From Arcobacter porcinus (GTDB taxonomy: Bacteria; Campylobacterota; Campylobacteria; Campylobacterales; Arcobacteraceae), in contig NZ_CP036246.2 in assembly GCF_004299785.2 (NCBI RefSeq), forward strand, positions 868,001 through 932,000: DNA of 64,000 bases, in the 5' to 3' direction. Positions 1 through 64,000 of the stretch are shown piece after piece (position 1 is the stretch's first letter; each line of letters starts with the position of its first letter). The position numbers and the translations under genes were made by a program. Below the pieces are notes generated by a model. That model ran no database searches, had not been told where the DNA came from, and saw only the letters and a program-made list of their open reading frames with translations.

Positions 1-2496
1 GCTCAAACTGCTGAATTAGTTGAGCTTTTAAAAGCTAGTAAAGTAGAAGATGCAGATTATGCATTAAATCTATTTAAAAATAAAATTAACCCAGGTGTTG
101 ATGATGCTGCTTATGTTAAAGCTGCTTTTTTAAATGATATTGTTCAAGGTAAAGTTTCATGTTCAGTGATTTCAAAAGTTGAAGCTATTGAAATTTTAGG
201 AACAATGATGGGTGGATTTAACGTACCACCACTAGTAGAAGCTCTTAAAATAGCTGAAGTAGCTGATGCTGCTGCAAAAGAATTAAAAAATACAATCTTA
301 GTATATAACTCATTTAATGATGTAAAAACTTTAATGGATGCAGGAAATGCAAAAGCTAAAGAGGTTATTGAATCTTGGGCAAAAGCTGAATGGTTTACAA
401 ATAAGCCAGAACTTGAAAAAGAGATTACTTTAACTGTATATAAAATTCCAGGTGAGACAAATACAGATGATTTATCTCCAGCAACTGTTGCATTTACAAG
501 AGCAGATATTCCTTTACATGCAACTGCAATGTTACAATCAAGAATGGAAAAACCACTTGATAAAATGGCTGAATTAAAAGCAAAAGGTCATCCTTTAGCA
601 TATGTTGGAGATGTTGTAGGAACTGGTTCATCAAGAAAATCGGGAATCAACTCTGTTCAATGGCATATGGGAAGAGATATTCCAGGTGTTCCAAATAAAA
701 GAACAGGTGGAGTTGTAATTGGATCAATTATTGCACCAATTTTCTTTAATACAGCAGAAGATTCAGGATGTTTACCAATCGAAGCAAATGTTGATAGTAT
801 TGAAACAGGTGATGTAATTACACTAAAACCATATGCTGGTGAAATTGTAAAAGATGGAAAAGTTGTTTCTACATTCAAATTAAATCCAAATACTTTAACA
901 GATGAGATGAGAGCAGGTGGAAGAATTCCTCTTATTATTGGAAAAGGTTTAACTGCAAAAGCTAGAGAAGCATTAAAACTTGGTGCTTCTGATATGTTTA
1001 TATCTCCTGAGCAACCAGCTGATAATGGAAAAGGATTTACTCAAGCACAAAAAATGGTTGGAAAAGCTTGTGGTGTTGAAGGTATTAAGCCAGGAATGTA
1101 TGTTGAGCCAATCGCTACAACAGTTGGAAGCCAAGATACAACAGGACCAATGACAAGAGATGAGATTAAAGAACTTGCAGCATTAAGTTTTGGTGCTGAT
1201 ATGGTTATGCAATCATTCTGTCACACAGCTGCTTATCCAAAACCAGCAGATATTAAATTAAGACATACTTTACCAGATTTTATTAATTCAAGAGGAGGAG
1301 TTACACTTAAGCCAGGTGATGGTGTTATTCACTCATGGTTAAATAGACTTTGTTTACCTGATACTGTAGGAACAGGTGGAGATTCACATACAAGATTCCC
1401 AATTGGTATCTCATTCCCAGCTGGATCAGGACTTATTGCATTTGCTGGTGTTACAGGAATGATGCCTTTAACTATGCCAGAATCTGTTTTAGTTAAATTT
1501 ACTGGAACAATGCAAGCTGGAATTACACTAAGAGATTTAGTAAATGCTATTCCATATTATGCAATTAAACAAGGACTATTAACTGTTCCTAAGAAAAATA
1601 AGAAAAATATTTTTGCTGGAACAATTATTGAAATTCAAGGTTTACCAGATTTAAAAGTTGAACAAGCATTTGAATTATCTGATGCATCTGCTGAAAGATC
1701 TGCAGCTGCTTGTTCTGTTCAATTAAACAAAGAACCAATTATTGAGTATTTATCTTCAAATATTGCTTTAATCGAAAAAATGATTGAAGAGGGATACGAA
1801 GATGCAAAAACTCTTCAAAGAAGAGCTGATAAAATGAAAGAGTGGATTAAAAACCCTCAATTATTAGAGCCAGATGCAGATGCTGAATATTTAGCAACAA
1901 TTGAAATTAATCTTGATGAGATTAAAGAGCCAATTTTAGCTTGTCCAAATGATCCAGATGATGTTGCAACATTATCAGAAATTTTAGCTGATGATTCAAG
2001 ACCAAAAAATATTGATGAAGTATTCGTTGGATCTTGTATGACAAATATTGGATTATTTAGAGCTTTAGGTGAAGTACTTAAAGGTGAAGGTGTTGCTAAA
2101 GCAAAACTATGGGTTGCACCACCAACAAAAATGGATGAAGCTCAATTAACAGAAGAGGGATATTATGCAGCATTTGCAGCAGCAGGTGCTAGAATTGAGA
2201 TTCCAGGATGTTCATTATGTATGGGTAACCAAGCACAAGTAAGTGAAGGTTCAACTGTATTCTCAACTTCAACAAGAAACTTTGATAATAGACTTGGTAA
2301 AAACTCAAAAGTTTATTTAGGTTCAGCAGAAGTTGCAGCTGTTGCAGCACTTTTAGGAAGAATTCCAACAGTTAAAGAGTATTTAGATATCGTTGCTCAA
2401 AAAATTAATGCAAGTAACAAAGATAATGTTTATAAATACTTAAACTTCCACCAAGTAAGTGGTGAACATTTAACTACACTTTTAACTTCAAGATAA
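1..2496 (+). CDS. acnB: Aconitate hydratase B (5' end outside window)
   Basis: This is the bifunctional aconitase / 2-methylisocitrate dehydratase of the TCA cycle, a cytosolic [4Fe-4S] enzyme that interconverts citrate and isocitrate. The reading frame is open from base 1, so the true start is upstream; the visible part is 831 codons, most of the roughly 850-residue family length. The order is that of AcnB: HEAT-like N-terminal part, then the swivel domain (GTGSSRKSG near base 620), then the catalytic domains with GGDSHTRFP near base 1375. The Fe-S ligands are visible as GSCMTNIG near 2030 and GCSLCMGN near 2210. It is followed by two hairpin terminators and by a convergent two-component pair. 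Identification is secure; only the N-terminus is missing. Confidence 0.97.
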
Positions 2497-2511
2497 TATC
2501 TTGAAGTTTTT
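2484..2511 (+). terminator. Hairpin overlapping the acnB stop codon
   Basis: An 11-base perfect inverted repeat, AACTTCAAGAT (2484-2494) and ATCTTGAAGTT (2498-2508), has a 3-base loop and ends in a short T run. The acnB stop codon TAA (2494-2496) lies at the top of the stem. It looks like an intrinsic terminator or 3'-end stabilising hairpin. Confidence 0.65.
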
Positions 2512-2545
2512 ACAAAGAGTTTCTACTCTTTGTAATACTTTTTTT
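2511..2545 (+). terminator. Second hairpin terminator after acnB
   Basis: TACAAAGAGT (2511-2520) pairs with ACTCTTTGTA (2525-2534) over a TTCT loop, followed within four bases by a seven-T tract (2539-2545). This is a classic intrinsic terminator directly behind the first hairpin. It separates acnB from the convergent response regulator gene. Confidence 0.8.
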
Positions 2546-2557
2546 AAATATATTATT

Positions 2558-3214
2558 TTATGAAATCATATAACCGCTAGAAGAAACATTCTCTATTAAA
2601 TCTTTTGATGTTTTTACTCTTAATCTTTTTATAAAAGTTCTAACTCTTTCATCACTTATATCTTTTTCATCCCATAGTTTTTCTTTTATTAATTCAAGTT
2701 TTACAAGTGAATTTCTGTTTTCTACTAAAAGATTTATAAAATCTTTTTCTCTTTTTGTTAGTTTCACTAAAATATCATCTTTGTAAAGATTTAAAGTAGA
2801 ATTTGAAAATATGAAACCATCTTTTAACTCTATATCTTTATCTTTATTTATTTTTAGAGATAACTCTTTTAAATAAGCTACAAATTCATCAGGATCAAAT
2901 GGTTTTATAAAATATTTATTTATTCCTATATCTATTGCTTTTAGAAGTTTTTCTTTTTGGCTATATGCACTTAAAACTACTATTGAGATTTTGTCATTTT
3001 CTTCTTTTATAATTTTGCACATATCTAAACCATCTAAAATAGGCATTGTAATATCACTTATTACAATATCTGGTTTAAAACTTCTATATTTTTCTAAACC
3101 AGTTTTCCCATCATTTGCAATAATAACTCTAAAAAAACAATCTTTTATTGAAGCTCTTATTAGCTTTGCTAAATCATCTTCATCTTCTACGATTAATACT
3201 CTTAAATTTTTCAT
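2558..3214 (-). CDS. OmpR/PhoB-family response regulator
   Basis: This 218-residue protein has an N-terminal receiver domain (about 1-115) and a C-terminal winged-helix DNA-binding domain (about 125-218). The receiver keeps the acidic pair at residues 10-12, the phospho-acceptor Asp54 (ISDITMP) and Lys104 (YFIKPF). It lies downstream of the histidine kinase on the same strand and overlaps it by four bases, so the two are presumably a cognate pair made from one transcript. The target genes cannot be read from the sequence. It ends just before the acnB terminators, so the two transcripts converge. Confidence 0.92.
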   Translation of the reverse strand: MKNLRVLIVEDEDDLAKLIRASIKDCFFRVIIANDGKTGLEKYRSFKPDIVISDITMPILDGLDMCKIIKEENDKISIVVLSAYSQKEKLLKAIDIGINKYFIKPFDPDEFVAYLKELSLKINKDKDIELKDGFIFSNSTLNLYKDDILVKLTKREKDFINLLVENRNSLVKLELIKEKLWDEKDISDERVRTFIKRLRVKTSKDLIENVSSSGYMIS

Positions 3215-4284
3215 TTTTTTATAGGAAACTTTATAGTAAATTTAAGACCATCATTTGTATTTTCATACATGATTTCTCCTTCAAAACTATTTTCTATTAT
3301 GATTTTAGATATAAAAAGTCCAAGACCTGTACCACTACTTTGATGCTTTGTTGTAAAATATGGTTCAAAAATTTTATCAAAAACTTCTTTTTCTAAGCCT
3401 TTTGCATTGTCACTATATTCTAAAAATATATCATCATCTTTTTTATAAGATTTTATTAAAATCTCTTTCTTTTCAACTTCTTTTTGAATAAAGGCATCTT
3501 TAGAGTTGTTTATTAAGTTTACAATAATTTGAGTAAGTTCATTTTTTACACCAAATATTTCTAGACTTTTAACTAAATCAAATTTTATAGATATATTTTC
3601 ATCTTCTATAATTCTTGATAATATTTTTAAAGTCTCTTTTATGCTTAAATTTAATAAAAACTTCTCTTTTTGTTTTTGTGGAGCAAAAAAGTTTGTAAAA
3701 TCTTCAATAGTATTTGACATACCAAAAACTAAATTTTTACTACTTTGATATAGTTTTTCAAACTCTTTTTCATCTTTATTAATAAAAGCTTTTTTACTAT
3801 TAAATAGAGTTAAATTTAATTCAGTTAGAGGTTGTCTCCATTGGTGAGCAATATTTGCAAGCATTTGACCAAGACTTGCCATTCTTGATTGTAAAAATAT
3901 GATTTTCTGATTTTTTTCTAATTCATTTTGAAGCATTACTTCATTTGTAATATCATATCTTATTGCAATAAATTCTATAATATTTTCAAACTCATCCAAA
4001 ATAGGGATGATAGTTGTGTTCAAATAGATTGTTTTTTTACTTTTAGATAGGTTTTTAACTGTTGCTTTGTGAACGTTTTTATTTAAAATAGTTTCCCAAA
4101 GAGTTTTAAAACTCTCTTTAGGAGTATCAGGATGTCTTATAATATTGTGATTCTTTCCTATAAGTTCATCTTTTTCATACTCAAAAAGCTTTATAAACTC
4201 ATCATTTACAAAAGTTATAATTCCATTTATATCTGTTTTTGAAACAATATTTGAGTTTTCTATGGCTTTTTGGTAGTTATTCAT
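3211..4284 (-). CDS. Soluble PAS-domain sensor histidine kinase
   Basis: This 357-residue kinase has no membrane segment. It has an N-terminal PAS domain (about 10-115), a dimerisation/phospho-acceptor region with His147 in AHQWRQPL, and a HATPase domain with the N box (NLINNSKDAF), DNAKG and GTGLGLFIS motifs. The PAS domain contains IIRHPDTPKESF, close to the RHPD motif of Aer-type PAS domains that bind FAD. A redox or energy signal is therefore plausible but inferred. It is the first gene of a two-gene unit with the response regulator, and is divergent from the antitoxin-like gene at 4380. Confidence 0.9.
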   Translation of the reverse strand: MNNYQKAIENSNIVSKTDINGIITFVNDEFIKLFEYEKDELIGKNHNIIRHPDTPKESFKTLWETILNKNVHKATVKNLSKSKKTIYLNTTIIPILDEFENIIEFIAIRYDITNEVMLQNELEKNQKIIFLQSRMASLGQMLANIAHQWRQPLTELNLTLFNSKKAFINKDEKEFEKLYQSSKNLVFGMSNTIEDFTNFFAPQKQKEKFLLNLSIKETLKILSRIIEDENISIKFDLVKSLEIFGVKNELTQIIVNLINNSKDAFIQKEVEKKEILIKSYKKDDDIFLEYSDNAKGLEKEVFDKIFEPYFTTKHQSSGTGLGLFISKIIIENSFEGEIMYENTNDGLKFTIKFPIKK

Positions 4285-4318
4285 TTTGAAAGTATATCAA
4301 TTTATAAATAAGTGCATA

Positions 4319-4324
4319 ATTATA
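4319..4324 (-). promoter_or_regulatory. Putative -10 box for the kinase-regulator pair
   Basis: Read on the minus strand this is TATAAT, about 35 bases upstream of the kinase start at 4284. Campylobacterota housekeeping promoters usually keep a -10 box but lack a clear -35 box, which fits here. It lies in the 95-base divergent region shared with the antitoxin gene. Confidence 0.35.
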
Positions 4325-4351
4325 ATAAATAGAATAAGATATTAAATATTG

Positions 4352-4357
4352 TATAAT
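4352..4357 (+). promoter_or_regulatory. Putative -10 box for the antitoxin-like gene
   Basis: A perfect TATAAT stands 22 bases upstream of the ATG at 4380, and AAAGGAG lies between them as a ribosome binding site. A second TATAAT occurs at 4321-4326, so the exact promoter is uncertain. Confidence 0.4.
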
Positions 4358-4379
4358 CATAAAATTTAAAGGAGTAAAT

Positions 4380-4595
4380 ATGAAAACTATAAAATTACAA
4401 ATCGCAGATAGTGTATTTGATAAAGTTTTTTATTTCTTAGATAATCTTCCTAAGAATGAGGTTAAAATTATTGAAGATAGTAGTTCTGATGATTTAGCTT
4501 TTTTAGAAAATGAGATAAATAATGGAATTAAATCAGGTATATTTAATAAATCACATGAAGATATTATAAAAGAATTAAAACAAAAATATGTATAA
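4380..4595 (+). CDS. Antitoxin-like small protein
   Basis: This 71-residue acidic protein begins MKTIKLQIADSVFDKVFYFL and has a C-terminal charged tail. Its size, the N-terminal beta-strand/helix pattern and its position ahead of a ParE-like fragment match the antitoxins of RelBE/ParDE-type pairs. A strong ribosome binding site (AAAGGAG) precedes the ATG. It overlaps the following toxin-like ORF by eight bases, the usual coupling for such pairs. Because the toxin appears broken, this may be an orphan antitoxin now. The family assignment rests on context and general character rather than on a diagnostic motif. Confidence 0.65.
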   Translation: MKTIKLQIADSVFDKVFYFLDNLPKNEVKIIEDSSSDDLAFLENEINNGIKSGIFNKSHEDIIKELKQKYV

Positions 4596-4767
4596 AATTA
4601 AGTATACAAATCAAGCTATAGTAGATTTAGAAGAAAGCATCTCTTATATAGCAAAAGATAGCAGGAATAATGCTTTAGAAAATAAAAATCAGGAGCTGAA
4701 ACTACTTAAATTTCAACACCTAATTAATCATATTAATTCCTATTCAAAATCTCACAAACTTCTTTAG
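4588..4767 (+). pseudogene. Truncated ParE/RelE-like toxin
   Basis: A 59-residue ORF starts at an ATG overlapping the end of the antitoxin-like gene. It begins MYKIKYTNQAIVDLEESISY, which is the N-terminal part of a ParE/RelE toxin (typical length 90-100 residues). After the segment IAKDSRNNALE the sequence no longer resembles the family and the C-terminal strands that carry the usual active residues are absent. The tail reads into the 3' end of the convergent hemB gene (overlap 4733-4767). I read this as a decayed toxin whose 3' part was lost; a short functional variant cannot be excluded. Confidence 0.6.
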
Positions 4768-5707
4768 CATGATAAGAGATAATAATATTTGCTCCAGCTC
4801 TTTTAAAAGCGATCATAGTTTCCATAACAACTCTTTCATAATCTATTAAACCAGCAAGTCCTGCGTGTTTAATCATTGCATATTCTCCACTTACATTGTA
4901 AACACAAAGAGGAAGTTTTGTCTCATTTCTAATATCTCTTACAATATCTAAAAATGCTAAAGCTGGTTTTACCATTAAAATATCTGCACCTTCTTTTTCA
5001 TCTTCTAAAGTTTCATTTATCGCTTCAAGTCTATTTGCAACATCCATTTGGTATGTTCTTCTATCTCCAAAACTAGGAGTTGATTCAGCAACATCTCTAA
5101 ATGGACCATAATAACCACTAGCAAATTTAGTAGAATATGCCATTATTGGTAAATCTTGAAAACCATTATCATCTAATGTTTTTCTAAGTGTTGAAATAAT
5201 TCCATCCATCATTCCACTTGGTGCTATCATATCTGCCCCAGCTTTTGCATGAACTAAAGCTTGAAGAGCTGATATTTCAAGAGTTTTATCATTGTGAACA
5301 CTTTGTGTTTTTGGATCAAGTATTCCACAATGTCCGTGATCTGTATATTCACAAAAACATAAGTCAGTCACAATAAACATATTTGGAAATTTCTCTTTTA
5401 TTGCTTTAATTGTTCTTGCAATAATACTTTCATCATCTAAACATTCACTCCCAACAGAGTCTTTTAAGTCTGGAATTGCAAAAAGAATTATAGAGTTTAA
5501 TCCTATTTTTTGAAGATATTCACACTCTTTTAAAATCTCATCAATACTCATTTGAAAAACACCTGGCATAGATGAAACTTCTACTTTAACAGCTTTTCCC
5601 TCTTTTACAAAAAGTGGATATATAAAATCATTTTTACTTAATGTTGTCTCTTGTACTAAATTTCTTAGTGTCTCATTTAATCTTAATCTTCTAAATCGTT
5701 TAAACAT
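4733..5707 (-). CDS. hemB: Porphobilinogen synthase (delta-aminolevulinate dehydratase)
   Basis: This 324-residue enzyme condenses two 5-aminolevulinate molecules to porphobilinogen in haem synthesis. The two active-site lysines are Lys194 ([13 protein letters not shown]) and Lys247 ([10 protein letters not shown]). The metal site has the cysteine form, with Cys117, Cys119 and Cys127 in the segment [13 protein letters not shown], so a zinc-dependent type is expected. Length is normal. It is transcribed away from ribA; its 3' end is overlapped by the truncated toxin ORF on the other strand. hemN, another haem gene, occurs at 29687. Confidence 0.97.
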
Positions 5708-5726
5708 ATTATTTACCTCTTTTTGA

Positions 5727-5732
5727 TATAAT
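5727..5732 (+). promoter_or_regulatory. Putative -10 box for the ribA operon
   Basis: TTTGATATAATCTTGC contains a perfect TATAAT, 34 bases upstream of the ribA start. The 59-base divergent gap between hemB and ribA has room for one promoter each way; for hemB, TAAAAT on the minus strand at 5739-5744 is the best candidate. Confidence 0.4.
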
Positions 5733-5766
5733 CTTGCGATTTTAACAGTTTAAGGTTTAAAAACAA

Positions 5767-6342
5767 ATGAGTATAGAAGAATCAAATATAGCAAACTTAC
5801 CCACAAAATATGGAGAGTTTAGAATAAAAGCGTACAAAGATGGAAATCAAGAGCATTTAGCAATTATGAGCCAAGATTTCGAACAAATAGATGCTCCTTA
5901 TGTAAGAATTCACTCAGAGTGTTTAACAGGCGATACTTTAGGAAGTTTAAAGTGTGATTGTAGAAATCAGCTTGAATTGTCTTTGCAGTTTATTGCAAAA
6001 AATGGTGGATTAGTTATTTATCATAGACAAGAGGGAAGAAATATAGGTTTGCTAAATAAAGTAAATGCTTATGCTTTACAAGATTTAGGAAGAAATACTA
6101 TTGAAGCAAATATTGAGTTGGGTTTTGCAGAAGATGAGCGAGATTATAGAGTTGTTAAATATATTTTTGAAAATCTTGCTTTAAAAAAACTAAAACTTAT
6201 CACAAATAATCCAGCAAAATTAAAATATGTAGAGTCTTTAGGAATAGAGATAGTTGAAAGAATTCCAGCTATTATAAAAGCAAATAAATATAATGAACTA
6301 TATTTATCTACAAAAAAAGAGAAAATGGGGCATCTAATTTGA
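5767..6342 (+). CDS. ribA: GTP cyclohydrolase II
   Basis: This 191-residue enzyme performs the first step of riboflavin synthesis, opening GTP to a diaminopyrimidine with release of formate and pyrophosphate. The zinc ligands are Cys52, Cys63 and Cys65 in the segment ECLTGDTLGSLKCDC, and the substrate loop RQEGRNIGLLNK follows at about 87-98. It is the stand-alone form without a DHBP synthase domain. Its TGA overlaps the TTG start of rsmG, so it heads a tightly coupled run that extends to glyS. Confidence 0.95.
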   Translation: MSIEESNIANLPTKYGEFRIKAYKDGNQEHLAIMSQDFEQIDAPYVRIHSECLTGDTLGSLKCDCRNQLELSLQFIAKNGGLVIYHRQEGRNIGLLNKVNAYALQDLGRNTIEANIELGFAEDERDYRVVKYIFENLALKKLKLITNNPAKLKYVESLGIEIVERIPAIIKANKYNELYLSTKKEKMGHLI

Positions 6343-6926
6343 GTTTAAAAAACTTATTAGAAAAAAATGATTTAAAACTTGAAGATAGTTTTTATAAAGA
6401 TATTCAAGTATTTATAGAATTGCTTCAAAAATGGGGGAAAGTTCATAATCTTAGTGGAAGATTAGATGAACAAAGTATTTATGAAAATATTTTAGACTCT
6501 TTATCTCCTTTAAATTTTATTGAAAAGTTTGAAAGCTTTGCAGATGTAGGAACAGGTGCTGGGTATCCAGGGCTTATAATTGCTATTGCAAAAAAAGATA
6601 TAAAAGCATATTTAATAGAACCAAGAGCAAAAAGAGTTGCTTTTTTGAATTTTGTAAAAGCTAGTTTAGGATTAGAAAATCTTACAATTTTACAAAATAG
6701 AGTTGAAAATATAGAAGATATAAAAGTAGAATTAATCACGAGTAGAGCTGTAACAAATACAAAACTTCTAATAGATTTAACAAAAAATATAAAAGAAGCT
6801 TATAGTTCGTACCTTTTTTACAAAGAAAGCTTACTTGAAAATGAGCTAGAAGAAGCAAAAATAAATAACTATAAAGTAGTTTCAAGAAATGATAGAAACT
6901 ATTTATATATAAAAGGAAAAAAATGA
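6339..6926 (+). CDS. rsmG: 16S rRNA (guanine-N7)-methyltransferase RsmG
   Basis: RsmG (GidB) methylates a guanine in the 530 loop of 16S rRNA using SAM. The 195-residue product shows the SAM-binding motif FADVGTGAGYPGL at about 67-79 and the downstream EPRAKRVAFL motif typical of the family. The start is TTG at 6339, overlapping the ribA stop as ATTTGA, and the next gene overlaps its stop by four bases. Translational coupling along this operon is therefore likely. Confidence 0.93.
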   Translation: MSLKNLLEKNDLKLEDSFYKDIQVFIELLQKWGKVHNLSGRLDEQSIYENILDSLSPLNFIEKFESFADVGTGAGYPGLIIAIAKKDIKAYLIEPRAKRVAFLNFVKASLGLENLTILQNRVENIEDIKVELITSRAVTNTKLLIDLTKNIKEAYSSYLFYKESLLENELEEAKINNYKVVSRNDRNYLYIKGKK

Positions 6927-7147
6927 TTTTAAAAATAATATTTGTAGTTGTGGTACTTTTTTTAATATATTTAATATTTTTTAAAAAAACAAGAGATAAA
7001 AGTGGTTCAAATAGAAATGACAAAATGATTAGTGATGAGATGCTTGAGTGTCCAAGTTGTGGAACTTTTATCTCTCAAAAAGAGGCTATTTTAAGTAATG
7101 GAAGATTTTTTTGCTCTAAAGAGTGTTTAAATAATAAAAGGGCTTAA
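6923..7147 (+). CDS. Small membrane-anchored zinc-ribbon protein (PP0621-like)
   Basis: This 74-residue protein has one N-terminal transmembrane segment (about 2-20), a short basic linker, and a C-terminal metal-binding knuckle with CPSCGTFI and FFCSKEC. The pattern Cys-X2-Cys ... Cys-X3-Cys after a single membrane helix is that of the PP0621 family, whose function is not established. It overlaps the rsmG stop (ATGA) and is followed after two bases by the next gene, so it is part of the ribA-glyS run. Confidence 0.75.
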   Translation: MILKIIFVVVVLFLIYLIFFKKTRDKSGSNRNDKMISDEMLECPSCGTFISQKEAILSNGRFFCSKECLNNKRA

Positions 7148-7149
7148 AA

Positions 7150-7530
7150 GTGAAGATTATAGGAGATGATTTAATACCTTTTGAAGATTTTTTTGTAGTT
7201 AATCTTATTGAAGATATTGCAAAAACTAAATCAAATTCTCAAATCTTTTTTGATTTTGATGAAAAATTATTAAAATACTCTTTTGAACAAAGTATAAACT
7301 TTTTTGTAAGAGTAAAATCTATAAAAGAGGCTATATATTCAAATAGTTTAAATGCAAAATATATAGTTTGTGAAAAAGAGTTAGCAAAAGAGCTTCAAAA
7401 AATAGCAGATAATTATATGTTTGATAGTAAAATTCTAGCTTTGATTGAAAGTAATGAAGAGTTTGAAGAGATTGCAAGATTTGAGATTGATGGTGTAATT
7501 TATAGAGAAACTATTAAGGAGAGAATATGA
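7150..7530 (+). CDS. Conserved hypothetical protein
   Basis: I do not recognise this 126-residue acidic soluble protein. It starts with GTG at 7150, two bases after the previous stop, and its TGA overlaps the ATG of the next small ORF. It contains no cysteine pair, membrane segment or nucleotide motif that I can see. The sequence alternates short strands and helices (FEDFFVVNLIEDIAKTKSN near the start). Its position inside a co-translated run supports it being a real gene. Confidence 0.7.
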   Translation: MKIIGDDLIPFEDFFVVNLIEDIAKTKSNSQIFFDFDEKLLKYSFEQSINFFVRVKSIKEAIYSNSLNAKYIVCEKELAKELQKIADNYMFDSKILALIESNEEFEEIARFEIDGVIYRETIKERI

Positions 7531-7694
7531 AAGAGATTTTGGATTTTGTAATATTATCTCTATTTATTTTTATGCTTGCAATGTTTATAATAAATTTTAA
7601 TAGACAACAGATAAAGAAGCATGTAGATAGACTTGAAGAGAGTGAAAGAAAAAAAGAAGAAGAAAACCAAAATAAGGACAAACAAGATGCTTAA
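7527..7694 (+). CDS. 55-residue single-pass membrane protein
   Basis: The ORF begins at an ATG that overlaps the previous stop codon (ATGA at 7527) and ends at 7694, overlapping the start of glyS by eight bases. The product has one hydrophobic helix (about 6-23, FVILSLFIFMLAMFI) followed by a highly charged Lys/Glu-rich tail (EESERKKEEENQNKDK). No family is recognised. The tight overlaps on both sides argue that it is translated. It is short enough to be missed by automatic gene calling. Confidence 0.65.
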   Translation: MKEILDFVILSLFIFMLAMFIINFNRQQIKKHVDRLEESERKKEEENQNKDKQDA

Positions 7695-9702
7695 ACCACT
7701 TTTAATAGAGATTGGAGTTGAAGAGTTACCAGCTATTCCATTTTTGCAAGAGTTAAAAAATATTGAGAAAAAGTGGAGTGATATTTTAGAGAAAAATAGA
7801 TTACTTTGCAATTTTGAACTATTTTATACTCCAAGAAGATTGGTTTTATGGCACAGAGAATTTCAAGAAAAACAAGAAGATAGCGAAGTTGAAAATATAG
7901 GTGCTCCAAAAGCTATTGCTTTTAAAGATGGGAATTTTACACCTGCTGCTATTGGTTTTGCAAAAAAATGTGGAGTTGAAGTAGAAGATTTGGAGTTCAA
8001 AGATTTTGGAAAAGGCGAAGTTTTATACTATAAAAATAAAGTAGAAGGAGTTTTTGCAAAAGAACTTTTAAACTCTATGGTAAATGAGTTTATAGCTTCT
8101 TTAAACTTTGGAAAATCTATGAGATGGGGAAGTAGAACTGATAGTTTTATAAGACCTATTAGATTTTTTTCTATGATGCTTGATAATGAACTTATGGCTG
8201 GAGAAATTTTTGGAATAAAATCAGAGAATATCTCTTATGGTCATAGAATGGAATCTTATGAGCCATTTTCTTTTTCTAATTGTGGAGATTATTTTTGTAA
8301 ACTTGATAAATATGGTGTGGTTTTATATCAAGATGAGAGAAGAAAAAAGATTTTAGAACAAATCAAAGATATTGAAGCTAAGCATAATGTTCAAGTAGAG
8401 TTAGATTTAGCTTTATTGGATGAAGTTGTAGCAATAACTGAGTATCCAACTGCACTTTTAGGAAAATTCGATGAAGAGTTTTTGGAACTTCCAAGCGAAG
8501 TAATAGTAACTTCAATGAAAGAAAATCAAAGATATTTTGCAGTTTACAAAGATAATAAACTTTTAAATAATTTTGTGGTTGTTTCAAATGCCTTAACAGA
8601 TGATTTTGGATATATAATCTCTGGAAATGAGAAAGTTTTAAGACCAAGACTTGCAGATGCAATGTTCTTTTATAGAAATGATATAAAAAATGGTTTAAAA
8701 AATGATGGACTAAAAAATCTTCTATTTGTTGAAGGATTAGGAACAGTTTATGAAAAATGTGAAAGAGAAGCAAAAATAGCTCTACATTTAGCTGATATTT
8801 TAAAATTAGATGATAAAGAGCTTTTAGAAAAAGCTGTAATGCTTTCAAAAGCTGATTTGATGAGCGAAATGGTTTATGAGTTTACAGAACTTCAAGGACT
8901 TATGGGATATTACTACTCAAAAATAGAAAAGTATGATTCTAAAATATCTTTGGCACTAAAAGAGCAATATTTACCAAGTGGAGAGAATAGTGAGCTTCCT
9001 AGCACTGTTTTCTCAAGTATTGTTGCAATGTCAAATAAAATAGATAATCTAATGGCACTTTTTTCTGCTGGAAAAATTCCAACTGGTTCAAAAGATCCAT
9101 TTGCTTTAAGACGAGCTGCTCTTGGAGTTGTAAAAATTGCAATAGAACATAAGCTAGATATTGATTATAAAGAGATTTTTAAAAGCTTAGAAAATCTATA
9201 CAAAAACCTAGATTTAAAGGTTTTAAATGAGTTTATAGAGGAGAGATTTTATAAAATCTTTGATGTAAATCCAACAGTTTTAAAAGCAGTTTTAAGTAGT
9301 GATGAATCAAATATATATAAAATATTTCAAAAAGTAACAGCACTAAACCCAATAGTTGAAAGTGAAAGCTTCAAAGATTATAGTGCTACATTTAAAAGAG
9401 TTGCAAATATTGTAAAAGATGTAGAGCTTTGTAAGACTTTAAAAATAGATGAAAAACTTTTTGAACAAGATGAAGAGAGAGACTTATATAGTTCATTTAA
9501 CAAAATAAAAGATACAAAGTTCTCATCTTTTGAAGAAGAGATAGATGAATTGTTTTCTTTAAAACCGAAGCTTGATAGTTTTTTTGAAAAAGTATTTGTA
9601 AATCATGAAGATGAGAATATAAAACAGAATAGAAAAAACCTTATTGCAAGTGTGTATTTAGGATTTAAAAATATTGCTGATATAAAAGAAATCACTCTAT
9701 AA
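7687..9702 (+). CDS. glyS: Glycyl-tRNA synthetase beta subunit
   Basis: This is the beta chain of the bacterial alpha2-beta2 glycyl-tRNA synthetase, which carries tRNA-binding functions. The product is 671 residues, close to the family length of about 690. I chose the ATG at 7687 because the protein then begins MLKPLLIEIGVEELPAIPF, the family N-terminus, and AAGGA lies just upstream; an upstream TTG at 7633 would add 18 lysine-rich residues that belong to the overlapping small ORF. The motif TGSKDPFALRRAALG is present near residue 460. The alpha subunit gene is not in the window. Confidence 0.95.
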   Translation: MLKPLLIEIGVEELPAIPFLQELKNIEKKWSDILEKNRLLCNFELFYTPRRLVLWHREFQEKQEDSEVENIGAPKAIAFKDGNFTPAAIGFAKKCGVEVEDLEFKDFGKGEVLYYKNKVEGVFAKELLNSMVNEFIASLNFGKSMRWGSRTDSFIRPIRFFSMMLDNELMAGEIFGIKSENISYGHRMESYEPFSFSNCGDYFCKLDKYGVVLYQDERRKKILEQIKDIEAKHNVQVELDLALLDEVVAITEYPTALLGKFDEEFLELPSEVIVTSMKENQRYFAVYKDNKLLNNFVVVSNALTDDFGYIISGNEKVLRPRLADAMFFYRNDIKNGLKNDGLKNLLFVEGLGTVYEKCEREAKIALHLADILKLDDKELLEKAVMLSKADLMSEMVYEFTELQGLMGYYYSKIEKYDSKISLALKEQYLPSGENSELPSTVFSSIVAMSNKIDNLMALFSAGKIPTGSKDPFALRRAALGVVKIAIEHKLDIDYKEIFKSLENLYKNLDLKVLNEFIEERFYKIFDVNPTVLKAVLSSDESNIYKIFQKVTALNPIVESESFKDYSATFKRVANIVKDVELCKTLKIDEKLFEQDEERDLYSSFNKIKDTKFSSFEEEIDELFSLKPKLDSFFEKVFVNHEDENIKQNRKNLIASVYLGFKNIADIKEITL

Positions 9703-9719
9703 CTTAAGTAGTTATTTAG

Positions 9720-9725
9720 TATGAT
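9720..9725 (+). promoter_or_regulatory. Putative -10 box at the head of the polysaccharide locus
   Basis: TATGAT lies 27 bases before the rfbA ATG, in the only gap (49 bases) between glyS and rfbA. A strong AGGGGG ribosome binding site follows. A weak inverted repeat ATAACT/AGTTAT just upstream may help end glyS transcripts. Confidence 0.3.
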
Positions 9726-9751
9726 TTAAATTTTATTTAGTAGGGGGCTGT

Positions 9752-10642
9752 ATGAAAGGAATAATATTAGCAGGTGGATCTGGAACAAGACTTTATCCAA
9801 TAACAAGAGGTGTAAGTAAACAATTAGTACCAATATATGATAAACCAATGATATATTATCCACTTTCAGTATTAATGCTAGCAGGTATTAAAGAAGTTTT
9901 AATTATAACAACTCCAGAAGACCAACAAAGTTTTATAAAACTTTTAGGAGATGGAAGTGAACTTGGAATGAGATTTGAATATGTAGTTCAACCAAGTCCA
10001 GATGGTTTAGCACAAGCATTTATCCTTGGGGAAGAGTTTTTAGATGGTGATGATGCTTGTTTAGTACTTGGAGATAATATATTTTATGGTCATGGATTAA
10101 CTGAATTGTTAGCTAAAAGTATAAAAAATATAAAAGATGAAAATAAAGCAACTGTATTTGGATATTATGTAAAAGATCCTGAAAGATATGGAGTAGCTGA
10201 ATTTGATGAAACAGGTAATGTAATTTCTATTGAAGAAAAACCAAAAATCCCAAAATCAAACTATGCAGTTCTAGGATTGTATTTTTATCCAAATGATGTA
10301 GTTAAAAAAGCAAAAAATGTAAAACCAAGTGATAGAGGTGAGCTTGAGATTACAACGCTAAATCAAGATTATTTAAATGAAAATAGATTAAAAGTAGAAC
10401 TTATGGGGAGAGGATATGCTTGGCTTGATACAGGAACACATGAATCTTTATTAGAAGCTTCAAGTTTTATTCAAACAATTGAAAATAGACAAAGTTTAAA
10501 AGTTGCTTGTCTTGAAGAGATAGCTTATGAAATGGGATATATCTCTAAAGAAAAACTTCTAGAATTAGCAGAGCCTTTAAAGAAAAATCAATATGGACAA
10601 TATTTAATAACTAGAGCAAATCATCCAAGAAGGATGAAATAG
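9752..10642 (+). CDS. rfbA: Glucose-1-phosphate thymidylyltransferase
   Basis: RfbA (RmlA) joins glucose-1-phosphate and dTTP to dTDP-glucose, the first step of dTDP-L-rhamnose synthesis. The 296-residue protein has the nucleotidyltransferase signature [18 protein letters not shown] at residues 7-24, [10 protein letters not shown] in the middle and [13 protein letters not shown]. Length is typical. It starts a chain of nearly contiguous genes (one base to rfbC) that runs through the whole polysaccharide locus. Confidence 0.97.
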
Positions 10643-10643
10643 T

Positions 10644-11258
10644 ATGCAATTTATTAGAACAGCTATTCCTGATGTAGTAATCATTGAACCAAAAGTCCAT
10701 GGAGATAGTCGTGGTTACTTTGTTGAAACATTTAGACAAGATAAATTAGAAGAGTTTTTAGGATATCTTCCCAACGGGCAGCGAGGAACGAAGCTGAAAA
10801 TAAACTTCTGTCAAGACAATGAGAGTAAATCTTCAAAAGGTGTTTTAAGAGGACTTCATTATCAATTGGCTCCATATGCTCAAACAAAACTTGTTAGAGT
10901 AATAAGTGGAAGAGTTTTAGATGTTGCAGTTGATATACGAAAAAATTCTCCAACTTTTGGAAAATATGTAGCTGTTGAATTAAGTGGTGAAAATAAAAAA
11001 CAACTACTTATTCCTAGAGGATTTGCTCATGGATTTGTAGTACTTGAAGATGATACCGTATTTGCTTATAAAGTAGATAATTACTACAGCCCTGAATGTG
11101 ACAGAGGAATAGCTTTTGATGATAAAAATCTAAATATAGATTGGATTTTAAATCATAATGAATTAAATCTATCTGCTAAAGATACAAAACAACCAAAACT
11201 TTTTGATATAAAAGATGATAAAGAAATATTTGAATTTGGAGTAAACTATTATGCCTAA
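10644..11258 (+). CDS. rfbC: dTDP-4-dehydrorhamnose 3,5-epimerase with a small insertion
   Basis: RfbC (RmlC) epimerises C3 and C5 of dTDP-4-keto-6-deoxyglucose. The cupin protein shows the family motifs FVETFRQD, QDNESKSSKGVLRGLHYQ (with the catalytic His) and IPRGFAHGFVVL. Relative to the usual sequence, in which LGY runs directly into the INFCQDN strand, about ten residues (LPNGQRGTKL) are inserted. They are encoded by a strikingly GC-rich 30-base in-frame segment at about 10768-10797. The insertion lies in a surface loop region before the active-site strand, so the enzyme is probably still functional. It overlaps rfbD by eight bases. Confidence 0.95.
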   Translation: MQFIRTAIPDVVIIEPKVHGDSRGYFVETFRQDKLEEFLGYLPNGQRGTKLKINFCQDNESKSSKGVLRGLHYQLAPYAQTKLVRVISGRVLDVAVDIRKNSPTFGKYVAVELSGENKKQLLIPRGFAHGFVVLEDDTVFAYKVDNYYSPECDRGIAFDDKNLNIDWILNHNELNLSAKDTKQPKLFDIKDDKEIFEFGVNYYA

Positions 11259-12123
11259 TTTTAATATTTTAGTAACAGGTTCAAATGGACAAGTTGGAAG
11301 TGAAATAAAAGAGCTTTCTTCAAACTATAATTATAATTTCTTTTTTACTACAAGAGATGATATAGATATTACTTCAAAAGATAGTATCAAAGAATTCTGC
11401 CAAACAAACAGTATAAATGTAATTATTAACTGTGCAGCATATACAGCTGTGGATAAAGCCCAAAGTGATGAAATAAATGCAGATTTAGTAAATAGAAAAG
11501 CTGTTAAAAAATTATCAATAGTTGCCAAAGAGTTAAATATAAAATTAATACATATCAGTACAGATTATGTATTTGATGGAAAAAATTTTAAACCATATGT
11601 GGAAGAGTTTCAAACAAATCCACAATCAGTTTACGGTAAAACAAAACTTGATGGTGAAAATGAACTAATTAATATAAACCCGTTAAATTCTATAATTATA
11701 CGAACTTCATGGGTTTATTCATATTACGGTAATAACTTTGTAAAAACAATGATAAGACTTGGAAAAGAAAAAGAAGAATTAGGTGTAATATTTGATCAAG
11801 TTGGAACACCAACTTATGCCGCACATTTAGCTAAAACTATTCTTGATATTGTTCCACAAATAGAAAACTCAAAAGTAGAAATCTATAATTACTCAAATGA
11901 AGGAGTTCTATCTTGGTATGATTTTGCAAAAGAGATTATGAAAATGGCAAAACTAAATTGTAAAATAAAAGCAATAGAGACATATCAATACCCAACTCCT
12001 GCTAAACGACCACATTTCTCAATTTTAAATAAGAATAAGATAAAATCTACATTTAATTTAGAAATACCATACTGGAAAGATGGATTAGATGACTGCTTAA
12101 AAAGACTAGGGGAGAGAAAATAA
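11251..12123 (+). CDS. rfbD: dTDP-4-dehydrorhamnose reductase
   Basis: RfbD (RmlD) makes the last step to dTDP-L-rhamnose, reducing the 4-keto group with NAD(P)H. The 290-residue short-chain dehydrogenase has the nucleotide-binding motif TGSNGQVGSE at residues 9-18, the ISTDYVFDG motif, and the YGKTKLDGE active-site Tyr-X3-Lys. Start is ATG at 11251 overlapping the end of rfbC. Confidence 0.95.
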   Translation: MPNFNILVTGSNGQVGSEIKELSSNYNYNFFFTTRDDIDITSKDSIKEFCQTNSINVIINCAAYTAVDKAQSDEINADLVNRKAVKKLSIVAKELNIKLIHISTDYVFDGKNFKPYVEEFQTNPQSVYGKTKLDGENELININPLNSIIIRTSWVYSYYGNNFVKTMIRLGKEKEELGVIFDQVGTPTYAAHLAKTILDIVPQIENSKVEIYNYSNEGVLSWYDFAKEIMKMAKLNCKIKAIETYQYPTPAKRPHFSILNKNKIKSTFNLEIPYWKDGLDDCLKRLGERK

Positions 12124-12124
12124 A

Positions 12125-13171
12125 ATGTTTAACAACAAAAATAAAACAATACTAGTAACTGGATGTGCAGGATTTATAGGAAGTAATTTTGTACCATATT
12201 TCTTGGATAAATATAAAGAATATAATATTGTAAATCTTGATTTACTAACATATGCAGGAGATTTAGAAAATCTAAAAGAGTGTGAAACAAATCCTCGCTA
12301 TAAATTTATAAAAGGTGATATCTGTAATAGAAAATTAGTTGAATTTATATTTAATGAATATGATATTCAAGGTGTAATTCACTTTGCAGCTGAATCTCAT
12401 GTTGATAACTCTATTAAAAATCCAGGTGTATTTGTGCAAACAAATGTAAATGGAACATTTACTTTGATTGATGTTGCTTATAAATATTGGATGAGTAAAC
12501 CATTTACTTATAAAGAGAAATATAATAATTGTAGATTTCATCATATTTCAACAGATGAAGTGTATGGAACACTTAGTCTTGATCCAAATGATCTGTTCAC
12601 TGAAAAAACTCCTTATGCTCCAAATTCACCTTACAGTGCTAGCAAAGCTTCAAGTGATATGATTATTAGAGCATATAATGAAACTTATGGATTAAATACA
12701 GTTATTACTAACTGCTCAAATAACTATGGTCCAAAACAACATGATGAAAAACTAATTCCTACAATTATAAGAAATGCTCTTTTAGGAAATCCAATTCCAA
12801 TTTATGGTGATGGGAAAAATATAAGAGATTGGTTGTATGTATTAGACCACTGTAAAGGAATAGATTTAGTTTATCATAATGGAAAAACAGGAGATACATA
12901 TAATATTGGTGGAAGAAATGAGAGAACAAATCTTCAAATAGTAGATACTATTACTACAATATTAGATAAAGAAGTTCCACAACCAAACTTCTCATATAAA
13001 AGTTTAATAACTTTTGTAGAAGATAGAGCAGGACATGATAGAAGATATGCAATAGATGCGAGTAAACTAGAGAATGAACTAGGTTGGAAAGCAGATGAGA
13101 ACTTTGATAGTGGAATAATTAAGACTATTGAATGGTATTTGGGGAAATATAAAAAAGGAGAAAATCAATGA
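12125..13171 (+). CDS. rfbB: dTDP-glucose 4,6-dehydratase
   Basis: RfbB (RmlB) converts dTDP-glucose to dTDP-4-keto-6-deoxyglucose using bound NAD. The 348-residue protein carries TGCAGFIGSNF at the N-terminus, HFAAESHVDNS, HISTDEVYG, and the active-site YSASKASSD. With rfbA, rfbC and rfbD it completes the dTDP-L-rhamnose pathway. Its stop overlaps the rfbF start by four bases (ATGA). Confidence 0.97.
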   Translation: MFNNKNKTILVTGCAGFIGSNFVPYFLDKYKEYNIVNLDLLTYAGDLENLKECETNPRYKFIKGDICNRKLVEFIFNEYDIQGVIHFAAESHVDNSIKNPGVFVQTNVNGTFTLIDVAYKYWMSKPFTYKEKYNNCRFHHISTDEVYGTLSLDPNDLFTEKTPYAPNSPYSASKASSDMIIRAYNETYGLNTVITNCSNNYGPKQHDEKLIPTIIRNALLGNPIPIYGDGKNIRDWLYVLDHCKGIDLVYHNGKTGDTYNIGGRNERTNLQIVDTITTILDKEVPQPNFSYKSLITFVEDRAGHDRRYAIDASKLENELGWKADENFDSGIIKTIEWYLGKYKKGENQ

Positions 13172-13941
13172 AAGTATTATTGTTAGCTGGAGGATTTGGA
13201 ACTCGTCTTTCTGAAGAGACAGACATTCGACCTAAACCAATGGTAGAAATCGGAGGGAAACCTATTCTTTGGCATATAATGAAGATTTATTCAAAATATG
13301 GATTCAATGAGTTTGTTATATTACTTGGTTATAAAGGATATTATATTAAAGAATATTTTGCTAACTATTTTCTTCATCAAAGCGATGTTACTATTGATAT
13401 GAAAACAGGGAAAATGGAAGTTTTAAATAATTCTAGTGAGCCTTGGAAAATAACTCTTTTAGATACAGGTTTAGATTCTATGACAGGAGGAAGAGTAAAG
13501 AGAGCTCAAAATATAGTTGGAAATGAGCCTTTTATGCTGACTTATGGCGATGGAGTTTCAGATATAAATATAGATGAATTAGTAAAATTTCATAAATCTC
13601 ACGGTAAAGCTATGACTATGACTTCTGCCCAACCAGAAGGAAGATTTGGGGCTTTAAATATTGATGAAAATAATCAAGTACATGAATTCAAAGAAAAACC
13701 AAAAGGTGATGGTAACTGGATAAATGCAGGTTTTTTTGTATGCGAACCTAAAGTATTTGATTATATAACTGAAGGTGATAGTACTGTATTTGAACAAGCT
13801 CCTTTAATGAATCTTGCAAAAGATAGTGAAATATTTACATTTAAACATGAAGGTTTTTGGAAACCAATGGATAGTTTAAAAGATAAAAATGATTTAAATA
13901 AACTTTGGGATAGTGGTAAATCTCCATGGAAAATTTGGTAA
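13168..13941 (+). CDS. rfbF: Glucose-1-phosphate cytidylyltransferase
   Basis: RfbF (DdhA) makes CDP-glucose from glucose-1-phosphate and CTP, the entry to CDP-3,6-dideoxyhexoses. The 257-residue protein has the signature LAGGFGTRLSEETDIRPKPM at residues 6-25 and the motifs GGKPILWHIMK and TYGDGVSDI. Length and motifs match the family well and differ from RfbA. It begins the CDP-sugar half of the locus and overlaps rfbG by one base. Confidence 0.96.
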   Translation: MKVLLLAGGFGTRLSEETDIRPKPMVEIGGKPILWHIMKIYSKYGFNEFVILLGYKGYYIKEYFANYFLHQSDVTIDMKTGKMEVLNNSSEPWKITLLDTGLDSMTGGRVKRAQNIVGNEPFMLTYGDGVSDINIDELVKFHKSHGKAMTMTSAQPEGRFGALNIDENNQVHEFKEKPKGDGNWINAGFFVCEPKVFDYITEGDSTVFEQAPLMNLAKDSEIFTFKHEGFWKPMDSLKDKNDLNKLWDSGKSPWKIW

Positions 13942-15041
13942 TGGAAAATCTTTTTTCAGGAATCTATAGAAATAAGACTGTATTAGTTACCGGACATACA
14001 GGCTTTAAAGGTTCATGGCTTGTTTATTGGTTAAATCAAATGGGTGCAAAAATAATTGGATATTCTTTAGAAGCCCCAACTAACCCAAAACATATAGAAC
14101 TTCTAAATCTTGATATTATTTCAATTATTGGAGATATTAGAGATTTAGATAAATTAAATCAAGTTTTTGATGAATATAAACCTGATATAGTTTTTCATTT
14201 AGCTGCACAACCGCTTGTAAGGCTATCTTATGAGAATCCAATAGAAACTTATGAAACAAATGTCATTGGAACACTAAAAGTTCTTGAAGCTTGTAGAAAA
14301 AATAGTGTAAAAGCAATAGTAAATATTACAAGTGATAAAGCTTATGAAAATAAAGAGTGGGTTTGGGGATATAGAGAAAATGATCCAATGGGTGGATATG
14401 ATCCGTATAGCTCTTCAAAAGGATGTGCTGATATATTAGCATCATCATATAGAAACTCTTATTTTAATCCAAAAGAATATAAAAAAACTCATAATACTTT
14501 ACTTGCTACTTGTAGAGCTGGAAATGTTATAGGTGGTGGAGATTGGGCGAAAGATAGACTTATTACTGATATTATGATTTCAGTATCACAAGGTAAAAAA
14601 GTTAGCATTAGAAACCCATATGCAACAAGACCTTGGGAACATGTGTTAGAACCATTAAGTGGTTATTTACATATAGGACAAAAACTTCTTGAAGAAAAAG
14701 TAGAGTTTGCAGAAGCTTGGAACTTCGGACCAAGCGATGAGGGGAGTATCACAGTTGAAGAAGTGGTAAAAAATGTAAAAAAACATTGGAATAAAATTGA
14801 TTATGAAATAAACAAAGATCCAAATCAGCTACATGAAGCAAATTTATTAAAATTAGATTGTTCAAAAGCACATATTCTTTTAAAATGGAAAGATGTTTGG
14901 GATAGTGATACGACTTTTGAAAAAACAGTTAAATGGTATAAAGCTTATTATGAAGAAGATAAAAAAATCTTAACTCAAAATGATTTAGAATCATATATTT
15001 CAAATGCAAATGCAAAAAATATAGAGTGGGCAATTAGTTAA
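13941..15041 (+). CDS. rfbG: CDP-glucose 4,6-dehydratase
   Basis: RfbG (DdhB) converts CDP-glucose to CDP-4-keto-6-deoxyglucose. It is a 366-residue short-chain dehydrogenase with VLVTGHTGFKGSWLVYWL near the N-terminus, HLAAQPLVRLSY, and YDPYSSSKGCAD with the active-site Tyr-X3-Lys. Two ATGs are in frame: 13926 would give MENLVMENLF..., while 13941 overlaps the rfbF stop as TAATG and gives MENLF..., the more usual N-terminus, so I prefer 13941. Neither has a good ribosome binding site, which suggests coupling to rfbF. Confidence 0.94.
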   Translation: MENLFSGIYRNKTVLVTGHTGFKGSWLVYWLNQMGAKIIGYSLEAPTNPKHIELLNLDIISIIGDIRDLDKLNQVFDEYKPDIVFHLAAQPLVRLSYENPIETYETNVIGTLKVLEACRKNSVKAIVNITSDKAYENKEWVWGYRENDPMGGYDPYSSSKGCADILASSYRNSYFNPKEYKKTHNTLLATCRAGNVIGGGDWAKDRLITDIMISVSQGKKVSIRNPYATRPWEHVLEPLSGYLHIGQKLLEEKVEFAEAWNFGPSDEGSITVEEVVKNVKKHWNKIDYEINKDPNQLHEANLLKLDCSKAHILLKWKDVWDSDTTFEKTVKWYKAYYEEDKKILTQNDLESYISNANAKNIEWAIS

Positions 15042-15914
15042 ATGACAATTTTACTTACAGGTGCAACAGGATTTTTAGGAAGTTATCTATTAAAATCATT
15101 TGTAAATAGTGGTCATGAAACAATAGCTTTAAAAAGAACTACTTCAAATACTTATAGAATTGATAATTACTTGAAAAAAGTAACTTTATATGATATAGAA
15201 AAAGTTACTTTAGAAGATATTTTTAAAAATCATAAAATTGATATAGTAATAAATACAGTAACAAATTATGGCAGAATTAATAATAAAATATCTTCTATCT
15301 TAGATACAAATTTAATATTTGGATTAAAGTTATTAGAAGATTCTGTAAATGCTAATGTAAAAACTTTTATTAATACAGATACTTTGCTTGAAAGAAATAT
15401 AAATGCTTATGCCCTTTCAAAAGCTCAACTAGTTGATTGGATGAAGTTTTTATCGAATAAAAATACTAAAATGATAAATATAAAAATAGAGCATATGTAT
15501 GGAGTACTTGATGATGAAAATAAATTTATTTATTGGTTAATAAATCAGTTGAAACAAAATGTAGAAAAAATTAATTTAACATCAGGTGTGCAAAAGAGAG
15601 ATTTTATTTATATTACTGATATTGTAAATGGATATGAAACTATTATTCAAAATATAAATAAACTTTCAAAATTTGAAGAAATTGAATTAGGTAGTGGTAA
15701 TTCAATAGAAGTTAAAAAATTTGTGAAACAAATAGTTAAAGAATTAAAATTAAAACAAGAGATAAACACAAATCTTAACTTTGGAGTAGTTCCTTATAGA
15801 GATAATGAAAATATGGAGATGAAAGCAGATATTCAAAAACTTACTAATTTAGGTTGGAAAGCAAAAGTTTCAATAGAAGATGGAATAAAAAAGATAATAA
15901 ACGAGGAAAAATAA
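15042..15914 (+). CDS. NAD(P)-dependent sugar epimerase/reductase, possible CDP-dideoxyhexose 4-reductase
   Basis: This 290-residue extended short-chain dehydrogenase has LLTGATGFLGSYLL at residues 4-17 and the active-site pair in YALSK. It lies between rfbG and rfbH, the position where reductases such as CDP-abequose or CDP-paratose synthase are found in other gut bacteria. I infer that it reduces the C4 keto group of the CDP-3,6-dideoxy intermediate, but whether the product would be abequose, paratose or ascarylose cannot be read from sequence. The ATG follows the rfbG stop directly. Confidence 0.8.
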   Translation: MTILLTGATGFLGSYLLKSFVNSGHETIALKRTTSNTYRIDNYLKKVTLYDIEKVTLEDIFKNHKIDIVINTVTNYGRINNKISSILDTNLIFGLKLLEDSVNANVKTFINTDTLLERNINAYALSKAQLVDWMKFLSNKNTKMINIKIEHMYGVLDDENKFIYWLINQLKQNVEKINLTSGVQKRDFIYITDIVNGYETIIQNINKLSKFEEIELGSGNSIEVKKFVKQIVKELKLKQEINTNLNFGVVPYRDNENMEMKADIQKLTNLGWKAKVSIEDGIKKIINEEK

Positions 15915-15916
15915 AA

Positions 15917-17248
15917 ATGACAAAACAAGAACAATTAAAACAAGAGATTTTACAAAAAACAAAAGAGTATTACGAATTAGTTCATAAACCAGTTCAAGAA
16001 AGAAAATTTGTAGATGGGGAAAGTAGAGTAAATTACGCAGGTCGAGTATTTGATGAAACAGAAATTCAATATTTAGTTGATAGTTCACTTGATTTTTGGT
16101 TAACTTATGGTGATTATTCTAAAAAGTTTGAGAAACAATTGTCAAAATATCTTGGTGTTAGATGGGCATTTTTAGTAAATTCTGGAAGTTCTGCAAATCT
16201 TCTTGCTTTTTATTCTTTGACTTCTCCTCTTCTAAAAGAGAGACAAGTAAAAAGAGGTGATGAAGTTATTACTGTAGCTGCTGGATTTCCAACAACAGTA
16301 GCTCCAATTGTTCAATATGGTGCGGTTCCTGTATTTGTAGATATGGATTTAACTTATGCAAATGTGGATGTTACTCAACTAGAACTTGCACTTAGTCCAA
16401 AAACAAAAGCAATTATGATAGCTCATAGTTTAGGAAATCCATTTAATTTAAGAGCTGTAAAAGAGTTTTGTGATAAACATAACCTTTGGTTAATAGAAGA
16501 TAACTGTGATGCATTAGGTTCAACTTATGAAGGAAAACCTACTGGAACTTGGGGAGATATAGGGACTAGTTCTTTTTATCCACCACATCATATGACAATG
16601 GGAGAGGGAGGAGCTACTTATACAGATAATTTACTTCTTAAAAAAATTATGCTTTCAATGAGAGACTGGGGAAGAGATTGCTGGTGTGAAAGTGGTATTG
16701 ATAATACTTGTGGTTGTAGATTCTCTCAAAGTTTTGGAACACTGCCAAAAGGATATGATCATAAATATGTTTATTCTCATTTTGGATTTAACTTAAAAGT
16801 TTCAGATATGCAAGCTGCTATTGGTTGCGCTCAACTTGAAAAATTCCCAACATTTGTAGAAAAAAGAAAAGAGAATCAAAAAAAACTTTATGATGGACTA
16901 AAAGATTTAGAACAACTTCATTTAGTAGAGACTCAACCAAACTCTGATCCAAGCTGGTTTGGATTTATGATGACTTTAAAAGATGGTGTAAATTTTACAA
17001 GAAATGAACTAGTAGAATTTTTAGAAGCAAATAAAATACAAACAAGAAATTTATTTGCAGGAAATATGACAAGACATCCAATGTTTGATTGTATGGTTTT
17101 AAATCAAGATTATAGAATAGTTGGAGATTTAAAAGTAACAGATAAAATCATGAATGATAGTTTTTGGATAGGCTTATATCCTGGTATGGGTGATGATGCT
17201 ATTAATTATATGGTTAAAAAAATTAGAGAATTTGTACAAAGTAAGTAA
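15917..17248 (+). CDS. rfbH: CDP-4-keto-6-deoxyglucose 3-dehydrase (E1)
   Basis: RfbH (DdhC, AscC) is a PMP-dependent [2Fe-2S] enzyme that removes the C3 hydroxyl in 3,6-dideoxyhexose synthesis. The 443-residue protein has the aminotransferase fold, but the usual PLP lysine is replaced by His at about 224 (SSFYPPHHMTMGEGG), the hallmark of this enzyme. Cys197, Cys255, Cys257 and Cys265 give exactly the C-X57-C-X-C-X7-C iron-sulfur pattern known for E1. I start at ATG 15917, three bases after the previous stop; an upstream in-frame extension from 15854 only overlaps the previous gene. The partner reductase E3 (ddhD/rfbI) is not in this window. Confidence 0.95.
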   Translation: MTKQEQLKQEILQKTKEYYELVHKPVQERKFVDGESRVNYAGRVFDETEIQYLVDSSLDFWLTYGDYSKKFEKQLSKYLGVRWAFLVNSGSSANLLAFYSLTSPLLKERQVKRGDEVITVAAGFPTTVAPIVQYGAVPVFVDMDLTYANVDVTQLELALSPKTKAIMIAHSLGNPFNLRAVKEFCDKHNLWLIEDNCDALGSTYEGKPTGTWGDIGTSSFYPPHHMTMGEGGATYTDNLLLKKIMLSMRDWGRDCWCESGIDNTCGCRFSQSFGTLPKGYDHKYVYSHFGFNLKVSDMQAAIGCAQLEKFPTFVEKRKENQKKLYDGLKDLEQLHLVETQPNSDPSWFGFMMTLKDGVNFTRNELVEFLEANKIQTRNLFAGNMTRHPMFDCMVLNQDYRIVGDLKVTDKIMNDSFWIGLYPGMGDDAINYMVKKIREFVQSK

Positions 17249-17258
17249 GGTTCAAATA

Positions 17259-17948
17259 ATGAATTTAAAAAGAAAAATTATTCAAAAGATCAAAGCTATA
17301 TTTGGATTAAACATACTTAAACAAGAGGCAATGTTTAGATTGGCTCTTAAAGAAGAAGGGCTTGATTATAGAAAGTTTAACATTAGTATAAATCATGTAG
17401 ATGGATTAAATATAATTAATGGGATAACTTTATCTATAATTTATCCAAAATCATTTTTCAATAAAGCAAAAATTCTACATTCTAATTCAAAAAAACATAA
17501 ATTTTATTTTAATGGAAATATGTCTAATGATGGTGGTAGAAAAGCAATGCTTGCACCATTTGCTAATTTTTCAGATACAAAGATTGTTGAATCTGACTAT
17601 GGCAGATCACCTTTTACAAAAAATAAATTCAATAAAATTTATTATAAAGAATTATCATTTTCTGAATTTGGTTTATGTCCTCATCAAAAAGATTTTATAG
17701 GTAATAGCGATACTATGTGGACGTATAGATTTATAGAATGCTGTATGGTAAATACAATTCCAGTAATATTTAATGAAGCACCTCTTGGTAAAAACTTTAC
17801 AAGTGGTTTTCATTTCTATACAGATGATATTTTTTTTAAAGAAGATATTCAATTTGATAAACAAAAAGCTTTTGAGAATTATGAACTTGCACTCAATAAG
17901 TTTACTTTAAATAATGAAACTATAAAAAAATTAAAAAGTTTTAAATAA
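17259..17948 (+). CDS. Putative glycosyltransferase, exostosin (GT47)-like
   Basis: This 229-residue protein is not matched to a named enzyme. The C-terminal half has FGLCPHQKDFIGNSDTMW followed by YRFIECCMVNTIPVIF, which resembles the donor-binding motif of exostosin-like (GT47) and related GT-B transferases, where an Arg/Phe-Glu pair precedes a small-residue IPVI strand. It is small for such enzymes. ATG 17259 is chosen; the longer frame from 17190 runs back into rfbH. Context among polysaccharide genes supports a sugar transfer role. Confidence 0.65.
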   Translation: MNLKRKIIQKIKAIFGLNILKQEAMFRLALKEEGLDYRKFNISINHVDGLNIINGITLSIIYPKSFFNKAKILHSNSKKHKFYFNGNMSNDGGRKAMLAPFANFSDTKIVESDYGRSPFTKNKFNKIYYKELSFSEFGLCPHQKDFIGNSDTMWTYRFIECCMVNTIPVIFNEAPLGKNFTSGFHFYTDDIFFKEDIQFDKQKAFENYELALNKFTLNNETIKKLKSFK

Positions 17949-17950
17949 TA

Positions 17951-19216
17951 ATGACTCTTTTAAAAATATCATATTTATCAGCAATTTCAACTATTATAAA
18001 AATAGCAGTAGGATTTATAACAAATAAAGTAATTGCAGTATATCTTGGACCATCAGGTCTTGCTATTGTAGGGCAGTTGATAAATTTTATGAGTTTAATA
18101 CTGAATATATCAGGTAATGCTTTTACAACTGCTACAACCAAATATGTTTCAGAATATAAAGATAATGAAAACTATCTTAAAACTTTTATTTCAACATTAT
18201 TTAAAATAACAATTACTTCTTCAATTATCGTTACTGTGGTAATCAATATATTTTCTGAACAACTAGCTATTAGTGTTTTTGGAAGTAAAGATTTTGAGTA
18301 TATAATCAAAATATTTTCTATTTCTATTCCTATTTTTCTTATAAACAGTTTTGCATTAGCAATTCTTAATGCTTATAGAAAACTTAAAATTTACATAATT
18401 ATAAATATATTAACATCACTTTTTTCTATGTTGTTTATAGTTTTACTTACCATAAAATACAATATTGAAGGAACTTTGCTTTCATATATAGTTGTCCAAT
18501 ATGCAATATTATTACTAACATTTTTAGTTATAAAAAAAGAAGTATGGTTTAAGTTGGCTAATATCAAAGATAAATTTGATATTGAAGTAGCAAAAAAAAT
18601 TGGAAAATTTTCATTAATTACTTTGACATCAGTTTCAGCATCATCAATAACTTTATTGATAGTAAGAGATTATTTATCTGGAAAATATTCAATAGACTCA
18701 GCTGGTCATTGGCAAGGTATATGGTCATTGTCTCAGGTATCTTTAAGTATTATAGCAACAGCATTATCAATTTATTTATTACCAACACTTTCTGCTCAAA
18801 ATGATAAATCAATAATACTCAAAGAGTTGAAAAAAGCATATATATTGATGATTCCTTTTGCTATTTTCATCTCTATTTTTATGATAATTTTTAAAGAATA
18901 CATCACAATTATTCTTTTTTCTAAGGATTTTGCACCTATGAATGAATTGTATCTTTGGCAATTTATAGGAAATGTATTTAAAGTAGGAGCTTGGATAATA
19001 GGGTATTATATAGCTGCAAAAGCTATGGTTAAGACAGCTATTTTCACAGAATTTTTTGTAGGTTTTACTTTTATTGGGAGTTTGATGTTTTTGACAGATA
19101 ATTTTGGATTAGTTGGTTCTTCTTTGGCTTATGCTTTGTCTTCATTACTTCATTTTATGTTAATGATTTTTGTTTTTATAAATAATTTTAAAGGAGAAAT
19201 TAATGCTAATAAATAG
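17951..19216 (+). CDS. wzx: Wzx-type O-antigen/polysaccharide flippase
   Basis: This 421-residue integral membrane protein of the MATE/MOP type has about twelve hydrophobic helices. It begins with the typical first helix (LLKISYLSAISTIIKIAVGF) and has VIAVYLGPSGLAIVGQLINF, the conserved N-terminal segment of polysaccharide flippases. It would move the undecaprenyl-linked repeat unit across the inner membrane. It lies two bases after the previous gene and overlaps the next by 14 bases. With wzy downstream, the locus is of the Wzx/Wzy-dependent type rather than the ABC-transporter type. Confidence 0.92.
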   Translation: MTLLKISYLSAISTIIKIAVGFITNKVIAVYLGPSGLAIVGQLINFMSLILNISGNAFTTATTKYVSEYKDNENYLKTFISTLFKITITSSIIVTVVINIFSEQLAISVFGSKDFEYIIKIFSISIPIFLINSFALAILNAYRKLKIYIIINILTSLFSMLFIVLLTIKYNIEGTLLSYIVVQYAILLLTFLVIKKEVWFKLANIKDKFDIEVAKKIGKFSLITLTSVSASSITLLIVRDYLSGKYSIDSAGHWQGIWSLSQVSLSIIATALSIYLLPTLSAQNDKSIILKELKKAYILMIPFAIFISIFMIIFKEYITIILFSKDFAPMNELYLWQFIGNVFKVGAWIIGYYIAAKAMVKTAIFTEFFVGFTFIGSLMFLTDNFGLVGSSLAYALSSLLHFMLMIFVFINNFKGEINANK

Positions 19217-20066
19217 AATTATCAATAAACTCAAAAAAATAAGTATTAGTGATAATATTTCTACTATTTTAAATAAAAAAGTTATCCTATTTTGGTCACA
19301 TGGCGAGGAAACAGACAAAAATTTTGGTGATGCTATTAATCCAATGTTGTTTGAAGAGATTACAAAATTGAAAGTTGTAAATTCAAGTAAAATTATTAAT
19401 ATGTTTAATAGACCAACATATTATTTTATAGGCTCTATTCTAGACAATTTAAATAAAAATAATGCAATTATTTGTGGTACAGGATTTCAAAATGAAAATG
19501 CAAAAATTTTTAAAAGACCATCAAAAATAATTGCGGTTAGAGGACCACTTACAAGAGGAATTTTTCTTAAGCAAAATGTGGATTGTCCAGAGATTTATTG
19601 TGATCCTGCTTTATTATTACCAAATATATATATGCCTACTAATATACAAAAAAAATATAAAGTAGGAATAATTCCACATTATGTAGATAAAGAAAAATTT
19701 AGTGAACTTGAAATAATAAGTCATGGATTAACTCATTGTTTTATTGATATAGAAGAGAATTGGAAAAAAATTATTGATGATATATGTAGTTGTGAATATA
19801 TATTATCAAGTTCTCTTCATGGAATAATTGTAGCTCATGCTTATAATGTTCCTGCAACAAGAATGATACTTTCAGATAAAATTATAGGTGGGGATTTTAA
19901 ATTTGATGATTATGCTCTTTCTGTAAACAATAATCTTTTAGTAAAATATATAATAGAAGATACTCTTGATTTGAAAAAAAGTGTTGAATATTCGTGTCTA
20001 TATGATACTAAAAAAGCTAGCCAAAAATTTTTGAAAGCGATGAAAGGTGTGAATATTAATGAATAA
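19203..20066 (+). CDS. Polysaccharide pyruvyl transferase family protein
   Basis: This 287-residue protein has the features of the CsaB/WcaK family (polysaccharide pyruvyl transferase): NFGDAINPMLFEEI near the N-terminus, AVRGPLTRG in the centre, DPALLLP, VGIIPHYVDK, and a C-terminal SSSLHGIIVAHAYNVPA. The family transfers a ketal pyruvate or acts as a glycosyltransferase on surface glycans. It may decorate the repeat unit with pyruvate; the acceptor sugar is unknown. It overlaps its neighbours at both ends. Confidence 0.85.
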   Translation: MLINRIINKLKKISISDNISTILNKKVILFWSHGEETDKNFGDAINPMLFEEITKLKVVNSSKIINMFNRPTYYFIGSILDNLNKNNAIICGTGFQNENAKIFKRPSKIIAVRGPLTRGIFLKQNVDCPEIYCDPALLLPNIYMPTNIQKKYKVGIIPHYVDKEKFSELEIISHGLTHCFIDIEENWKKIIDDICSCEYILSSSLHGIIVAHAYNVPATRMILSDKIIGGDFKFDDYALSVNNNLLVKYIIEDTLDLKKSVEYSCLYDTKKASQKFLKAMKGVNINE

Positions 20067-20838
20067 TAATGCAAGTAGTTTTTTAGTAAGCATAATAATC
20101 CCAACATACAACAATGCAAACACAATTTGTAGGGCTATTGATTCCTGTATAAATCAAACTTATAAAAATATAGAAATAATTGTTATCGACGATGGCTCAA
20201 CAGATAACACAAAAGAAGTTTTGAGTAAATACAACAAAGATGAAAGATTTAAGTATATTTATCAAGAAAATCAAGAAAGATCAGTAGCAAGGAATCATGG
20301 ATTAGATGTAGCTAAAGGTGAATATATACAGTTTTTAGATTCAGATGATGAGATATATCATGAAAAAATAGAAAAACAAGTGAATTTTTTGGATGCTAAT
20401 CCTGAATATTTTTTGGTTTATTGTGGTGTTGAATATAAAAATGAGTTAGGACAAATAACTCATACTTTAGAACCTAAGATAAATGGAAATATTGATTATG
20501 AGATATTAAAAGGTAATTTTCTTGCTATTCATTCTCCATTATTTAGAAAAACAGATATTAGATTTGATACAAAAATAAATCGTTTGGAAGATTGGAAATT
20601 TTGGATATATGCTACAAACAATAAAAAAATATATTATTTAGATGAGATTTTGTGTGATGTGCATATTGAAGAACAATCAACAAAAAAATATATTTTAAGA
20701 ATGTTACTAGGGGATATAAATATTTATTCGGAACTTCTCGAAAATTCAGAGTTTAAAAAATATAAATTTAATATTATTTTTTTTAAGCTAAAGAAATATA
20801 TGCAATATTTTTATCATTTTTTTAAAAGTGGGAATTGA
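20059..20838 (+). CDS. Family 2 glycosyltransferase
   Basis: This 259-residue GT-A fold enzyme has the GT2 sequence VSIIIPTYNNANTICRAIDS at residues 9-28, VIDDGSTDNT, SVARNHGLDVAKGEYIQFLDSDD split over residues about 75-97, and the DxD-like SDDE. It probably adds one sugar to the lipid-linked repeat unit. Substrate cannot be told. ATG 20059 overlaps the end of the pyruvyltransferase-like gene. Its 3' end is overlapped by a frameshifted membrane gene. Confidence 0.9.
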   Translation: MNNNASSFLVSIIIPTYNNANTICRAIDSCINQTYKNIEIIVIDDGSTDNTKEVLSKYNKDERFKYIYQENQERSVARNHGLDVAKGEYIQFLDSDDEIYHEKIEKQVNFLDANPEYFLVYCGVEYKNELGQITHTLEPKINGNIDYEILKGNFLAIHSPLFRKTDIRFDTKINRLEDWKFWIYATNNKKIYYLDEILCDVHIEEQSTKKYILRMLLGDINIYSELLENSEFKKYKFNIIFFKLKKYMQYFYHFFKSGN

Positions 20839-21284
20839 TGATACTAAAAACAATTCAGTTGAAAACTTTTTTTTAACATTATTTATTTCAGTTATATTAC
20901 TTTTATACTTTTTTGATTTAAGTATTAGAATAGGGGGAAGAGTTCTTTAGTATAGGAATTTTATTATTTTATTTACTTTGTATTTATTTACTAAGTATAA
21001 AAAAATTTAATAATATTATAAATCCAATAACTTTAATTTTACCATTTTTATTTGCAATAATTTACTATCAATATATGATTTCACAAAGACTAAATGAACT
21101 TTCTTTTCACTTTTTGGAGCTGGTTAAACAAAACATCGCTTATGAAGTGCATAAAAGTATGGTTATAGGTAGTTTGACTACAGAGTTTTTAGTTCAATTA
21201 TTTACAAAAGAAAAGGGAGTTTATGTTGTGATGGATTCTTTTAAAGAGTTACTAAAGGAAAATAGTGTTGAAAATTCAAAATAA
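20828..21284 (+). pseudogene. Frameshifted small membrane protein gene
   Basis: A GTG-started frame (20828) encodes a hydrophobic segment (NFFLTLFISVILLLYFFDL) and stops at 20948-20950. One base out of phase, a frame open from 20934 continues with FFSIGILLFYLLCIYLLSI, a second hydrophobic segment and a soluble tail to a stop at 21282-21284. Removing one G from the GGGGG run at 20933-20937 joins both into a 151-residue protein with about three membrane helices and a roughly 70-residue soluble C-terminus (the part after the ATG at 21075 can stand alone as 69 residues). I do not recognise the family. It may be a decayed gene, a sequencing error, or a switchable one. It overlaps wzy by 20 bases. 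Confidence 0.5.
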
Positions 21285-22446
21285 TTTATTATTGTTATTA
21301 TTCATTTTAATAGTCTTATTTTTGACAAGACAAGTGCCTTTTAATAGTTATTCGTTTATTATGAATATATCAATTATTCTTTTTTTTATTTTTAATTATA
21401 GATATATATTAATCAATATCAATAAAGATAAAATATTAAAGCAATTGTTTTTCTTAACAATTGGTATATCCTTGCTTATGATATTTTACTCATTATACTT
21501 AGAAAATGAACCATCTTTAATAATAAGATTTTACTTAATTATTGTACTTATATTTTTAGCATATTTTGTAAAACCTGATAAAAAATATATTAATATTTTT
21601 ATATTTTTCATAGGTATACAGGCTCTTTTTTTAATATGTTTTGAAGTATATCTTATGGCTAATTTCAGCATTGATACATATTATCCAATTAGACATTTTT
21701 TTCTTAATAATAATTGGGGTGATGTATATACTTACAATGGAATAATTTGGAAAATTCAATTAAAAGGAAATGCGCTATTGCCATTTGCTTTTTTTATTTC
21801 TATGGTTTATTATAAAGGATTTAAAAGGAGTTTAATAGCAGGATTGTTTTTTGTGGCTACACTAGTAGCAGGTAATTTTGCTTATATTCTTGGTATTATT
21901 TTATTTTTAGGTTTATATTATATCTATTCCAAAAGATGGACAATTCAAAAAATAGTTTTAAATGGATTTATTGGAATAATATTAACAATAGTCCTTTTTA
22001 ATCCTACATATAACTATTTTTCAAATGTTGTAGAACAAAAATCTGGACATTCTAATTCTACAAGAATAGATCAAACCCATGTTTTAGTTGAAAATATGAA
22101 TAAAAATTTAGTTACAATTTTATTTGGTCAAGGTTTGGGAAATAAAGTTGATGTAAAAACTGAGTGGAGAGATTATTCAGGTGCTATATATTATGAATTA
22201 CAAGCTTTTTATATTATGAATCAATTGGGAATACTCTTTTTTACTTTTTTCATACTTATAAATATTTTACTTGCTTATTATATGTTTAAATATAAACTCT
22301 TGTTTATTGTTTATGCAAGTTATATATTTTATGCATTATTTAATCCCTATTTTTTAGATACATCTCATATTGTTGTTATAATTATTTTATTAAGTTTAAG
22401 AAAGGTTTTTGATGAAAAAAATATATTCAATACTCGTAGCATATAA
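21265..22446 (+). CDS. wzy: O-antigen polymerase (Wzy) candidate
   Basis: This 393-residue protein is almost wholly membrane-embedded with about ten to eleven helices and a large polar loop around residues 255-310 (NVVEQKSGHSNSTRIDQ... FGQGLGNK). That topology, with a big periplasmic loop holding Arg-rich and FGxGxG-like segments, is the Wzy/WaaL pattern; sequence is poorly conserved in this group so the call rests on topology and context. It starts with GTG at 21265, five bases after AAAGGA. It would link repeat units in the periplasm. No separate ligase is seen in the window. Confidence 0.8.
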   Translation: MLKIQNNLLLLLFILIVLFLTRQVPFNSYSFIMNISIILFFIFNYRYILININKDKILKQLFFLTIGISLLMIFYSLYLENEPSLIIRFYLIIVLIFLAYFVKPDKKYINIFIFFIGIQALFLICFEVYLMANFSIDTYYPIRHFFLNNNWGDVYTYNGIIWKIQLKGNALLPFAFFISMVYYKGFKRSLIAGLFFVATLVAGNFAYILGIILFLGLYYIYSKRWTIQKIVLNGFIGIILTIVLFNPTYNYFSNVVEQKSGHSNSTRIDQTHVLVENMNKNLVTILFGQGLGNKVDVKTEWRDYSGAIYYELQAFYIMNQLGILFFTFFILINILLAYYMFKYKLLFIVYASYIFYALFNPYFLDTSHIVVIIILLSLRKVFDEKNIFNTRSI

Positions 22447-23278
22447 TCCAGATTTAGAAGAACTAAATCAAGCAGTTGAGAGACTCAAAAAACAAACAGA
22501 CATAGTCATAGTGTGTAACAATTCAGATTATGATGTAGAGTTTGAAGGTGAACAGGTTAAGGTATTTAATTTTGGGGAAAATCTAGGTATTGCTAAAGCT
22601 CAAAGCATAGGGATGAAATGGGCATTTGAAAATGGAGCAGACTTTATACTTCAAATGGATCAAGACAGTATTCCCCATGATGATTTAGTAGAAAAACTTT
22701 TAGAGTGTTATGAAGAGCTAACTGAAAAAGGTTATAAAGTTGGTTTAGTTGGTTCTCAAGATTATGATAAAGATACAAAAAAAGAGAGCATTGCACGATA
22801 TAAAAAAGGAATTCTAATACAAGATACGGAATATATTTCGGTTGAACAAATATTGAGTTCAGGAAGCTTGATTTCTATTGAAACATACAATATTATCGGA
22901 GGTATGGATGATAAGTTATTTATAGATGCTGTTGATTTTGAATACTGCTGGAGAATATTACAAAACAAAATGTTTATAATAAAAAATCCTAAAGCTTTAA
23001 TTGCACATAAGCTAGGAAATGGAAATAGAAAAATTTTAAGTTTATTAACAGTTGGGGTGCCTAGTCCTATAAGACATTATTATCAAGTTAGAAATACTTT
23101 GCTTTTAATAAATAGGAGTTATGCACCATTTTATTGGAAATATTCAAATTTCTTAAAAGTAGTATTTAAAATAGTTATTTATCCTTTTGTTTTAGATAGA
23201 GGTTTTTTGAGATTTTCATATATGATGAAAGGTTTAAAAGATGGCATTTTGGGTAAAAGTGGAAAAATAAATGAGTAA
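22412..23278 (+). CDS. Family 2 glycosyltransferase, rhamnosyltransferase-like
   Basis: This 288-residue enzyme begins MKKIYSILVAYNPDLEELNQ and contains NNSDYDVEF, NFGENLGIAKAQSIGMKWAF, and QMDQDSIPHDD, the acidic metal motif. The pattern NPD..L...I with ENxGIAxAxN resembles the dTDP-rhamnosyltransferase (WbbL/RfbF) subgroup of GT2, which fits the complete dTDP-rhamnose pathway in the same locus. ATG 22412 is preferred over the TTG just before it; GAAAGG lies seven bases upstream. It overlaps wzy by 35 bases. Confidence 0.88.
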   Translation: MKKIYSILVAYNPDLEELNQAVERLKKQTDIVIVCNNSDYDVEFEGEQVKVFNFGENLGIAKAQSIGMKWAFENGADFILQMDQDSIPHDDLVEKLLECYEELTEKGYKVGLVGSQDYDKDTKKESIARYKKGILIQDTEYISVEQILSSGSLISIETYNIIGGMDDKLFIDAVDFEYCWRILQNKMFIIKNPKALIAHKLGNGNRKILSLLTVGVPSPIRHYYQVRNTLLLINRSYAPFYWKYSNFLKVVFKIVIYPFVLDRGFLRFSYMMKGLKDGILGKSGKINE

Positions 23279-23990
23279 AGACACTTTAACACCTAAAGAT
23301 TATTTAGTAGAATTTGTATCTAATTCTGCAAGTGCTACTTTACAACTAATACCATATGTAGGAGGAGCTTTAAATCAAATTACCTTTGGTTATTTAAGCT
23401 CATTACAGATAAAAAGAATTGAAAATTATTTAGTTGGAGTAAGTGAGTATTTACAATCTGGTGCAATGCAAAAAGAGGTACTAGATCAAGTAAGTGACTA
23501 TCTTAATTCTGTAGATGGTAAAGAATTTTTTTATCTAAATCTTGAAAAAGTAGCAAAAATAAGAAATGAAGAAAAGCTTAAACTTTATAGAAATATACTT
23601 TTGAATCAATCAGGAAATTTTAAAAGATTTGAACTTGATACAGCTGAGGATTTTTTGAATTTATTAGAAAATATTAAAGTTGAGTCTGTTCAAGTGCTTG
23701 AATTTTTAGCAAACTATAAAGAAGCGAATCCACAAAAGAGAAATATTATTGATGGTGGAAGTATTACTGAAGATATTGAAGATGAAAAAGAATCAGGTTA
23801 TATCAGTCATTTAAAAACAAAGTTTTGTTTTTCAGAAGATGAATTAAATTATTTTCATCAACAACTTATTACAAATGGCTTAGCAGTAGATGATAGTATG
23901 GGATTTGTAGGTGGTAAACCATTAGAAAAGTTTAGAATTACAAAAATGGGTGGGTTGTTCTTGGATTATATTTTGGAGCCTAAAAAATGA
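23271..23990 (+). CDS. Hypothetical protein of unknown role in the polysaccharide locus
   Basis: I do not recognise this 239-residue protein as a glycan enzyme. An amphipathic/hydrophobic N-terminal segment (LQLIPYVGGALNQITFGYL, about 23-41) is followed by a long helical region (to about 165), an acidic linker (GSITEDIEDEKESG) and a C-terminal part that looks like a winged helix ending ITKMGGLFLDYIL. This plan, a short IPYVGG-type membrane-contact segment and a wHTH-like tail, is reminiscent of some abortive-infection-type proteins, but that is only a resemblance. It overlaps its neighbours by eight and four bases, so it is co-expressed with glycosyltransferases. Confidence 0.7.
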   Translation: MSKDTLTPKDYLVEFVSNSASATLQLIPYVGGALNQITFGYLSSLQIKRIENYLVGVSEYLQSGAMQKEVLDQVSDYLNSVDGKEFFYLNLEKVAKIRNEEKLKLYRNILLNQSGNFKRFELDTAEDFLNLLENIKVESVQVLEFLANYKEANPQKRNIIDGGSITEDIEDEKESGYISHLKTKFCFSEDELNYFHQQLITNGLAVDDSMGFVGGKPLEKFRITKMGGLFLDYILEPKK

Positions 23991-24802
23991 AATTTTCAGT
24001 ATTAATGTCAATATATCACAAAGAAAATCCAGATTGGTTTAATAGAGCAATGCAGAGTATTTGGGATGAACAAACCATAAAACCAGATGAGATAGTTCTA
24101 GTTCAAGATGGAAAATTGATTAAAGAACTTTATAAAGTGATAGATAAATGGAAAGAGAAGCTAAAAGATATTTTAGTGATTGTTCCTTTGGAACAAAATG
24201 TAGGTTTGGGAGACGCTTTAAATATTGGAATGCAACATTGTAATTATGAACTCATAGCTAGAATGGATACAGATGATATATCTTTACCTCATAGGTTTGA
24301 AAAACAATTAGAAGTTTTTAAGAATCAAGATATTGATATTTGTAGTGCTTGGATAAGTGAATTTGATAAAGATGAAAAAGAGATTTTAGGACATAGAAAA
24401 CTTCCTGAATTTCAAGAAGAAATAATAAAATATGCAAAATATAGATGCCCTATAAATCATCCAGCTGTTATGTACAAAAAATCACAAGTTTTAAGTGCAG
24501 GTGGATATAAAAAAATGATTTGGTTTGAAGATTATTATCTTTGGGCTAGAATGATTTTAAATGGTATAAAAATTTATAATATGCAAGAAGTACTTGTAAA
24601 TATGAGAGCAGGTTATAGTCAACTTGAAAGAAGAAGTGGATTAAAATATGCAAAAAATGAATTAAACTTTTTAAATACTCTTAAAAAAGAAGGTTTTTTA
24701 AATAATTCTGAATATATCAAAAATATATTTATTAAAATACCAATAAGACTATTGCCAAAAAGTATTATAAAAATAGTATATAAAACTTTAAGAAGAAAAT
24801 AG
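23987..24802 (+). CDS. Family 2 glycosyltransferase
   Basis: This 271-residue GT2 enzyme begins MKFSVLMSIYHKENPDWF and contains VLVQDG, NVGLGDALNIGM and ARMDTDDISLPHRFEKQ, the DxD region. The C-terminal half has WFEDYYLWARMI, typical of the WceF/amylovoran-type galactosyl- or related transferases. Donor sugar is unknown. It is the last gene of the long coupled run from rfbA; a 62-base gap with a possible promoter follows. Confidence 0.88.
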   Translation: MKFSVLMSIYHKENPDWFNRAMQSIWDEQTIKPDEIVLVQDGKLIKELYKVIDKWKEKLKDILVIVPLEQNVGLGDALNIGMQHCNYELIARMDTDDISLPHRFEKQLEVFKNQDIDICSAWISEFDKDEKEILGHRKLPEFQEEIIKYAKYRCPINHPAVMYKKSQVLSAGGYKKMIWFEDYYLWARMILNGIKIYNMQEVLVNMRAGYSQLERRSGLKYAKNELNFLNTLKKEGFLNNSEYIKNIFIKIPIRLLPKSIIKIVYKTLRRK

Positions 24803-24821
24803 AGTTTTAATAAATATTCGA

Positions 24822-24827
24822 TAAAAT
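24822..24827 (+). promoter_or_regulatory. Putative -10 box before the sugar-phosphate transferase
   Basis: TTCGATAAAATCAC contains TAAAAT 38 bases before the next ATG. The gap between 24802 and 24865 is the first real gap since rfbA, so a separate promoter here is plausible. The same GATAAAAT form is seen before tatB and maeB. Confidence 0.3.
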
Positions 24828-24864
24828 CACAATTTATGATTAAGAAAAGATAGGGAAAAACAAA

Positions 24865-25788
24865 ATGATAGTTTTAGGTAGGAAATACAAGTTTACAGAG
24901 TTTGAAAAAGCTAGTTTAAATAAGAAGTTTAAACAACAGCTTATTTTAAGATATACAAACAAAGACCCTATGGAAGTACTAGAAGAGCTTAAAACTCTTA
25001 TAAAATCAGATGTTAAGCTAATAGTTCTAAACACAAAAGCAAAAGTTCCAGATGAGCTTATATCTTTTCTTACAAGCTTACAGTTTGAAAAGAATATTAA
25101 GCTTATAACAATAGAGCAATTTATGGAGAAATATCTTCATAAGTGTTATATCCCAGAAGATCATACAGATTTAAACTATCTTCAAAATATAAAACCATTT
25201 AATATATTTGAATACTCTATCAAAAGAGTTATGGATATTTTAGGAGTTTTACTTCTTTATATTATCTCTTTTCCTATTATGATTTATTCAAGAAGAAGAA
25301 TCAAACAAGAATCACCAGGTACAAGTATGTTTAAACAATTAAGAGTAGGTCTAAACAATAAAGAGTTTAAATGTATAAAATATAGAAGTATGCGATTAGA
25401 TGCAGAAGCCTCTGGAGCTCAATTTGCGTGTGAAGATGATCCTAGAATATTTCCTTGGGGAGATATTATGAGAAAAACTAGAATAGATGAACTTCCTCAG
25501 ATGCTAAATGTATTAAAAGGAGAGATGCATATGATTGGTCCAAGACCAGAGAGAAAGGTATGGATAGATAAATTTGAAAAAGAGATTCCATACTACAATG
25601 AAAGACATCTTGTACGACCTGGAATTACAGGTTGGGCTCAAGTTATGTATCCATATGGAGCTGGAGTTGAAGATGCAAAACAAAAACTTATGTATGATTT
25701 GTATTATATAAAGCATTATAGCCTTTGGCTTGATATTAAAATAATTTGGAAAACAATTTTAGTTGTATTAGGTAAAAAAGGTTTGTAA
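24865..25788 (+). CDS. Initiating sugar-phosphate transferase (undecaprenyl-phosphate sugar-1-P transferase)
   Basis: This 307-residue protein starts the repeat unit by moving a sugar-1-phosphate to undecaprenyl phosphate. The C-terminal bacterial sugar transferase domain (about 117-307) has the membrane hairpin (MDILGVLLLYIISFPIMIY), the KYRSM motif, the catalytic Asp-Glu pair in RIDELPQ and MIGPRPER, then RPGITGWAQVMY. The N-terminal 115 residues are soluble and lack the four membrane helices of full-length WbaP types, so it is an intermediate form. It has its own likely promoter and a convergent role with the upstream transferases. Confidence 0.92.
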   Translation: MIVLGRKYKFTEFEKASLNKKFKQQLILRYTNKDPMEVLEELKTLIKSDVKLIVLNTKAKVPDELISFLTSLQFEKNIKLITIEQFMEKYLHKCYIPEDHTDLNYLQNIKPFNIFEYSIKRVMDILGVLLLYIISFPIMIYSRRRIKQESPGTSMFKQLRVGLNNKEFKCIKYRSMRLDAEASGAQFACEDDPRIFPWGDIMRKTRIDELPQMLNVLKGEMHMIGPRPERKVWIDKFEKEIPYYNERHLVRPGITGWAQVMYPYGAGVEDAKQKLMYDLYYIKHYSLWLDIKIIWKTILVVLGKKGL

Positions 25789-25812
25789 AATTTAATTTGA
25801 TTCTTACTTTAG

Positions 25813-25823
25813 TATGATAAAAT
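25813..25823 (+). promoter_or_regulatory. Putative -10 region of the mazE-mazF pair
   Basis: TATGATAAAAT offers two overlapping -10 hexamers (TATGAT, TAAAAT), about 31-41 bases before the antitoxin ATG. AAAGGAG then lies as the ribosome binding site. The toxin-antitoxin unit thus seems to have its own promoter inside the polysaccharide locus. Confidence 0.35.
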
Positions 25824-25853
25824 GTATGACTATAAATAATAAAGGAGATAAAT

Positions 25854-26096
25854 ATGTTAAGAAAAACAGTAACGATAAATGATAATTTGTATAATACTCT
25901 TATTTCATCTAAGCTTACAGAAAAATATAGCTCTTTTTCTGAATTAGTATCTACTTCTTTGGAACTACTTATAGAAAAGAATAAGAAAGAACAATATAAA
26001 AAAGATATGATAGAAGCTTCAAAAGATAGATTATATATCCAAGATATGGAAGAAATTTCAAATGATTTTAAATATATTGATTTTGAAGAAAAATAG
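25854..26096 (+). CDS. Ribbon-helix-helix antitoxin of a MazEF-type pair
   Basis: This 80-residue protein starts MLRKTVTINDNLYNTLISSK, a ribbon-helix-helix N-terminus (strand then two helices through about residue 45) that would bind operator DNA. The Lys/Glu-rich C-terminal tail (about 46-80) is the kind of flexible segment that neutralises a MazF-like toxin. The toxin gene begins right after its TAG stop. It most likely represses its own promoter. Confidence 0.82.
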   Translation: MLRKTVTINDNLYNTLISSKLTEKYSSFSELVSTSLELLIEKNKKEQYKKDMIEASKDRLYIQDMEEISNDFKYIDFEEK

Positions 26097-26429
26097 ATGA
26101 AACAATATGATATTTATTTAGCAGATTTAAATCCAATTGTGGAAAGAGAACAATCAGGCACTAGACCTGTTTTAATAATATCAAATGAATATGAAAATAT
26201 TTTAGATATTGTTACTATTATTCCTATAACTTCATTGAAAGATGGAAGAAAAATATATCCAAATGAGCTTTTATTAAAAGATGAATTAGAGAAACCTTCA
26301 ATACTTTTATGCCAACAAATTAGAACAATTTCGAAAGCTAGATTAATAAAGAAATTTACTTCAATTTCAAGTATTAAAACACAAGAAAAAATATTACAAA
26401 TACTTTGTAATAGATTTGAGAATATTTAA
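26097..26429 (+). CDS. MazF/PemK-family toxin (endoribonuclease)
   Basis: This 110-residue protein has the MazF fold signature: [27 protein letters not shown] at the N-terminus (split motif with GTRPVLI), IIPITSL in the centre, and the [15 protein letters not shown] strand. MazF toxins cut mRNA or tRNA at short sequences. The start is immediately after the antitoxin stop, as usual. Length is normal and no disruption is seen, so the pair is probably active. Its role at this place may be to stabilise the polysaccharide locus, which is inference. Confidence 0.88.
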
Positions 26430-26445
26430 AAAGGAAACAAAAAAA

Positions 26446-27471
26446 ATGATACTAATCACAGGTGGAGCAGGGTATATTGCAAGTCATACTTTAATAGAAC
26501 TAAGTAAAGATGGCTTTGATTTTATAGTATATGATAATTTATCAAATTCAAGTAAAGAGAGCTTAAAAAGAGTAAAAAAAATTATAGGGAAAAAAGTAAA
26601 ATTTGTAAAAGGTGATATAAGAGATAAAAAAGCTTTAAAAAAAGTATTTAAAAAATATAAGATAGATTCTGTTATTCATTTTGCAGGACTAAAAGCTGTT
26701 GGAGAAAGTGTTGCAAATCCTTTATCTTATTATGATAATAATGTGATAGGAACTATTAGACTTTTAGAAGTTATGCAAGAGTTTGATTGTAAGAAAATAG
26801 TTTTTTCTTCTAGTGCTACTGTTTATGGTAATCCAGAATCTTGCCCAATAGATGAGAGTTTCCCAGTTGGTGGAACTACAAACCCATATGGAACTAGTAA
26901 ATATATGATTGAAAGAATTTTAGAAGATTTATATATAAGTGATAATAGTTTTAAAGCTGTGATATTAAGATATTTTAATCCTGTTGGTGCACATGAAAGT
27001 GGACTGATTGGAGAAGATCCAAATGGAATACCAAATAATCTTATGCCATATATAAGTCAAGTAGCAGTTGGAAAACTTGAAAGTTTAAGTGTATTTGGAA
27101 GTGATTATCCCACAGTTGATGGAACAGGAGTAAGAGATTATATTCATGTTGTAGATTTAGCTTCAGCTCATGTAAAAGCTATTAAGTATTTAAATAGTAA
27201 TAAATATCTATTTGAGAATTCAAAAATAAATATAGGAACAGGTATTGGATATAGTGTTCTTGATATGGTAAAAGCTTTTGAAAAAGCAAGTACAAAAAAA
27301 GTATCATATAAAATAGTAGAAAGAAGAGCAGGGGATATTGCAAGTTGTTATGCAAATGCACAAAAAGCAAAAGAGATTTTAGACTGGGAAGCAAAATTTA
27401 ATCTTGAAGATATGTGTAGTTCTAGCTGGAAATGGCAAAGTAAAAATCAAAATGGGTATAAAAAACAATAG
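26446..27471 (+). CDS. galE: UDP-glucose 4-epimerase
   Basis: GalE interconverts UDP-glucose and UDP-galactose (or the N-acetyl forms) with bound NAD. The 341-residue protein starts [19 protein letters not shown] and contains [22 protein letters not shown] and the active-site [12 protein letters not shown] chose ATG 26446 because it gives the canonical N-terminus and follows AAAGGAA; a longer frame from 26416 overlaps mazF. It supplies precursor sugar and marks the downstream end of the polysaccharide locus. Confidence 0.95.
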
Positions 27472-27502
27472 TTAGTTAAGTTTTATAAAATAAAAAAAAA
27501 TG

Positions 27503-27508
27503 TAGAAT
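27503..27508 (+). promoter_or_regulatory. Putative -10 box for ddh
   Basis: TAGAATAATC stands about 46 bases before the ddh ATG in the 82-base gap after galE. AAAGGAG follows as ribosome binding site. The rest of the gap is A-rich without a clear terminator for galE. Confidence 0.3.
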
Positions 27509-27553
27509 AATCACTTGAAAATTTGATTAAATTTAAAAAAAGGAGTAAAACCT

Positions 27554-28534
27554 ATGAGTAACAAAATAAAAGTTGCAATTTTAGGATATGGAAATTTAGG
27601 AAAAGGTGTAGAGCTTTCTATACTAAAAAATCCTGATATGAGTTTAGAAGCAGTATTCTCAAGAAGAGATCCAAAAAGTGTAAAAACAATAAATACTCCT
27701 GTATATAGTGTAGAAAATATATTAGATTATAAAGATAAAATCGATGTTTTAATCCTTTGTGGTGGTTCAAAAGATGATTTACCTGTACAAACTCCAGAGT
27801 TTGCACAATATTTCAATACAGTTGATAGCTATGATAACCACGCACAAATACCTGAATATTTTGCAAGTGTAGATGCAGTTGCACAAAAAAGTAAAAAAAT
27901 AGCTATGATTTCTGTTGGTTGGGATCCAGGAATGTTCTCAATAAATAGACTTTTTGGAGAAGCACTTCTTCCAGATGGTGAAACTTACACATTTTGGGGA
28001 AAAGGTTTAAGCCAAGGTCATTCAGATGCTATTAGAAGAGTTGAAGGTGTAAAAGCTGGAGTTCAATATACTCTTCCATCAAACTCTGCAATAGAGAAAG
28101 TAAGAAGTGGAGTAAGACCAAATTTAAGCACAAAAGATAAACACACAAGAGAGTGTTTTATTGTTTTAAAAGATGGTGCTGATGCTTCAAAAATTGAAAA
28201 TGAGATTAAAACTATGCCAAACTATTTTGAGCCTTATGATACAACTGTAAACTTTATAAGCCAAGAAGAGTTTGATAAAAACCACAATACTATGCCTCAT
28301 GGTGGATTTGTAATAAGAAGTGGAAATAGTAGCAATGGTATTAATCAAGTAATTGAGTACTCTTTAAAACTTGATAGCAATCCAGAATTTACTGCAAGTG
28401 TAATTGTAGCTTATACAAGAGCTATTTATAAAATGGCTTTAAAAGGTGAATTTGGAGCTAAATCAGTTTTAGATGTTGCACCAGCACTTCTATCTATGAA
28501 ATCAAATGAAACACTAAGAAAAGAGCTTTTATAA
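27554..28534 (+). CDS. ddh: meso-Diaminopimelate D-dehydrogenase
   Basis: This NADPH enzyme makes meso-diaminopimelate in one step from tetrahydrodipicolinate, feeding peptidoglycan and lysine synthesis. The 326-residue protein begins MSNKIKVAILGYGNLGKGVE with a Rossmann motif at 9-18, then LCGGSKDDLPVQTPEFAQY, GWDPGMFSINR and GKGLSQGHSDAIRRVEGVK, all diagnostic of DAP dehydrogenase. Length is normal. It is single, between galE and a hairpin terminator. The enzyme is patchily distributed among proteobacteria, so its history may include transfer. Confidence 0.95.
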   Translation: MSNKIKVAILGYGNLGKGVELSILKNPDMSLEAVFSRRDPKSVKTINTPVYSVENILDYKDKIDVLILCGGSKDDLPVQTPEFAQYFNTVDSYDNHAQIPEYFASVDAVAQKSKKIAMISVGWDPGMFSINRLFGEALLPDGETYTFWGKGLSQGHSDAIRRVEGVKAGVQYTLPSNSAIEKVRSGVRPNLSTKDKHTRECFIVLKDGADASKIENEIKTMPNYFEPYDTTVNFISQEEFDKNHNTMPHGGFVIRSGNSSNGINQVIEYSLKLDSNPEFTASVIVAYTRAIYKMALKGEFGAKSVLDVAPALLSMKSNETLRKELL

Positions 28535-28542
28535 GACTTTTT

Positions 28543-28570
28543 AGATGAGGCTTTTTGCTTCATCTTTTTT
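28543..28570 (+). terminator. Intrinsic terminator after ddh
   Basis: AGATGAGGC (28543-28551) pairs with GCTTCATCT (28557-28565) with one G-T wobble over a T loop, followed by a T run to 28570. It lies nine bases after the ddh stop, at the convergent junction with the relaxase-like gene, and the stem can serve both directions. Confidence 0.7.
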
Positions 28571-28575
28571 ATTTA

Positions 28576-29604
28576 TTAAATATTTTTTAAATGATTTGCT
28601 AGTTCTATCTCTTGTTTTAACTCTTCTAAAATAAATTCTCTCTCTTTTATTTTTACATCAAGAGCTGATATATCTGAATTTTTTTCCATTATTTTGTTTT
28701 GTAGTTTATCTATTTCATCCTCTTTTGTTAAAATCAGAGTGATTAAATCTTCAAATTCTCTATTTTTTAAAGAGATTTTATCTGATAATGAGTTGAATTT
28801 TGTTTTTTTAAGAGTAACTTTTTGAAGTAGTTCATCTAAAAGATACTCTTTTTCTGCAATAGAGTTATTGATTCTAAATAACTCTTGATTTCTAGCTTCT
28901 ATTTTAAACTCCAAAGATTTTAACTCTTGCTCTTTTACTCCTGTAATATCAATATTACTATCAAGAATTTTATATATTTTTTGTAGAGCATACTCTAATT
29001 TTAAAATATCAGCAACAAGTTTTAATCTCTCTACCATATCTTTTTTTTGCATTCGTGCATTTCTTCCAAGTTTGAAATCAAACATAGAAAAAACAGCATG
29101 AGCATGTGGAGTTGAAACTTTTGTAAATGATGAGATATCTACTTTTAAAGAGAAGTTTTCAGCTTTTGTCTCTTTTTTTTCATCTGCACTTATATACCAA
29201 TCTTCATCTTTTTTTATAATATTTTTATATGGTTTATAGTTTATCCCATCTTTTACAAAATATCCTTCATCTTTATGTATAGTAAGGTTTATTAGTTCAT
29301 GTCCACCAAATCTCTGTTTTAAATCAAAAAATAGATCAACTAAATCATTTTGTGTATGAGTATCATCAATTGTAATAATAGCTTCTTGAAAGATATTTTC
29401 TATTGCACTTTTTTGCATTCTTTGTTTGATTGTTTGTTGGTATTTATCTTTTGCTGATTCTAAGAATTTGTCATAATCATAGTAAGTTTTGAAATAGTTA
29501 AAACTACTATTATCAAAAATAGCACTATTGTGACCGTTTAATCTTTGTGTATGAATATCAGTTTGTTCATTTCTTCTTTCAACTGAAAAAGATGCTTTTC
29601 TCAT
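28576..29604 (-). CDS. MobV/Pre-like relaxase-related protein with C-terminal coiled coil
   Basis: I read this 342-residue protein as a divergent mobilisation (Mob/Pre) relaxase. The N-terminus (residues 1-60) has the RxxEQTDIHTQRLNGHNS style opening of MobV proteins. Residues 106-113 (NLTIHKDE) and 164-174 (STPHAHAVFSM) match the two halves of the MobV metal motif HxDExxPHxH, followed by GRNARMQKKD at 180, the usual conserved patch. Here the two halves are separated by about 50 residues instead of being adjacent. Residues about 225-335 form a long coiled coil. It stands alone on the chromosome with no partner mobilisation genes, and its ribosome binding site sits in an inverted repeat. Family call is from motif reading only. 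Confidence 0.6.
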   Translation of the reverse strand: MRKASFSVERRNEQTDIHTQRLNGHNSAIFDNSSFNYFKTYYDYDKFLESAKDKYQQTIKQRMQKSAIENIFQEAIITIDDTHTQNDLVDLFFDLKQRFGGHELINLTIHKDEGYFVKDGINYKPYKNIIKKDEDWYISADEKKETKAENFSLKVDISSFTKVSTPHAHAVFSMFDFKLGRNARMQKKDMVERLKLVADILKLEYALQKIYKILDSNIDITGVKEQELKSLEFKIEARNQELFRINNSIAEKEYLLDELLQKVTLKKTKFNSLSDKISLKNREFEDLITLILTKEDEIDKLQNKIMEKNSDISALDVKIKEREFILEELKQEIELANHLKNI

Positions 29605-29613
29605 GATTTTTAT

Positions 29614-29647
29614 CCCCTTTGAAGTGCTATTAGTACCTTTAAAGGGG
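29614..29647 (-). promoter_or_regulatory. Inverted repeat covering the ribosome binding site of the relaxase-like gene
   Basis: CCCCTTTGAAG (29614-29624) and CTTTAAAGGGG (29637-29647) are an 11-base inverted repeat with one mismatch, ten bases from the start codon at 29604. In the mRNA the AAAGGGG Shine-Dalgarno would be one arm and could be sequestered by CCCCTTT. A minus-strand TATAAAAT at 29650-29657 is a likely -10 box, so the repeat is at the very 5' end of the transcript. It could be an RNA hairpin, a protein operator or an oriT-like site. Confidence 0.6.
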
Positions 29648-29686
29648 TAATTTTATATATTTTTTCTTAAGAAAAGTTTAAACTTA

Positions 29687-31054
29687 TTATATAGTTTTAG
29701 AGAATCTTCTTTTCTCTTCAGGAATATTGTTTAAATAAGCATCAAAAGGCATACAGATATTTCTTATAAGCATTGTTCCTGTTTGATAAACTTCAATTTT
29801 ATCTTCAAATATTTTTAGAAGTTCTGCATCTTCAAACTCTTTTAAAGCATTTAAAGCATCAGCAAAATAATCTTTGAAAACAATTTTAAATTCACTTTCT
29901 ACTTTTATGATATTTAAAGAGAAATTACTCATAAGCTCCATAATTACATATTGTCTTAAAATATCATCATCTGATAGCTTATAACCTTTAAATACAGGAA
30001 GTTCGCCTTTATCTATTGCATTTTCCCACTCTTCAAGATTTTTGAAGTTTTGAGCATAATAATCAACTCCATTTCCAATAGAAGTAACACCAATTCCTAT
30101 TAAATCAGCACCACCTTTTGTAGTATATCCTTGGAAATTTCTATGAAGTTCACCTTTTTCAATAGCCTTGAAAAGTTCATCTTCTGGTTTTGCAAAGTGA
30201 TCCATTCCTACCATTTTATAGCCATTGCTAGTGAAAAAATCTATTGTAGATTTAAGCATCTCTAGTTTTTCATGAGGAGTTGGGAAAGTTGATTCATCAA
30301 ACTTTCTCATAGTTTTCATAAGCCAAGGAACATGAGCATAGTTAAACACTGCAAATCTATCTGGACTTAAAGTAAGCATTTTTTCTAAAGTATCTTGAAA
30401 ACTCTCTTTTGTTTGATGTGGTAAACCATAGATTAAATCTGTATTTATAGAGTTTATTCCAGCTTCTCTAGCTATTTTTATAACATTTTTTGTAAGTTCA
30501 AATGGTTGAATTCTATGAATTGTTTTTTGTACAGTTTCATCTAAGTCTTGAACTCCAAAACTCACACGATTGCATCCACCATCTTTTAAAACATCCATAT
30601 GCTCTTTTGTAAAATATCTTGGATCAATCTCACAAGATATTTCAGCATCACTACTAAAATTTGGGAAAACTTCTTTTATTTTAGATATTAAATCTTTTAG
30701 TTGAGCAGGAGAGAAAAATGTAGGAGTTCCTCCACCAAAGTGCATTTGGCTTACAACTCTTGATGTATCAAGATGATTTTTTAAAATATCAAGTTCTCTT
30801 TTTATATAGTCAATATATCTTGTTTTTTTATCCTCTTTTGATGTAAAAATTGTATTACATCCACAAAAATAACAGGCACTTCTACAAAAAGGAAGATGAA
30901 AATATAAAGATAGATTTCTTTTGCTATCTTGATTTTTGAAGTAATTTTTTAAATCTTCTTTTGTAAAACTTTCACTAAACTCAGGAGCAGTTGGATATGA
31001 AGTATATCTTGGTCCTGGTTTAGAATATTTTACAAATTTGGCAAAATCTATCAT
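29687..31054 (-). CDS. hemN: Oxygen-independent coproporphyrinogen III oxidase
   Basis: HemN is a radical SAM enzyme that decarboxylates coproporphyrinogen III to protoporphyrinogen IX without oxygen. The 455-residue protein starts with the HemN pattern KYSKPGPRYTSYPTAPEF and has the cluster motif Cys57-X3-Cys61-X2-Cys64-X-Cys66 (FCRSACYFCGCN), GGGTPTF, and SFGVQDLDE. This matches true HemN rather than HemW. Its ATG overlaps the argF stop by one base, so the two are co-transcribed. Confidence 0.96.
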   Translation of the reverse strand: MIDFAKFVKYSKPGPRYTSYPTAPEFSESFTKEDLKNYFKNQDSKRNLSLYFHLPFCRSACYFCGCNTIFTSKEDKKTRYIDYIKRELDILKNHLDTSRVVSQMHFGGGTPTFFSPAQLKDLISKIKEVFPNFSSDAEISCEIDPRYFTKEHMDVLKDGGCNRVSFGVQDLDETVQKTIHRIQPFELTKNVIKIAREAGINSINTDLIYGLPHQTKESFQDTLEKMLTLSPDRFAVFNYAHVPWLMKTMRKFDESTFPTPHEKLEMLKSTIDFFTSNGYKMVGMDHFAKPEDELFKAIEKGELHRNFQGYTTKGGADLIGIGVTSIGNGVDYYAQNFKNLEEWENAIDKGELPVFKGYKLSDDDILRQYVIMELMSNFSLNIIKVESEFKIVFKDYFADALNALKEFEDAELLKIFEDKIEVYQTGTMLIRNICMPFDAYLNNIPEEKRRFSKTI

Positions 31055-31980
31055 TATTTATCTCTTCTTTGATCAAGCCAAACCATAATACCTTTTTGAG
31101 CATGAAGTCTATTTTCAGCTTCTTCGAAAACTCTACTTTGAGCTCCTTCAAGAACATCTTCACTAACTTCATAATCTCTATAAGCTGGTAAACAGTGTAG
31201 AAAAATTGCTTTTTTTGAAGCCAATTTCATAAGCTCTTCATTTACAATAAATCCTCTGAAATCTTTGATTCTCATATTCTTTTCAGCTTCTTGACCCATT
31301 GAAATCCAAGTGTCTGTTGTAACAACTGTTGCACCAGCTACAGCTTCTACTGGATCAAAACCAATAGTTATTTTTGCACCAGATTTTTTTGCCTCTTCTA
31401 AAGCTAATTTTAAAACTTCTTTATCTACTTGATAGTTTTTTGGAGTTGCTATTCTTAATTCAAAACCTAATTTTGAAGCCATATTTAGCCAAGAGTGAGC
31501 CATATTGTTTCCGTCTCCAATATATGCAACAACTAAATCTTTATCTAATCCTTCTTCCATAATTGTAAGATAATCAGCCATTAGTTGTATTGGATGAAGT
31601 TTATCTGTAAGTCCATTTATAACAGGAACTTTAGAATATCTAGCAAACTCTTCAAGCTTTTCTTGCTCAAATGTTCTAATCATAACCATATCAACCATTC
31701 TTGAAATTACTCTTGAAGTATCTTTCATAGGCTCACCACGACCAAGTTGAATATCATTTGATGATAAGAATAGACCAACTCCACCTAATTCATAAATTCC
31801 AGCTTCAAATGAAACTCTTGTTCTTGTAGAACTTTTTTCAAAAATCATTCCTAATGTTTTTTTTGGCATATAATCTTTGTGTTTACCGGCTTTTGCATCT
31901 TCTTTTATTTTTTTAGCTAGAGCTAAAATATCTAAAATCTCTTCTTTTGAGAAGTCCATTAAACTTAAAAAGTGTTTCAT
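31054..31980 (-). CDS. argF: Ornithine carbamoyltransferase
   Basis: ArgF makes citrulline from ornithine and carbamoyl phosphate in arginine synthesis. The 308-residue protein shows the carbamoyl-phosphate motif [10 protein letters not shown] at about 50-59, the [11 protein letters not shown] motif, and HCLPAYRD near the C-terminus for ornithine binding. Length is standard. AGGA lies before the ATG at 31980. It is the first gene of an argF-hemN unit, divergent from nrdD across a 183-base gap. Confidence 0.97.
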
Positions 31981-32072
31981 TTGCTTTCCTCATAATTTAT
32001 TAAAAGTGAATATTTTAGTTAATTAAACTTTATAAACAGTTAAAAAAAGATTGAAAATATTTTTTGGAATAT

Positions 32073-32080
32073 TATAAAAT
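32073..32080 (+). promoter_or_regulatory. Putative -10 region for the nrdD-nrdG unit
   Basis: TATAAAAT stands 83 bases before the nrdD ATG in the 183-base argF/nrdD divergent gap, leaving a fairly long leader. GTGACAAAATACATTAC further on could be a regulator site (it has a loose FNR-like TTGTGA half), but I cannot support that firmly. I see no NrdR box. AGGAAAAAAAGG precedes the start. Confidence 0.3.
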
Positions 32081-32163
32081 GACACTTTTGTGACAAAATA
32101 CATTACAGATTACTAAGAATTTCTTCTCTAAAATTTCAAGGATTAGATGAAGGAAAAAAAGGT

Positions 32164-34278
32164 ATGCAAAAGAAAATTATAAAAAGAGATGGAAGTAGAG
32201 TTGATTTTAAAGCTTTTAAAATAGAAGATGCTATTAGAAAAGCTTTTAAAAGTGTAAATTTTATTTATGATAAAACTATTTTTAGCTATGTTTTATCAAA
32301 AGTTAAATTGGAAAATATAAATACAGTTGAAGATATTCAAGATTGCATTGAAAAGCAGCTATATCAAAGTAAATATTTTGAAGTTTTGAAAAGTTTTATG
32401 CTTTATAGGCATCTTCATAAAATTCAAAGAGAGCAGATATTTGGCTTAAATCAAGATACAACTTATATAAATTCAACTCAAACTATACAAGAGTATATAA
32501 ATGGAGAAGATTGGAGAATAAAGGCAAACTCAAATACAGGTTACTCTCATGCTGGACTTATAAATAATAGTGCTGGAAAAGTTATTGCAAATTATTGGTT
32601 GGATAAAGTCTATACAAAAGAGCAAGGATATGCTCATAGAAGTGCAGATATCCATATTCATGATTTGGATTGTTTAAGTGCTTATTGTGCTGGTTGGAGC
32701 TTAAGAGTTTTACTTGATGAGGGTTTTAATGAAGTAAGAGGAAGAGTTGAAAGTAGAGCACCAAATCATTTTAGAGAAGCTTTGGGACAGATGGCGAATT
32801 TTTTAGGAATTCTTCAAAGTGAATGGGCAGGAGCACAAGCTTTTAGCTCTTTTGATACATATTTAGCCCCATATGTTTTTAAAGATAAGCTTGAGTATAG
32901 AGATATAAAAAAAGCTATTAGAAGTTTTATATATAATCTAAATGTTCCTGCACGTTGGGGACAAAGTCCTTTTACAAATATTACAATAGATTGGATGGTT
33001 CCAGAAGATTTAAAAGATCAAATTCCCACAAGAGATCAAAAGCATCTGTTTAAAGATTTAAAAGATGAAGAGCTTTTAAAAATTTCAAAAAGTAGGGGAG
33101 TAAATAGCCTAGAAGAACTTACTTATAAAGATTTTCAAAAAGAGATGAATAGTATAAATAGAGCTTATTATGAAATTATGACCGAAGGTGATAAAACAGG
33201 TCAGCCATTTACTTTTCCAATTCCAACTGTAAATATAACAGAAGATTTTGATTGGGATGGAGAAAATACAGATATATTGTTTGAAAATACAGCAAAAGTA
33301 GGAAGCTCATATTTTCAAAATTTTATAGGAAGCCAATATATAAAAGATGAAAAAGGGAATTTAATAAAAAATGAAAAAGCCTATAAAGTAGGTGATGTAA
33401 GAAGTATGTGTTGTAGGTTGCAATTAGATTTAAGAGAACTTCTAAAAAGAGGTGGTGGACTTTTTGGAAGTGCTGAGATGACTGGAAGTATAGGAGTTGT
33501 TACTATAAATATGGCAAGGCTTGGATATTTATATAAAAATGATATTAAAGCATTGTTTGTAAGACTTGAAGAACTGATGGATCTATCAAAAGATATTTTA
33601 GAGAGAAAAAGAGTTTTTGTACAAGAGATGTATGATAGAGGACTATATCCATATACAAAAAGATATTTAAAAAATTTCAATAATCACTTCTCAACTATTG
33701 GAGTAAATGGAATAAATGAAATGCTAAAAAATCTATATGGAGAGAATATAGATATAAGTACAGATGAAGGAAATGAATTAACTTTAGAGATACTTGATTT
33801 TATGAGAAGAAAAATGCTTGAATATCAAGAAAGTACAGGAAATTTATATAATCTTGAAGCCACACCTGCTGAAGGAACTACTTATAGATTTGCCAAAGAG
33901 GATAAAAAAAGATACAAAGATATTATTCAAGCTGGATTTGGTGAGAATATATATTATACAAATTCATCTCAACTTCCAGTAGATTTTACAGATGATCCAT
34001 TTGAAGCACTAAGTTTACAAGATGAATTGCAGTGTAAATATACAGGTGGAACAGTAATGCACCTATATATGAAAGAGAGAATTTCAAATGCAGATGCTTG
34101 TAAAAAACTACTAAAAAATGTAATTTCAAATTTTAGATTACCATATATAACAATCACACCACTTTTTTCAGTTTGTCCAAAACATGGATACTTGAATGGT
34201 GAGCATGAATATTGTCCAAAATGTGATGATGAAATTATAAAAGAGGAGTTGAAAAATGCAAAAATACAAAGTGCTTGA
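32164..34278 (+). CDS. nrdD: Anaerobic (class III) ribonucleoside-triphosphate reductase, main chain lacking the glycyl-radical tail
   Basis: NrdD reduces ribonucleotides without oxygen. The 704-residue protein has an N-terminal ATP-cone (about 1-90, KRDGSRVDFKAFKIEDAI), the reductase barrel with VGDVRSMCCRLQLDLREL, and the C-terminal zinc module with CPKHG...CPKC near residues 671-687. The chain then ends at 34278 without the RVxGYxxP glycyl-radical motif that normally follows. That motif is on the next, overlapping 54-residue ORF. I therefore take NrdD as split into two polypeptides. Divergent from argF; followed by nrdG. Confidence 0.95.
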   Translation: MQKKIIKRDGSRVDFKAFKIEDAIRKAFKSVNFIYDKTIFSYVLSKVKLENINTVEDIQDCIEKQLYQSKYFEVLKSFMLYRHLHKIQREQIFGLNQDTTYINSTQTIQEYINGEDWRIKANSNTGYSHAGLINNSAGKVIANYWLDKVYTKEQGYAHRSADIHIHDLDCLSAYCAGWSLRVLLDEGFNEVRGRVESRAPNHFREALGQMANFLGILQSEWAGAQAFSSFDTYLAPYVFKDKLEYRDIKKAIRSFIYNLNVPARWGQSPFTNITIDWMVPEDLKDQIPTRDQKHLFKDLKDEELLKISKSRGVNSLEELTYKDFQKEMNSINRAYYEIMTEGDKTGQPFTFPIPTVNITEDFDWDGENTDILFENTAKVGSSYFQNFIGSQYIKDEKGNLIKNEKAYKVGDVRSMCCRLQLDLRELLKRGGGLFGSAEMTGSIGVVTINMARLGYLYKNDIKALFVRLEELMDLSKDILERKRVFVQEMYDRGLYPYTKRYLKNFNNHFSTIGVNGINEMLKNLYGENIDISTDEGNELTLEILDFMRRKMLEYQESTGNLYNLEATPAEGTTYRFAKEDKKRYKDIIQAGFGENIYYTNSSQLPVDFTDDPFEALSLQDELQCKYTGGTVMHLYMKERISNADACKKLLKNVISNFRLPYITITPLFSVCPKHGYLNGEHEYCPKCDDEIIKEELKNAKIQSA
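34239..34249 (+). promoter_or_regulatory. Internal ribosome binding site for the NrdD tail ORF
   Basis: AAAGAGGAGTT lies seven bases before the ATG at 34256, inside the nrdD coding frame. A near-perfect Shine-Dalgarno here supports real initiation of the small ORF rather than a sequencing error that split nrdD. Confidence 0.7.
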
Positions 34279-34420
34279 AAAAAATAGTGAAAAAAGAACA
34301 AAATGTATAGTTTATACTAGAGTTATGGGATATCATAGACCAGTTGAGAGTTTTAATATAGGAAAAAAAGGTGAGCATAGACAAAGAGAACAATTTATTG
34401 AATCAAAAAGTTGTTTATGA
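34256..34420 (+). CDS. Separate glycyl-radical peptide of class III ribonucleotide reductase
   Basis: This 54-residue ORF, in the +1 frame relative to nrdD and overlapping its end by 23 bases, begins MQKYKVLEKNSEKRTKCIV and carries YTRVMGYHRPVESFNIGK at residues 20-37. RVxGYxxPV with a downstream N.GK is the C-terminal glycyl-radical motif of NrdD, with Gly25 as the predicted radical site; it normally is the last 50 residues of the main chain. It must dock into the NrdD barrel for activity. A strong internal Shine-Dalgarno supports its own start; a programmed +1 frameshift is an alternative. nrdG overlaps its 3' part by 50 bases. Confidence 0.85.
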   Translation: MQKYKVLEKNSEKRTKCIVYTRVMGYHRPVESFNIGKKGEHRQREQFIESKSCL

Positions 34421-35078
34421 TTTCACAAAGTTTACTACAACAGATTATACAGGCGAATTAGCTTGTATAATCTGGCATATATCTTGCAACTTAAGATGTA
34501 CTTATTGCTACAACGACAATATAGTCTTTGCAAAAGAAGCAAAATATTCTCATAATGATATTTTAGAGTTTTTAAAAACAAGAAAAAATCTTTTAAGTGG
34601 AGTTGTTTTAAGTGGTGGAGAAGCTTCAATGCATGATTTAAAACCATTTTGCAAAGAGATAAAAAAACTAGGTTTTAAAATAAAACTAGATACAAATGGA
34701 ATAAATACACAAAAACTAAAAGAGCTTATAGAAGAGAATTTAATAGATTTTATCTCTTTAGATTTTAAATCTACAAAAGATAAATTTGAAAACATAACTC
34801 AAAGAAAATCATCTTTGTATGATTGTTTTATAAAAACTCTTACATATTTGATTAAAATAGAGTTCTCATTTGAATTAAGAACTACATTTAATGGAACACT
34901 TCTAAACGAAGATGATATAAATGAAATGATAAAAATAGCTTACAATTTAGGATATAAAAATAGTTTTTATATTCAAAACTTTTTACAAACAGATTCAAAT
35001 ATTGGAAATATAGATAAAAATATAGAGATAAATAGAGATAGAATAGTAAAAAATCTATTAAAAATTGAATATAGATAA
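34371..35078 (+). CDS. nrdG: Anaerobic ribonucleotide reductase activating protein (radical SAM)
   Basis: NrdG makes the glycyl radical on NrdD using SAM. The 235-residue protein has the radical SAM cluster motif Cys39-X3-Cys43-X2-Cys46 (HISCNLRCTYCYN), LSGGEASM and KLDTNG, typical of the NrdG/pyruvate formate-lyase-activase group. The start is uncertain: GTG at 34371 overlaps the glycyl-radical ORF by 50 bases, while TTG at 34398 would give MNQKVVYDF. The arrangement of main chain, radical tail and activase in one run is coherent. Confidence 0.92.
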   Translation: MSIDKENNLLNQKVVYDFTKFTTTDYTGELACIIWHISCNLRCTYCYNDNIVFAKEAKYSHNDILEFLKTRKNLLSGVVLSGGEASMHDLKPFCKEIKKLGFKIKLDTNGINTQKLKELIEENLIDFISLDFKSTKDKFENITQRKSSLYDCFIKTLTYLIKIEFSFELRTTFNGTLLNEDDINEMIKIAYNLGYKNSFYIQNFLQTDSNIGNIDKNIEINRDRIVKNLLKIEYR

Positions 35079-35149
35079 TATAAAAGTAAAACCACAAAAT
35101 AAGTAATAACTTGTTAATATATTGTTTCTAAAAATTTTAAGGAACTATT

Positions 35150-35599
35150 TTGAATAAACTTTATTACTCTTATGAAATGTGCAAAGAAGATACAAAAAAA
35201 TTAACAAATCTTATAAAAACTTTTGAAAGTGATGCACTTTTAGGTGTTGCAAGAGGTGGTTTGACTCTTACTCATCTTATAGCTCAAGCTCTAAATCAAA
35301 GAGATGTTTTTACAATAAACTCAATATCTTATGAAAGAAAATCTCAAAAAAATAGTGTTGATATCTTTAATATTCCAGATTTAAGTGAATATAAAAGAGT
35401 TTTGATTTTAGATGATATTGTTGATAGCGGAAAGACAATGAAAGCTATTTTGGAGCTTCTAAAAGAGAAATATCCAAATACAGAGTTTAAACTAGCAACT
35501 CTTTTTTATAAACCAACAGCTTTAATAAAACCTGATTTTTATATACATAAAACAGATGTTTGGATTGAGTTTTTTTGGGAAGTTGATATTCAAATTTAA
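35150..35599 (+). CDS. Phosphoribosyltransferase, Gpt-like
   Basis: This 149-residue type I phosphoribosyltransferase has the PRPP loop LILDDIVDSGKTMKAI at about residues 84-99 and the GVARGGLTLTHLIAQAL segment near residue 33, which resembles xanthine-guanine phosphoribosyltransferases. It would salvage a purine base; the exact base cannot be read. The start is TTG at 35150, supported by AAGGA about seven bases upstream. It stands after nrdG with a 71-base gap. Confidence 0.85.
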   Translation: MNKLYYSYEMCKEDTKKLTNLIKTFESDALLGVARGGLTLTHLIAQALNQRDVFTINSISYERKSQKNSVDIFNIPDLSEYKRVLILDDIVDSGKTMKAILELLKEKYPNTEFKLATLFYKPTALIKPDFYIHKTDVWIEFFWEVDIQI

Positions 35600-35612
35600 A
35601 AAAGGATAAGAA

Positions 35613-36005
35613 ATGATTTATGATAAAAGAGCTAGAAACTTTTTAGCAGTTTCTAGTTTAATGATGGCAAGTGCAATAATTTTAGGTGCTTTTGGTGCTC
35701 ATGGATTAAAAAAAATAATAAGTCCAGAGATGCTGGTTGTTTTTCATACAGGAGTTGAATATCAATTTTATAACACTTTTGGACTATTTTTTGTAACTTT
35801 TTTAACAATTCTAAGACCAAATAATAATAAATTAAAAGTTGTTCAATATCTTATTTTAATAGGGACTTTGATTTTCTCTTTTTCATTGTATTTTCTTACA
35901 ATTTTAAATATGCCAGTTTTAGGAGCAATAACTCCTATTGGTGGAACTTTACAAATAATTGCATATATTCTTTTAATGTATGCAATTTTAAAAGATAATA
36001 AATAA
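35613..36005 (+). CDS. DUF423 family inner membrane protein
   Basis: This 130-residue protein has four hydrophobic helices and the conserved LGAFGAHGLKK motif at about 25-35 together with TPIGGTLQIIAYILL near the C-terminus, which mark the DUF423 (YwdK/YgdD) family. Function is unknown. AAAGGA precedes the ATG. It lies 13 bases after the phosphoribosyltransferase and may be co-transcribed with it. Confidence 0.9.
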   Translation: MIYDKRARNFLAVSSLMMASAIILGAFGAHGLKKIISPEMLVVFHTGVEYQFYNTFGLFFVTFLTILRPNNNKLKVVQYLILIGTLIFSFSLYFLTILNMPVLGAITPIGGTLQIIAYILLMYAILKDNK

Positions 36006-36011
36006 GCAAAG

Positions 36012-36029
36012 CTTTGTTTTCAAAGTTTT
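36012..36029 (+). terminator. Weak hairpin between DUF423 and YajQ-like genes
   Basis: CTTTG (36012-36016) and CAAAG (36021-36025) form a short stem with a T4 loop, then TTTT. It is marginal as a terminator; readthrough into the next gene is likely. Confidence 0.3.
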
Positions 36030-36059
36030 AGAAATAATTTAAAAAAGGAGAAAATAAAA

Positions 36060-36560
36060 ATGGCAGTAAAAGAGCATTCATTAGATATTTCAGCAAAATT
36101 AGATCTTCAAGAGATGAAAAATGCTGTAATTCAAGCTCAAAAAGAGATTGATAATAGATATGATTTTAAAGGAATACCAAAAGATATTGATTTAAATATT
36201 GGTGCAAAAACTCTTACAATGACTAGTTCAAGTGATAATAAAGTTGATGCAATGTTAGATATTATGATTGCAAAAATGAATAAAAGAGGAATTAGTATAA
36301 ATTCTCTTGAAGAGATAAGAAAAGAGGATAGCAGTGGTGGAAATAGAAAATATAGCTATAAAATCATTGATAGCATAGAAAAAGATGAAGCAAAAAGAAT
36401 CCAAACAGAGATTAAAAATCTAAAAATCAAAGTAAGTGCTGTAAATCAAGGAGATAGTATAAGAGTAACTGGAAAAAATATTGATGATTTACAAACAGTT
36501 ATGAAACATTTAAGATCTTTAGATCTAAAAGCACCATTGGTTTTTGATAATTTTAAATAA
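36060..36560 (+). CDS. YajQ family cyclic-di-GMP-binding-type protein
   Basis: This 166-residue protein matches the YajQ/UPF0234 family: start MAVKEHSLDISAKLDLQEMK, NRYDFKGIP, and the C-terminal RVTGKNIDDLQTVMKHLR. Members bind nucleotides or c-di-GMP and have been linked to gene control, but the role in Campylobacterota is not established. Length is standard. AAAGGAG lies before the ATG, and the nudix gene follows after nine bases. Confidence 0.92.
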   Translation: MAVKEHSLDISAKLDLQEMKNAVIQAQKEIDNRYDFKGIPKDIDLNIGAKTLTMTSSSDNKVDAMLDIMIAKMNKRGISINSLEEIRKEDSSGGNRKYSYKIIDSIEKDEAKRIQTEIKNLKIKVSAVNQGDSIRVTGKNIDDLQTVMKHLRSLDLKAPLVFDNFK

Positions 36561-36569
36561 GGAAAAACT

Positions 36570-37151
36570 TTGCAAAATATCATAAGTGATATAAAAACTG
36601 AAGAGCTAAAAGAGTCAAACTATATAAAACCTATAAAAGTAAAATTTACTCAAAATGGAGTAAAAAAAACTTGGGAAGCTGTAAGAAGCCATGATAGTGT
36701 ATCAATTCTTATATATCATACACAAAAAAAATCTTTTGTGCTTGTAAAACAGTTTAGAGTTCCTGTTTATTTAAATGATAAAAATGTAACTTTTACTTAT
36801 GAACTTTGTGCTGGACTTGTAGATAAGGATATGAGTTTAGAACAAATTGCTTCTGAAGAGATTGATGAAGAGTGCGGATATAAAGTAGATGCAAAAAATC
36901 TTATTAAAATCACATCGTTTTTTACAAATGTTGGGATAAGTGGAGCAAAACAGCACTTATATTTTGCAAAAGTTGATGAAAGTATGAAAATCCACAGTGG
37001 TGGTGGAATAAATGATGAACAAATAGAGTTATACTTTTTAGAAAAAGATGATATTGATAATTTTATTTTTGATGAAAATAAAGCAAAAACTCCAGGTCTT
37101 ATGTTTAGTCTTTATTGGTTTTTAAAAAAAGAGAAAGAGCTAAAAATATAG
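36570..37151 (+). CDS. NUDIX hydrolase, nucleotide-sugar pyrophosphatase-like
   Basis: This 193-residue protein has the Nudix box GLVDKDMSLEQIASEEIDEE at about residues 89-108 in a variant form, preceded by FTYELCAG. Upstream strand VLVKQFRVPVYL and downstream TSFFTNVGISGAKQHLYFAKV are typical of ADP-ribose/UDP-glucose pyrophosphatases (NUDT14-like). It starts with TTG at 36570 after AAGGA. A role in removing nucleotide sugars is likely; the substrate is not decided by sequence. Confidence 0.85.
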   Translation: MQNIISDIKTEELKESNYIKPIKVKFTQNGVKKTWEAVRSHDSVSILIYHTQKKSFVLVKQFRVPVYLNDKNVTFTYELCAGLVDKDMSLEQIASEEIDEECGYKVDAKNLIKITSFFTNVGISGAKQHLYFAKVDESMKIHSGGGINDEQIELYFLEKDDIDNFIFDENKAKTPGLMFSLYWFLKKEKELKI

Positions 37152-37565
37152 ATGAAATATATTTTTGTTTTACTATTTTTATTCTTATCTTTGTTTGCAA
37201 ATGAACAAGATAGCTTACTATTTATTACAAAACCAGAATATGGAAAGATGTTATATGAAAACCCAAGAGGAATAGGGTGTAACACTTGTCATGGAGATAA
37301 AGCTGAAGGTAAAAAAATAGTTCAATTTAAGCATATCTATAAAGAAGATAAATATCTTTGTACTTTATATACTCCAAATATAAAAGAGGTAAGTTATGAA
37401 ACTTTTAAAGATAAAGTAAATCAAAGAAAAAATAGGAAAAAAAGCTTCAAAGATGATGAAATTTGTGAGAAGCTTATTTACAACTCAAATATAATGCCTA
37501 CATATCATCTCACAGAAGAAGAGATAGAATCAATTTATTACTATATAAAAAGTATAAAAAAATAA
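37152..37565 (+). CDS. Small periplasmic c-type cytochrome
   Basis: This 137-residue protein has a signal peptide (about 1-16, KYIFVLLFLFLSLFA), one haem site Cys43-X2-Cys46-His47 (GCNTCHGDKAEG) and a plausible distal Met in SNIMPTYHLTEEEI. This is a mono-haem cytochrome c of class I type with a lysine-rich middle part. It would carry electrons in the periplasm; the partner is unknown. The ATG directly follows the nudix stop codon. Confidence 0.88.
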   Translation: MKYIFVLLFLFLSLFANEQDSLLFITKPEYGKMLYENPRGIGCNTCHGDKAEGKKIVQFKHIYKEDKYLCTLYTPNIKEVSYETFKDKVNQRKNRKKSFKDDEICEKLIYNSNIMPTYHLTEEEIESIYYYIKSIKK

Positions 37566-37594
37566 TTTTTATTGATAATTTATTAATTTTTTAA

Positions 37595-37600
37595 TATAAT
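37595..37600 (+). promoter_or_regulatory. Putative -10 box for the chemoreceptor gene
   Basis: A perfect TATAAT lies 29 bases before the ATG at 37629, with TAAGGA as ribosome binding site between them. No sigma-54 or sigma-28 motif is evident. Confidence 0.4.
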
Positions 37601-37628
37601 AAATTAATTTACCTAAGGAAAACAGAAT

Positions 37629-40166
37629 ATGAAAAAAATGACTATTAATTTAAGATTTACATTAATAAATCTATTTTTTACACTACTAGCTTTAGTTATA
37701 GGGTATTTAATTTTAAATAGCTATAAAAATAGTTTAGAAGATAATGTATATGAAGATGTAGTTAAAGATTTACAAAACTTAAATGATATAAGAGTTGGTG
37801 CTAAACTTGATGTTGGAATATCAAATGCTATTTCAATAGTAAATGATTCAAATATTCAAGATGCTTTGCTTTATCAAGATAGAAAACTTGCAATAAATTC
37901 TATTGAATCTTTAAGTAAAAATATGAAGGAATCTACACCTTTTAAAAATATAAGAATTCATCTTCACACAAGAGATAATCACTCTTTCTTAAGATCATGG
38001 AATATAGATAGTTTTGGTGATGATTTGAGTTCATTTAGAGCAAGTGTTGTTGAAGTAAATAAAAATAAAAAAGCTATAAATGGTTTTGAAATTGGAAATG
38101 CTGGATTAGAGCTAAGAGCTGTTGTTCCTGTATTTAAAGGTTCAACTCATGTAGGTTCTATAGAATTTATGCAAGGATTAAACTCTATTGCAAAAGATTT
38201 TAAAGATGACAATAGAGCATATATACTTTTAATGGATACAAAATTAGCAACAGCAAATTATGATAAAGATAAACTACTAAATGGATATTTGATTTCTCAA
38301 AATTTTGTAGATGAAGCTTTTTTAAAAGATGCAAAAGGGATTGATTTTAAAAAATTATTTAAAGACAATTATCTAGTTTCAAAAAACTATTTTTATACAT
38401 ATAAAGAGATAGTTGATTTTCAAGGTAAAAAATTAGGAATTACTCTTCTTGCTGAACCAATTAAACATGTAGAACATGCTATTGAACAAGCATCAAAAAT
38501 AGTATATGTAGCTTTAATCATTCTTGTATTAGCTCTTATTGGAACTATGATTGCTTCATTAATCTCTATGAAAAGAAGTATTATTAAACCTATAACTAAT
38601 CTTAAAAAATCGATAGAATCTATAAAAAACAATTCAAAGAATGCAACAAGAATAGAGATAGATTCAGAAGATGAAATAGGTGAAGTTGTAAATAGCTTTA
38701 ATAGTTATTTAGACTCTATTGAAGAGGGAATTAGAAAAGATCAAATTGTTATTGATGAGACAAAAAACATTATTGAAAAAGTTAATGCAGGACTATATAA
38801 TGATAGTGTAAAAGGAAAAGCAAACTCTTCAAGAGTAAATTCACTTGTAAGTGAAATAAATGAAATGATAGGAAAAACTCAATCAAATCTAACACAAGTA
38901 AGTGATGCTTTAGTTGCATTATCTCATGCAAAATTTGATTATAAAGTTCCAGATATAAAAAATACAACAGGTATTATAGCTTCTTTATTAAGTGGGATAA
39001 GAGTTACTCAATCAAGTATAAATGAGATTATGTGTTTAATTGATAAATCAACTATTGAGCTTACACAAAGTTCATCAGAGCTTGAAAAAGCTTCAAAAGT
39101 ATTAAGTGAATCATCTAATATTCAAGCAGCTTCTTTAGAAGAAACAGCTGCTGCTATTGAAGAGATTAGTGCAACAATAACAAGAAGTAGTCAAAATGCT
39201 ACAAATATGGCAAAACAAGCAACAAATGTTACTGAATCAACAAATCAGGGATTAGCACTAGCAGAGCAAACAGCTATTTCAATGGATGAGATAAATAAAG
39301 AAGTTTCAGAGATAAATGAAGCAATAAGTGTAATTGATAATATTGCATTCCAAACAAATATTTTAAGTTTAAATGCAGCTGTTGAAGCTGCAACTGCTGG
39401 AGAAGCTGGAAAAGGGTTTGCTGTTGTTGCACAAGAAGTAAGAAATCTTGCAAATAGAAGTGCAGAAGCAGCAAATGAGATTAAATTAATTGTTGAAAAA
39501 GCAACTTTAAAAGCTAGAGAAGGTAAAAATACTACAAATAGAATGATTGATGGATTTAATGAACTTCATGAAAGTATTAATATTACAATAGGCTTAATTG
39601 AAGATGTTTCAACAGCAAGTAAAGAACAACAACAAGCTATGGAACAAATTACTTCTACTGTAAATAGTTTAGATCAAGCAACTCAAAAGAATGCAAGTCT
39701 TGCTTCAAATATAAGTGAAATGGCAATTCAAACTTCAAAATTAGCTTTAAATTTAAATGAAACTATACATCAAACATCTTTTGATAAAGAGGCATATAAA
39801 AGAATTTGTGATACAAGTATGATTATTGATATAAATAAGTTAAAATCAGACCATATTGTATTTAAAAATAATAATTTTGCTGCTTGTAAAGAGGGTCATG
39901 TTTGTACAGTTACAAATTCAAAAGAGTGCAATTTGGGTAAATGGATATTTGCAAATAGTAATAAAAGTTTTGCTAAAACTCCTGAGTGGGAAAAATTAAA
40001 TAAAGCTCATGATTTAGTACATAGTTTAGTTCAAGAGACTATTGTTTTATATTCAAAATCAAAACCAAATAGCGAAATATTTAAAGTAACAAATGAGATA
40101 GAAGAAAATACACAAATTGTATTTGAAATGTTAAATAAAGTAAGAGAGATTAACTGTAATAACTAA
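37629..40166 (+). CDS. Methyl-accepting chemotaxis protein with CZB domain
   Basis: This 845-residue chemoreceptor has an N-terminal membrane helix (about 8-27), a periplasmic Cache-like sensor (about 28-285, with [20 protein letters not shown]), a second membrane helix (about 290-312), a HAMP domain, a signalling region with the hairpin-tip sequence [19 protein letters not shown], and a C-terminal CZB zinc-binding domain (about 735-845). The CZB ligands are visible as [22 protein letters not shown] and [11 protein letters not shown] receptors sense zinc or oxidants such as hypochlorous acid. The ligand of the periplasmic sensor is not known. A response regulator follows after 63 bases. Confidence 0.93.
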
Positions 40167-40229
40167 ATCATTATAAATTTTAAAGAATAATTTGTTATTA
40201 TTATTTTCAAATTTAAAAAAAGAGTTATA

Positions 40230-40913
40230 ATGAAAAAAGTATTAAGAAAAAATATAAATGCAAAAGCACTTTTTATAAGCGATGATAAGAGTATAGAGAG
40301 TGAGTTTCAAAATGAGTTTAAAGAATTAATTATATTAAATAATAAATTATTTTCATCATTAAATGATATTGAGAATAGTGATATAATTATTTTAGATTTT
40401 GATCTAAAAAAAGATTTCATAAATGAAATAATGGAACTTATAGCTAAAAAATTAGCTTTTGTTCCAATTATTGCAATTGGTTCTAAACAAAGTGAAGAAG
40501 TATTAGAAAGAGCTATAAACTTAAAAGCATATACTTTCCTTGCAAAACCATATATAAAGAGTCAACTAGGACTTTCTATTCTAATGTGTTTAAATCAAAC
40601 ACAAAGATCTGATAAATTTAAATTAAGTGAAGGTATTTACTATGATAAATACAAAGATCAATTTTTTGATAAATCAAATACAATGATCGAGTTCACAAGA
40701 CTTGAAAAAGGTTTTTTAAAACTATTAATTGATAGATTAGATGAAATGACTGATTATGATATGATTCAAGAAGAGGTTTGGAAAGGTAAAAAGATGTCAA
40801 TTTTTACTATGAGAAATATTGTAAATAAAATTAGAATAAAAACTTATTATGATATTATCAAAAATCATTCAGGAAGAGGTTATACAATTGACCTTAGTAA
40901 CTATTCAAAATAG
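40230..40913 (+). CDS. OmpR-family response regulator, no adjacent kinase
   Basis: This 227-residue protein has a receiver (about 10-120) with Asp18/Asp19, phospho-acceptor Asp56 (IILDFDL), a Ser in IAIGS and Lys108 in FLAKPY, then a winged-helix effector (about 130-227) ending GRGYTIDLSN. The key receiver residues are present, so it is probably phosphorylated. No histidine kinase is adjacent; the chemoreceptor upstream is the only signalling neighbour. A long N-terminal basic start (MKKVLRKNINAKAL) precedes the first strand. Confidence 0.88.
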   Translation: MKKVLRKNINAKALFISDDKSIESEFQNEFKELIILNNKLFSSLNDIENSDIIILDFDLKKDFINEIMELIAKKLAFVPIIAIGSKQSEEVLERAINLKAYTFLAKPYIKSQLGLSILMCLNQTQRSDKFKLSEGIYYDKYKDQFFDKSNTMIEFTRLEKGFLKLLIDRLDEMTDYDMIQEEVWKGKKMSIFTMRNIVNKIRIKTYYDIIKNHSGRGYTIDLSNYSK

Positions 40914-40940
40914 ATATTTCAAAACAAGGAAACAGATAAA

Positions 40941-41132
40941 ATGCTAGAAGAGATTGTTTTGAGTAAAAAAGATCTTGTTAAGCTCTTTGAAGAAGGCATT
41001 TTAAAAGATAAAGAAAAAAATTGGCTTTATGAAGATAAAGAGGTTAAAATTGTGGCTTTACATAAAGTAGAGCCAAAATTTTTACAAGATTTAACAAATG
41101 CTGAATATTTCAAAATAGTTTTTATAAAGTAG
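40941..41132 (+). CDS. Small hypothetical protein
   Basis: I do not recognise this 63-residue soluble protein. It starts MLEEIVLSKKDLVKLFEEGI and ends in a hydrophobic strand (AEYFKIVFIK), suggesting a small alpha/beta fold. AAGGAAA precedes the ATG and it lies 27 bases after the response regulator on the same strand, so the two may share a transcript. It ends 12 bases before the convergent lgt stop. Confidence 0.6.
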   Translation: MLEEIVLSKKDLVKLFEEGILKDKEKNWLYEDKEVKIVALHKVEPKFLQDLTNAEYFKIVFIK

Positions 41133-41144
41133 TATTTATCTGAT

Positions 41145-41966
41145 CTATCTTTTTAATTTTAGCTTTTTAAACTTTATTAAGTAAATATATAAACATACAA
41201 ATAATATAAAAGACGATTGTAATATTCCCATTGTTAGCCAGTTTCCTGCTAAAAATCCTAATTGTGAATCTGGTTCTCTAAAAAACTCTGCAATAATTCT
41301 AGCAATTGCATATAAAATTCCATATAATAAAGCTAACTCCCCATCAAATCTCTTTTTATTTCTAAAATATAATAATATTAAAAATACAAAAAGTCCCTCT
41401 AAAATTGCTTCATATAATTGTGATGGATGTCTTAATACTCCATCTACATAAATTCCCCAAGGAAGCTCTGTAACTCTTCCTACAAGTTCTTGATTTATAA
41501 AGTTTCCAACTCTTCCAAAAATATATGCAGCACTAATTCCTAGAACTGCGATATCTGTTAAAAACCAAAAAGATATATTCTTTCTTTTTGCAAAAAGAAA
41601 ACTAGCTATTATAAATCCTAAAAAAGCTCCATGGTAACTCATTCCAGCAATTCCAACATAAACACCATTTACATAAGGATTAAATATTTGCCAAGGATGT
41701 GTTAAATAGTAAGTTGTATTTGGATCGTAAAATAAAATATATCCAAATCTTGCTCCTAAAATAACTCCAATCTCTGCCCACCAAATATAAGAATCAAAAA
41801 TATCTTGCTTGATATTTATTTTATCATACTGTATAAACCACTTTGCAATAAAAATAGCACTTAAAAGTGCTAAAGCATACATAATTCCATACCAGTGAAC
41901 AGAAATTTCACCTAAGTTAAATGCAACAGGATCAAACTTTGAGTATATATTTTGCCAAAATTCCAT
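41145..41966 (-). CDS. lgt: Prolipoprotein diacylglyceryl transferase
   Basis: Lgt adds diacylglycerol to the lipobox cysteine of prolipoproteins in the inner membrane. The 273-residue protein has seven hydrophobic helices, the HWYGIMYALALL start, the signature GRVGNFINQELVGRV (about 150-164), and YHGAFLGFI with the conserved His. Length is normal. It is downstream of the Fe-S oxidoreductase gene with a nine-base gap, so the two are likely co-transcribed. Confidence 0.95.
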   Translation of the reverse strand: MEFWQNIYSKFDPVAFNLGEISVHWYGIMYALALLSAIFIAKWFIQYDKINIKQDIFDSYIWWAEIGVILGARFGYILFYDPNTTYYLTHPWQIFNPYVNGVYVGIAGMSYHGAFLGFIIASFLFAKRKNISFWFLTDIAVLGISAAYIFGRVGNFINQELVGRVTELPWGIYVDGVLRHPSQLYEAILEGLFVFLILLYFRNKKRFDGELALLYGILYAIARIIAEFFREPDSQLGFLAGNWLTMGILQSSFILFVCLYIYLIKFKKLKLKR

Positions 41967-41975
41967 AAATATCTC

Positions 41976-43256
41976 TTAATCTTCCAAAGCTTCAGCTATT
42001 AATTCAATTGGATTTTTAAATACAACATCCACTTTTGCATTATATAAACTATCTGTAATTTGCATTCTACAAGCACTACATTCAGCACTTACAATCTGTG
42101 CTTTAGTATCTCTTATCATAGCTGCTTTTGGAGCACCTGCTGCTCTTGCGAAGCTAAATTTTTCTGTTTGCATAGTAACTCCACCAAAACCACAACATCT
42201 ATTTGAATCACTCATCTCTTTTAAAACATAGTTTTGTTTTAAAAGTTCTCTTGGTTCTTTCCAAACACCTTGCATTTTTTTAGCATGACAAGGATCGTGA
42301 TAAGTTACCATTTGATCAAATTTTTTACCATTTTTTGATAAAATATCTTTCAATTCTGTACTATTTTCAAGCCATTTTGTAGCTAAAAATATCTTTTTTG
42401 ATAGTTTTATAGCTCTTTCTTGCCACAAAGGTTGATCATGTAAAAAATGTTCCCAATCTTTATTTATCATAGCACTACAAGTAGCTTCAGGAATAATAAC
42501 TGCTTCAACATCATCTATCCAAGATTCAAAGTATTCAATATTTTTTTTAGTTAAATAATCAACTGTATCAAAAGCTCCTGTAAAATATGCAGGTGCTCCA
42601 CAGCATAGTTGTTTTTTAGGTATAAAAATATCATACTCTAGTTTTTTAAGTATTTTTACTAAACTATCCCCTGTATTTGTGTAAGTATAGTTACTCATAC
42701 AACCAATAAAAATAGCAATTTTTCCTTTTTTCTCAACTTTACTAAATTTCATATTTTCAGGATATTTATTTAAGAAGCTAATACTATCTGCATATGGTAA
42801 AGCTCTATCTTTTTTTACTATTGGAAGAGTAAATCTTGGAGTTGCACTCTGTTTTTCAGCATCAATTTTAATTCCACATGTTTGAAACATATATCCAAGT
42901 TTTGACATAAAATCCATAATTTTTCTATGTCTTAATAAAAAGAAAAATAATCTTTTATACCAAGCAATTCCATATTTTTTCGCAATATCACTTCTTACTT
43001 GCTCTATTATCATATCTGTTGGAAGTGAATTTGGACAAACTTCAACACAGTTTGTACATAAAAAACAGGATTCAAAAATCTCTTTTACAGTTTTATCAAG
43101 CTCAAGCTCATCTCTTTTATATGCACCAAGAAGATCTATAAATCCTCTAGGGCTTGTTGCTTCATCTTGATTTATATTAAAAATAGTACAAACAGGTTTA
43201 CATTTTCCACACTTTACACAATCATCAGAAATCTTTGTATAATCAAATTTATTCAT
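41976..43256 (-). CDS. Fe-S oxidoreductase, GlcF/heterodisulfide-reductase-like subunit
   Basis: This 426-residue protein has two ferredoxin-type clusters (CVKCGKCKPVC at about 14-24 and CFLCTNCVEVC at about 64-74) and two C-terminal CCG domains (LCCGAPAYF and RCCGFGGVT). This is the glycolate oxidase GlcF / lactate utilisation / HdrD layout. It should pass electrons between a flavin dehydrogenase and the quinone pool, but no such dehydrogenase is next to it. The electron donor is therefore open. It precedes lgt on the same strand. Confidence 0.88.
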   Translation of the reverse strand: MNKFDYTKISDDCVKCGKCKPVCTIFNINQDEATSPRGFIDLLGAYKRDELELDKTVKEIFESCFLCTNCVEVCPNSLPTDMIIEQVRSDIAKKYGIAWYKRLFFFLLRHRKIMDFMSKLGYMFQTCGIKIDAEKQSATPRFTLPIVKKDRALPYADSISFLNKYPENMKFSKVEKKGKIAIFIGCMSNYTYTNTGDSLVKILKKLEYDIFIPKKQLCCGAPAYFTGAFDTVDYLTKKNIEYFESWIDDVEAVIIPEATCSAMINKDWEHFLHDQPLWQERAIKLSKKIFLATKWLENSTELKDILSKNGKKFDQMVTYHDPCHAKKMQGVWKEPRELLKQNYVLKEMSDSNRCCGFGGVTMQTEKFSFARAAGAPKAAMIRDTKAQIVSAECSACRMQITDSLYNAKVDVVFKNPIELIAEALED

Positions 43257-43331
43257 CTAAAAAAGCCTTATAAAATATATAAATAAAGTGTTTAATATAC
43301 AAGAAAAAAGGTTAAAATAAGTTAAATGAAA

Positions 43332-43337
43332 TATGAT
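43332..43337 (+). promoter_or_regulatory. Putative -10 box for comEC
   Basis: TATGATAATAAC lies about 40 bases before the comEC ATG at 43377, in the 120-base divergent gap with the Fe-S oxidoreductase gene. The gap shows no other clear signal. Confidence 0.3.
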
Positions 43338-43376
43338 AATAACAATATATGAGCAAAATAAATATAGGTTAATTAT

Positions 43377-44621
43377 ATGCATAAAATCAAAGAGTATAAA
43401 AAAGAGTTTTTTTTAATATTGTTTTTGATTATCTGTTTTATATTTAACACTATTTTTGACTATTTTTCTTATAAAAACTTCAAAAGTGAAAATATTTTTG
43501 AGACAGAAACAAAGATTATTAATATCTATGAAAAAGATGATTATGATATTTTAAGATTAAAAACTAAATCATTTGAATTTTTTTCATCAATAAATAAAAA
43601 TGAAGATTTAAATAAAATTGACTCTTTAATTGTAGCAATAGATACAAGAAAGGTTGATTTTATTGATTATTTAAAAGGTTTTTATACAAAAATAATCTAT
43701 TTTGATAAAGTTTTTGATGCTAAATCAGACTCTTATATTAAAGAAAAGATTTTAGAAAACATAAAACAAAATCATACAAATAGTCAAATAATTGAGCTTT
43801 TTAATACACTTTTTCTAGCAATTCCAGCAAATAAAGAGCTAAGAACTATTTTTATAAATTTATCAATTAGTCATATTATTGCACTTTCTGGATTTCATCT
43901 TGTTGTTTTATCATTTGTTATTTATTGGATTTTATATTTTCCTTATAGCTATTTTCATACAAAATATTTTCCATATAGAAATATAAGATATGATATTTTG
44001 ATAATTACAATCTCTATTTTATTCTATTATCTTATTTTAACAGATATTGTTCCATCTCTTCTAAGAGCTTTTGTACTATTTTGTTTGGGTATTTTTTTGC
44101 TTAGATCAAATATAAAAATAGTCTCATTTATGACTCTATTATTTACTTTTTTAATAGTTATTGCATTTTTTCCTAGATATCTTTTTTCTATTGGATTTTG
44201 GTTCTCTACAAGTGCAGTTTTTTATATATATCTTTTTGTTCAATATTTTAAAAAGCTTAAAAAATGGCAAATGTTAATATTTTTTAATACATGGATGTTT
44301 TTGATTTTTAATCCCATAGTTCACTATTTTTTCTACCAAACTGCTCTTGAACAGTTTTATTCTATATTATTAACAATAGCTTTTACAGTTTTTTATCCAT
44401 TTGAAATAGTGGCTCATATTTTTAATTTTGCAGAATATTTTGATTGGATTTTAATATATTTATTTAATTTTAGATTTGAAGTTTATGATACAGTTACACC
44501 TTTATGGTTTTTTTTACTTTATATAATTGTATCTTTTGCTTCTATAAATAGTAAAAAAGCTTTTTATATATTGAATTTTTTGATGATAGGATTTAATTTT
44601 TATATTTATTTTTTAGTATAG
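43377..44621 (+). CDS. comEC: Short ComEC/Rec2-family DNA uptake channel protein
   Basis: ComEC forms the inner-membrane channel for single-stranded DNA during natural transformation. The 414-residue product has one N-terminal helix, a soluble OB-like segment (about 35-125) and the competence domain with the conserved LSISHIIALSGFHLVVLSF (about 162-180) and further helices. The C-terminal beta-lactamase-like nuclease domain found in full-length ComEC (about 750 residues) is absent. Short ComEC forms of this kind are what I expect in Campylobacterota. Convergent with the BCCT gene. Confidence 0.88.
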   Translation: MHKIKEYKKEFFLILFLIICFIFNTIFDYFSYKNFKSENIFETETKIINIYEKDDYDILRLKTKSFEFFSSINKNEDLNKIDSLIVAIDTRKVDFIDYLKGFYTKIIYFDKVFDAKSDSYIKEKILENIKQNHTNSQIIELFNTLFLAIPANKELRTIFINLSISHIIALSGFHLVVLSFVIYWILYFPYSYFHTKYFPYRNIRYDILIITISILFYYLILTDIVPSLLRAFVLFCLGIFLLRSNIKIVSFMTLLFTFLIVIAFFPRYLFSIGFWFSTSAVFYIYLFVQYFKKLKKWQMLIFFNTWMFLIFNPIVHYFFYQTALEQFYSILLTIAFTVFYPFEIVAHIFNFAEYFDWILIYLFNFRFEVYDTVTPLWFFLLYIIVSFASINSKKAFYILNFLMIGFNFYIYFLV

Positions 44622-44622
44622 C

Positions 44623-44639
44623 TAAGAGTAAAACTCTTA
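44623..44639 (+). terminator. Hairpin between convergent comEC and BCCT genes
   Basis: TAAGAGT (44623-44629) and ACTCTTA (44633-44639) form a perfect 7-base stem with an AAA loop, directly after the comEC stop. T runs on either side are short, so it may be a weak two-way terminator. Confidence 0.5.
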
Positions 44640-44651
44640 ACTATTTTAGAA

Positions 44652-46640
44652 TTAATCAACAGGAACAACAGGATTTAAACTAGATGTATTATTTAAAAAG
44701 TGTCTATGCTTCTCAAATTGGTCAATAATATCATTTACAATTACTTCAATATCATAACCATAAATATCATAAGCTTTATTTCCATCTTGTAAAAACACTT
44801 CAGCTCTTCCATATTTTTTCTGCTCTTTTTGAGGGTTTATATTTTCTGGATAAGCATAAGGAGGAGTATCATAATTTCTTAATCTAACTTCATATATAAA
44901 ATCAAAATCTCCTGAGTGCTCAACCCTTAAAGTAGAAATAGATTTTCTTTCATTATTTGTAACTTCAACTACCCAAGCATATTTTTCTAACTCTTCTTTT
45001 ACTATATTCATAGCTTCAATAATCTCTTTATCAATGAATTTTCTAGTTTCATCAGGCTTTGGAAATTCTATGATTCTATTTAATCTATTTTGCCAAGTAC
45101 CACATATTTCTCCATGTCTTCCAGCATTCATATGATGTTGTAAACTTTCACTTCTAATATATTCTAGATTTAAAGCTTTATAAATTCCCCAACAAGAGAT
45201 TAATAAAATAATAGCAAATGGAAGTCCAATAATAATTGATGCTGATTGTAAAGCTTCAAATCCACCAGCAATAAGCATGGCAATTGCAACTATACCTTGA
45301 GAAGATGCCCAAAAAGCTCTTTGCCAAACTGGATTATTTGAATTTCCTCCACTTGCTATTGTATCAACAACTAAAGAACCACTATCAGAAGATGTAATAA
45401 AGAATATAGCAATTAAAATTACAACTAAAATTGAAGTTATACTTGAAAAAGGAAAAAACTCTAAGAATTTAAAAATAGCTATTGAAACATCATTTGAAAT
45501 AGCTTGAGATAAAGCAGTATAACCTTCATTTATAATCAAATATAAAGCACTGTTTCCAAAAACTGTCATCCAAATAAATGTAAATCCAACAGGAACAAAT
45601 AAAACACCAATAATAAACTCTCTTATAGTTCTTCCTCTTGAAACTCTAGCAATAAACATTCCTACAAATGGTGCCCAAGATATCCACCAAGCCCAATAAA
45701 ATAGTGTCCAAGAAGATAGCCAAGATGATTTATCTTCATAAGAGTACATATTAAAAGTTTGTTTTACAATATTTGATAAATACTCTCCAATATTTTGTAC
45801 AAATGAGTCTAAAATATAAAAACTAGGTCCTACTATAATTACAAAAAGAAGTAGCAAAAAGGCTAAAAATAGATTTAAAATTGATAATCTTTTTATTCCT
45901 GCATCAAGTCCTAAAACTACTGAAACCATAGCTATTGCACAAATAAGAACAATTAAAATAATTTGATTAATTAAACTAATATCTATATCAAAAACATAAT
46001 TAAGACCTGAATTTATCTGTAAAACACCAAGTCCTAAAGATGTAGCAATACCAAATATTGTTCCTAAAACTGCAATAGTATCAACTGTATGTCCAATTTT
46101 TCCATATATTTTATCTCCAATTAATGGATATAAAGCAGATCTAATAGATAAAGGTAATCCATGTCTAAAAGAGAAATATGCTAAAACTAAACCAACAATA
46201 GCATAAATAGCCCAAGCATTTAAACCCCAGTGGAAGAAGACAAGATTCATAGCATTTTTAGCAGATTCTATACTCTCTTTTGTTCCAACAGGTGGATTTG
46301 TATAATGAACTACTGGTTCAGCAATTCCCCAGAAAACTATTCCTATTCCCATTCCTGTTGAAAATAACATTGCAAACCAAGAGAAGTTGGAAAAAGCAGG
46401 TTTTGATTGATCTGGACCTAATTTAAATTTACCAAATTTTGAAAGTGCAAGAAAAAAAGCAAAGAAGGTAAAAATTGCGATACTTAGCATATATAACCAA
46501 GCAAATTTTTGTGAGATGAAATTTTTCGTGCTTATGAAAATTTCGTTTGCCAAAGAGGGGTTTATAAAAGTAAATATTACTAATATAGATATAAAAAGCA
46601 CTGACGGCACAAAGACGGGTTTTAAAATGGTCGAATTCAT
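44652..46640 (-). CDS. BCCT family transporter, BetT-like
   Basis: This 662-residue carrier of the betaine-choline-carnitine family has about twelve membrane helices. The family signature is WAWWISWAPFVGMFIARVSRG at about residues 318-338, with TSSDSGSLVVD further on. The length and the long cytoplasmic C-terminal domain (about 500-662, with VVEVTNNERKS and VFLQDGNKAYDIYGYD) fit the BetT subgroup that takes up choline for osmoprotection. The first 45 codons use TCG, ACC, CCC, GTC, CCG and GTG, unusual for this genome. AAGGA precedes the ATG. No choline-oxidation genes are nearby. Confidence 0.9.
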   Translation of the reverse strand: MNSTILKPVFVPSVLFISILVIFTFINPSLANEIFISTKNFISQKFAWLYMLSIAIFTFFAFFLALSKFGKFKLGPDQSKPAFSNFSWFAMLFSTGMGIGIVFWGIAEPVVHYTNPPVGTKESIESAKNAMNLVFFHWGLNAWAIYAIVGLVLAYFSFRHGLPLSIRSALYPLIGDKIYGKIGHTVDTIAVLGTIFGIATSLGLGVLQINSGLNYVFDIDISLINQIILIVLICAIAMVSVVLGLDAGIKRLSILNLFLAFLLLLFVIIVGPSFYILDSFVQNIGEYLSNIVKQTFNMYSYEDKSSWLSSWTLFYWAWWISWAPFVGMFIARVSRGRTIREFIIGVLFVPVGFTFIWMTVFGNSALYLIINEGYTALSQAISNDVSIAIFKFLEFFPFSSITSILVVILIAIFFITSSDSGSLVVDTIASGGNSNNPVWQRAFWASSQGIVAIAMLIAGGFEALQSASIIIGLPFAIILLISCWGIYKALNLEYIRSESLQHHMNAGRHGEICGTWQNRLNRIIEFPKPDETRKFIDKEIIEAMNIVKEELEKYAWVVEVTNNERKSISTLRVEHSGDFDFIYEVRLRNYDTPPYAYPENINPQKEQKKYGRAEVFLQDGNKAYDIYGYDIEVIVNDIIDQFEKHRHFLNNTSSLNPVVPVD

Positions 46641-46714
46641 TCTTATCCTTTAAATTTAAAATTTTATTAATCATACAAAATAACATAAAAATCTTAAATC
46701 AAGTTTATTAAGAA

Positions 46715-47674
46715 TTATTCAAACTCTTTAATATAGCCATTAATTGTGTTAAAGATTGATTCATTTGTAAACTCTATTTCAAGATGCATTAAGTAAAAAT
46801 CACTTAAATCTATCTCTTTTTCAAACTCTTTTATCTTTACAAAATCTTTTAAAGTTGTAATAATTTTAGAACTTTTATTTTCTTCTATAATTTTTACTAA
46901 CTCTTCTTTTGTAAAGTTATGATGATCAGCAAAAGCTATCATTTTTGTATCTTTTCCTAGAAATTCTAATAACCTTTTTGGCTTTGAAATTGCTGTTAGA
47001 AGAGTTGTTTTTGAATTATTTAATAAAGAGTCATCTATTGCATTTTTGATTGTTACAACTCTTTTGAAATCTATACCTTCTTTTAATATTAAATCAGCTT
47101 TTTTGTAGAAATATTTAGGTTCTCTATATGCACCACTTGGAATACAAAAAGAGTTTTCTGGTTCATTTTTTGCTTTTAATAAAATATCAAATTTTTTAAT
47201 ACTATATTTAGAAAAAGCATCATCCAAAAATATAATTTTTGCTCCAAGCTCTTTTGCTTTATTTATTCCTAAAACTCTATCTTCACTTACAATTACACTT
47301 GCATTTTTTAAACTTTTAGCTAAAAGCATTGCTTCATCGCCACTTGTTTTTACATCTACTAATATATTTCCATTTTGTGAAACTAAGAAAAGTCCTTTTG
47401 ACTCTCTTCCATAACCTCTTAAAATAATAAAAACATCTTTATAATTTGATGCAAGTTTAATAGTAATTGGAGTTTTTCCACTTCCACCAACAATTAAATT
47501 TCCAACAGAGATAATTGGTAAAGAAAAATCATTTTTTTTTGCAAAAAGTCTTTTTGATAAAATTACAATAATATAAATAAATGATAGTGGAAGAAGTAAA
47601 AAAGAGATAAGTTTTTGAAAACTATTTGGATAAAAAAGATAGTTTTCAAACCATAAAATAAGTTTTTGTTTCAA
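46715..47674 (-). CDS. lpxK: Tetraacyldisaccharide 4'-kinase
   Basis: LpxK phosphorylates the lipid A precursor at the inner membrane. The 319-residue protein has an N-terminal membrane-binding helix (about 20-42, LISFLLLPLSFIYIIVIL) and the P-loop VGNLIVGGSGKTPI at about 55-68, followed by ILRGYGRESKG. It starts with TTG at 47674, three bases after the aminotransferase stop. It belongs to the nadE-aminotransferase-lpxK group, so it is probably co-expressed with a sugar aminotransferase that may also act on surface glycan. Confidence 0.94.
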   Translation of the reverse strand: MKQKLILWFENYLFYPNSFQKLISFLLLPLSFIYIIVILSKRLFAKKNDFSLPIISVGNLIVGGSGKTPITIKLASNYKDVFIILRGYGRESKGLFLVSQNGNILVDVKTSGDEAMLLAKSLKNASVIVSEDRVLGINKAKELGAKIIFLDDAFSKYSIKKFDILLKAKNEPENSFCIPSGAYREPKYFYKKADLILKEGIDFKRVVTIKNAIDDSLLNNSKTTLLTAISKPKRLLEFLGKDTKMIAFADHHNFTKEELVKIIEENKSSKIITTLKDFVKIKEFEKEIDLSDFYLMHLEIEFTNESIFNTINGYIKEFE

Positions 47675-47677
47675 AAA

Positions 47678-48814
47678 TTATATCCACTCTTTTGCAACTT
47701 CAATAACTTGTTTACAAACATATTCAACCTCTTCATCTAAAAGTCCAGCATAAATAGGTAAAGATAAAATTTGTTGATAGTTATTTAAAGCATTTGGAAA
47801 TGCAGTGATTTTAATAGAATATTTATTTTTATAATATGTTAAAAGATGCAAAGGTATATAGTTTAAAGCTGTTGAAACTCCTCTTTCTTTTAATGCTCTT
47901 GCAAAAGCATCTCTATTTCTATTTATTTTTATAATATATTGAGTATAAATATGTCCCTCTTGAAAAGGCAAAATAGTAATATGCTTCACATCTTTTAGAT
48001 TCTCTTCATACATTTTTGCAATATTTTGTCTTCTTTTAATAAAACTATCTGTTTTTTTTAGTTGAGCTATTGCATAAGCAGCATCAAGTTCAGAGATATC
48101 AAACTTATGACCAATATCATCAACATCATAAACATAATCAAGGTTTCCAAAACTATCATAAGTTGTTGTAATAGCATGATTTCTTAAAAGTTTTGCTCTT
48201 GAAGCTAGTTCTTCATTATTTGTAACTAAAACCCCTGAACGACTTATTGCATATTTTGAAGGTGATGGGTTTGTAGAAAAAATTGTCATATCAGCACTTA
48301 AATTTCCTACTTTTTTACCTTTATAAGATGAACCTAAAGCAGCTCTACAATCCTCAATTATTAAGATATTATGCTTTTTAGCAATTGTATAAATTCTATC
48401 TAAATCAGGAGCTAAACCACCAATAAATGTAATAATAGCAGCTCTTAGTTTTTTTGATCTATTTGCTACTAAAATCTCTTCAAATTTATCAATATCAATA
48501 TTCATATCTTCAGGATTTATATCCACAAAAATAGGTTCAGCATCAAAGTGCCTTACTGTTTCAGGAAGATTTACAAAAGAGTTTACAGACATTAAAATCT
48601 TATCTCCTCTTTTTAGTTTCATAGAACTTAATGCTAAATGTAAAGCAGCAGTAGAAGTTGCCGTTGCAATAGAGTATTTTGAACCTATATATTTAGAAAT
48701 TCCATCTTCAAACTCTATTACTTTTGACAAATCATTTTTTGCCTCAAGTACAGATTTTATCTGGTTTATCTCCTCGTTATCTAAAGTTGCTTTATATATT
48801 GCAATGTTTCTCAA
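47678..48814 (-). CDS. DegT/DnrJ/EryC1/StrS-family sugar aminotransferase
   Basis: This 378-residue PLP enzyme has ATSTAALHLALSSMKLKRGD near residue 52, VDINPEDMNIDI, IEDCRAALGSSYKGKKVG and a candidate PLP lysine in STNPSPSKYAISRSG. The family makes amino sugars on nucleotide carriers for LPS, capsule or protein glycans. Its place between nadE and lpxK points to an envelope glycan, but the substrate is unknown. It starts with TTG after GGAGAG. Confidence 0.88.
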   Translation of the reverse strand: MRNIAIYKATLDNEEINQIKSVLEAKNDLSKVIEFEDGISKYIGSKYSIATATSTAALHLALSSMKLKRGDKILMSVNSFVNLPETVRHFDAEPIFVDINPEDMNIDIDKFEEILVANRSKKLRAAIITFIGGLAPDLDRIYTIAKKHNILIIEDCRAALGSSYKGKKVGNLSADMTIFSTNPSPSKYAISRSGVLVTNNEELASRAKLLRNHAITTTYDSFGNLDYVYDVDDIGHKFDISELDAAYAIAQLKKTDSFIKRRQNIAKMYEENLKDVKHITILPFQEGHIYTQYIIKINRNRDAFARALKERGVSTALNYIPLHLLTYYKNKYSIKITAFPNALNNYQQILSLPIYAGLLDEEVEYVCKQVIEVAKEWI

Positions 48815-48823
48815 TTCTCTCTC

Positions 48824-49576
48824 CTATATTTTTGCTATTTTTGCTAATTCTGTTTTAAATCTATTTTTCTCAACTCTTTTACTAATATCATCTATAAAAC
48901 TATTTTCAAAGCCATTCTTAATAAGCTCTTCTTTATTCTGTTTTTCATCATAGATAGCTTTTAATAAAGAGTCGATTTTACTATAACTATATCCCAAATC
49001 ATCTTCATCACTTTGATCTTCATAAAAATCAGCACTTGGTTTTTTATCTATGATTTTATCTGTTACTCCTAGAAATTTTGCAAAATCAAAAAGATCACTT
49101 TTGTAAATATTTCCAATAGGATTTATAGCATAAGCTGTATCACCAAAAATTGTACTATATCCCAAAAGAATTTCGCTTCTATTTGATGTTCCTACAACTA
49201 AAGAGTTTTTTTCAAAAGATTTATCATATAAAACACTCATTCTAAGTCTTGCACTAAAATTCCCAACTCTTAAAGTATTGTTGTTCATATTACTTAAATA
49301 GGCACTTAACATAGGTTCAATAGATATTATTTCATAATTTATATCAAATTTTTCACAAAGTTCAATAGAGTCTTCAACTGAAGATTTTGATGAAAATTGA
49401 GAAGGCATTAAGATGCAAGTTAAATTTTTACCAAAAGCCTCTTTGCATAAGACTGCAACAACAGCTGAATCAAGACCACCTGAAAGTCCTACAACAACAC
49501 TGCTCAAACCACTATTTTTTACTTCATTTTGTAGAAAATTTATTAAATTTTGCTTAATATTTTTATATTGTTTCAT
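48824..49576 (-). CDS. nadE: NAD+ synthetase (ammonia-dependent)
   Basis: NadE converts deamido-NAD to NAD+ with ATP and ammonia. The 250-residue protein has the PP-loop GLSGGLDSAVVAVL at about 28-41 and the SADFYEDQSDEDDLGYSY motif with the conserved acidic loop. It lacks a glutaminase domain, so it uses free ammonia. Length is that of the short class. A ten-base gap separates it from the aminotransferase gene. Confidence 0.95.
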   Translation of the reverse strand: MKQYKNIKQNLINFLQNEVKNSGLSSVVVGLSGGLDSAVVAVLCKEAFGKNLTCILMPSQFSSKSSVEDSIELCEKFDINYEIISIEPMLSAYLSNMNNNTLRVGNFSARLRMSVLYDKSFEKNSLVVGTSNRSEILLGYSTIFGDTAYAINPIGNIYKSDLFDFAKFLGVTDKIIDKKPSADFYEDQSDEDDLGYSYSKIDSLLKAIYDEKQNKEELIKNGFENSFIDDISKRVEKNRFKTELAKIAKI

Positions 49577-49596
49577 TTTTAAATCCTAATTTAAGA

Positions 49597-49818
49597 TTAT
49601 ATATCATTTTTCTTTGCTTTAAAATAAATCTCATCTAAATAAGTAGAGTTTCCTTTTTTATGTTCAACTTTTCTATCAATAAGCCTAAAAACTATATCTT
49701 TTAATTCATCTTCATCAAAATAGTTTAAATAGTTTGGATTTATATCTATCTTCTCATTTGAAGATATTTTAAGTAACTCTTTTATCTCTTCAATTAACTC
49801 TTTTTTTATATCAATCAT
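49597..49818 (-). CDS. Small hypothetical protein
   Basis: I do not recognise this 73-residue acidic, helical protein (MIDIKKELIEEIKELLKISS at the start). ATG 49818 overlaps the upstream TGA as TGATG and is preferred to GTG at 49821. It lies between the BFD-like Fe-S protein and nadE on the same strand, so it is likely part of that transcript. No motif for metal or nucleotide binding is visible. Confidence 0.65.
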   Translation of the reverse strand: MIDIKKELIEEIKELLKISSNEKIDINPNYLNYFDEDELKDIVFRLIDRKVEHKKGNSTYLDEIYFKAKKNDI

Positions 49819-50051
49819 CACTTCTCATTTTCAAATTTTTTCAAAATATCAACTAAATAAAGTTCCATTTTCTCAACTCCAACATCATCTTCTTTACATC
49901 TACAAGAGCCACAAGAACTTCCAGCATCTGTTAAATCCTCAATGTTTTCCAAAGATTTTGCACTTTTTTCTTTTATTGCATAAATTATTTCACCAAGACT
50001 TACTTGCTTACAATCACAAACTATAAAAGAGCGAGGAAAGCTTCTTGCCAT
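49818..50051 (-). CDS. BFD-like [2Fe-2S]-binding protein
   Basis: This 77-residue protein has Cys12-X-Cys14 (VCDCKQVSLGEI) and Cys47-X2-Cys50 (SSCGSCRCKED), the C-X-C ... C-X2-C ligand pattern of bacterioferritin-associated ferredoxins and related domains in NirB and NifU. It may be an electron carrier in iron handling, but no bacterioferritin is nearby and its C-terminus has an extra helix, so the partner is unknown. The gene is immediately after the TerB-DnaJ gene without a gap. Confidence 0.82.
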   Translation of the reverse strand: MARSFPRSFIVCDCKQVSLGEIIYAIKEKSAKSLENIEDLTDAGSSCGSCRCKEDDVGVEKMELYLVDILKKFENEK

Positions 50052-50807
50052 CTATATTCCTCTATCTTTTTTAATTACCTCATAAGCTTCATTTATCTCT
50101 TGAAGTTTTTGTGTTGCTTCATCAATAATACTTTGAGTAGCACCTTGACCTGTAATAATATCTGGATGATTTTTCTTTACAAGCTCTCTATAGTTCTTTT
50201 TAATTGTTGCAAAATCATCATTTGGATTAGAGTTTAAAATTTCATAAGACTTTTCAAGAGATAGTTTTTTTTCATTTTTGATGTTTGTATAAAAACTTTC
50301 AAAAGAGTATACTAATCTATTATAATCACTTTTTGCTATTTTTAAAGCATTTGCAATATCTTCTGTTATCTCTTGTTCCTCTTTTGAAAAATCACCATCA
50401 ATAAAAGCAAGATTTAATAGATACTCCATATAGTTTAATCTTTTATTATAGTTTTTGGCAGTTAATCTATAAAGCCTATCACAAATCACAATAAGATTTG
50501 AAAAATCATCTTTTTCTTCATTATAAAGCTCTTTTAATCTCTCTCTTAGCTCTTCACTATTTTGAAAATGGCTTGAGATATCTGTTAAAGTATGTTTTAT
50601 TAACTCTGCTTCAAGCTCTCCAACTTTACCATCTGCTTTTGCAACTTTTGATAAAAGTGCAACTAAAAGTCCAGCTTCATGATTTAAAATATCACCTCTA
50701 AAAACCTCTTTTTTTGTTAGATTTATATTTTTAAACTCTTCTGTTTTATAGTTTTTTCCTATAAAAACAAGAATAGTTATAACTATTATTAATACTAAAA
50801 ATTCCAT
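50052..50807 (-). CDS. Membrane-anchored TerB/DnaJ-domain co-chaperone (DjlA-like)
   Basis: This 251-residue protein has an N-terminal membrane helix (about 3-15), a TerB-like all-helix domain (about 45-165, with KVAKADGKVGELEAELIKH) and a C-terminal J domain with HPD (YRELVKKNHPD). This order is that of DjlA, which works with DnaK at the inner membrane. The substrate is unknown. It is divergent from tatB and heads a transcript with the BFD-like and nadE genes. Confidence 0.88.
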   Translation of the reverse strand: MEFLVLIIVITILVFIGKNYKTEEFKNINLTKKEVFRGDILNHEAGLLVALLSKVAKADGKVGELEAELIKHTLTDISSHFQNSEELRERLKELYNEEKDDFSNLIVICDRLYRLTAKNYNKRLNYMEYLLNLAFIDGDFSKEEQEITEDIANALKIAKSDYNRLVYSFESFYTNIKNEKKLSLEKSYEILNSNPNDDFATIKKNYRELVKKNHPDIITGQGATQSIIDEATQKLQEINEAYEVIKKDRGI

Positions 50808-50926
50808 TATTATATTTTACCTTTTAAAAAATTAGTGGATTTTATCAAATCTATACTGAGAATAAAAATTTAAATAATTATAATAATAAGAAATAATTGA
50901 AAATCATTACTTAATATAAGTTTTGA

Positions 50927-50932
50927 TAAAAT
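50927..50932 (+). promoter_or_regulatory. Putative -10 box for tatB-tatC
   Basis: TTTTGATAAAATCTC contains TAAAAT 19 bases before the tatB ATG; GGAGC follows as ribosome binding site. The 143-base gap to the divergent DjlA-like gene is otherwise AT-rich without clear structure. Confidence 0.35.
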
Positions 50933-50950
50933 CTCAACCCTATATAAAAT

Positions 50951-51385
50951 TTGGAGCAAAATATGTTTGGAATGGGAATAACAGAAATTTTATTAATAGC
51001 GATTGTCGCAGTAATAGCTCTTGGACCTGAGAAGTTACCAGATGCTATGGTAAAAATAGCAAGACTTTTTAATAGTGTAAAAAAAGGATTAAATGATGCT
51101 AAAACTACGCTTGATAAAGAACTAAATATAAGTGAACTAAAAGAAGAAGCAAACAAATTTAAAGCCCAAATTGAAGAGACAAAAGCTTCTTTAAATGTTG
51201 AATCAAAATTTGATTTAGGATTAGATGATATATTAAAAGATGATTTAGATGTTAAAAAAGAGAGCTTAAAAGTAGAAGACTCTAAAAAAGAGTTAGAAGA
51301 TAAATTTGCAAAAGCAAATGAAAATAAATCAAAAAAAGATGAGAAAAAAAGTAAAAAAGACTCATCAGATGCTAAGGAAATATAA
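50951..51385 (+). CDS. tatB: Twin-arginine translocase subunit TatB
   Basis: TatB with TatC forms the receptor for folded twin-arginine proteins. The 144-residue protein has the single N-terminal helix MFGMGITEILLIAIVAVIAL with the conserved Glu8, the GPEKLPD motif, then an amphipathic helix and a long Lys/Asp-rich tail (about 90-144). Its ATG overlap with tatC (TAATG) implies translational coupling. A TatA gene is not in the window. Confidence 0.94.
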   Translation: MEQNMFGMGITEILLIAIVAVIALGPEKLPDAMVKIARLFNSVKKGLNDAKTTLDKELNISELKEEANKFKAQIEETKASLNVESKFDLGLDDILKDDLDVKKESLKVEDSKKELEDKFAKANENKSKKDEKKSKKDSSDAKEI

Positions 51386-52113
51386 TGTTTGATGATTTAA
51401 AACCACATATTGCTGATTTAAGAAAAAGATTAACAATCTCAGCTTTAACTGTTGTAGCAATGTTTTTTATATGTTTTGCTTTTTATGAACCAATTTTAGA
51501 GTGGATGATGGCTCCTGTAAAACATGCTCTTCCAGCAGGAACTTCTATGATTGCTGTTGAAATTCAAGAAACATTTTTTACAGCTATGAAAGTTGCTTTT
51601 TTTGCAGGTTTTATACTCTCTTTACCAGTTATTTTTTGGCAATTATGGCTTTTTTTAGCTCCTGGACTTTATGATCATGAGAAAAAGCTTGTTATTCCTT
51701 TTGTATTTTTTGCAACTTTAATGTTTTTAATGGGTGCTTCTTTTGCTTATTATATAGTTGTTCCTATTGGATTTGATTTCTTAATTGCTTTTGGTAATAG
51801 TGTAGTTAGTGTTTTACCAAGTATTGGAAAATATGTAGGATTTTTTACAAAACTTATGATAGGTTTTGGTATTGCTTTTGAGCTTCCTGTTATTACATTT
51901 TTCCTTGCAAAAATAGGTTTAGTTGATGATGCTATGCTAAAAGGATTTTTTAGATATGCGGTTGTACTAATTTTTATTTTAGCTGCAATTTTAACTCCGC
52001 CTGATGTTATAAGTCAAGTATTAATGGCTGTTCCATTGATTTTACTTTATGGTGTATCAATATATATTGCAAAAGTATTTAATCCAGCTCAAAAAGAAGA
52101 TGAAGAAGAGTAA
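51385..52113 (+). CDS. tatC: Twin-arginine translocase subunit TatC
   Basis: TatC is the core six-helix membrane subunit of the Tat pathway. The 242-residue protein starts MFDDLKPHIADLRKRL with the typical HxxELRxRL-like motif, and contains WQLWLFLAPGLYDHEKK and FGIAFELPV, both conserved. Length is normal. It overlaps tatB by one base; queA follows after two bases with a GTG start. Confidence 0.96.
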   Translation: MFDDLKPHIADLRKRLTISALTVVAMFFICFAFYEPILEWMMAPVKHALPAGTSMIAVEIQETFFTAMKVAFFAGFILSLPVIFWQLWLFLAPGLYDHEKKLVIPFVFFATLMFLMGASFAYYIVVPIGFDFLIAFGNSVVSVLPSIGKYVGFFTKLMIGFGIAFELPVITFFLAKIGLVDDAMLKGFFRYAVVLIFILAAILTPPDVISQVLMAVPLILLYGVSIYIAKVFNPAQKEDEEE

Positions 52114-52115
52114 AA

Positions 52116-53147
52116 GTGAATGACAATCTAAAAACATCAAGTTATGACTTTTTTCTTCCAAATGAACAAATAGCTACTAAAGCAGCAAATCCAGCTGATA
52201 GTGCAAAACTTTTAGTTTATAATAGAGCTACAAATGAGATTACTCATACAATATTTAGAAATATTATGGATTTTTTACCTGAAGAATTAACTATATTTCT
52301 AAATGATACAAAAGTGATAAAAGCAAGAATATTTGGAAAAAAATCAACAGGTGCTAAAATAGAACTACTTTTAAATAAAGCTCTTTTTATGAATAGATTT
52401 TCGGTTTATATTAAAGGAAAAGTAAATATAAACACAGAACTATTTTTTGATGGAAATCTTTGTGCAAAAGTTATAGAGTTAAATGAAGATGGTTCAAGAG
52501 TTGTTGAGTTTTATAAAAAAGAGAATGAAAAACAAAAGTTAGATTTTAGCTCTTTGGTTGAAATATTAAACAAAATAGGGCACATTCCACTTCCTCCATA
52601 TATAAATAGAGAAGATACAAAAGAGGATGAAAAAGATTATCAAACTCTGTTTGCAAAAAAATATGGAGCAGTTGCAGCTCCAACAGCTTCACTTCATTTT
52701 ACACCTGAATTATTAGAAAAAATGAAGCAAAAATATGGACTAAATTATCTTACTTTACATGTTGGAGCAGGGACTTTTAAACCTGTTGATGTAGAAGATA
52801 TTTTATCTCATCCAATGCATAGTGAATATTTCGAAATTAGTAAAGAGTGCAAAGATAAAATAGATAGTGCAAAAAATATTTTAGCAGTTGGAACAACTGT
52901 TACTAGAACTTTAGAATTTTATGCAAGAAAAAATATGATTTGTGGTGAGTGTGATCTTTTTTTAAATCCATCAAACAAACCAATAATTGTAAATCATCTT
53001 TTGACAAATTTTCATCTTCCAAAATCTACACTTATTATGCTTGTTGCATCTTTTATAGGTTTAGAAAAAACTTTAGAGCTTTATGATATTGCTATAAAAA
53101 ATGATTATAGATTTTATTCTTATGGCGATGCTATGCTTATAATTTAA
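52116..53147 (+). CDS. queA: S-adenosylmethionine:tRNA ribosyltransferase-isomerase
   Basis: QueA transfers a ribosyl part of SAM to preQ1-modified tRNA, making epoxyqueuosine in the anticodon wobble position. The 343-residue protein shows YDFFLPNEQIATKAA near the start, LNDTKVIKARIFGKK, LPPYINRED, APTASLHFTPELL and the C-terminal NFHLPKSTLIMLVASF, all QueA motifs. The start is GTG at 52116, right after tatC, so it is in the same transcript. Confidence 0.96.
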   Translation: MNDNLKTSSYDFFLPNEQIATKAANPADSAKLLVYNRATNEITHTIFRNIMDFLPEELTIFLNDTKVIKARIFGKKSTGAKIELLLNKALFMNRFSVYIKGKVNINTELFFDGNLCAKVIELNEDGSRVVEFYKKENEKQKLDFSSLVEILNKIGHIPLPPYINREDTKEDEKDYQTLFAKKYGAVAAPTASLHFTPELLEKMKQKYGLNYLTLHVGAGTFKPVDVEDILSHPMHSEYFEISKECKDKIDSAKNILAVGTTVTRTLEFYARKNMICGECDLFLNPSNKPIIVNHLLTNFHLPKSTLIMLVASFIGLEKTLELYDIAIKNDYRFYSYGDAMLII

Positions 53148-53156
53148 AGGAATTTT

Positions 53157-53897
53157 ATGGTTTATTATATTTTATTTGATACAGAAACAACAGGAGCTTT
53201 GGAAGAGGATAGAGTTATTCAATTTGGTGGAATGATTTTAGATCAAAAAGGGAAAATGGAAGTTTATGATGAACTTTGCTCAAGTTCTATTCCAATAAAA
53301 CTTGAAGCTATGGAAGTACATAATATTACTCCTGATATGCTAGAAAACAAACCAAGAGCTATAGAAACAAACTTTTATAGAAGATTAGAAGAGTTAAATA
53401 GTAGTTCAAACTTTTTAATTGCACATAATATAAATTTTGATTTAGAGATGATAAAAAAAGAGGGATTTGTAAATAATCTACAATTAATAGATACTTTAAG
53501 ATGTGCTAGGCATTTATATCCTGAACTGCCTTATCATAGACTTCAATATTTAAGATATGCTTTAAATCTTTATAAAAGTGAAAAAGAGGAAGCAAATAAA
53601 CTAAATATCACTATAAAAGCTCACGATGCAATAGGTGATGTACTTGTTATGAAACTTTTTTTAAGAGAACTTGTAGCAAAAACAAGAGAAGTTTATCCAA
53701 ATGATAATCCTATGAAAAAACTTGTAGCTTTAAGCTCTACACCTGTATTTGTACAAACATTTAAGTTTGGTAAATATAAAGGAGAAAATATATCTGATGT
53801 TGCACAAAAAGATGCAAACTACTTAAACTGGATGCTTAATAATATGGAAGATATGGATGAAGATTTGAAATATACTTTGAGTAAGGTTTTACAATAA
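53157..53897 (+). CDS. DEDDh 3'-5' exonuclease, DnaQ/ExoX-like
   Basis: This 246-residue protein has the exonuclease motifs DTETTGA (residues about 8-14), HNINFDLEMI and HDAIGDVLV, giving the DEDDh residues. The C-terminal part (FKFGKYKGENISDVAQKD, about 200-217) matches the small extra domain seen after ExoX-like exonucleases. It may act in DNA repair or RNA processing. It follows queA by nine bases; the hsd operon starts 129 bases later. Confidence 0.88.
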   Translation: MVYYILFDTETTGALEEDRVIQFGGMILDQKGKMEVYDELCSSSIPIKLEAMEVHNITPDMLENKPRAIETNFYRRLEELNSSSNFLIAHNINFDLEMIKKEGFVNNLQLIDTLRCARHLYPELPYHRLQYLRYALNLYKSEKEEANKLNITIKAHDAIGDVLVMKLFLRELVAKTREVYPNDNPMKKLVALSSTPVFVQTFKFGKYKGENISDVAQKDANYLNWMLNNMEDMDEDLKYTLSKVLQ

Positions 53898-53930
53898 GAT
53901 TATTAGATATATTGTATTGAACTTTGGCTA

Positions 53931-53938
53931 TATAAAAT
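53931..53938 (+). promoter_or_regulatory. Putative -10 region for the hsd operon
   Basis: TATAAAAT lies 88 bases before the hsdM ATG, in the 129-base gap after the exonuclease gene. The leader after it is A-rich with AAAGGA as the ribosome binding site. No regulator-type inverted repeat is evident. Confidence 0.35.
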
Positions 53939-54026
53939 AGGAAAAAAACAATAATTTAAAAATTAGTAAAATAGATTTTACTTAAAAAATAAAACAAAAT
54001 ATAAAAAATCAAAAGGAAATTATATA

Positions 54027-55580
54027 ATGACAAGTATTCAACAGCGAGCTGAACTTCAACGACAAATATGGCAAATAGCAAATGAAGTTAGAGGTTCAGT
54101 AGATGGCTGGGATTTTAAACAATATATTTTAGGTACTTTGTTTTATAGATTTATTAGTGAAAACTTCGCGAATTATATGGGTGGTGGAGATGCTTCAATT
54201 TATGAAGCACTAAAAGATACTGATGAAAGATTAGAAAGTATCAAAGATGATGCTATCAAAACAAAAGGGTATTTTATATATCCAAGTCAACTTTTTGAAA
54301 ATATTGTAAAAAATTGTCAAGAAAATCCTAATTTAAATACTGATTTAAAAAAAATATTTACAGATATAGAAAGTTCTGCAAATGGATATAAATCTGAAAA
54401 TGATATTAAAGGTTTGTTTGCTGATTTTGATACTACAAGTAATAGACTTGGAAACACAGTAAAAGATAAAAATGAAAGACTATGTTCTGTACTTAAAGGG
54501 GTAAATAAATTAAACTTTGGTAAGTTTGAAGAGAATCATATTGACCTTTTTGGTGATGCATATGAGTATCTTATCTCAAATTATGCAGCTAATGCTGGTA
54601 AAAGTGGTGGAGAGTTTTTTACACCACAAAGTGTATCAAAGCTTTTAGCAAAACTTGCAATGAGTGGACAAGAGACTATAAATAAAATCTATGATCCTGC
54701 TTGTGGTTCTGGCTCACTTTTACTTCAAGCAAAAAAGCAGTTTGAAGAGCATATTGTTGAAGATGGTTTTTTTGGACAAGAGATAAACCATACTACTTTT
54801 AACCTTGCTCGTATGAATATGTTTTTGCACAATATAAACTACGATAAGTTTAATATAGCTTTAGGAAATACACTAACAAATCCTTTCTTTTTGGATGATA
54901 AACCTTTTGATGCTATCGTATCAAATCCGCCTTATTCTGTAAAATGGATAGGAAGTGAAGACCCTACATTAATCAATGATGATAGATATGCACCTGCTGG
55001 AGTATTGGCTCCTAAGTCAAAAGCTGATTTTGCTTTTGTATTGCATTGTTTAAGTTATCTTTCACCTAAAGGAAAAGCTGCGATAGTTTGTTTTCCTGGT
55101 ATTTTTTATAGAGGTGGAGCAGAAGCTAAGATAAGAAAATACTTAGTAGATGGAAACTATGTAGAGAGTGTTATATCTCTTGCTCCAAATCTATTTTTTG
55201 GTACTTCAATTGCTGTTAATATCTTGGTTTTAGCTAAAAATAAAAAAGACACTAAAACACAGTTTATCGATGCAAGTGGACTTTTTAAAAAACAAACAAA
55301 TAACAATGTCTTAACCTATGAAGGAGAAAATAATCATATTGATGAAATACTTAAAGTATTTGCTAGTAAAGAAAATATTGAACATTTTACTAAGTGTGTG
55401 GATATTGATGTAATTGAAGAAAATGATTATAACCTTTCAGTAAGTTCATATGTTGAAGCAAAAGATACAAGAGAAAAAATAGATATAAATGAGCTAAATG
55501 AAGAGCTAAAAAGTACAGTTGAAAAAATAGATACTTTAAGAAGTGAGATTGACAAAATAGTAGCGGAGATTGAAGCGTGA
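54027..55580 (+). CDS. hsdM: Type I restriction-modification system, methyltransferase subunit
   Basis: HsdM is the adenine methyltransferase of the type I complex. The 517-residue protein has the N-terminal helical domain ([20 protein letters not shown]), [17 protein letters not shown] near residue 197, the SAM motif [13 protein letters not shown] (about 223-235) and the catalytic SNPPYSV (about 298-304). The C-terminal tail is coiled ([20 protein letters not shown]). Length is normal. Its TGA overlaps the hsdS GTG start (GTGA). Confidence 0.96.
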
Positions 55581-56746
55581 GTGAAAAAATCTCGTGTAGT
55601 GAAACGAAACCCCTAAGCGGAGTCTGGAAAATAAAAGAACTTCTTAAAGGTGTAGAGCTTGAGTGGAAAGCATTAGGTCAAGTAGTAGACTATGAACAGC
55701 CAACAAAATATTTAGTTAAATCGAAAAATTATAGTGATGACTGGAACACACCTGTTTTAACAGCTGGAAAAACTTTTATTCTTGGATATACTAATGAAAC
55801 TGATGGCATATATAAGGCTTCTGAAAATCCAGTAATTATTTTCGATGATTTTACAACGGCAAACAAATGGGTTGACTTTGATTTTAAAGCCAAATCTTCA
55901 GCAATGAAAATGATTACTTCAAAAAATGATGAAAAATATTCAATAAAATATATTTATTATTGGTTAAATACTTTGCCAAGTGAATTAGTTGACGGTGACC
56001 ACAAAAGACAATGGATTAGTAATTTTTCTAATAAGTTAATTCCCATTCCTCATTTTGATATACAAAATGAAATTGTCCGAGTTTTGGACAATTTCACAGA
56101 GCTTACAGCAGAGCTTACAGCAGAGCTTACAGCACGGAGAAAACAATATAGTTACTATAGAGATAAATTATTTACATTTGAAGATAGGGAAGTTGAGTTC
56201 AAGCCATTGGGAAAATTAGCTGAAAACCTTGATTCAAAAAGAAAACCTATTACAAGTGGATTAAGAGAAACTGGAGAAATTCCATATTATGGAGCATCAG
56301 GGATTGTTGATTATGTAAAAGATTTTATTTTTGATGGTGATTTTCTTCTCATTTCAGAAGATGGAGCAAATTTATTAGCAAGAAATACACCTATTGCATT
56401 TAGTATTAGTGGAAAAAATTGGGTTAATAATCATGCACATGTATTAAGGTTCGATACCTATGTGGAACGAAGATTTGTTGAAATATATTTAAATAGTATT
56501 GATTTAACTCCATATATTTCGGGTGCTGCTCAGCCTAAATTAAATCAACAAAATTTAAATAATATTAAAATTCCTAATCCTTCATTATTAGAAAAACAAA
56601 GAATAGTAGATATATTAGATAAATTTGATACTCTTACAAACTCTATAAGCGAAGGATTACCAAAAGAGATAGAGTTAAGAACTAAACAATATGAGTATTA
56701 TCGAAATTTATTACTCGCCTTTCCAAAAGATAAAGAGGTAGAATAA
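55577..56746 (+). CDS. hsdS: Type I restriction-modification system, specificity subunit
   Basis: HsdS sets the split DNA recognition site. The 389-residue protein has two target-recognition regions (about 30-165 and 215-335), joined by a central conserved helix with three tandem copies of a TAEL-type unit, and ends in the second spacer ([19 protein letters not shown]). Both halves are present, so it is intact. The N-terminus ([13 protein letters not shown], residues 6-18) is coded by a GC-rich stretch at 55592-55633 that looks inserted: the usual start would run from MSEKI straight to KELLKG. It overlaps hsdM by four bases. Confidence 0.93.
56099..56134 (+). repeat. Three tandem 12-base repeats in the hsdS spacer
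   Basis: GAGCTTACAGCA occurs three times in a row, each coding Glu-Leu-Thr-Ala, so the protein reads [13 protein letters not shown] at residues 174-186. Copy-number change of such a 12-base unit in the EcoR124-type HsdS is known to change the spacing between the two half-sites by one base pair. Confidence 0.95.
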
Positions 56747-56747
56747 A

Positions 56748-57857
56748 ATGGCATATACACTTAAAAATATTGCACAAAAGTTAAAAGATAGTCAAAAAAA
56801 AGTACAGCTTATTTATGCTTTTAACGGTACGGGAAAAACAAGACTTTCAAAAGAGTTTAAAAAGTTAGTTAATTCTGAAAATGAAGAGAATGAAGAAACT
56901 AAAAATAAAATTCTTTATTATAATGCTTTTACAGAAGATTTATTTTCTTGGGACAATGAAGATGAACACAAACTACTAATAAAACCTAACTCTTTTACTG
57001 ACTGGATATTAAATACTCAAGGACATGATCAAAATATTATTACAAATTTTCAAAGGTTTAGTGACAATAAACTTACACCACATTTTAATGAGAATTTTTC
57101 TGAAGTTACTTTCTCTTTTGAAACAGGAGATGAACAAGATTTAAATAATGTAAAAATATCTAGAGGGGAAGAAAGTAATTTTATTTGGAGTATTTTTTAT
57201 ATATTAATTGAAGAGGTGATTAGTGAGCTTAATAAGCCAGAATTAGAATATGATGATACTAATCCATTTCATAATTTAGAGTATATATTTATAGATGACC
57301 CTGTAAGTTCACTTGATGAAAATCATTTAATACAATTAGCAGTAAATTTATCAAAATTAATAAAATCAAGTAAATCAACAGATTTAAAATTTATTATTTC
57401 AACACATAGTCCACTATTTTATAATGTACTTTATAATGAACTTGGTACTAAAACTTCATATATGTTAAGCAAATTAGAAGATGGTACTTTTGAATTAAAT
57501 GAAAAAAAGGGAGATTCAAATAAAAGTTTTTCATATCATTTATATTTAAGGGATACTATTCAAGAAGCAATTGATGAAAATAATATATCAAAATATCATT
57601 TTGTATTGCTTCGTAATTTATATGAAAAAACTGCAAATTTTCTTGGTTATAGTAAGTGGTCTGAACTTTTGCCAACTAATGAGAGAGAAAATTATATGAA
57701 TCGTGTTATGACTTTTTATTCTCATAGCTCTTTATCAAGTGAACAAATCTCTGAGCCTACAGAGCCAGAGAAACAAACGGTTAAATTTTTATTTAATCAC
57801 TTAATAAATGAATCTAAATATTGGAGACAGGAAGAAAACAATGAGTCAACAAACTAA
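56748..57857 (+). CDS. prrC: PrrC-like anticodon nuclease, ABC ATPase plus C-terminal nuclease domain
   Basis: This 369-residue protein sits between hsdS and hsdR, as prrC does in the E. coli prr locus. The N-terminal ABC-type ATPase has Walker A ([11 protein letters not shown], 24-34), a signature-like ISRGEES (137-143), Walker B ([12 protein letters not shown], 179-190) and the H-loop His220. In the C-terminal part Arg289, Glu293 and His326 fit the PrrC nuclease triad Arg320-Glu324-His356 in order and spacing (4 apart, then 33 against 32). PrrC cuts tRNA in the anticodon loop when a phage inactivates the restriction complex. The motif match and location are seen; activity and tRNA target are inference. 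It is slightly shorter than E. coli PrrC (396). Confidence 0.8.
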
Positions 57858-60800
57858 ACCTATTGCCGAATCAAAAAAATTTATCATTTTAGATAAATAC
57901 ACAAAAATTGACCAAGAAGGAACTAGCTACCAAAGTGAAGCTGACTTGGAAAAAGAGCTTATCAAAGATTTGGCAAATCAAGGATATGAGTATCGAGAAG
58001 ATATAAATAATCCTGATACACTTTTAGCAAATATAAGAATACAACTTCAAGAGCTAAATAAAGTAGAATTTAAAGATAGTGAATGGAGTAGATTTTTAGA
58101 AGAGTACTTGGATAAACCTAGTGATAATATCATAGAAAAGACTAGAAAGATACATGATGATTATATTTATGATTTTGTATTTGATGATGGGCATATTAAA
58201 AATATATATTTATTAGATAAGTCAAATATCGCAAGAAACAGAGTTCAAGTAATAAAACAATTTTCTCAAAAAGGAACTCAAGCAAATAGATATGATGTAA
58301 CTATTTTAGTAAATGGATTGCCTTTAGTTCAAATAGAACTTAAAAAAAGAGGAGTTTCTATACGAGAAGCTTTCAATCAAGTACATAGATACTCAAAAGA
58401 GAGTTTTAATAGTGATAATTCACTTTTTAAATATTTGCAAATTTTTGTTATATCAAATGGGACTGATAGTAGGTATTTCGCAAATACAACTAAAAGAGAT
58501 AAAAATAGTTTTGATTTTACTATGAATTGGGCAAAAAAAGATAATAAGCTTATTAAAGATTTAAAAGATTTTACTGCAACTTTTTTACAAAAAAAGACTT
58601 TACTTGATGTGCTTATCAATTATTGTGTATTTGATGTAAGTGATACACTACTTATAATGAGACCTTATCAAATAGCAGCAAGTGAGAGAATAATATGGAA
58701 AATCAAAGGTGCTTATGAAGCTAAAAAATGGAGTTCTTTAGAGGGATTTGGTTATATCTGGCACACTACAGGAAGTGGAAAAACTCTTACAAGCTTTAAA
58801 TCTGCAAGACTAGCAACACAGCTTGACTTTATAGAGAAAGTATTTTTTGTAGTAGATAGAAAAGACCTTGATTATCAAACAATGAAAGAGTACCAAAGAT
58901 TTTCACCTGATAGTGTAAACGGTAGTGAGAATACAGCAGGATTAAAAAGAAATATAGATAAAGAAGATAATAAAATCATTGTAACAACTATTCAAAAACT
59001 TAACAACCTTATGAAGAGTGAAAGTGATTTGGAGATTTATAATAAGCAAGTTGTATTTATATTTGATGAAGCTCATAGAAGTCAATTTGGTGAAGCCCAA
59101 AAGAACTTAAAAAAGAAATTTAAAAAGTTTTATCAATTTGGATTTACAGGAACACCTATTATTGCAGGAAAAAATGCTTTAGGAAGTGAAAGTACTGCAA
59201 GTGTATTTGGAGAAGAGTTACATTCGTATGTAATTACTGATGCTATACGAGACGAAAAAGTTTTAAAGTTTAAAGTAGATTATAATGATGTAAGACCACA
59301 GTTTAAAACTCTTGAAAATGAAACAGATGAGAAAAAACTTAATGCTTATGAAACAAAACAAGCATTTCTACATCCTGTAAGAATAAATGAAATAACTCAG
59401 TATATTTTAAATAACTTTAATCAAAAAACACACCGACTACAAGTAGGAACAAATGGCTTTAATGCCATGTTTGCAGTAAGTAGCAAAGCAGCTGCAATGC
59501 AATACTATGAAACTTTTAAAAACTTACAAAAAAATAGTGAAAGACCTTTAAAAATAGCTACTATATTTTCATATTCTGCAAATGAAGAGCAAAATGCTAT
59601 TGGAGAAATTGAAGATGAAAACTTTGAACCATCTGCAATGGATGCAAGTGCAAAAGAATTTTTAAGTATGGCTATTGATGATTATAATAAAATGTTTAAA
59701 ACAACTTATGGAGTTGAAAGTAAAGAGTTTCAAAATTATTATAAAGACCTTGCTAAAAGAGTAAGAGGTAAAGATAACAATGGAATTGCCCTTAAAAAAG
59801 AAGAAAAAGTTGACTTACTAATTGTTGTAGGAATGTTCTTAACAGGTTTTGATGCACCTACATTAAACACTTTATTTTTAGATAAAAATCTTAGATATCA
59901 TGGATTGATGCAGGCATATTCAAGAACAAATAGAATATATGATGCTACAAAAACCTTTGGAAATATAGTAACTTTTAGAAACTTAGAAGATGCAACTATT
60001 GAAGCAATTACTCTTTTTGGTGATAGCAATACTAAAAATGTAGTTTTAGAAAAAAGCTATGATGAATATATGGATGGTTTCACAGATTCAACATCAGGGG
60101 AAGCTAGACGAGGGTATTTAGAAATTATTAAAGAATTAGAACAAAAATTTCCTAATCCTGATGAAATAGAAAGAGAAAAAGATAAAAAAGAGTTCGCTAA
60201 ACTTTTTGGTGAGTACTTAAGAGCTGAAAGTGTACTTCAAAACTATGATGAATTTTCAGCATTAAAAGCATTACAAGATTTAGATTTAGATGATGACAAA
60301 GCAGTTGAAGAGTTTAAATCTAAACACTATTTAGATGATGAAAAGTTTGAAAAATTTAAAAATGAGAAAATACCATCAGAGCGTTTAATTCAGGACTATA
60401 AATCAACTTATAATGATATTAGAGAATGTATAAGAACTCAAAAAACTTCTAATGAAAAAGAGAGTTCAAATATTGATTGGAACGATATTGTATTTGAAGT
60501 TGATTTATTAAAATCTCAAGAGATAAATCTTGATTATATTTTAGAATTATTACATGAGCATAATAAAAAGAATAAAAACAAAACAGCATTGCTTGAAGAA
60601 GCAAAAAGAATGCTTCGAGCAAGTCTAGATAATCGAGAAAAAGAGAGTTTAATAGTTGATTTTATTAATGAAACTAATTTAGATGTAATAGATGATAGAG
60701 CTAACTTTATAGATAGTTTTTATAAATTTGCACAAACTAAACAAAAAAAAGAAGCAAATGAATTAATCACAGATGAAGAGTTAAATGAGGAAGCAGCAAA

Positions 60801-60978
60801 AAGATATATCATGACATCACTTAAACGTGAATATGCAAGTGAGAATGGAACAGAGTTAAATTCGATTTTACCTAAAATGAGTCCCTTAAATCCTCAATAC
60901 TTAACTAAAAAGCAAAGTGTATTTCAAAAAATAGCTTTATTTGTTGAGAAGTTTAAAGGTGTGGGTGGAAAGTTATAG
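57841..60978 (+). CDS. hsdR: Type I restriction-modification system, restriction subunit
   Basis: HsdR is the motor and nuclease of the type I enzyme. The 1045-residue protein has the PD-(D/E)XK nuclease site ([10 protein letters not shown] near residue 162), then Walker [12 protein letters not shown] (about 305-315), the DEAH box [20 protein letters not shown] and a second helicase half with [21 protein letters not shown] start at ATG 57841, because the protein then begins [11 protein letters not shown] after AGGAAG; a longer frame from 57808 only overlaps the previous gene. It overlaps the PrrC-like gene by 17 bases. It is apparently intact. Confidence 0.95.
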
Positions 60979-61009
60979 AAAATTTTATTTTCATAAAAAT
61001 AGATATAAG

Positions 61010-61036
61010 TAAGCTAGAAAAAAGAGGATTCTATTC
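61010..61036 (-). terminator. Weak hairpin between hsdR and aroE
   Basis: AGGA and TCCT form a short stem with an eight-base loop, and T runs lie on both sides at the junction of the convergent hsdR and aroE genes. It is a marginal two-way terminator candidate. Confidence 0.25.
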
Positions 61037-61834
61037 TCCTTTTAAGCCTTTTCTCATAGCCTCAACCAAGCTTTCAACTGCTTTTGTATCTGTAAAATAC
61101 TCAAAAGCCAAAACACCTTGATATAAAAGCATATCTTCCCCATCTTTTATCTCATTATTTAAATCTTTTGCCAAAGCTAAAAATGGAGTAATCTTTCCAT
61201 AAATACAATCAAAAGCAAAAGATGAATTACTTAAAACTTTTTCTAAAATTTCTTTAGGAGCTGGAAGTAAATCATCTTTTAATCCTGCACTTGTAGAGTT
61301 TACCACCAAATCAAAGTTTGAAACTTCTTTTAATGGTTCAAACTCTTCCCAAGAGTAAGTCTCTATATCATTAGCTTTAAAAAAATCTAATCTATTTTTA
61401 GATCTATTTAAAACAACTACATCAATATTTTGCTCTTTTAGTGCAAGAGATATTGCTTTTGCAGTTCCACCAGCTCCAAGCAAAAGTACAGATTTTATTT
61501 TTCCAAAACTTTTTATAGCTTTTAAAAATCCAGGTGCATCTGTATTATATGCTAGTACTTTACTATCTTTTAAAATATATGTATTTACAGCTTTTATATC
61601 TTTTGCAATTCCAATAACTTCATCTGCTTGTAAAAAAGCATCTTCTTTATGAGGAACTGTTATATTTGCTCCAATAAAACCATTTTTAAGAAATTCATTT
61701 TTTAGTTCGTTTCCATTTTCTAAATGAAATTTCTTATAGTTTGCATCAAATTTTAGGTATTTAAACCCTGCATTTTGCATTTGAGGTGATTTTGAGTGAA
61801 CAACAGGATTTCCAAATATTGCAAATTTTTTCAT
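61031..61834 (-). CDS. aroE: Shikimate dehydrogenase (NADP+)
   Basis: AroE reduces 3-dehydroshikimate in aromatic amino acid synthesis. The 267-residue protein begins KKFAIFGNPVVHSKSPQMQN with the substrate-binding Ser pair, has GANITVPHKEDAF with the catalytic Lys, YNTDAPGF, and the nucleotide-binding LLGAGGTAKAIS. Length is normal. It follows the methyltransferase gene by three bases on the same strand. Confidence 0.96.
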   Translation of the reverse strand: MKKFAIFGNPVVHSKSPQMQNAGFKYLKFDANYKKFHLENGNELKNEFLKNGFIGANITVPHKEDAFLQADEVIGIAKDIKAVNTYILKDSKVLAYNTDAPGFLKAIKSFGKIKSVLLLGAGGTAKAISLALKEQNIDVVVLNRSKNRLDFFKANDIETYSWEEFEPLKEVSNFDLVVNSTSAGLKDDLLPAPKEILEKVLSNSSFAFDCIYGKITPFLALAKDLNNEIKDGEDMLLYQGVLAFEYFTDTKAVESLVEAMRKGLKGE

Positions 61835-61837
61835 ATA

Positions 61838-62449
61838 TTAAGCCTTTTTAGCATAGAAATTAAATAATGGGAAATCTCCATACTCTCTTTTGAATACAAA
61901 AACTCTTTCATAAATAAACTCTTTAAATCCTAAATTAGAGCATATTTTTTCAAGCTCTTCTTGTGAAAATCCAAAGTGATAAACACCTTCATTATTATAT
62001 TTTTTATGAAAAGATCCATCCTCTTTTTCTAAATCATTTATACAAATAACTCCATCTTTTTTTAAAGATTTATATGCTTTTTCAAAAAAGATATCCAAAT
62101 TTTCTATATGATGAAGTGACATTGAAGTTATTATTAAATCAAAGCTATTTTCATCTAAAGCATCTGTTTCTATATTGTGTTTAAGTGCTTTTATATTTGA
62201 TAAATTTTGCTCTTTTGCCTTATTATTAAACTCTTCAACCATTCCATCTGAGTTATCAAGTCCTAAAATTTTATTTGAGTTATTTTTTAGAGCAAATGAT
62301 ACAAGTCCAGTTCCGCAACCATACTCTAAAATATTTTTTACTTTTTCTAAGTTTACATTTTTCTTAATATTTTCTATACAAGCTTCTGTTCTATCAAGAG
62401 TTGTTCTCTTTTTATCCCACTCTTTTGCTCTTTCATCAAATTTATTCAA
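61838..62449 (-). CDS. Class I SAM-dependent methyltransferase
   Basis: This 203-residue protein has the SAM-binding motif ILEYGCGTGLVSFAL at about residues 40-54 and LITSMSLHHIENLDIF as motif post-II, typical of small-molecule methyltransferases (UbiE-like group). The substrate is unknown. The start is TTG at 62449, supported by AAGGA upstream (62456-62460). It is co-transcribed with aroE and is divergent from pgeF. Confidence 0.88.
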   Translation of the reverse strand: MNKFDERAKEWDKKRTTLDRTEACIENIKKNVNLEKVKNILEYGCGTGLVSFALKNNSNKILGLDNSDGMVEEFNNKAKEQNLSNIKALKHNIETDALDENSFDLIITSMSLHHIENLDIFFEKAYKSLKKDGVICINDLEKEDGSFHKKYNNEGVYHFGFSQEELEKICSNLGFKEFIYERVFVFKREYGDFPLFNFYAKKA

Positions 62450-62480
62450 AACTAATCCTTAAACTATTTTTAGGCAAGAT

Positions 62481-62486
62481 TATAAC
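62481..62486 (+). promoter_or_regulatory. Putative -10 box for pgeF
   Basis: GATTATAACTAAA contains TATAAC, 24 bases before the ATG at 62510, in the 60-base divergent gap with the methyltransferase gene. Confidence 0.3.
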
Positions 62487-62509
62487 TAAAAGTGAATTAA
62501 GAGAGCAAA

Positions 62510-63178
62510 ATGGGTATAAAATATTTTATTAGTGATATAAATGATGGAAATTTAGCTTTTCATGTTGGTGATATTATAAAAAATGTAAAGAACAATAGAG
62601 AAAAATTGGCACAAAAATATTCATATAACAATAATGATTTAGTTTATATGAATCAAATACATAGTGATAATATAGTTATAGTAGATGAAAATAGCCCAAA
62701 ATTAATAGATAATTGTGATGCTCTTATTACAAATAGTAAAAATCTTCCTCTTATGGTTATGGTTGCTGATTGTATTCCAATACTACTTTTTGATGAAAGA
62801 AAAGGAGTAATCGCAGCTATTCATGCGGGAAGAAATTCAACATTTTTAGAAATTACAAAAAAAACAGCTCAAATTTTTATAGATAGATTTAATTCAAATC
62901 CAAAAGATATAAAAGCAGTTTTAGGAGCTAGTATCCAAAAATGTTGTTATGAAGTAAGTATTGAAATGGCAAAAATAGTTGAAACATCATTCGGAAAAGA
63001 TTTTGTAGAAGATAGAAATATAGATTTACAAAGTATAAATAAAAAGCAATTAAATGATTTAGGAATTAAAAATATAGAGATTTCAGATATTTGTACAAAG
63101 TGTGGAATAGAGAAATATTTTTCATATAGAAAAAATAGTAAATCTGGCAGATTCGCAGCTATTATTACTCTTCATTAA
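62510..63178 (+). CDS. pgeF: Laccase-domain protein, peptidoglycan editing factor (YfiH-like)
   Basis: This 222-residue protein is of the YfiH/multicopper polyphenol oxidase family, now known to remove wrongly placed amino acids from muropeptide precursors, and also reported as purine nucleoside phosphorylase. It shows NQIHSDNIVIVDE, the metal-binding VADCIPILLFDERKGVIAA, HAGRNSTF in place of the more usual HAGWRGT, and the C-terminal KYFSYRKNSKSGRFAAII. Residues His, Cys and His of the site are visible. It is a single gene between two others. Confidence 0.9.
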   Translation: MGIKYFISDINDGNLAFHVGDIIKNVKNNREKLAQKYSYNNNDLVYMNQIHSDNIVIVDENSPKLIDNCDALITNSKNLPLMVMVADCIPILLFDERKGVIAAIHAGRNSTFLEITKKTAQIFIDRFNSNPKDIKAVLGASIQKCCYEVSIEMAKIVETSFGKDFVEDRNIDLQSINKKQLNDLGIKNIEISDICTKCGIEKYFSYRKNSKSGRFAAIITLH

Positions 63179-63228
63179 CTATTTAAGGCTTACTTCGATA
63201 AAATACACGATATTTTATAAAAAATACT

Positions 63229-63234
63229 TATAAT
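63229..63234 (+). promoter_or_regulatory. Putative -10 box for the malic enzyme gene
   Basis: A perfect TATAAT lies 24 bases before the ATG at 63258; AGAAGGG follows as ribosome binding site. A second candidate, GATAAAAT at 63197-63204, lies further upstream. Confidence 0.4.
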
Positions 63235-63257
63235 AAATGTCTTAGAAGGGAATAAAT

Positions 63258-64000
63258 ATGAGCTTTAAAGTTACAAAAGAGTTGGCATTGGATTACCATA
63301 AAAATCCAAAAGCAGGGAAAATAAGTGTAGTTACTTCTAAAAGCTTCAAAGGTAAAAATGATTTAAGTTTAGCATACACTCCAGGAGTGGCTTACCCTTG
63401 TGAAGAGATTAAAAACAATCCAAATGATGCTTTTTTATATACATCTAAAAGAAATCTTGTAGGTGTTATTTCAAATGGAACTGCTGTTTTAGGACTTGGA
63501 AACATAGGAGCTCTTGCTTCAAAACCAGTTATGGAAGGTAAAGCAGTTTTATTTAAAGAGTTTGCAAAAGTTGATGCTTTTGATATTGAAGTAGATGAAA
63601 AAGATGTTGATAAATTTTGTAATATTGTAAAAGCAATTAGTCCAACTTTTGGTGGAATAAACCTTGAAGATATAAAAGCTCCTGAATGTTTTGCAATTGA
63701 AGAGAGATTAAAACAAGAGCTTAATATTCCTGTTATGCATGATGACCAGCATGGAACAGCAATTATTACAGCTGCTGCGATTATAAATGCAAGTGAGCTT
63801 TTAAATAAAAATATTGAAGATTTGAAAGTTGTAGTTATTGGAGCAGGGGCTGCTGCTATTGCTTGTTCTAAAATCTATAAAGAGCAACTAGGAATTAAAA
63901 ATTTAATAATGAGCGATTCAAAAGGTATTTTAAATAAAAGTAGAGATGATTTAAATGCCTATAAAAGAGATTTTATAAGTGATTGTGAATCTTTAGAAGA
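63258..64000 (+). CDS. maeB: Malic enzyme (3' end outside window)
   Basis: The frame opens at ATG 63258 and stays open to the window edge, so 247 codons are visible. The product decarboxylates malate to pyruvate with NAD(P)+. It begins MSFKVTKELALDYHKNPKAG and contains SLAYTPGVAYPCEEI, NGTAVLGLGNIGALASKPVM with the catalytic region, DDQHGTAIITAAAI and the Rossmann motif VIGAGAAAIA. This is the bacterial short-type malic enzyme; a C-terminal phosphotransacetylase-like domain may or may not follow outside the window. Confidence 0.93.
   Translation, partial: MSFKVTKELALDYHKNPKAGKISVVTSKSFKGKNDLSLAYTPGVAYPCEEIKNNPNDAFLYTSKRNLVGVISNGTAVLGLGNIGALASKPVMEGKAVLFKEFAKVDAFDIEVDEKDVDKFCNIVKAISPTFGGINLEDIKAPECFAIEERLKQELNIPVMHDDQHGTAIITAAAIINASELLNKNIEDLKVVVIGAGAAAIACSKIYKEQLGIKNLIMSDSKGILNKSRDDLNAYKRDFISDCESLE

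Follow-up and report, generated by a model that had tools for sequence, protein, structure and literature searches.

The window analysed here is a stretch of 64,000 nt from the Arcobacter porcinus chromosome (NCBI RefSeq assembly GCF_004299785.2, contig NZ_CP036246.2, positions 868,001 to 932,000). On its minus strand, an open reading frame is predicted to encode a relaxase-like protein of 342 amino acids (P0001), and a hairpin lies upstream of it. Because orthologues with dN/dS of 0.08-0.25 are present in nine other genomes, we treat the reading frame as a real gene. The features are listed below, with their basis in brackets.

28576..29604, minus strand: relaxase-like gene P0001, 342 aa (open reading frame list, orthologues, dN/dS, profile match)
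29542..29553, minus strand: motif I, H18-T-Q-R21, residues 18-21 (invariant in all aligned relatives)
29263..29277, minus strand: first half of the metal motif, HKDEG, residues 110-114 (H, D, E and G invariant)
29110..29262, minus strand: family-specific insert, residues 115-165, predicted short beta strands (spacing comparison and model)
29098..29106, minus strand: second half of the metal motif, HAH, residues 167-169 (invariant)
29035..29067, minus strand: conserved basic patch GRNARMQKKDM, residues 180-190 (alignments)
28582..28932, minus strand: helical, coiled-coil-like tail, approximately residues 225-341 (less conserved than the N-terminal domain)
29614..29647, minus strand: hairpin CCCCTTTAAAGGTACTAATAGCACTTCAAAGGGG, oriT-like and a probable operator, with its core at 29622-29637 (conserved core, plasmid homologues)

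A preliminary description of this DNA had reported the reading frame, HKDE at residues 110-113, PHAH (residues 166-169), the GRNARMQKKD patch and a long coiled-coil-like tail, and all of these were found where it had placed them. Its inventory of motifs was correct for both halves of the metal motif but overlooked motif I (H18..R21). In alignments of relatives, residues H18, R21, H110, D112, E113, G114, H167 and H169 are invariant; the N-terminal domain holds 97 of the 113 invariant residues, and the tail is much less conserved. Four alignments (A5, A6, A10 and A11) were left out, as motif I was misplaced in them. By likeness to MobM, H18 is the proposed nucleophile.

The neighbouring genes are argF, a hemN-type radical SAM gene, nrdD, a diaminopimelate dehydrogenase gene (ddh) and a galE-type epimerase gene. 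The earlier remark that no partner gene is nearby holds, as these neighbours have housekeeping functions and none of the genes next to the relaxase gene is a Rep, an integrase or a second Mob gene. The A. porcinus copy stands in a chromosomal housekeeping context and not on a Rep-bearing plasmid, which describes its location and not its ancestry. Elsewhere in the window, a PemK/MazF-type toxin gene (25854-26429) with a small upstream partner lies within a polysaccharide locus.

TBLASTN identified homologues on small plasmids of A. butzleri (44-50% over the N-terminal domain) and on plasmids of Bacteroides, Prevotella and Riemerella, several of them annotated as mobilization proteins. A query profile built from the ten chromosomal proteins alone matched MOBV-type Mobs of Bacteroidota with an E-value of 9e-16 and with all motifs in register; among these matches, the Mob of pBFP35 is annotated as “NBU/pMV158-type,” and its plasmid is typed MOBV. 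The direct profile match between the chromosomal group and the pUB110 Mob was not significant. At the gathering cut-off of Mob_Pre (PF01076), the A. porcinus protein gives no Pfam match. A Mob_Pre search of the whole genome, which is one contig of 2.02 Mb, also returned no match, albeit with controls that matched nowhere, and the protein-level search is the better test. Sequence searches of the protein against Pfam, NCBIfam, PHROGs, PADLOC and PDB yielded coiled-coil noise at best, with no defence-family match in PADLOC, and the viral contigs searched contained only distant Bacteroides-type Mobs. Some of the Bacteroidota members score above the Pfam cut-offs for Mob_Pre or Relaxase, whereas none of the tested Campylobacterota members does.

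The H-hydrophobic-H element (H167-A-H169), H110 and the putative nucleophile H18 align with MOBV-typed relaxases in an HUH-type order. Together with the close plasmid homologues and the profile match with motifs in register, this bears out the initial label of a MobV-like relaxase, and on sequence evidence we regard P0001 as a MOBV-related relaxase outside PF01076/MOBV1. We do not file it as MOBV1 because it fails the PF01076 cut-off and lacks the contiguous MOBV motif. It shares H..R, H[KR]DEG and HAH with an unnamed MOBV-related branch in Campylobacterota, and the long insert of that branch (~50 residues or more, inside the metal motif) is present here.

The distance from the H of the first half of the metal motif to the first H of the second is 7 in the pUB110 Mob, 15-20 in Mobs of Bacteroidota and Campylobacter plasmids, and 55-80 in relatives from Arcobacteraceae and other Campylobacterota; it is 57-58 in the chromosomal copies and 57 in the A. 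porcinus protein. At a spacing of 57 versus 7, the contiguous HxDExxPHxH of MOBV1 is not present in A. porcinus. The order of H..R followed by HxDE...HxH is common to the chromosomal group and to MobM (MOBV1) and the pUB110 Mob, whereas the latter has the contiguous HxDExxPHxH with its spacing of 7. Compared with motif I of MOBV1 (HNxR), H18 and R21 are invariant in the chromosomal group and N is replaced by T or I. The metal motif had been presented as a novelty, pulled apart in this gene; that view is not supported, as the insert is a family trait. Because the gap is also conserved in plasmid relatives, the split is not peculiar to the A. porcinus gene, and judging from the spacing comparison it is ordinary for the Campylobacterota branch of plasmid relaxases.

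Two AlphaFold models built from shallow alignments have low confidence (mean pLDDT of 61 and 52). Both alignment depth and confidence make them too weak for a claim about the fold. In the predicted order, a beta strand and an alpha helix precede a second strand that ends at H110; after an insert made up of short strands come a strand starting from H167 and a helix, an arrangement that in these models fits an insert placed in a turn between two ligand-bearing strands. In a fold comparison of the low-confidence models, ferredoxin-like matches with middling Z scores were obtained; the HUH transposase 2xo6 ranked 50th (Z 5.5 over 95 residues, rmsd 3.4), and no relaxase was among the matches listed.

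In a sample of 31 congeneric genomes, 10 carry the gene (orthologues 50-93% identical) and 21 do not. The reading frame is intact in all 10 carriers, and in each the gene follows argF-hemN. On the other side, ddh is found in all eight carriers that could be checked, A. porcinus included; in two others the contig ends first. Two of these eight have a four-gene insertion that separates ddh from the relaxase gene. Judged by eye, the approximately four inserted genes (L029, 8146-11870; L030, 8477-12203) encode a permease, a flavin-binding protein, an aminotransferase and a MOSC-type protein. Genomes without the relaxase gene have unrelated genes after hemN.

The dN/dS values indicate purifying selection; they are similar to or somewhat higher than the dN/dS of the housekeeping neighbours. 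The chromosomal proteins form one clade (support 100/100), and this clade clusters with the plasmid Mobs of A. butzleri (100/99). In the argF-hemN tree, which is rooted by midpoint only, carriers fall on either side of that point; this suggests one old acquisition followed by several losses. One carrier, G011, is placed differently in the mob and argF trees, which points to some recombination, such that inheritance is not strictly vertical. The proposal that this is a domesticated orphan chromosomal relaxase is thus supported by synteny, the single clade and dN/dS.

The repeat noted upstream of the gene proved to be real, at 29614-29647, and conserved. A small palindrome with the core GTGCT..AGCAC lies upstream of every chromosomal copy; it is exact in most, with one mismatch in A. 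porcinus and in one other carrier (G023). The exact sequence GGTGCT-N(2-4)-AGCACC occurs seven times in the 31 genomes, and six of these occurrences are just upstream of the relaxase gene. Taken singly, each chromosomal hairpin surpasses shuffled sequence by only a modest margin, so the argument for the hairpin relies on conservation of the core rather than on the stability of any one sequence. In A. porcinus and G023, the 3' arm contains a probable ribosome-binding site. In plasmid-type relatives, the mob gene is preceded by a longer version (e.g., GGTGCTATGTTGCAACATAGCACC); among six such relatives, 5 of 11 pairs show compensatory changes, at a covariation score reached by 0 of 500 shuffles, and slid controls fail. 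In the plasmids, the right arm of the hairpin runs into a second repeat of the ACCYTWAAGG type. This second repeat is clear in only one chromosomal copy, that of G023 (AGCACCTTAAAGGGG), and is decayed in most; comparing the two elements, we infer that a possible nic-adjacent part is less well kept than the putative binding part.

The Mobs of Aliarcobacter plasmids (AB-1163-LD, AB-1166-LD, pABRW13 and AC-6347-LD) resemble the chromosomal gene in motifs, insert (spacing 58), coiled-coil-like tail and homologous upstream hairpin; however, they reside on small plasmids with Rep genes, the hairpin in front of them is longer and more distant from the gene (about 70-95 nt), and identity over the N-terminal domain is about 45%. 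We had considered AC-6347-LD as a plasmid that bears the site without a relaxase and rejected this, as the mob gene spans the start of the record. Bacteroidota plasmid Mobs (that of pBFP35, typed MOBV, and those of 2.7-kb plasmids typed MOBP) have H..R, HKDEG and HAH in register, and a palindrome followed by a CCYTAAAGG-type repeat lies upstream. They differ in their spacing of 15-20 and in being plasmid-borne, and several are recognised by Pfam Mob_Pre or Relaxase. We take the 2.7-kb plasmids to be pBI143-like by size and gene content.

REP-associated tyrosine transposases (RAYTs) are chromosomal, single-copy, hairpin-linked HUH-type enzymes, and the A. porcinus relaxase is likewise chromosomal, single-copy, hairpin-linked and probably of HUH type. 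It is relaxase-derived, however, whereas RAYTs derive from IS200/IS605-type transposases, and its hairpin has no dispersed copies. No dispersed copies were found in our search for them, which makes a RAYT-like spread unlikely and led us to rule out REP/RAYT-like dispersal. In pMV158, oriT hairpins and the promoter lie upstream of the mobM gene, and MobM uses a histidine to cleave oriT and also acts as a repressor of mobM (PMC5863519). The palindrome and second repeat of the plasmid relatives resemble the layout of overlapping repeats in the pMV158 oriT (PMC5863519). Chromosomal relaxases also occur in H. pylori, another member of Campylobacterota (rlx1, and the VirD2 homologues of tfs3/tfs4); those discussed in PMC3447787 are VirD2-like and adjoin T4SS islands, whereas the A. 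porcinus relaxase is a lone gene among housekeeping genes.

The gene probably encodes a domesticated plasmid relaxase that is retained under selection and still binds, and probably nicks, its hairpin. The data show that the protein is homologous to plasmid Mobs, that the gene has a fixed position and evolves under purifying selection, that the active-site signature is invariant and that a plasmid-type hairpin has been retained just upstream. The relaxase would have come from a small Arcobacteraceae plasmid, entered the hemN-ddh interval of an ancestral Aliarcobacter and been kept there under selection, mainly by vertical inheritance. By analogy with MobM at its oriT and promoters, the protein most likely still binds the upstream hairpin and represses its own gene; nicking and rejoining of the hairpin would proceed via H18, with H110, H167 and H169 holding a divalent metal. 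As regards the new transfer or defence function that had been suggested, the A. porcinus genome showed no VirB4-type ATPase and the protein no defence-family match. Seven other carriers likewise showed no VirB4, which is present in 2 of the 10. Given that most carriers lack transfer machinery, we tentatively propose that the relaxase is kept for acting in trans on related hairpins of small plasmids. It is doubtful, albeit conceivable, that it is an anti-plasmid factor of benefit to the host, binding and nicking the shared hairpin in trans and thereby silencing mob genes or destabilising incoming plasmids. Options for why hosts retain the gene are mobilisation in trans with a helper, regulation, and control of incoming plasmids with the same hairpin.

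Four other explanations can be set beside this one. A working chromosomal mobilisation module, in which the hairpin serves as a genuine oriT and chromosomal DNA, or a plasmid in trans, is transferred once a helper T4SS enters the cell, would agree with the retention of both active-site signature and hairpin and with the two carriers that have VirB4. The chromosomal relaxase rlx1 is reported, in work cited in PMC3447787, to support plasmid transfer in H. pylori, but chromosomal relaxases are dispensable for transfer of a native H. pylori plasmid (PMC3447787). Since no VirB4 was found in the other eight carriers and most chromosomal copies have only a decayed form of the plasmid site's second repeat, we consider such a module unlikely. 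If the protein were now only a hairpin-binding regulator of its own leader or of plasmid sites, with cleavage irrelevant, two observations would fit, namely that the hairpin core, a candidate binding site, is better preserved than the second repeat and that the hairpin of A. porcinus and G023 contains the probable ribosome-binding site; however, all catalytic-signature residues are invariant across 50% protein divergence, and binding alone would not obviously need them, which makes this explanation unlikely.

It is hard to credit that the gene is a decaying, functionless remnant of an integrated plasmid. Such a remnant does exist elsewhere on the same chromosome, a truncated plasmid-type mob (G000:C1:1813558), and 21 congeners lack the gene, but dN/dS of 0.08-0.25, intact frames in ten carriers and the conserved position contradict this account. 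Equally improbable is that the protein is not a relaxase and that its histidine motifs are coincidental. Library and PDB matches no better than coiled-coil noise would fit that idea, as would structure models giving only common ferredoxin-like matches; against it stand the profile match (E 9e-16, all motifs in register), homologues that include annotated plasmid mobilization proteins, and Bacteroidota relatives above the Pfam Mob_Pre or Relaxase cut-offs, and the order beta-alpha-beta(H110)-insert-beta(HAH)-alpha of the low-confidence model fits a relaxase.

A relaxase gene is usually taken as a sign of mobile DNA. The main find here is a pair of relaxase and hairpin that is resident and selected in chromosomes mostly devoid of transfer machinery. 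In part of a genus with food-borne species among its members, a relaxase is resident and under selection together with an oriT-like hairpin, which offers a clean setting in which to ask how a relaxase can serve its host. The locus also exposes a relaxase branch in Campylobacterota that Pfam, NCBIfam and PHROGs do not recognise, and as a consequence small Aliarcobacter plasmids that have both a relaxase and an oriT-like hairpin with covariation are classed as non-mobilizable.

Three plasmids of A. butzleri and A. cryaerophilus (L019, L023 and L132) are ~5 kb in length and have a GGDEF-domain gene beside rep and mob; they are typed non-mobilizable despite the relaxase and the oriT-like hairpin. 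A region that looks like an integrated plasmid lies on a large contig of G201, a genome from a different family in the order (L081, 137-2652); here a mob belonging to the same branch is found next to a hairpin, a Rep-like gene and a transposase. In A. porcinus itself, the truncated mob at G000:C1:1813558 is preceded by a second hairpin, plasmid-type and intact. Around it lies an IS-rich resistance island (L036, 2813-11365; G000:C1 about 1807800-1816400) with several transposases and two aminoglycoside-type nucleotidyltransferase genes (AadA_C and KNTase_C domains), and the hairpin within this island is a possible second target in the cell.
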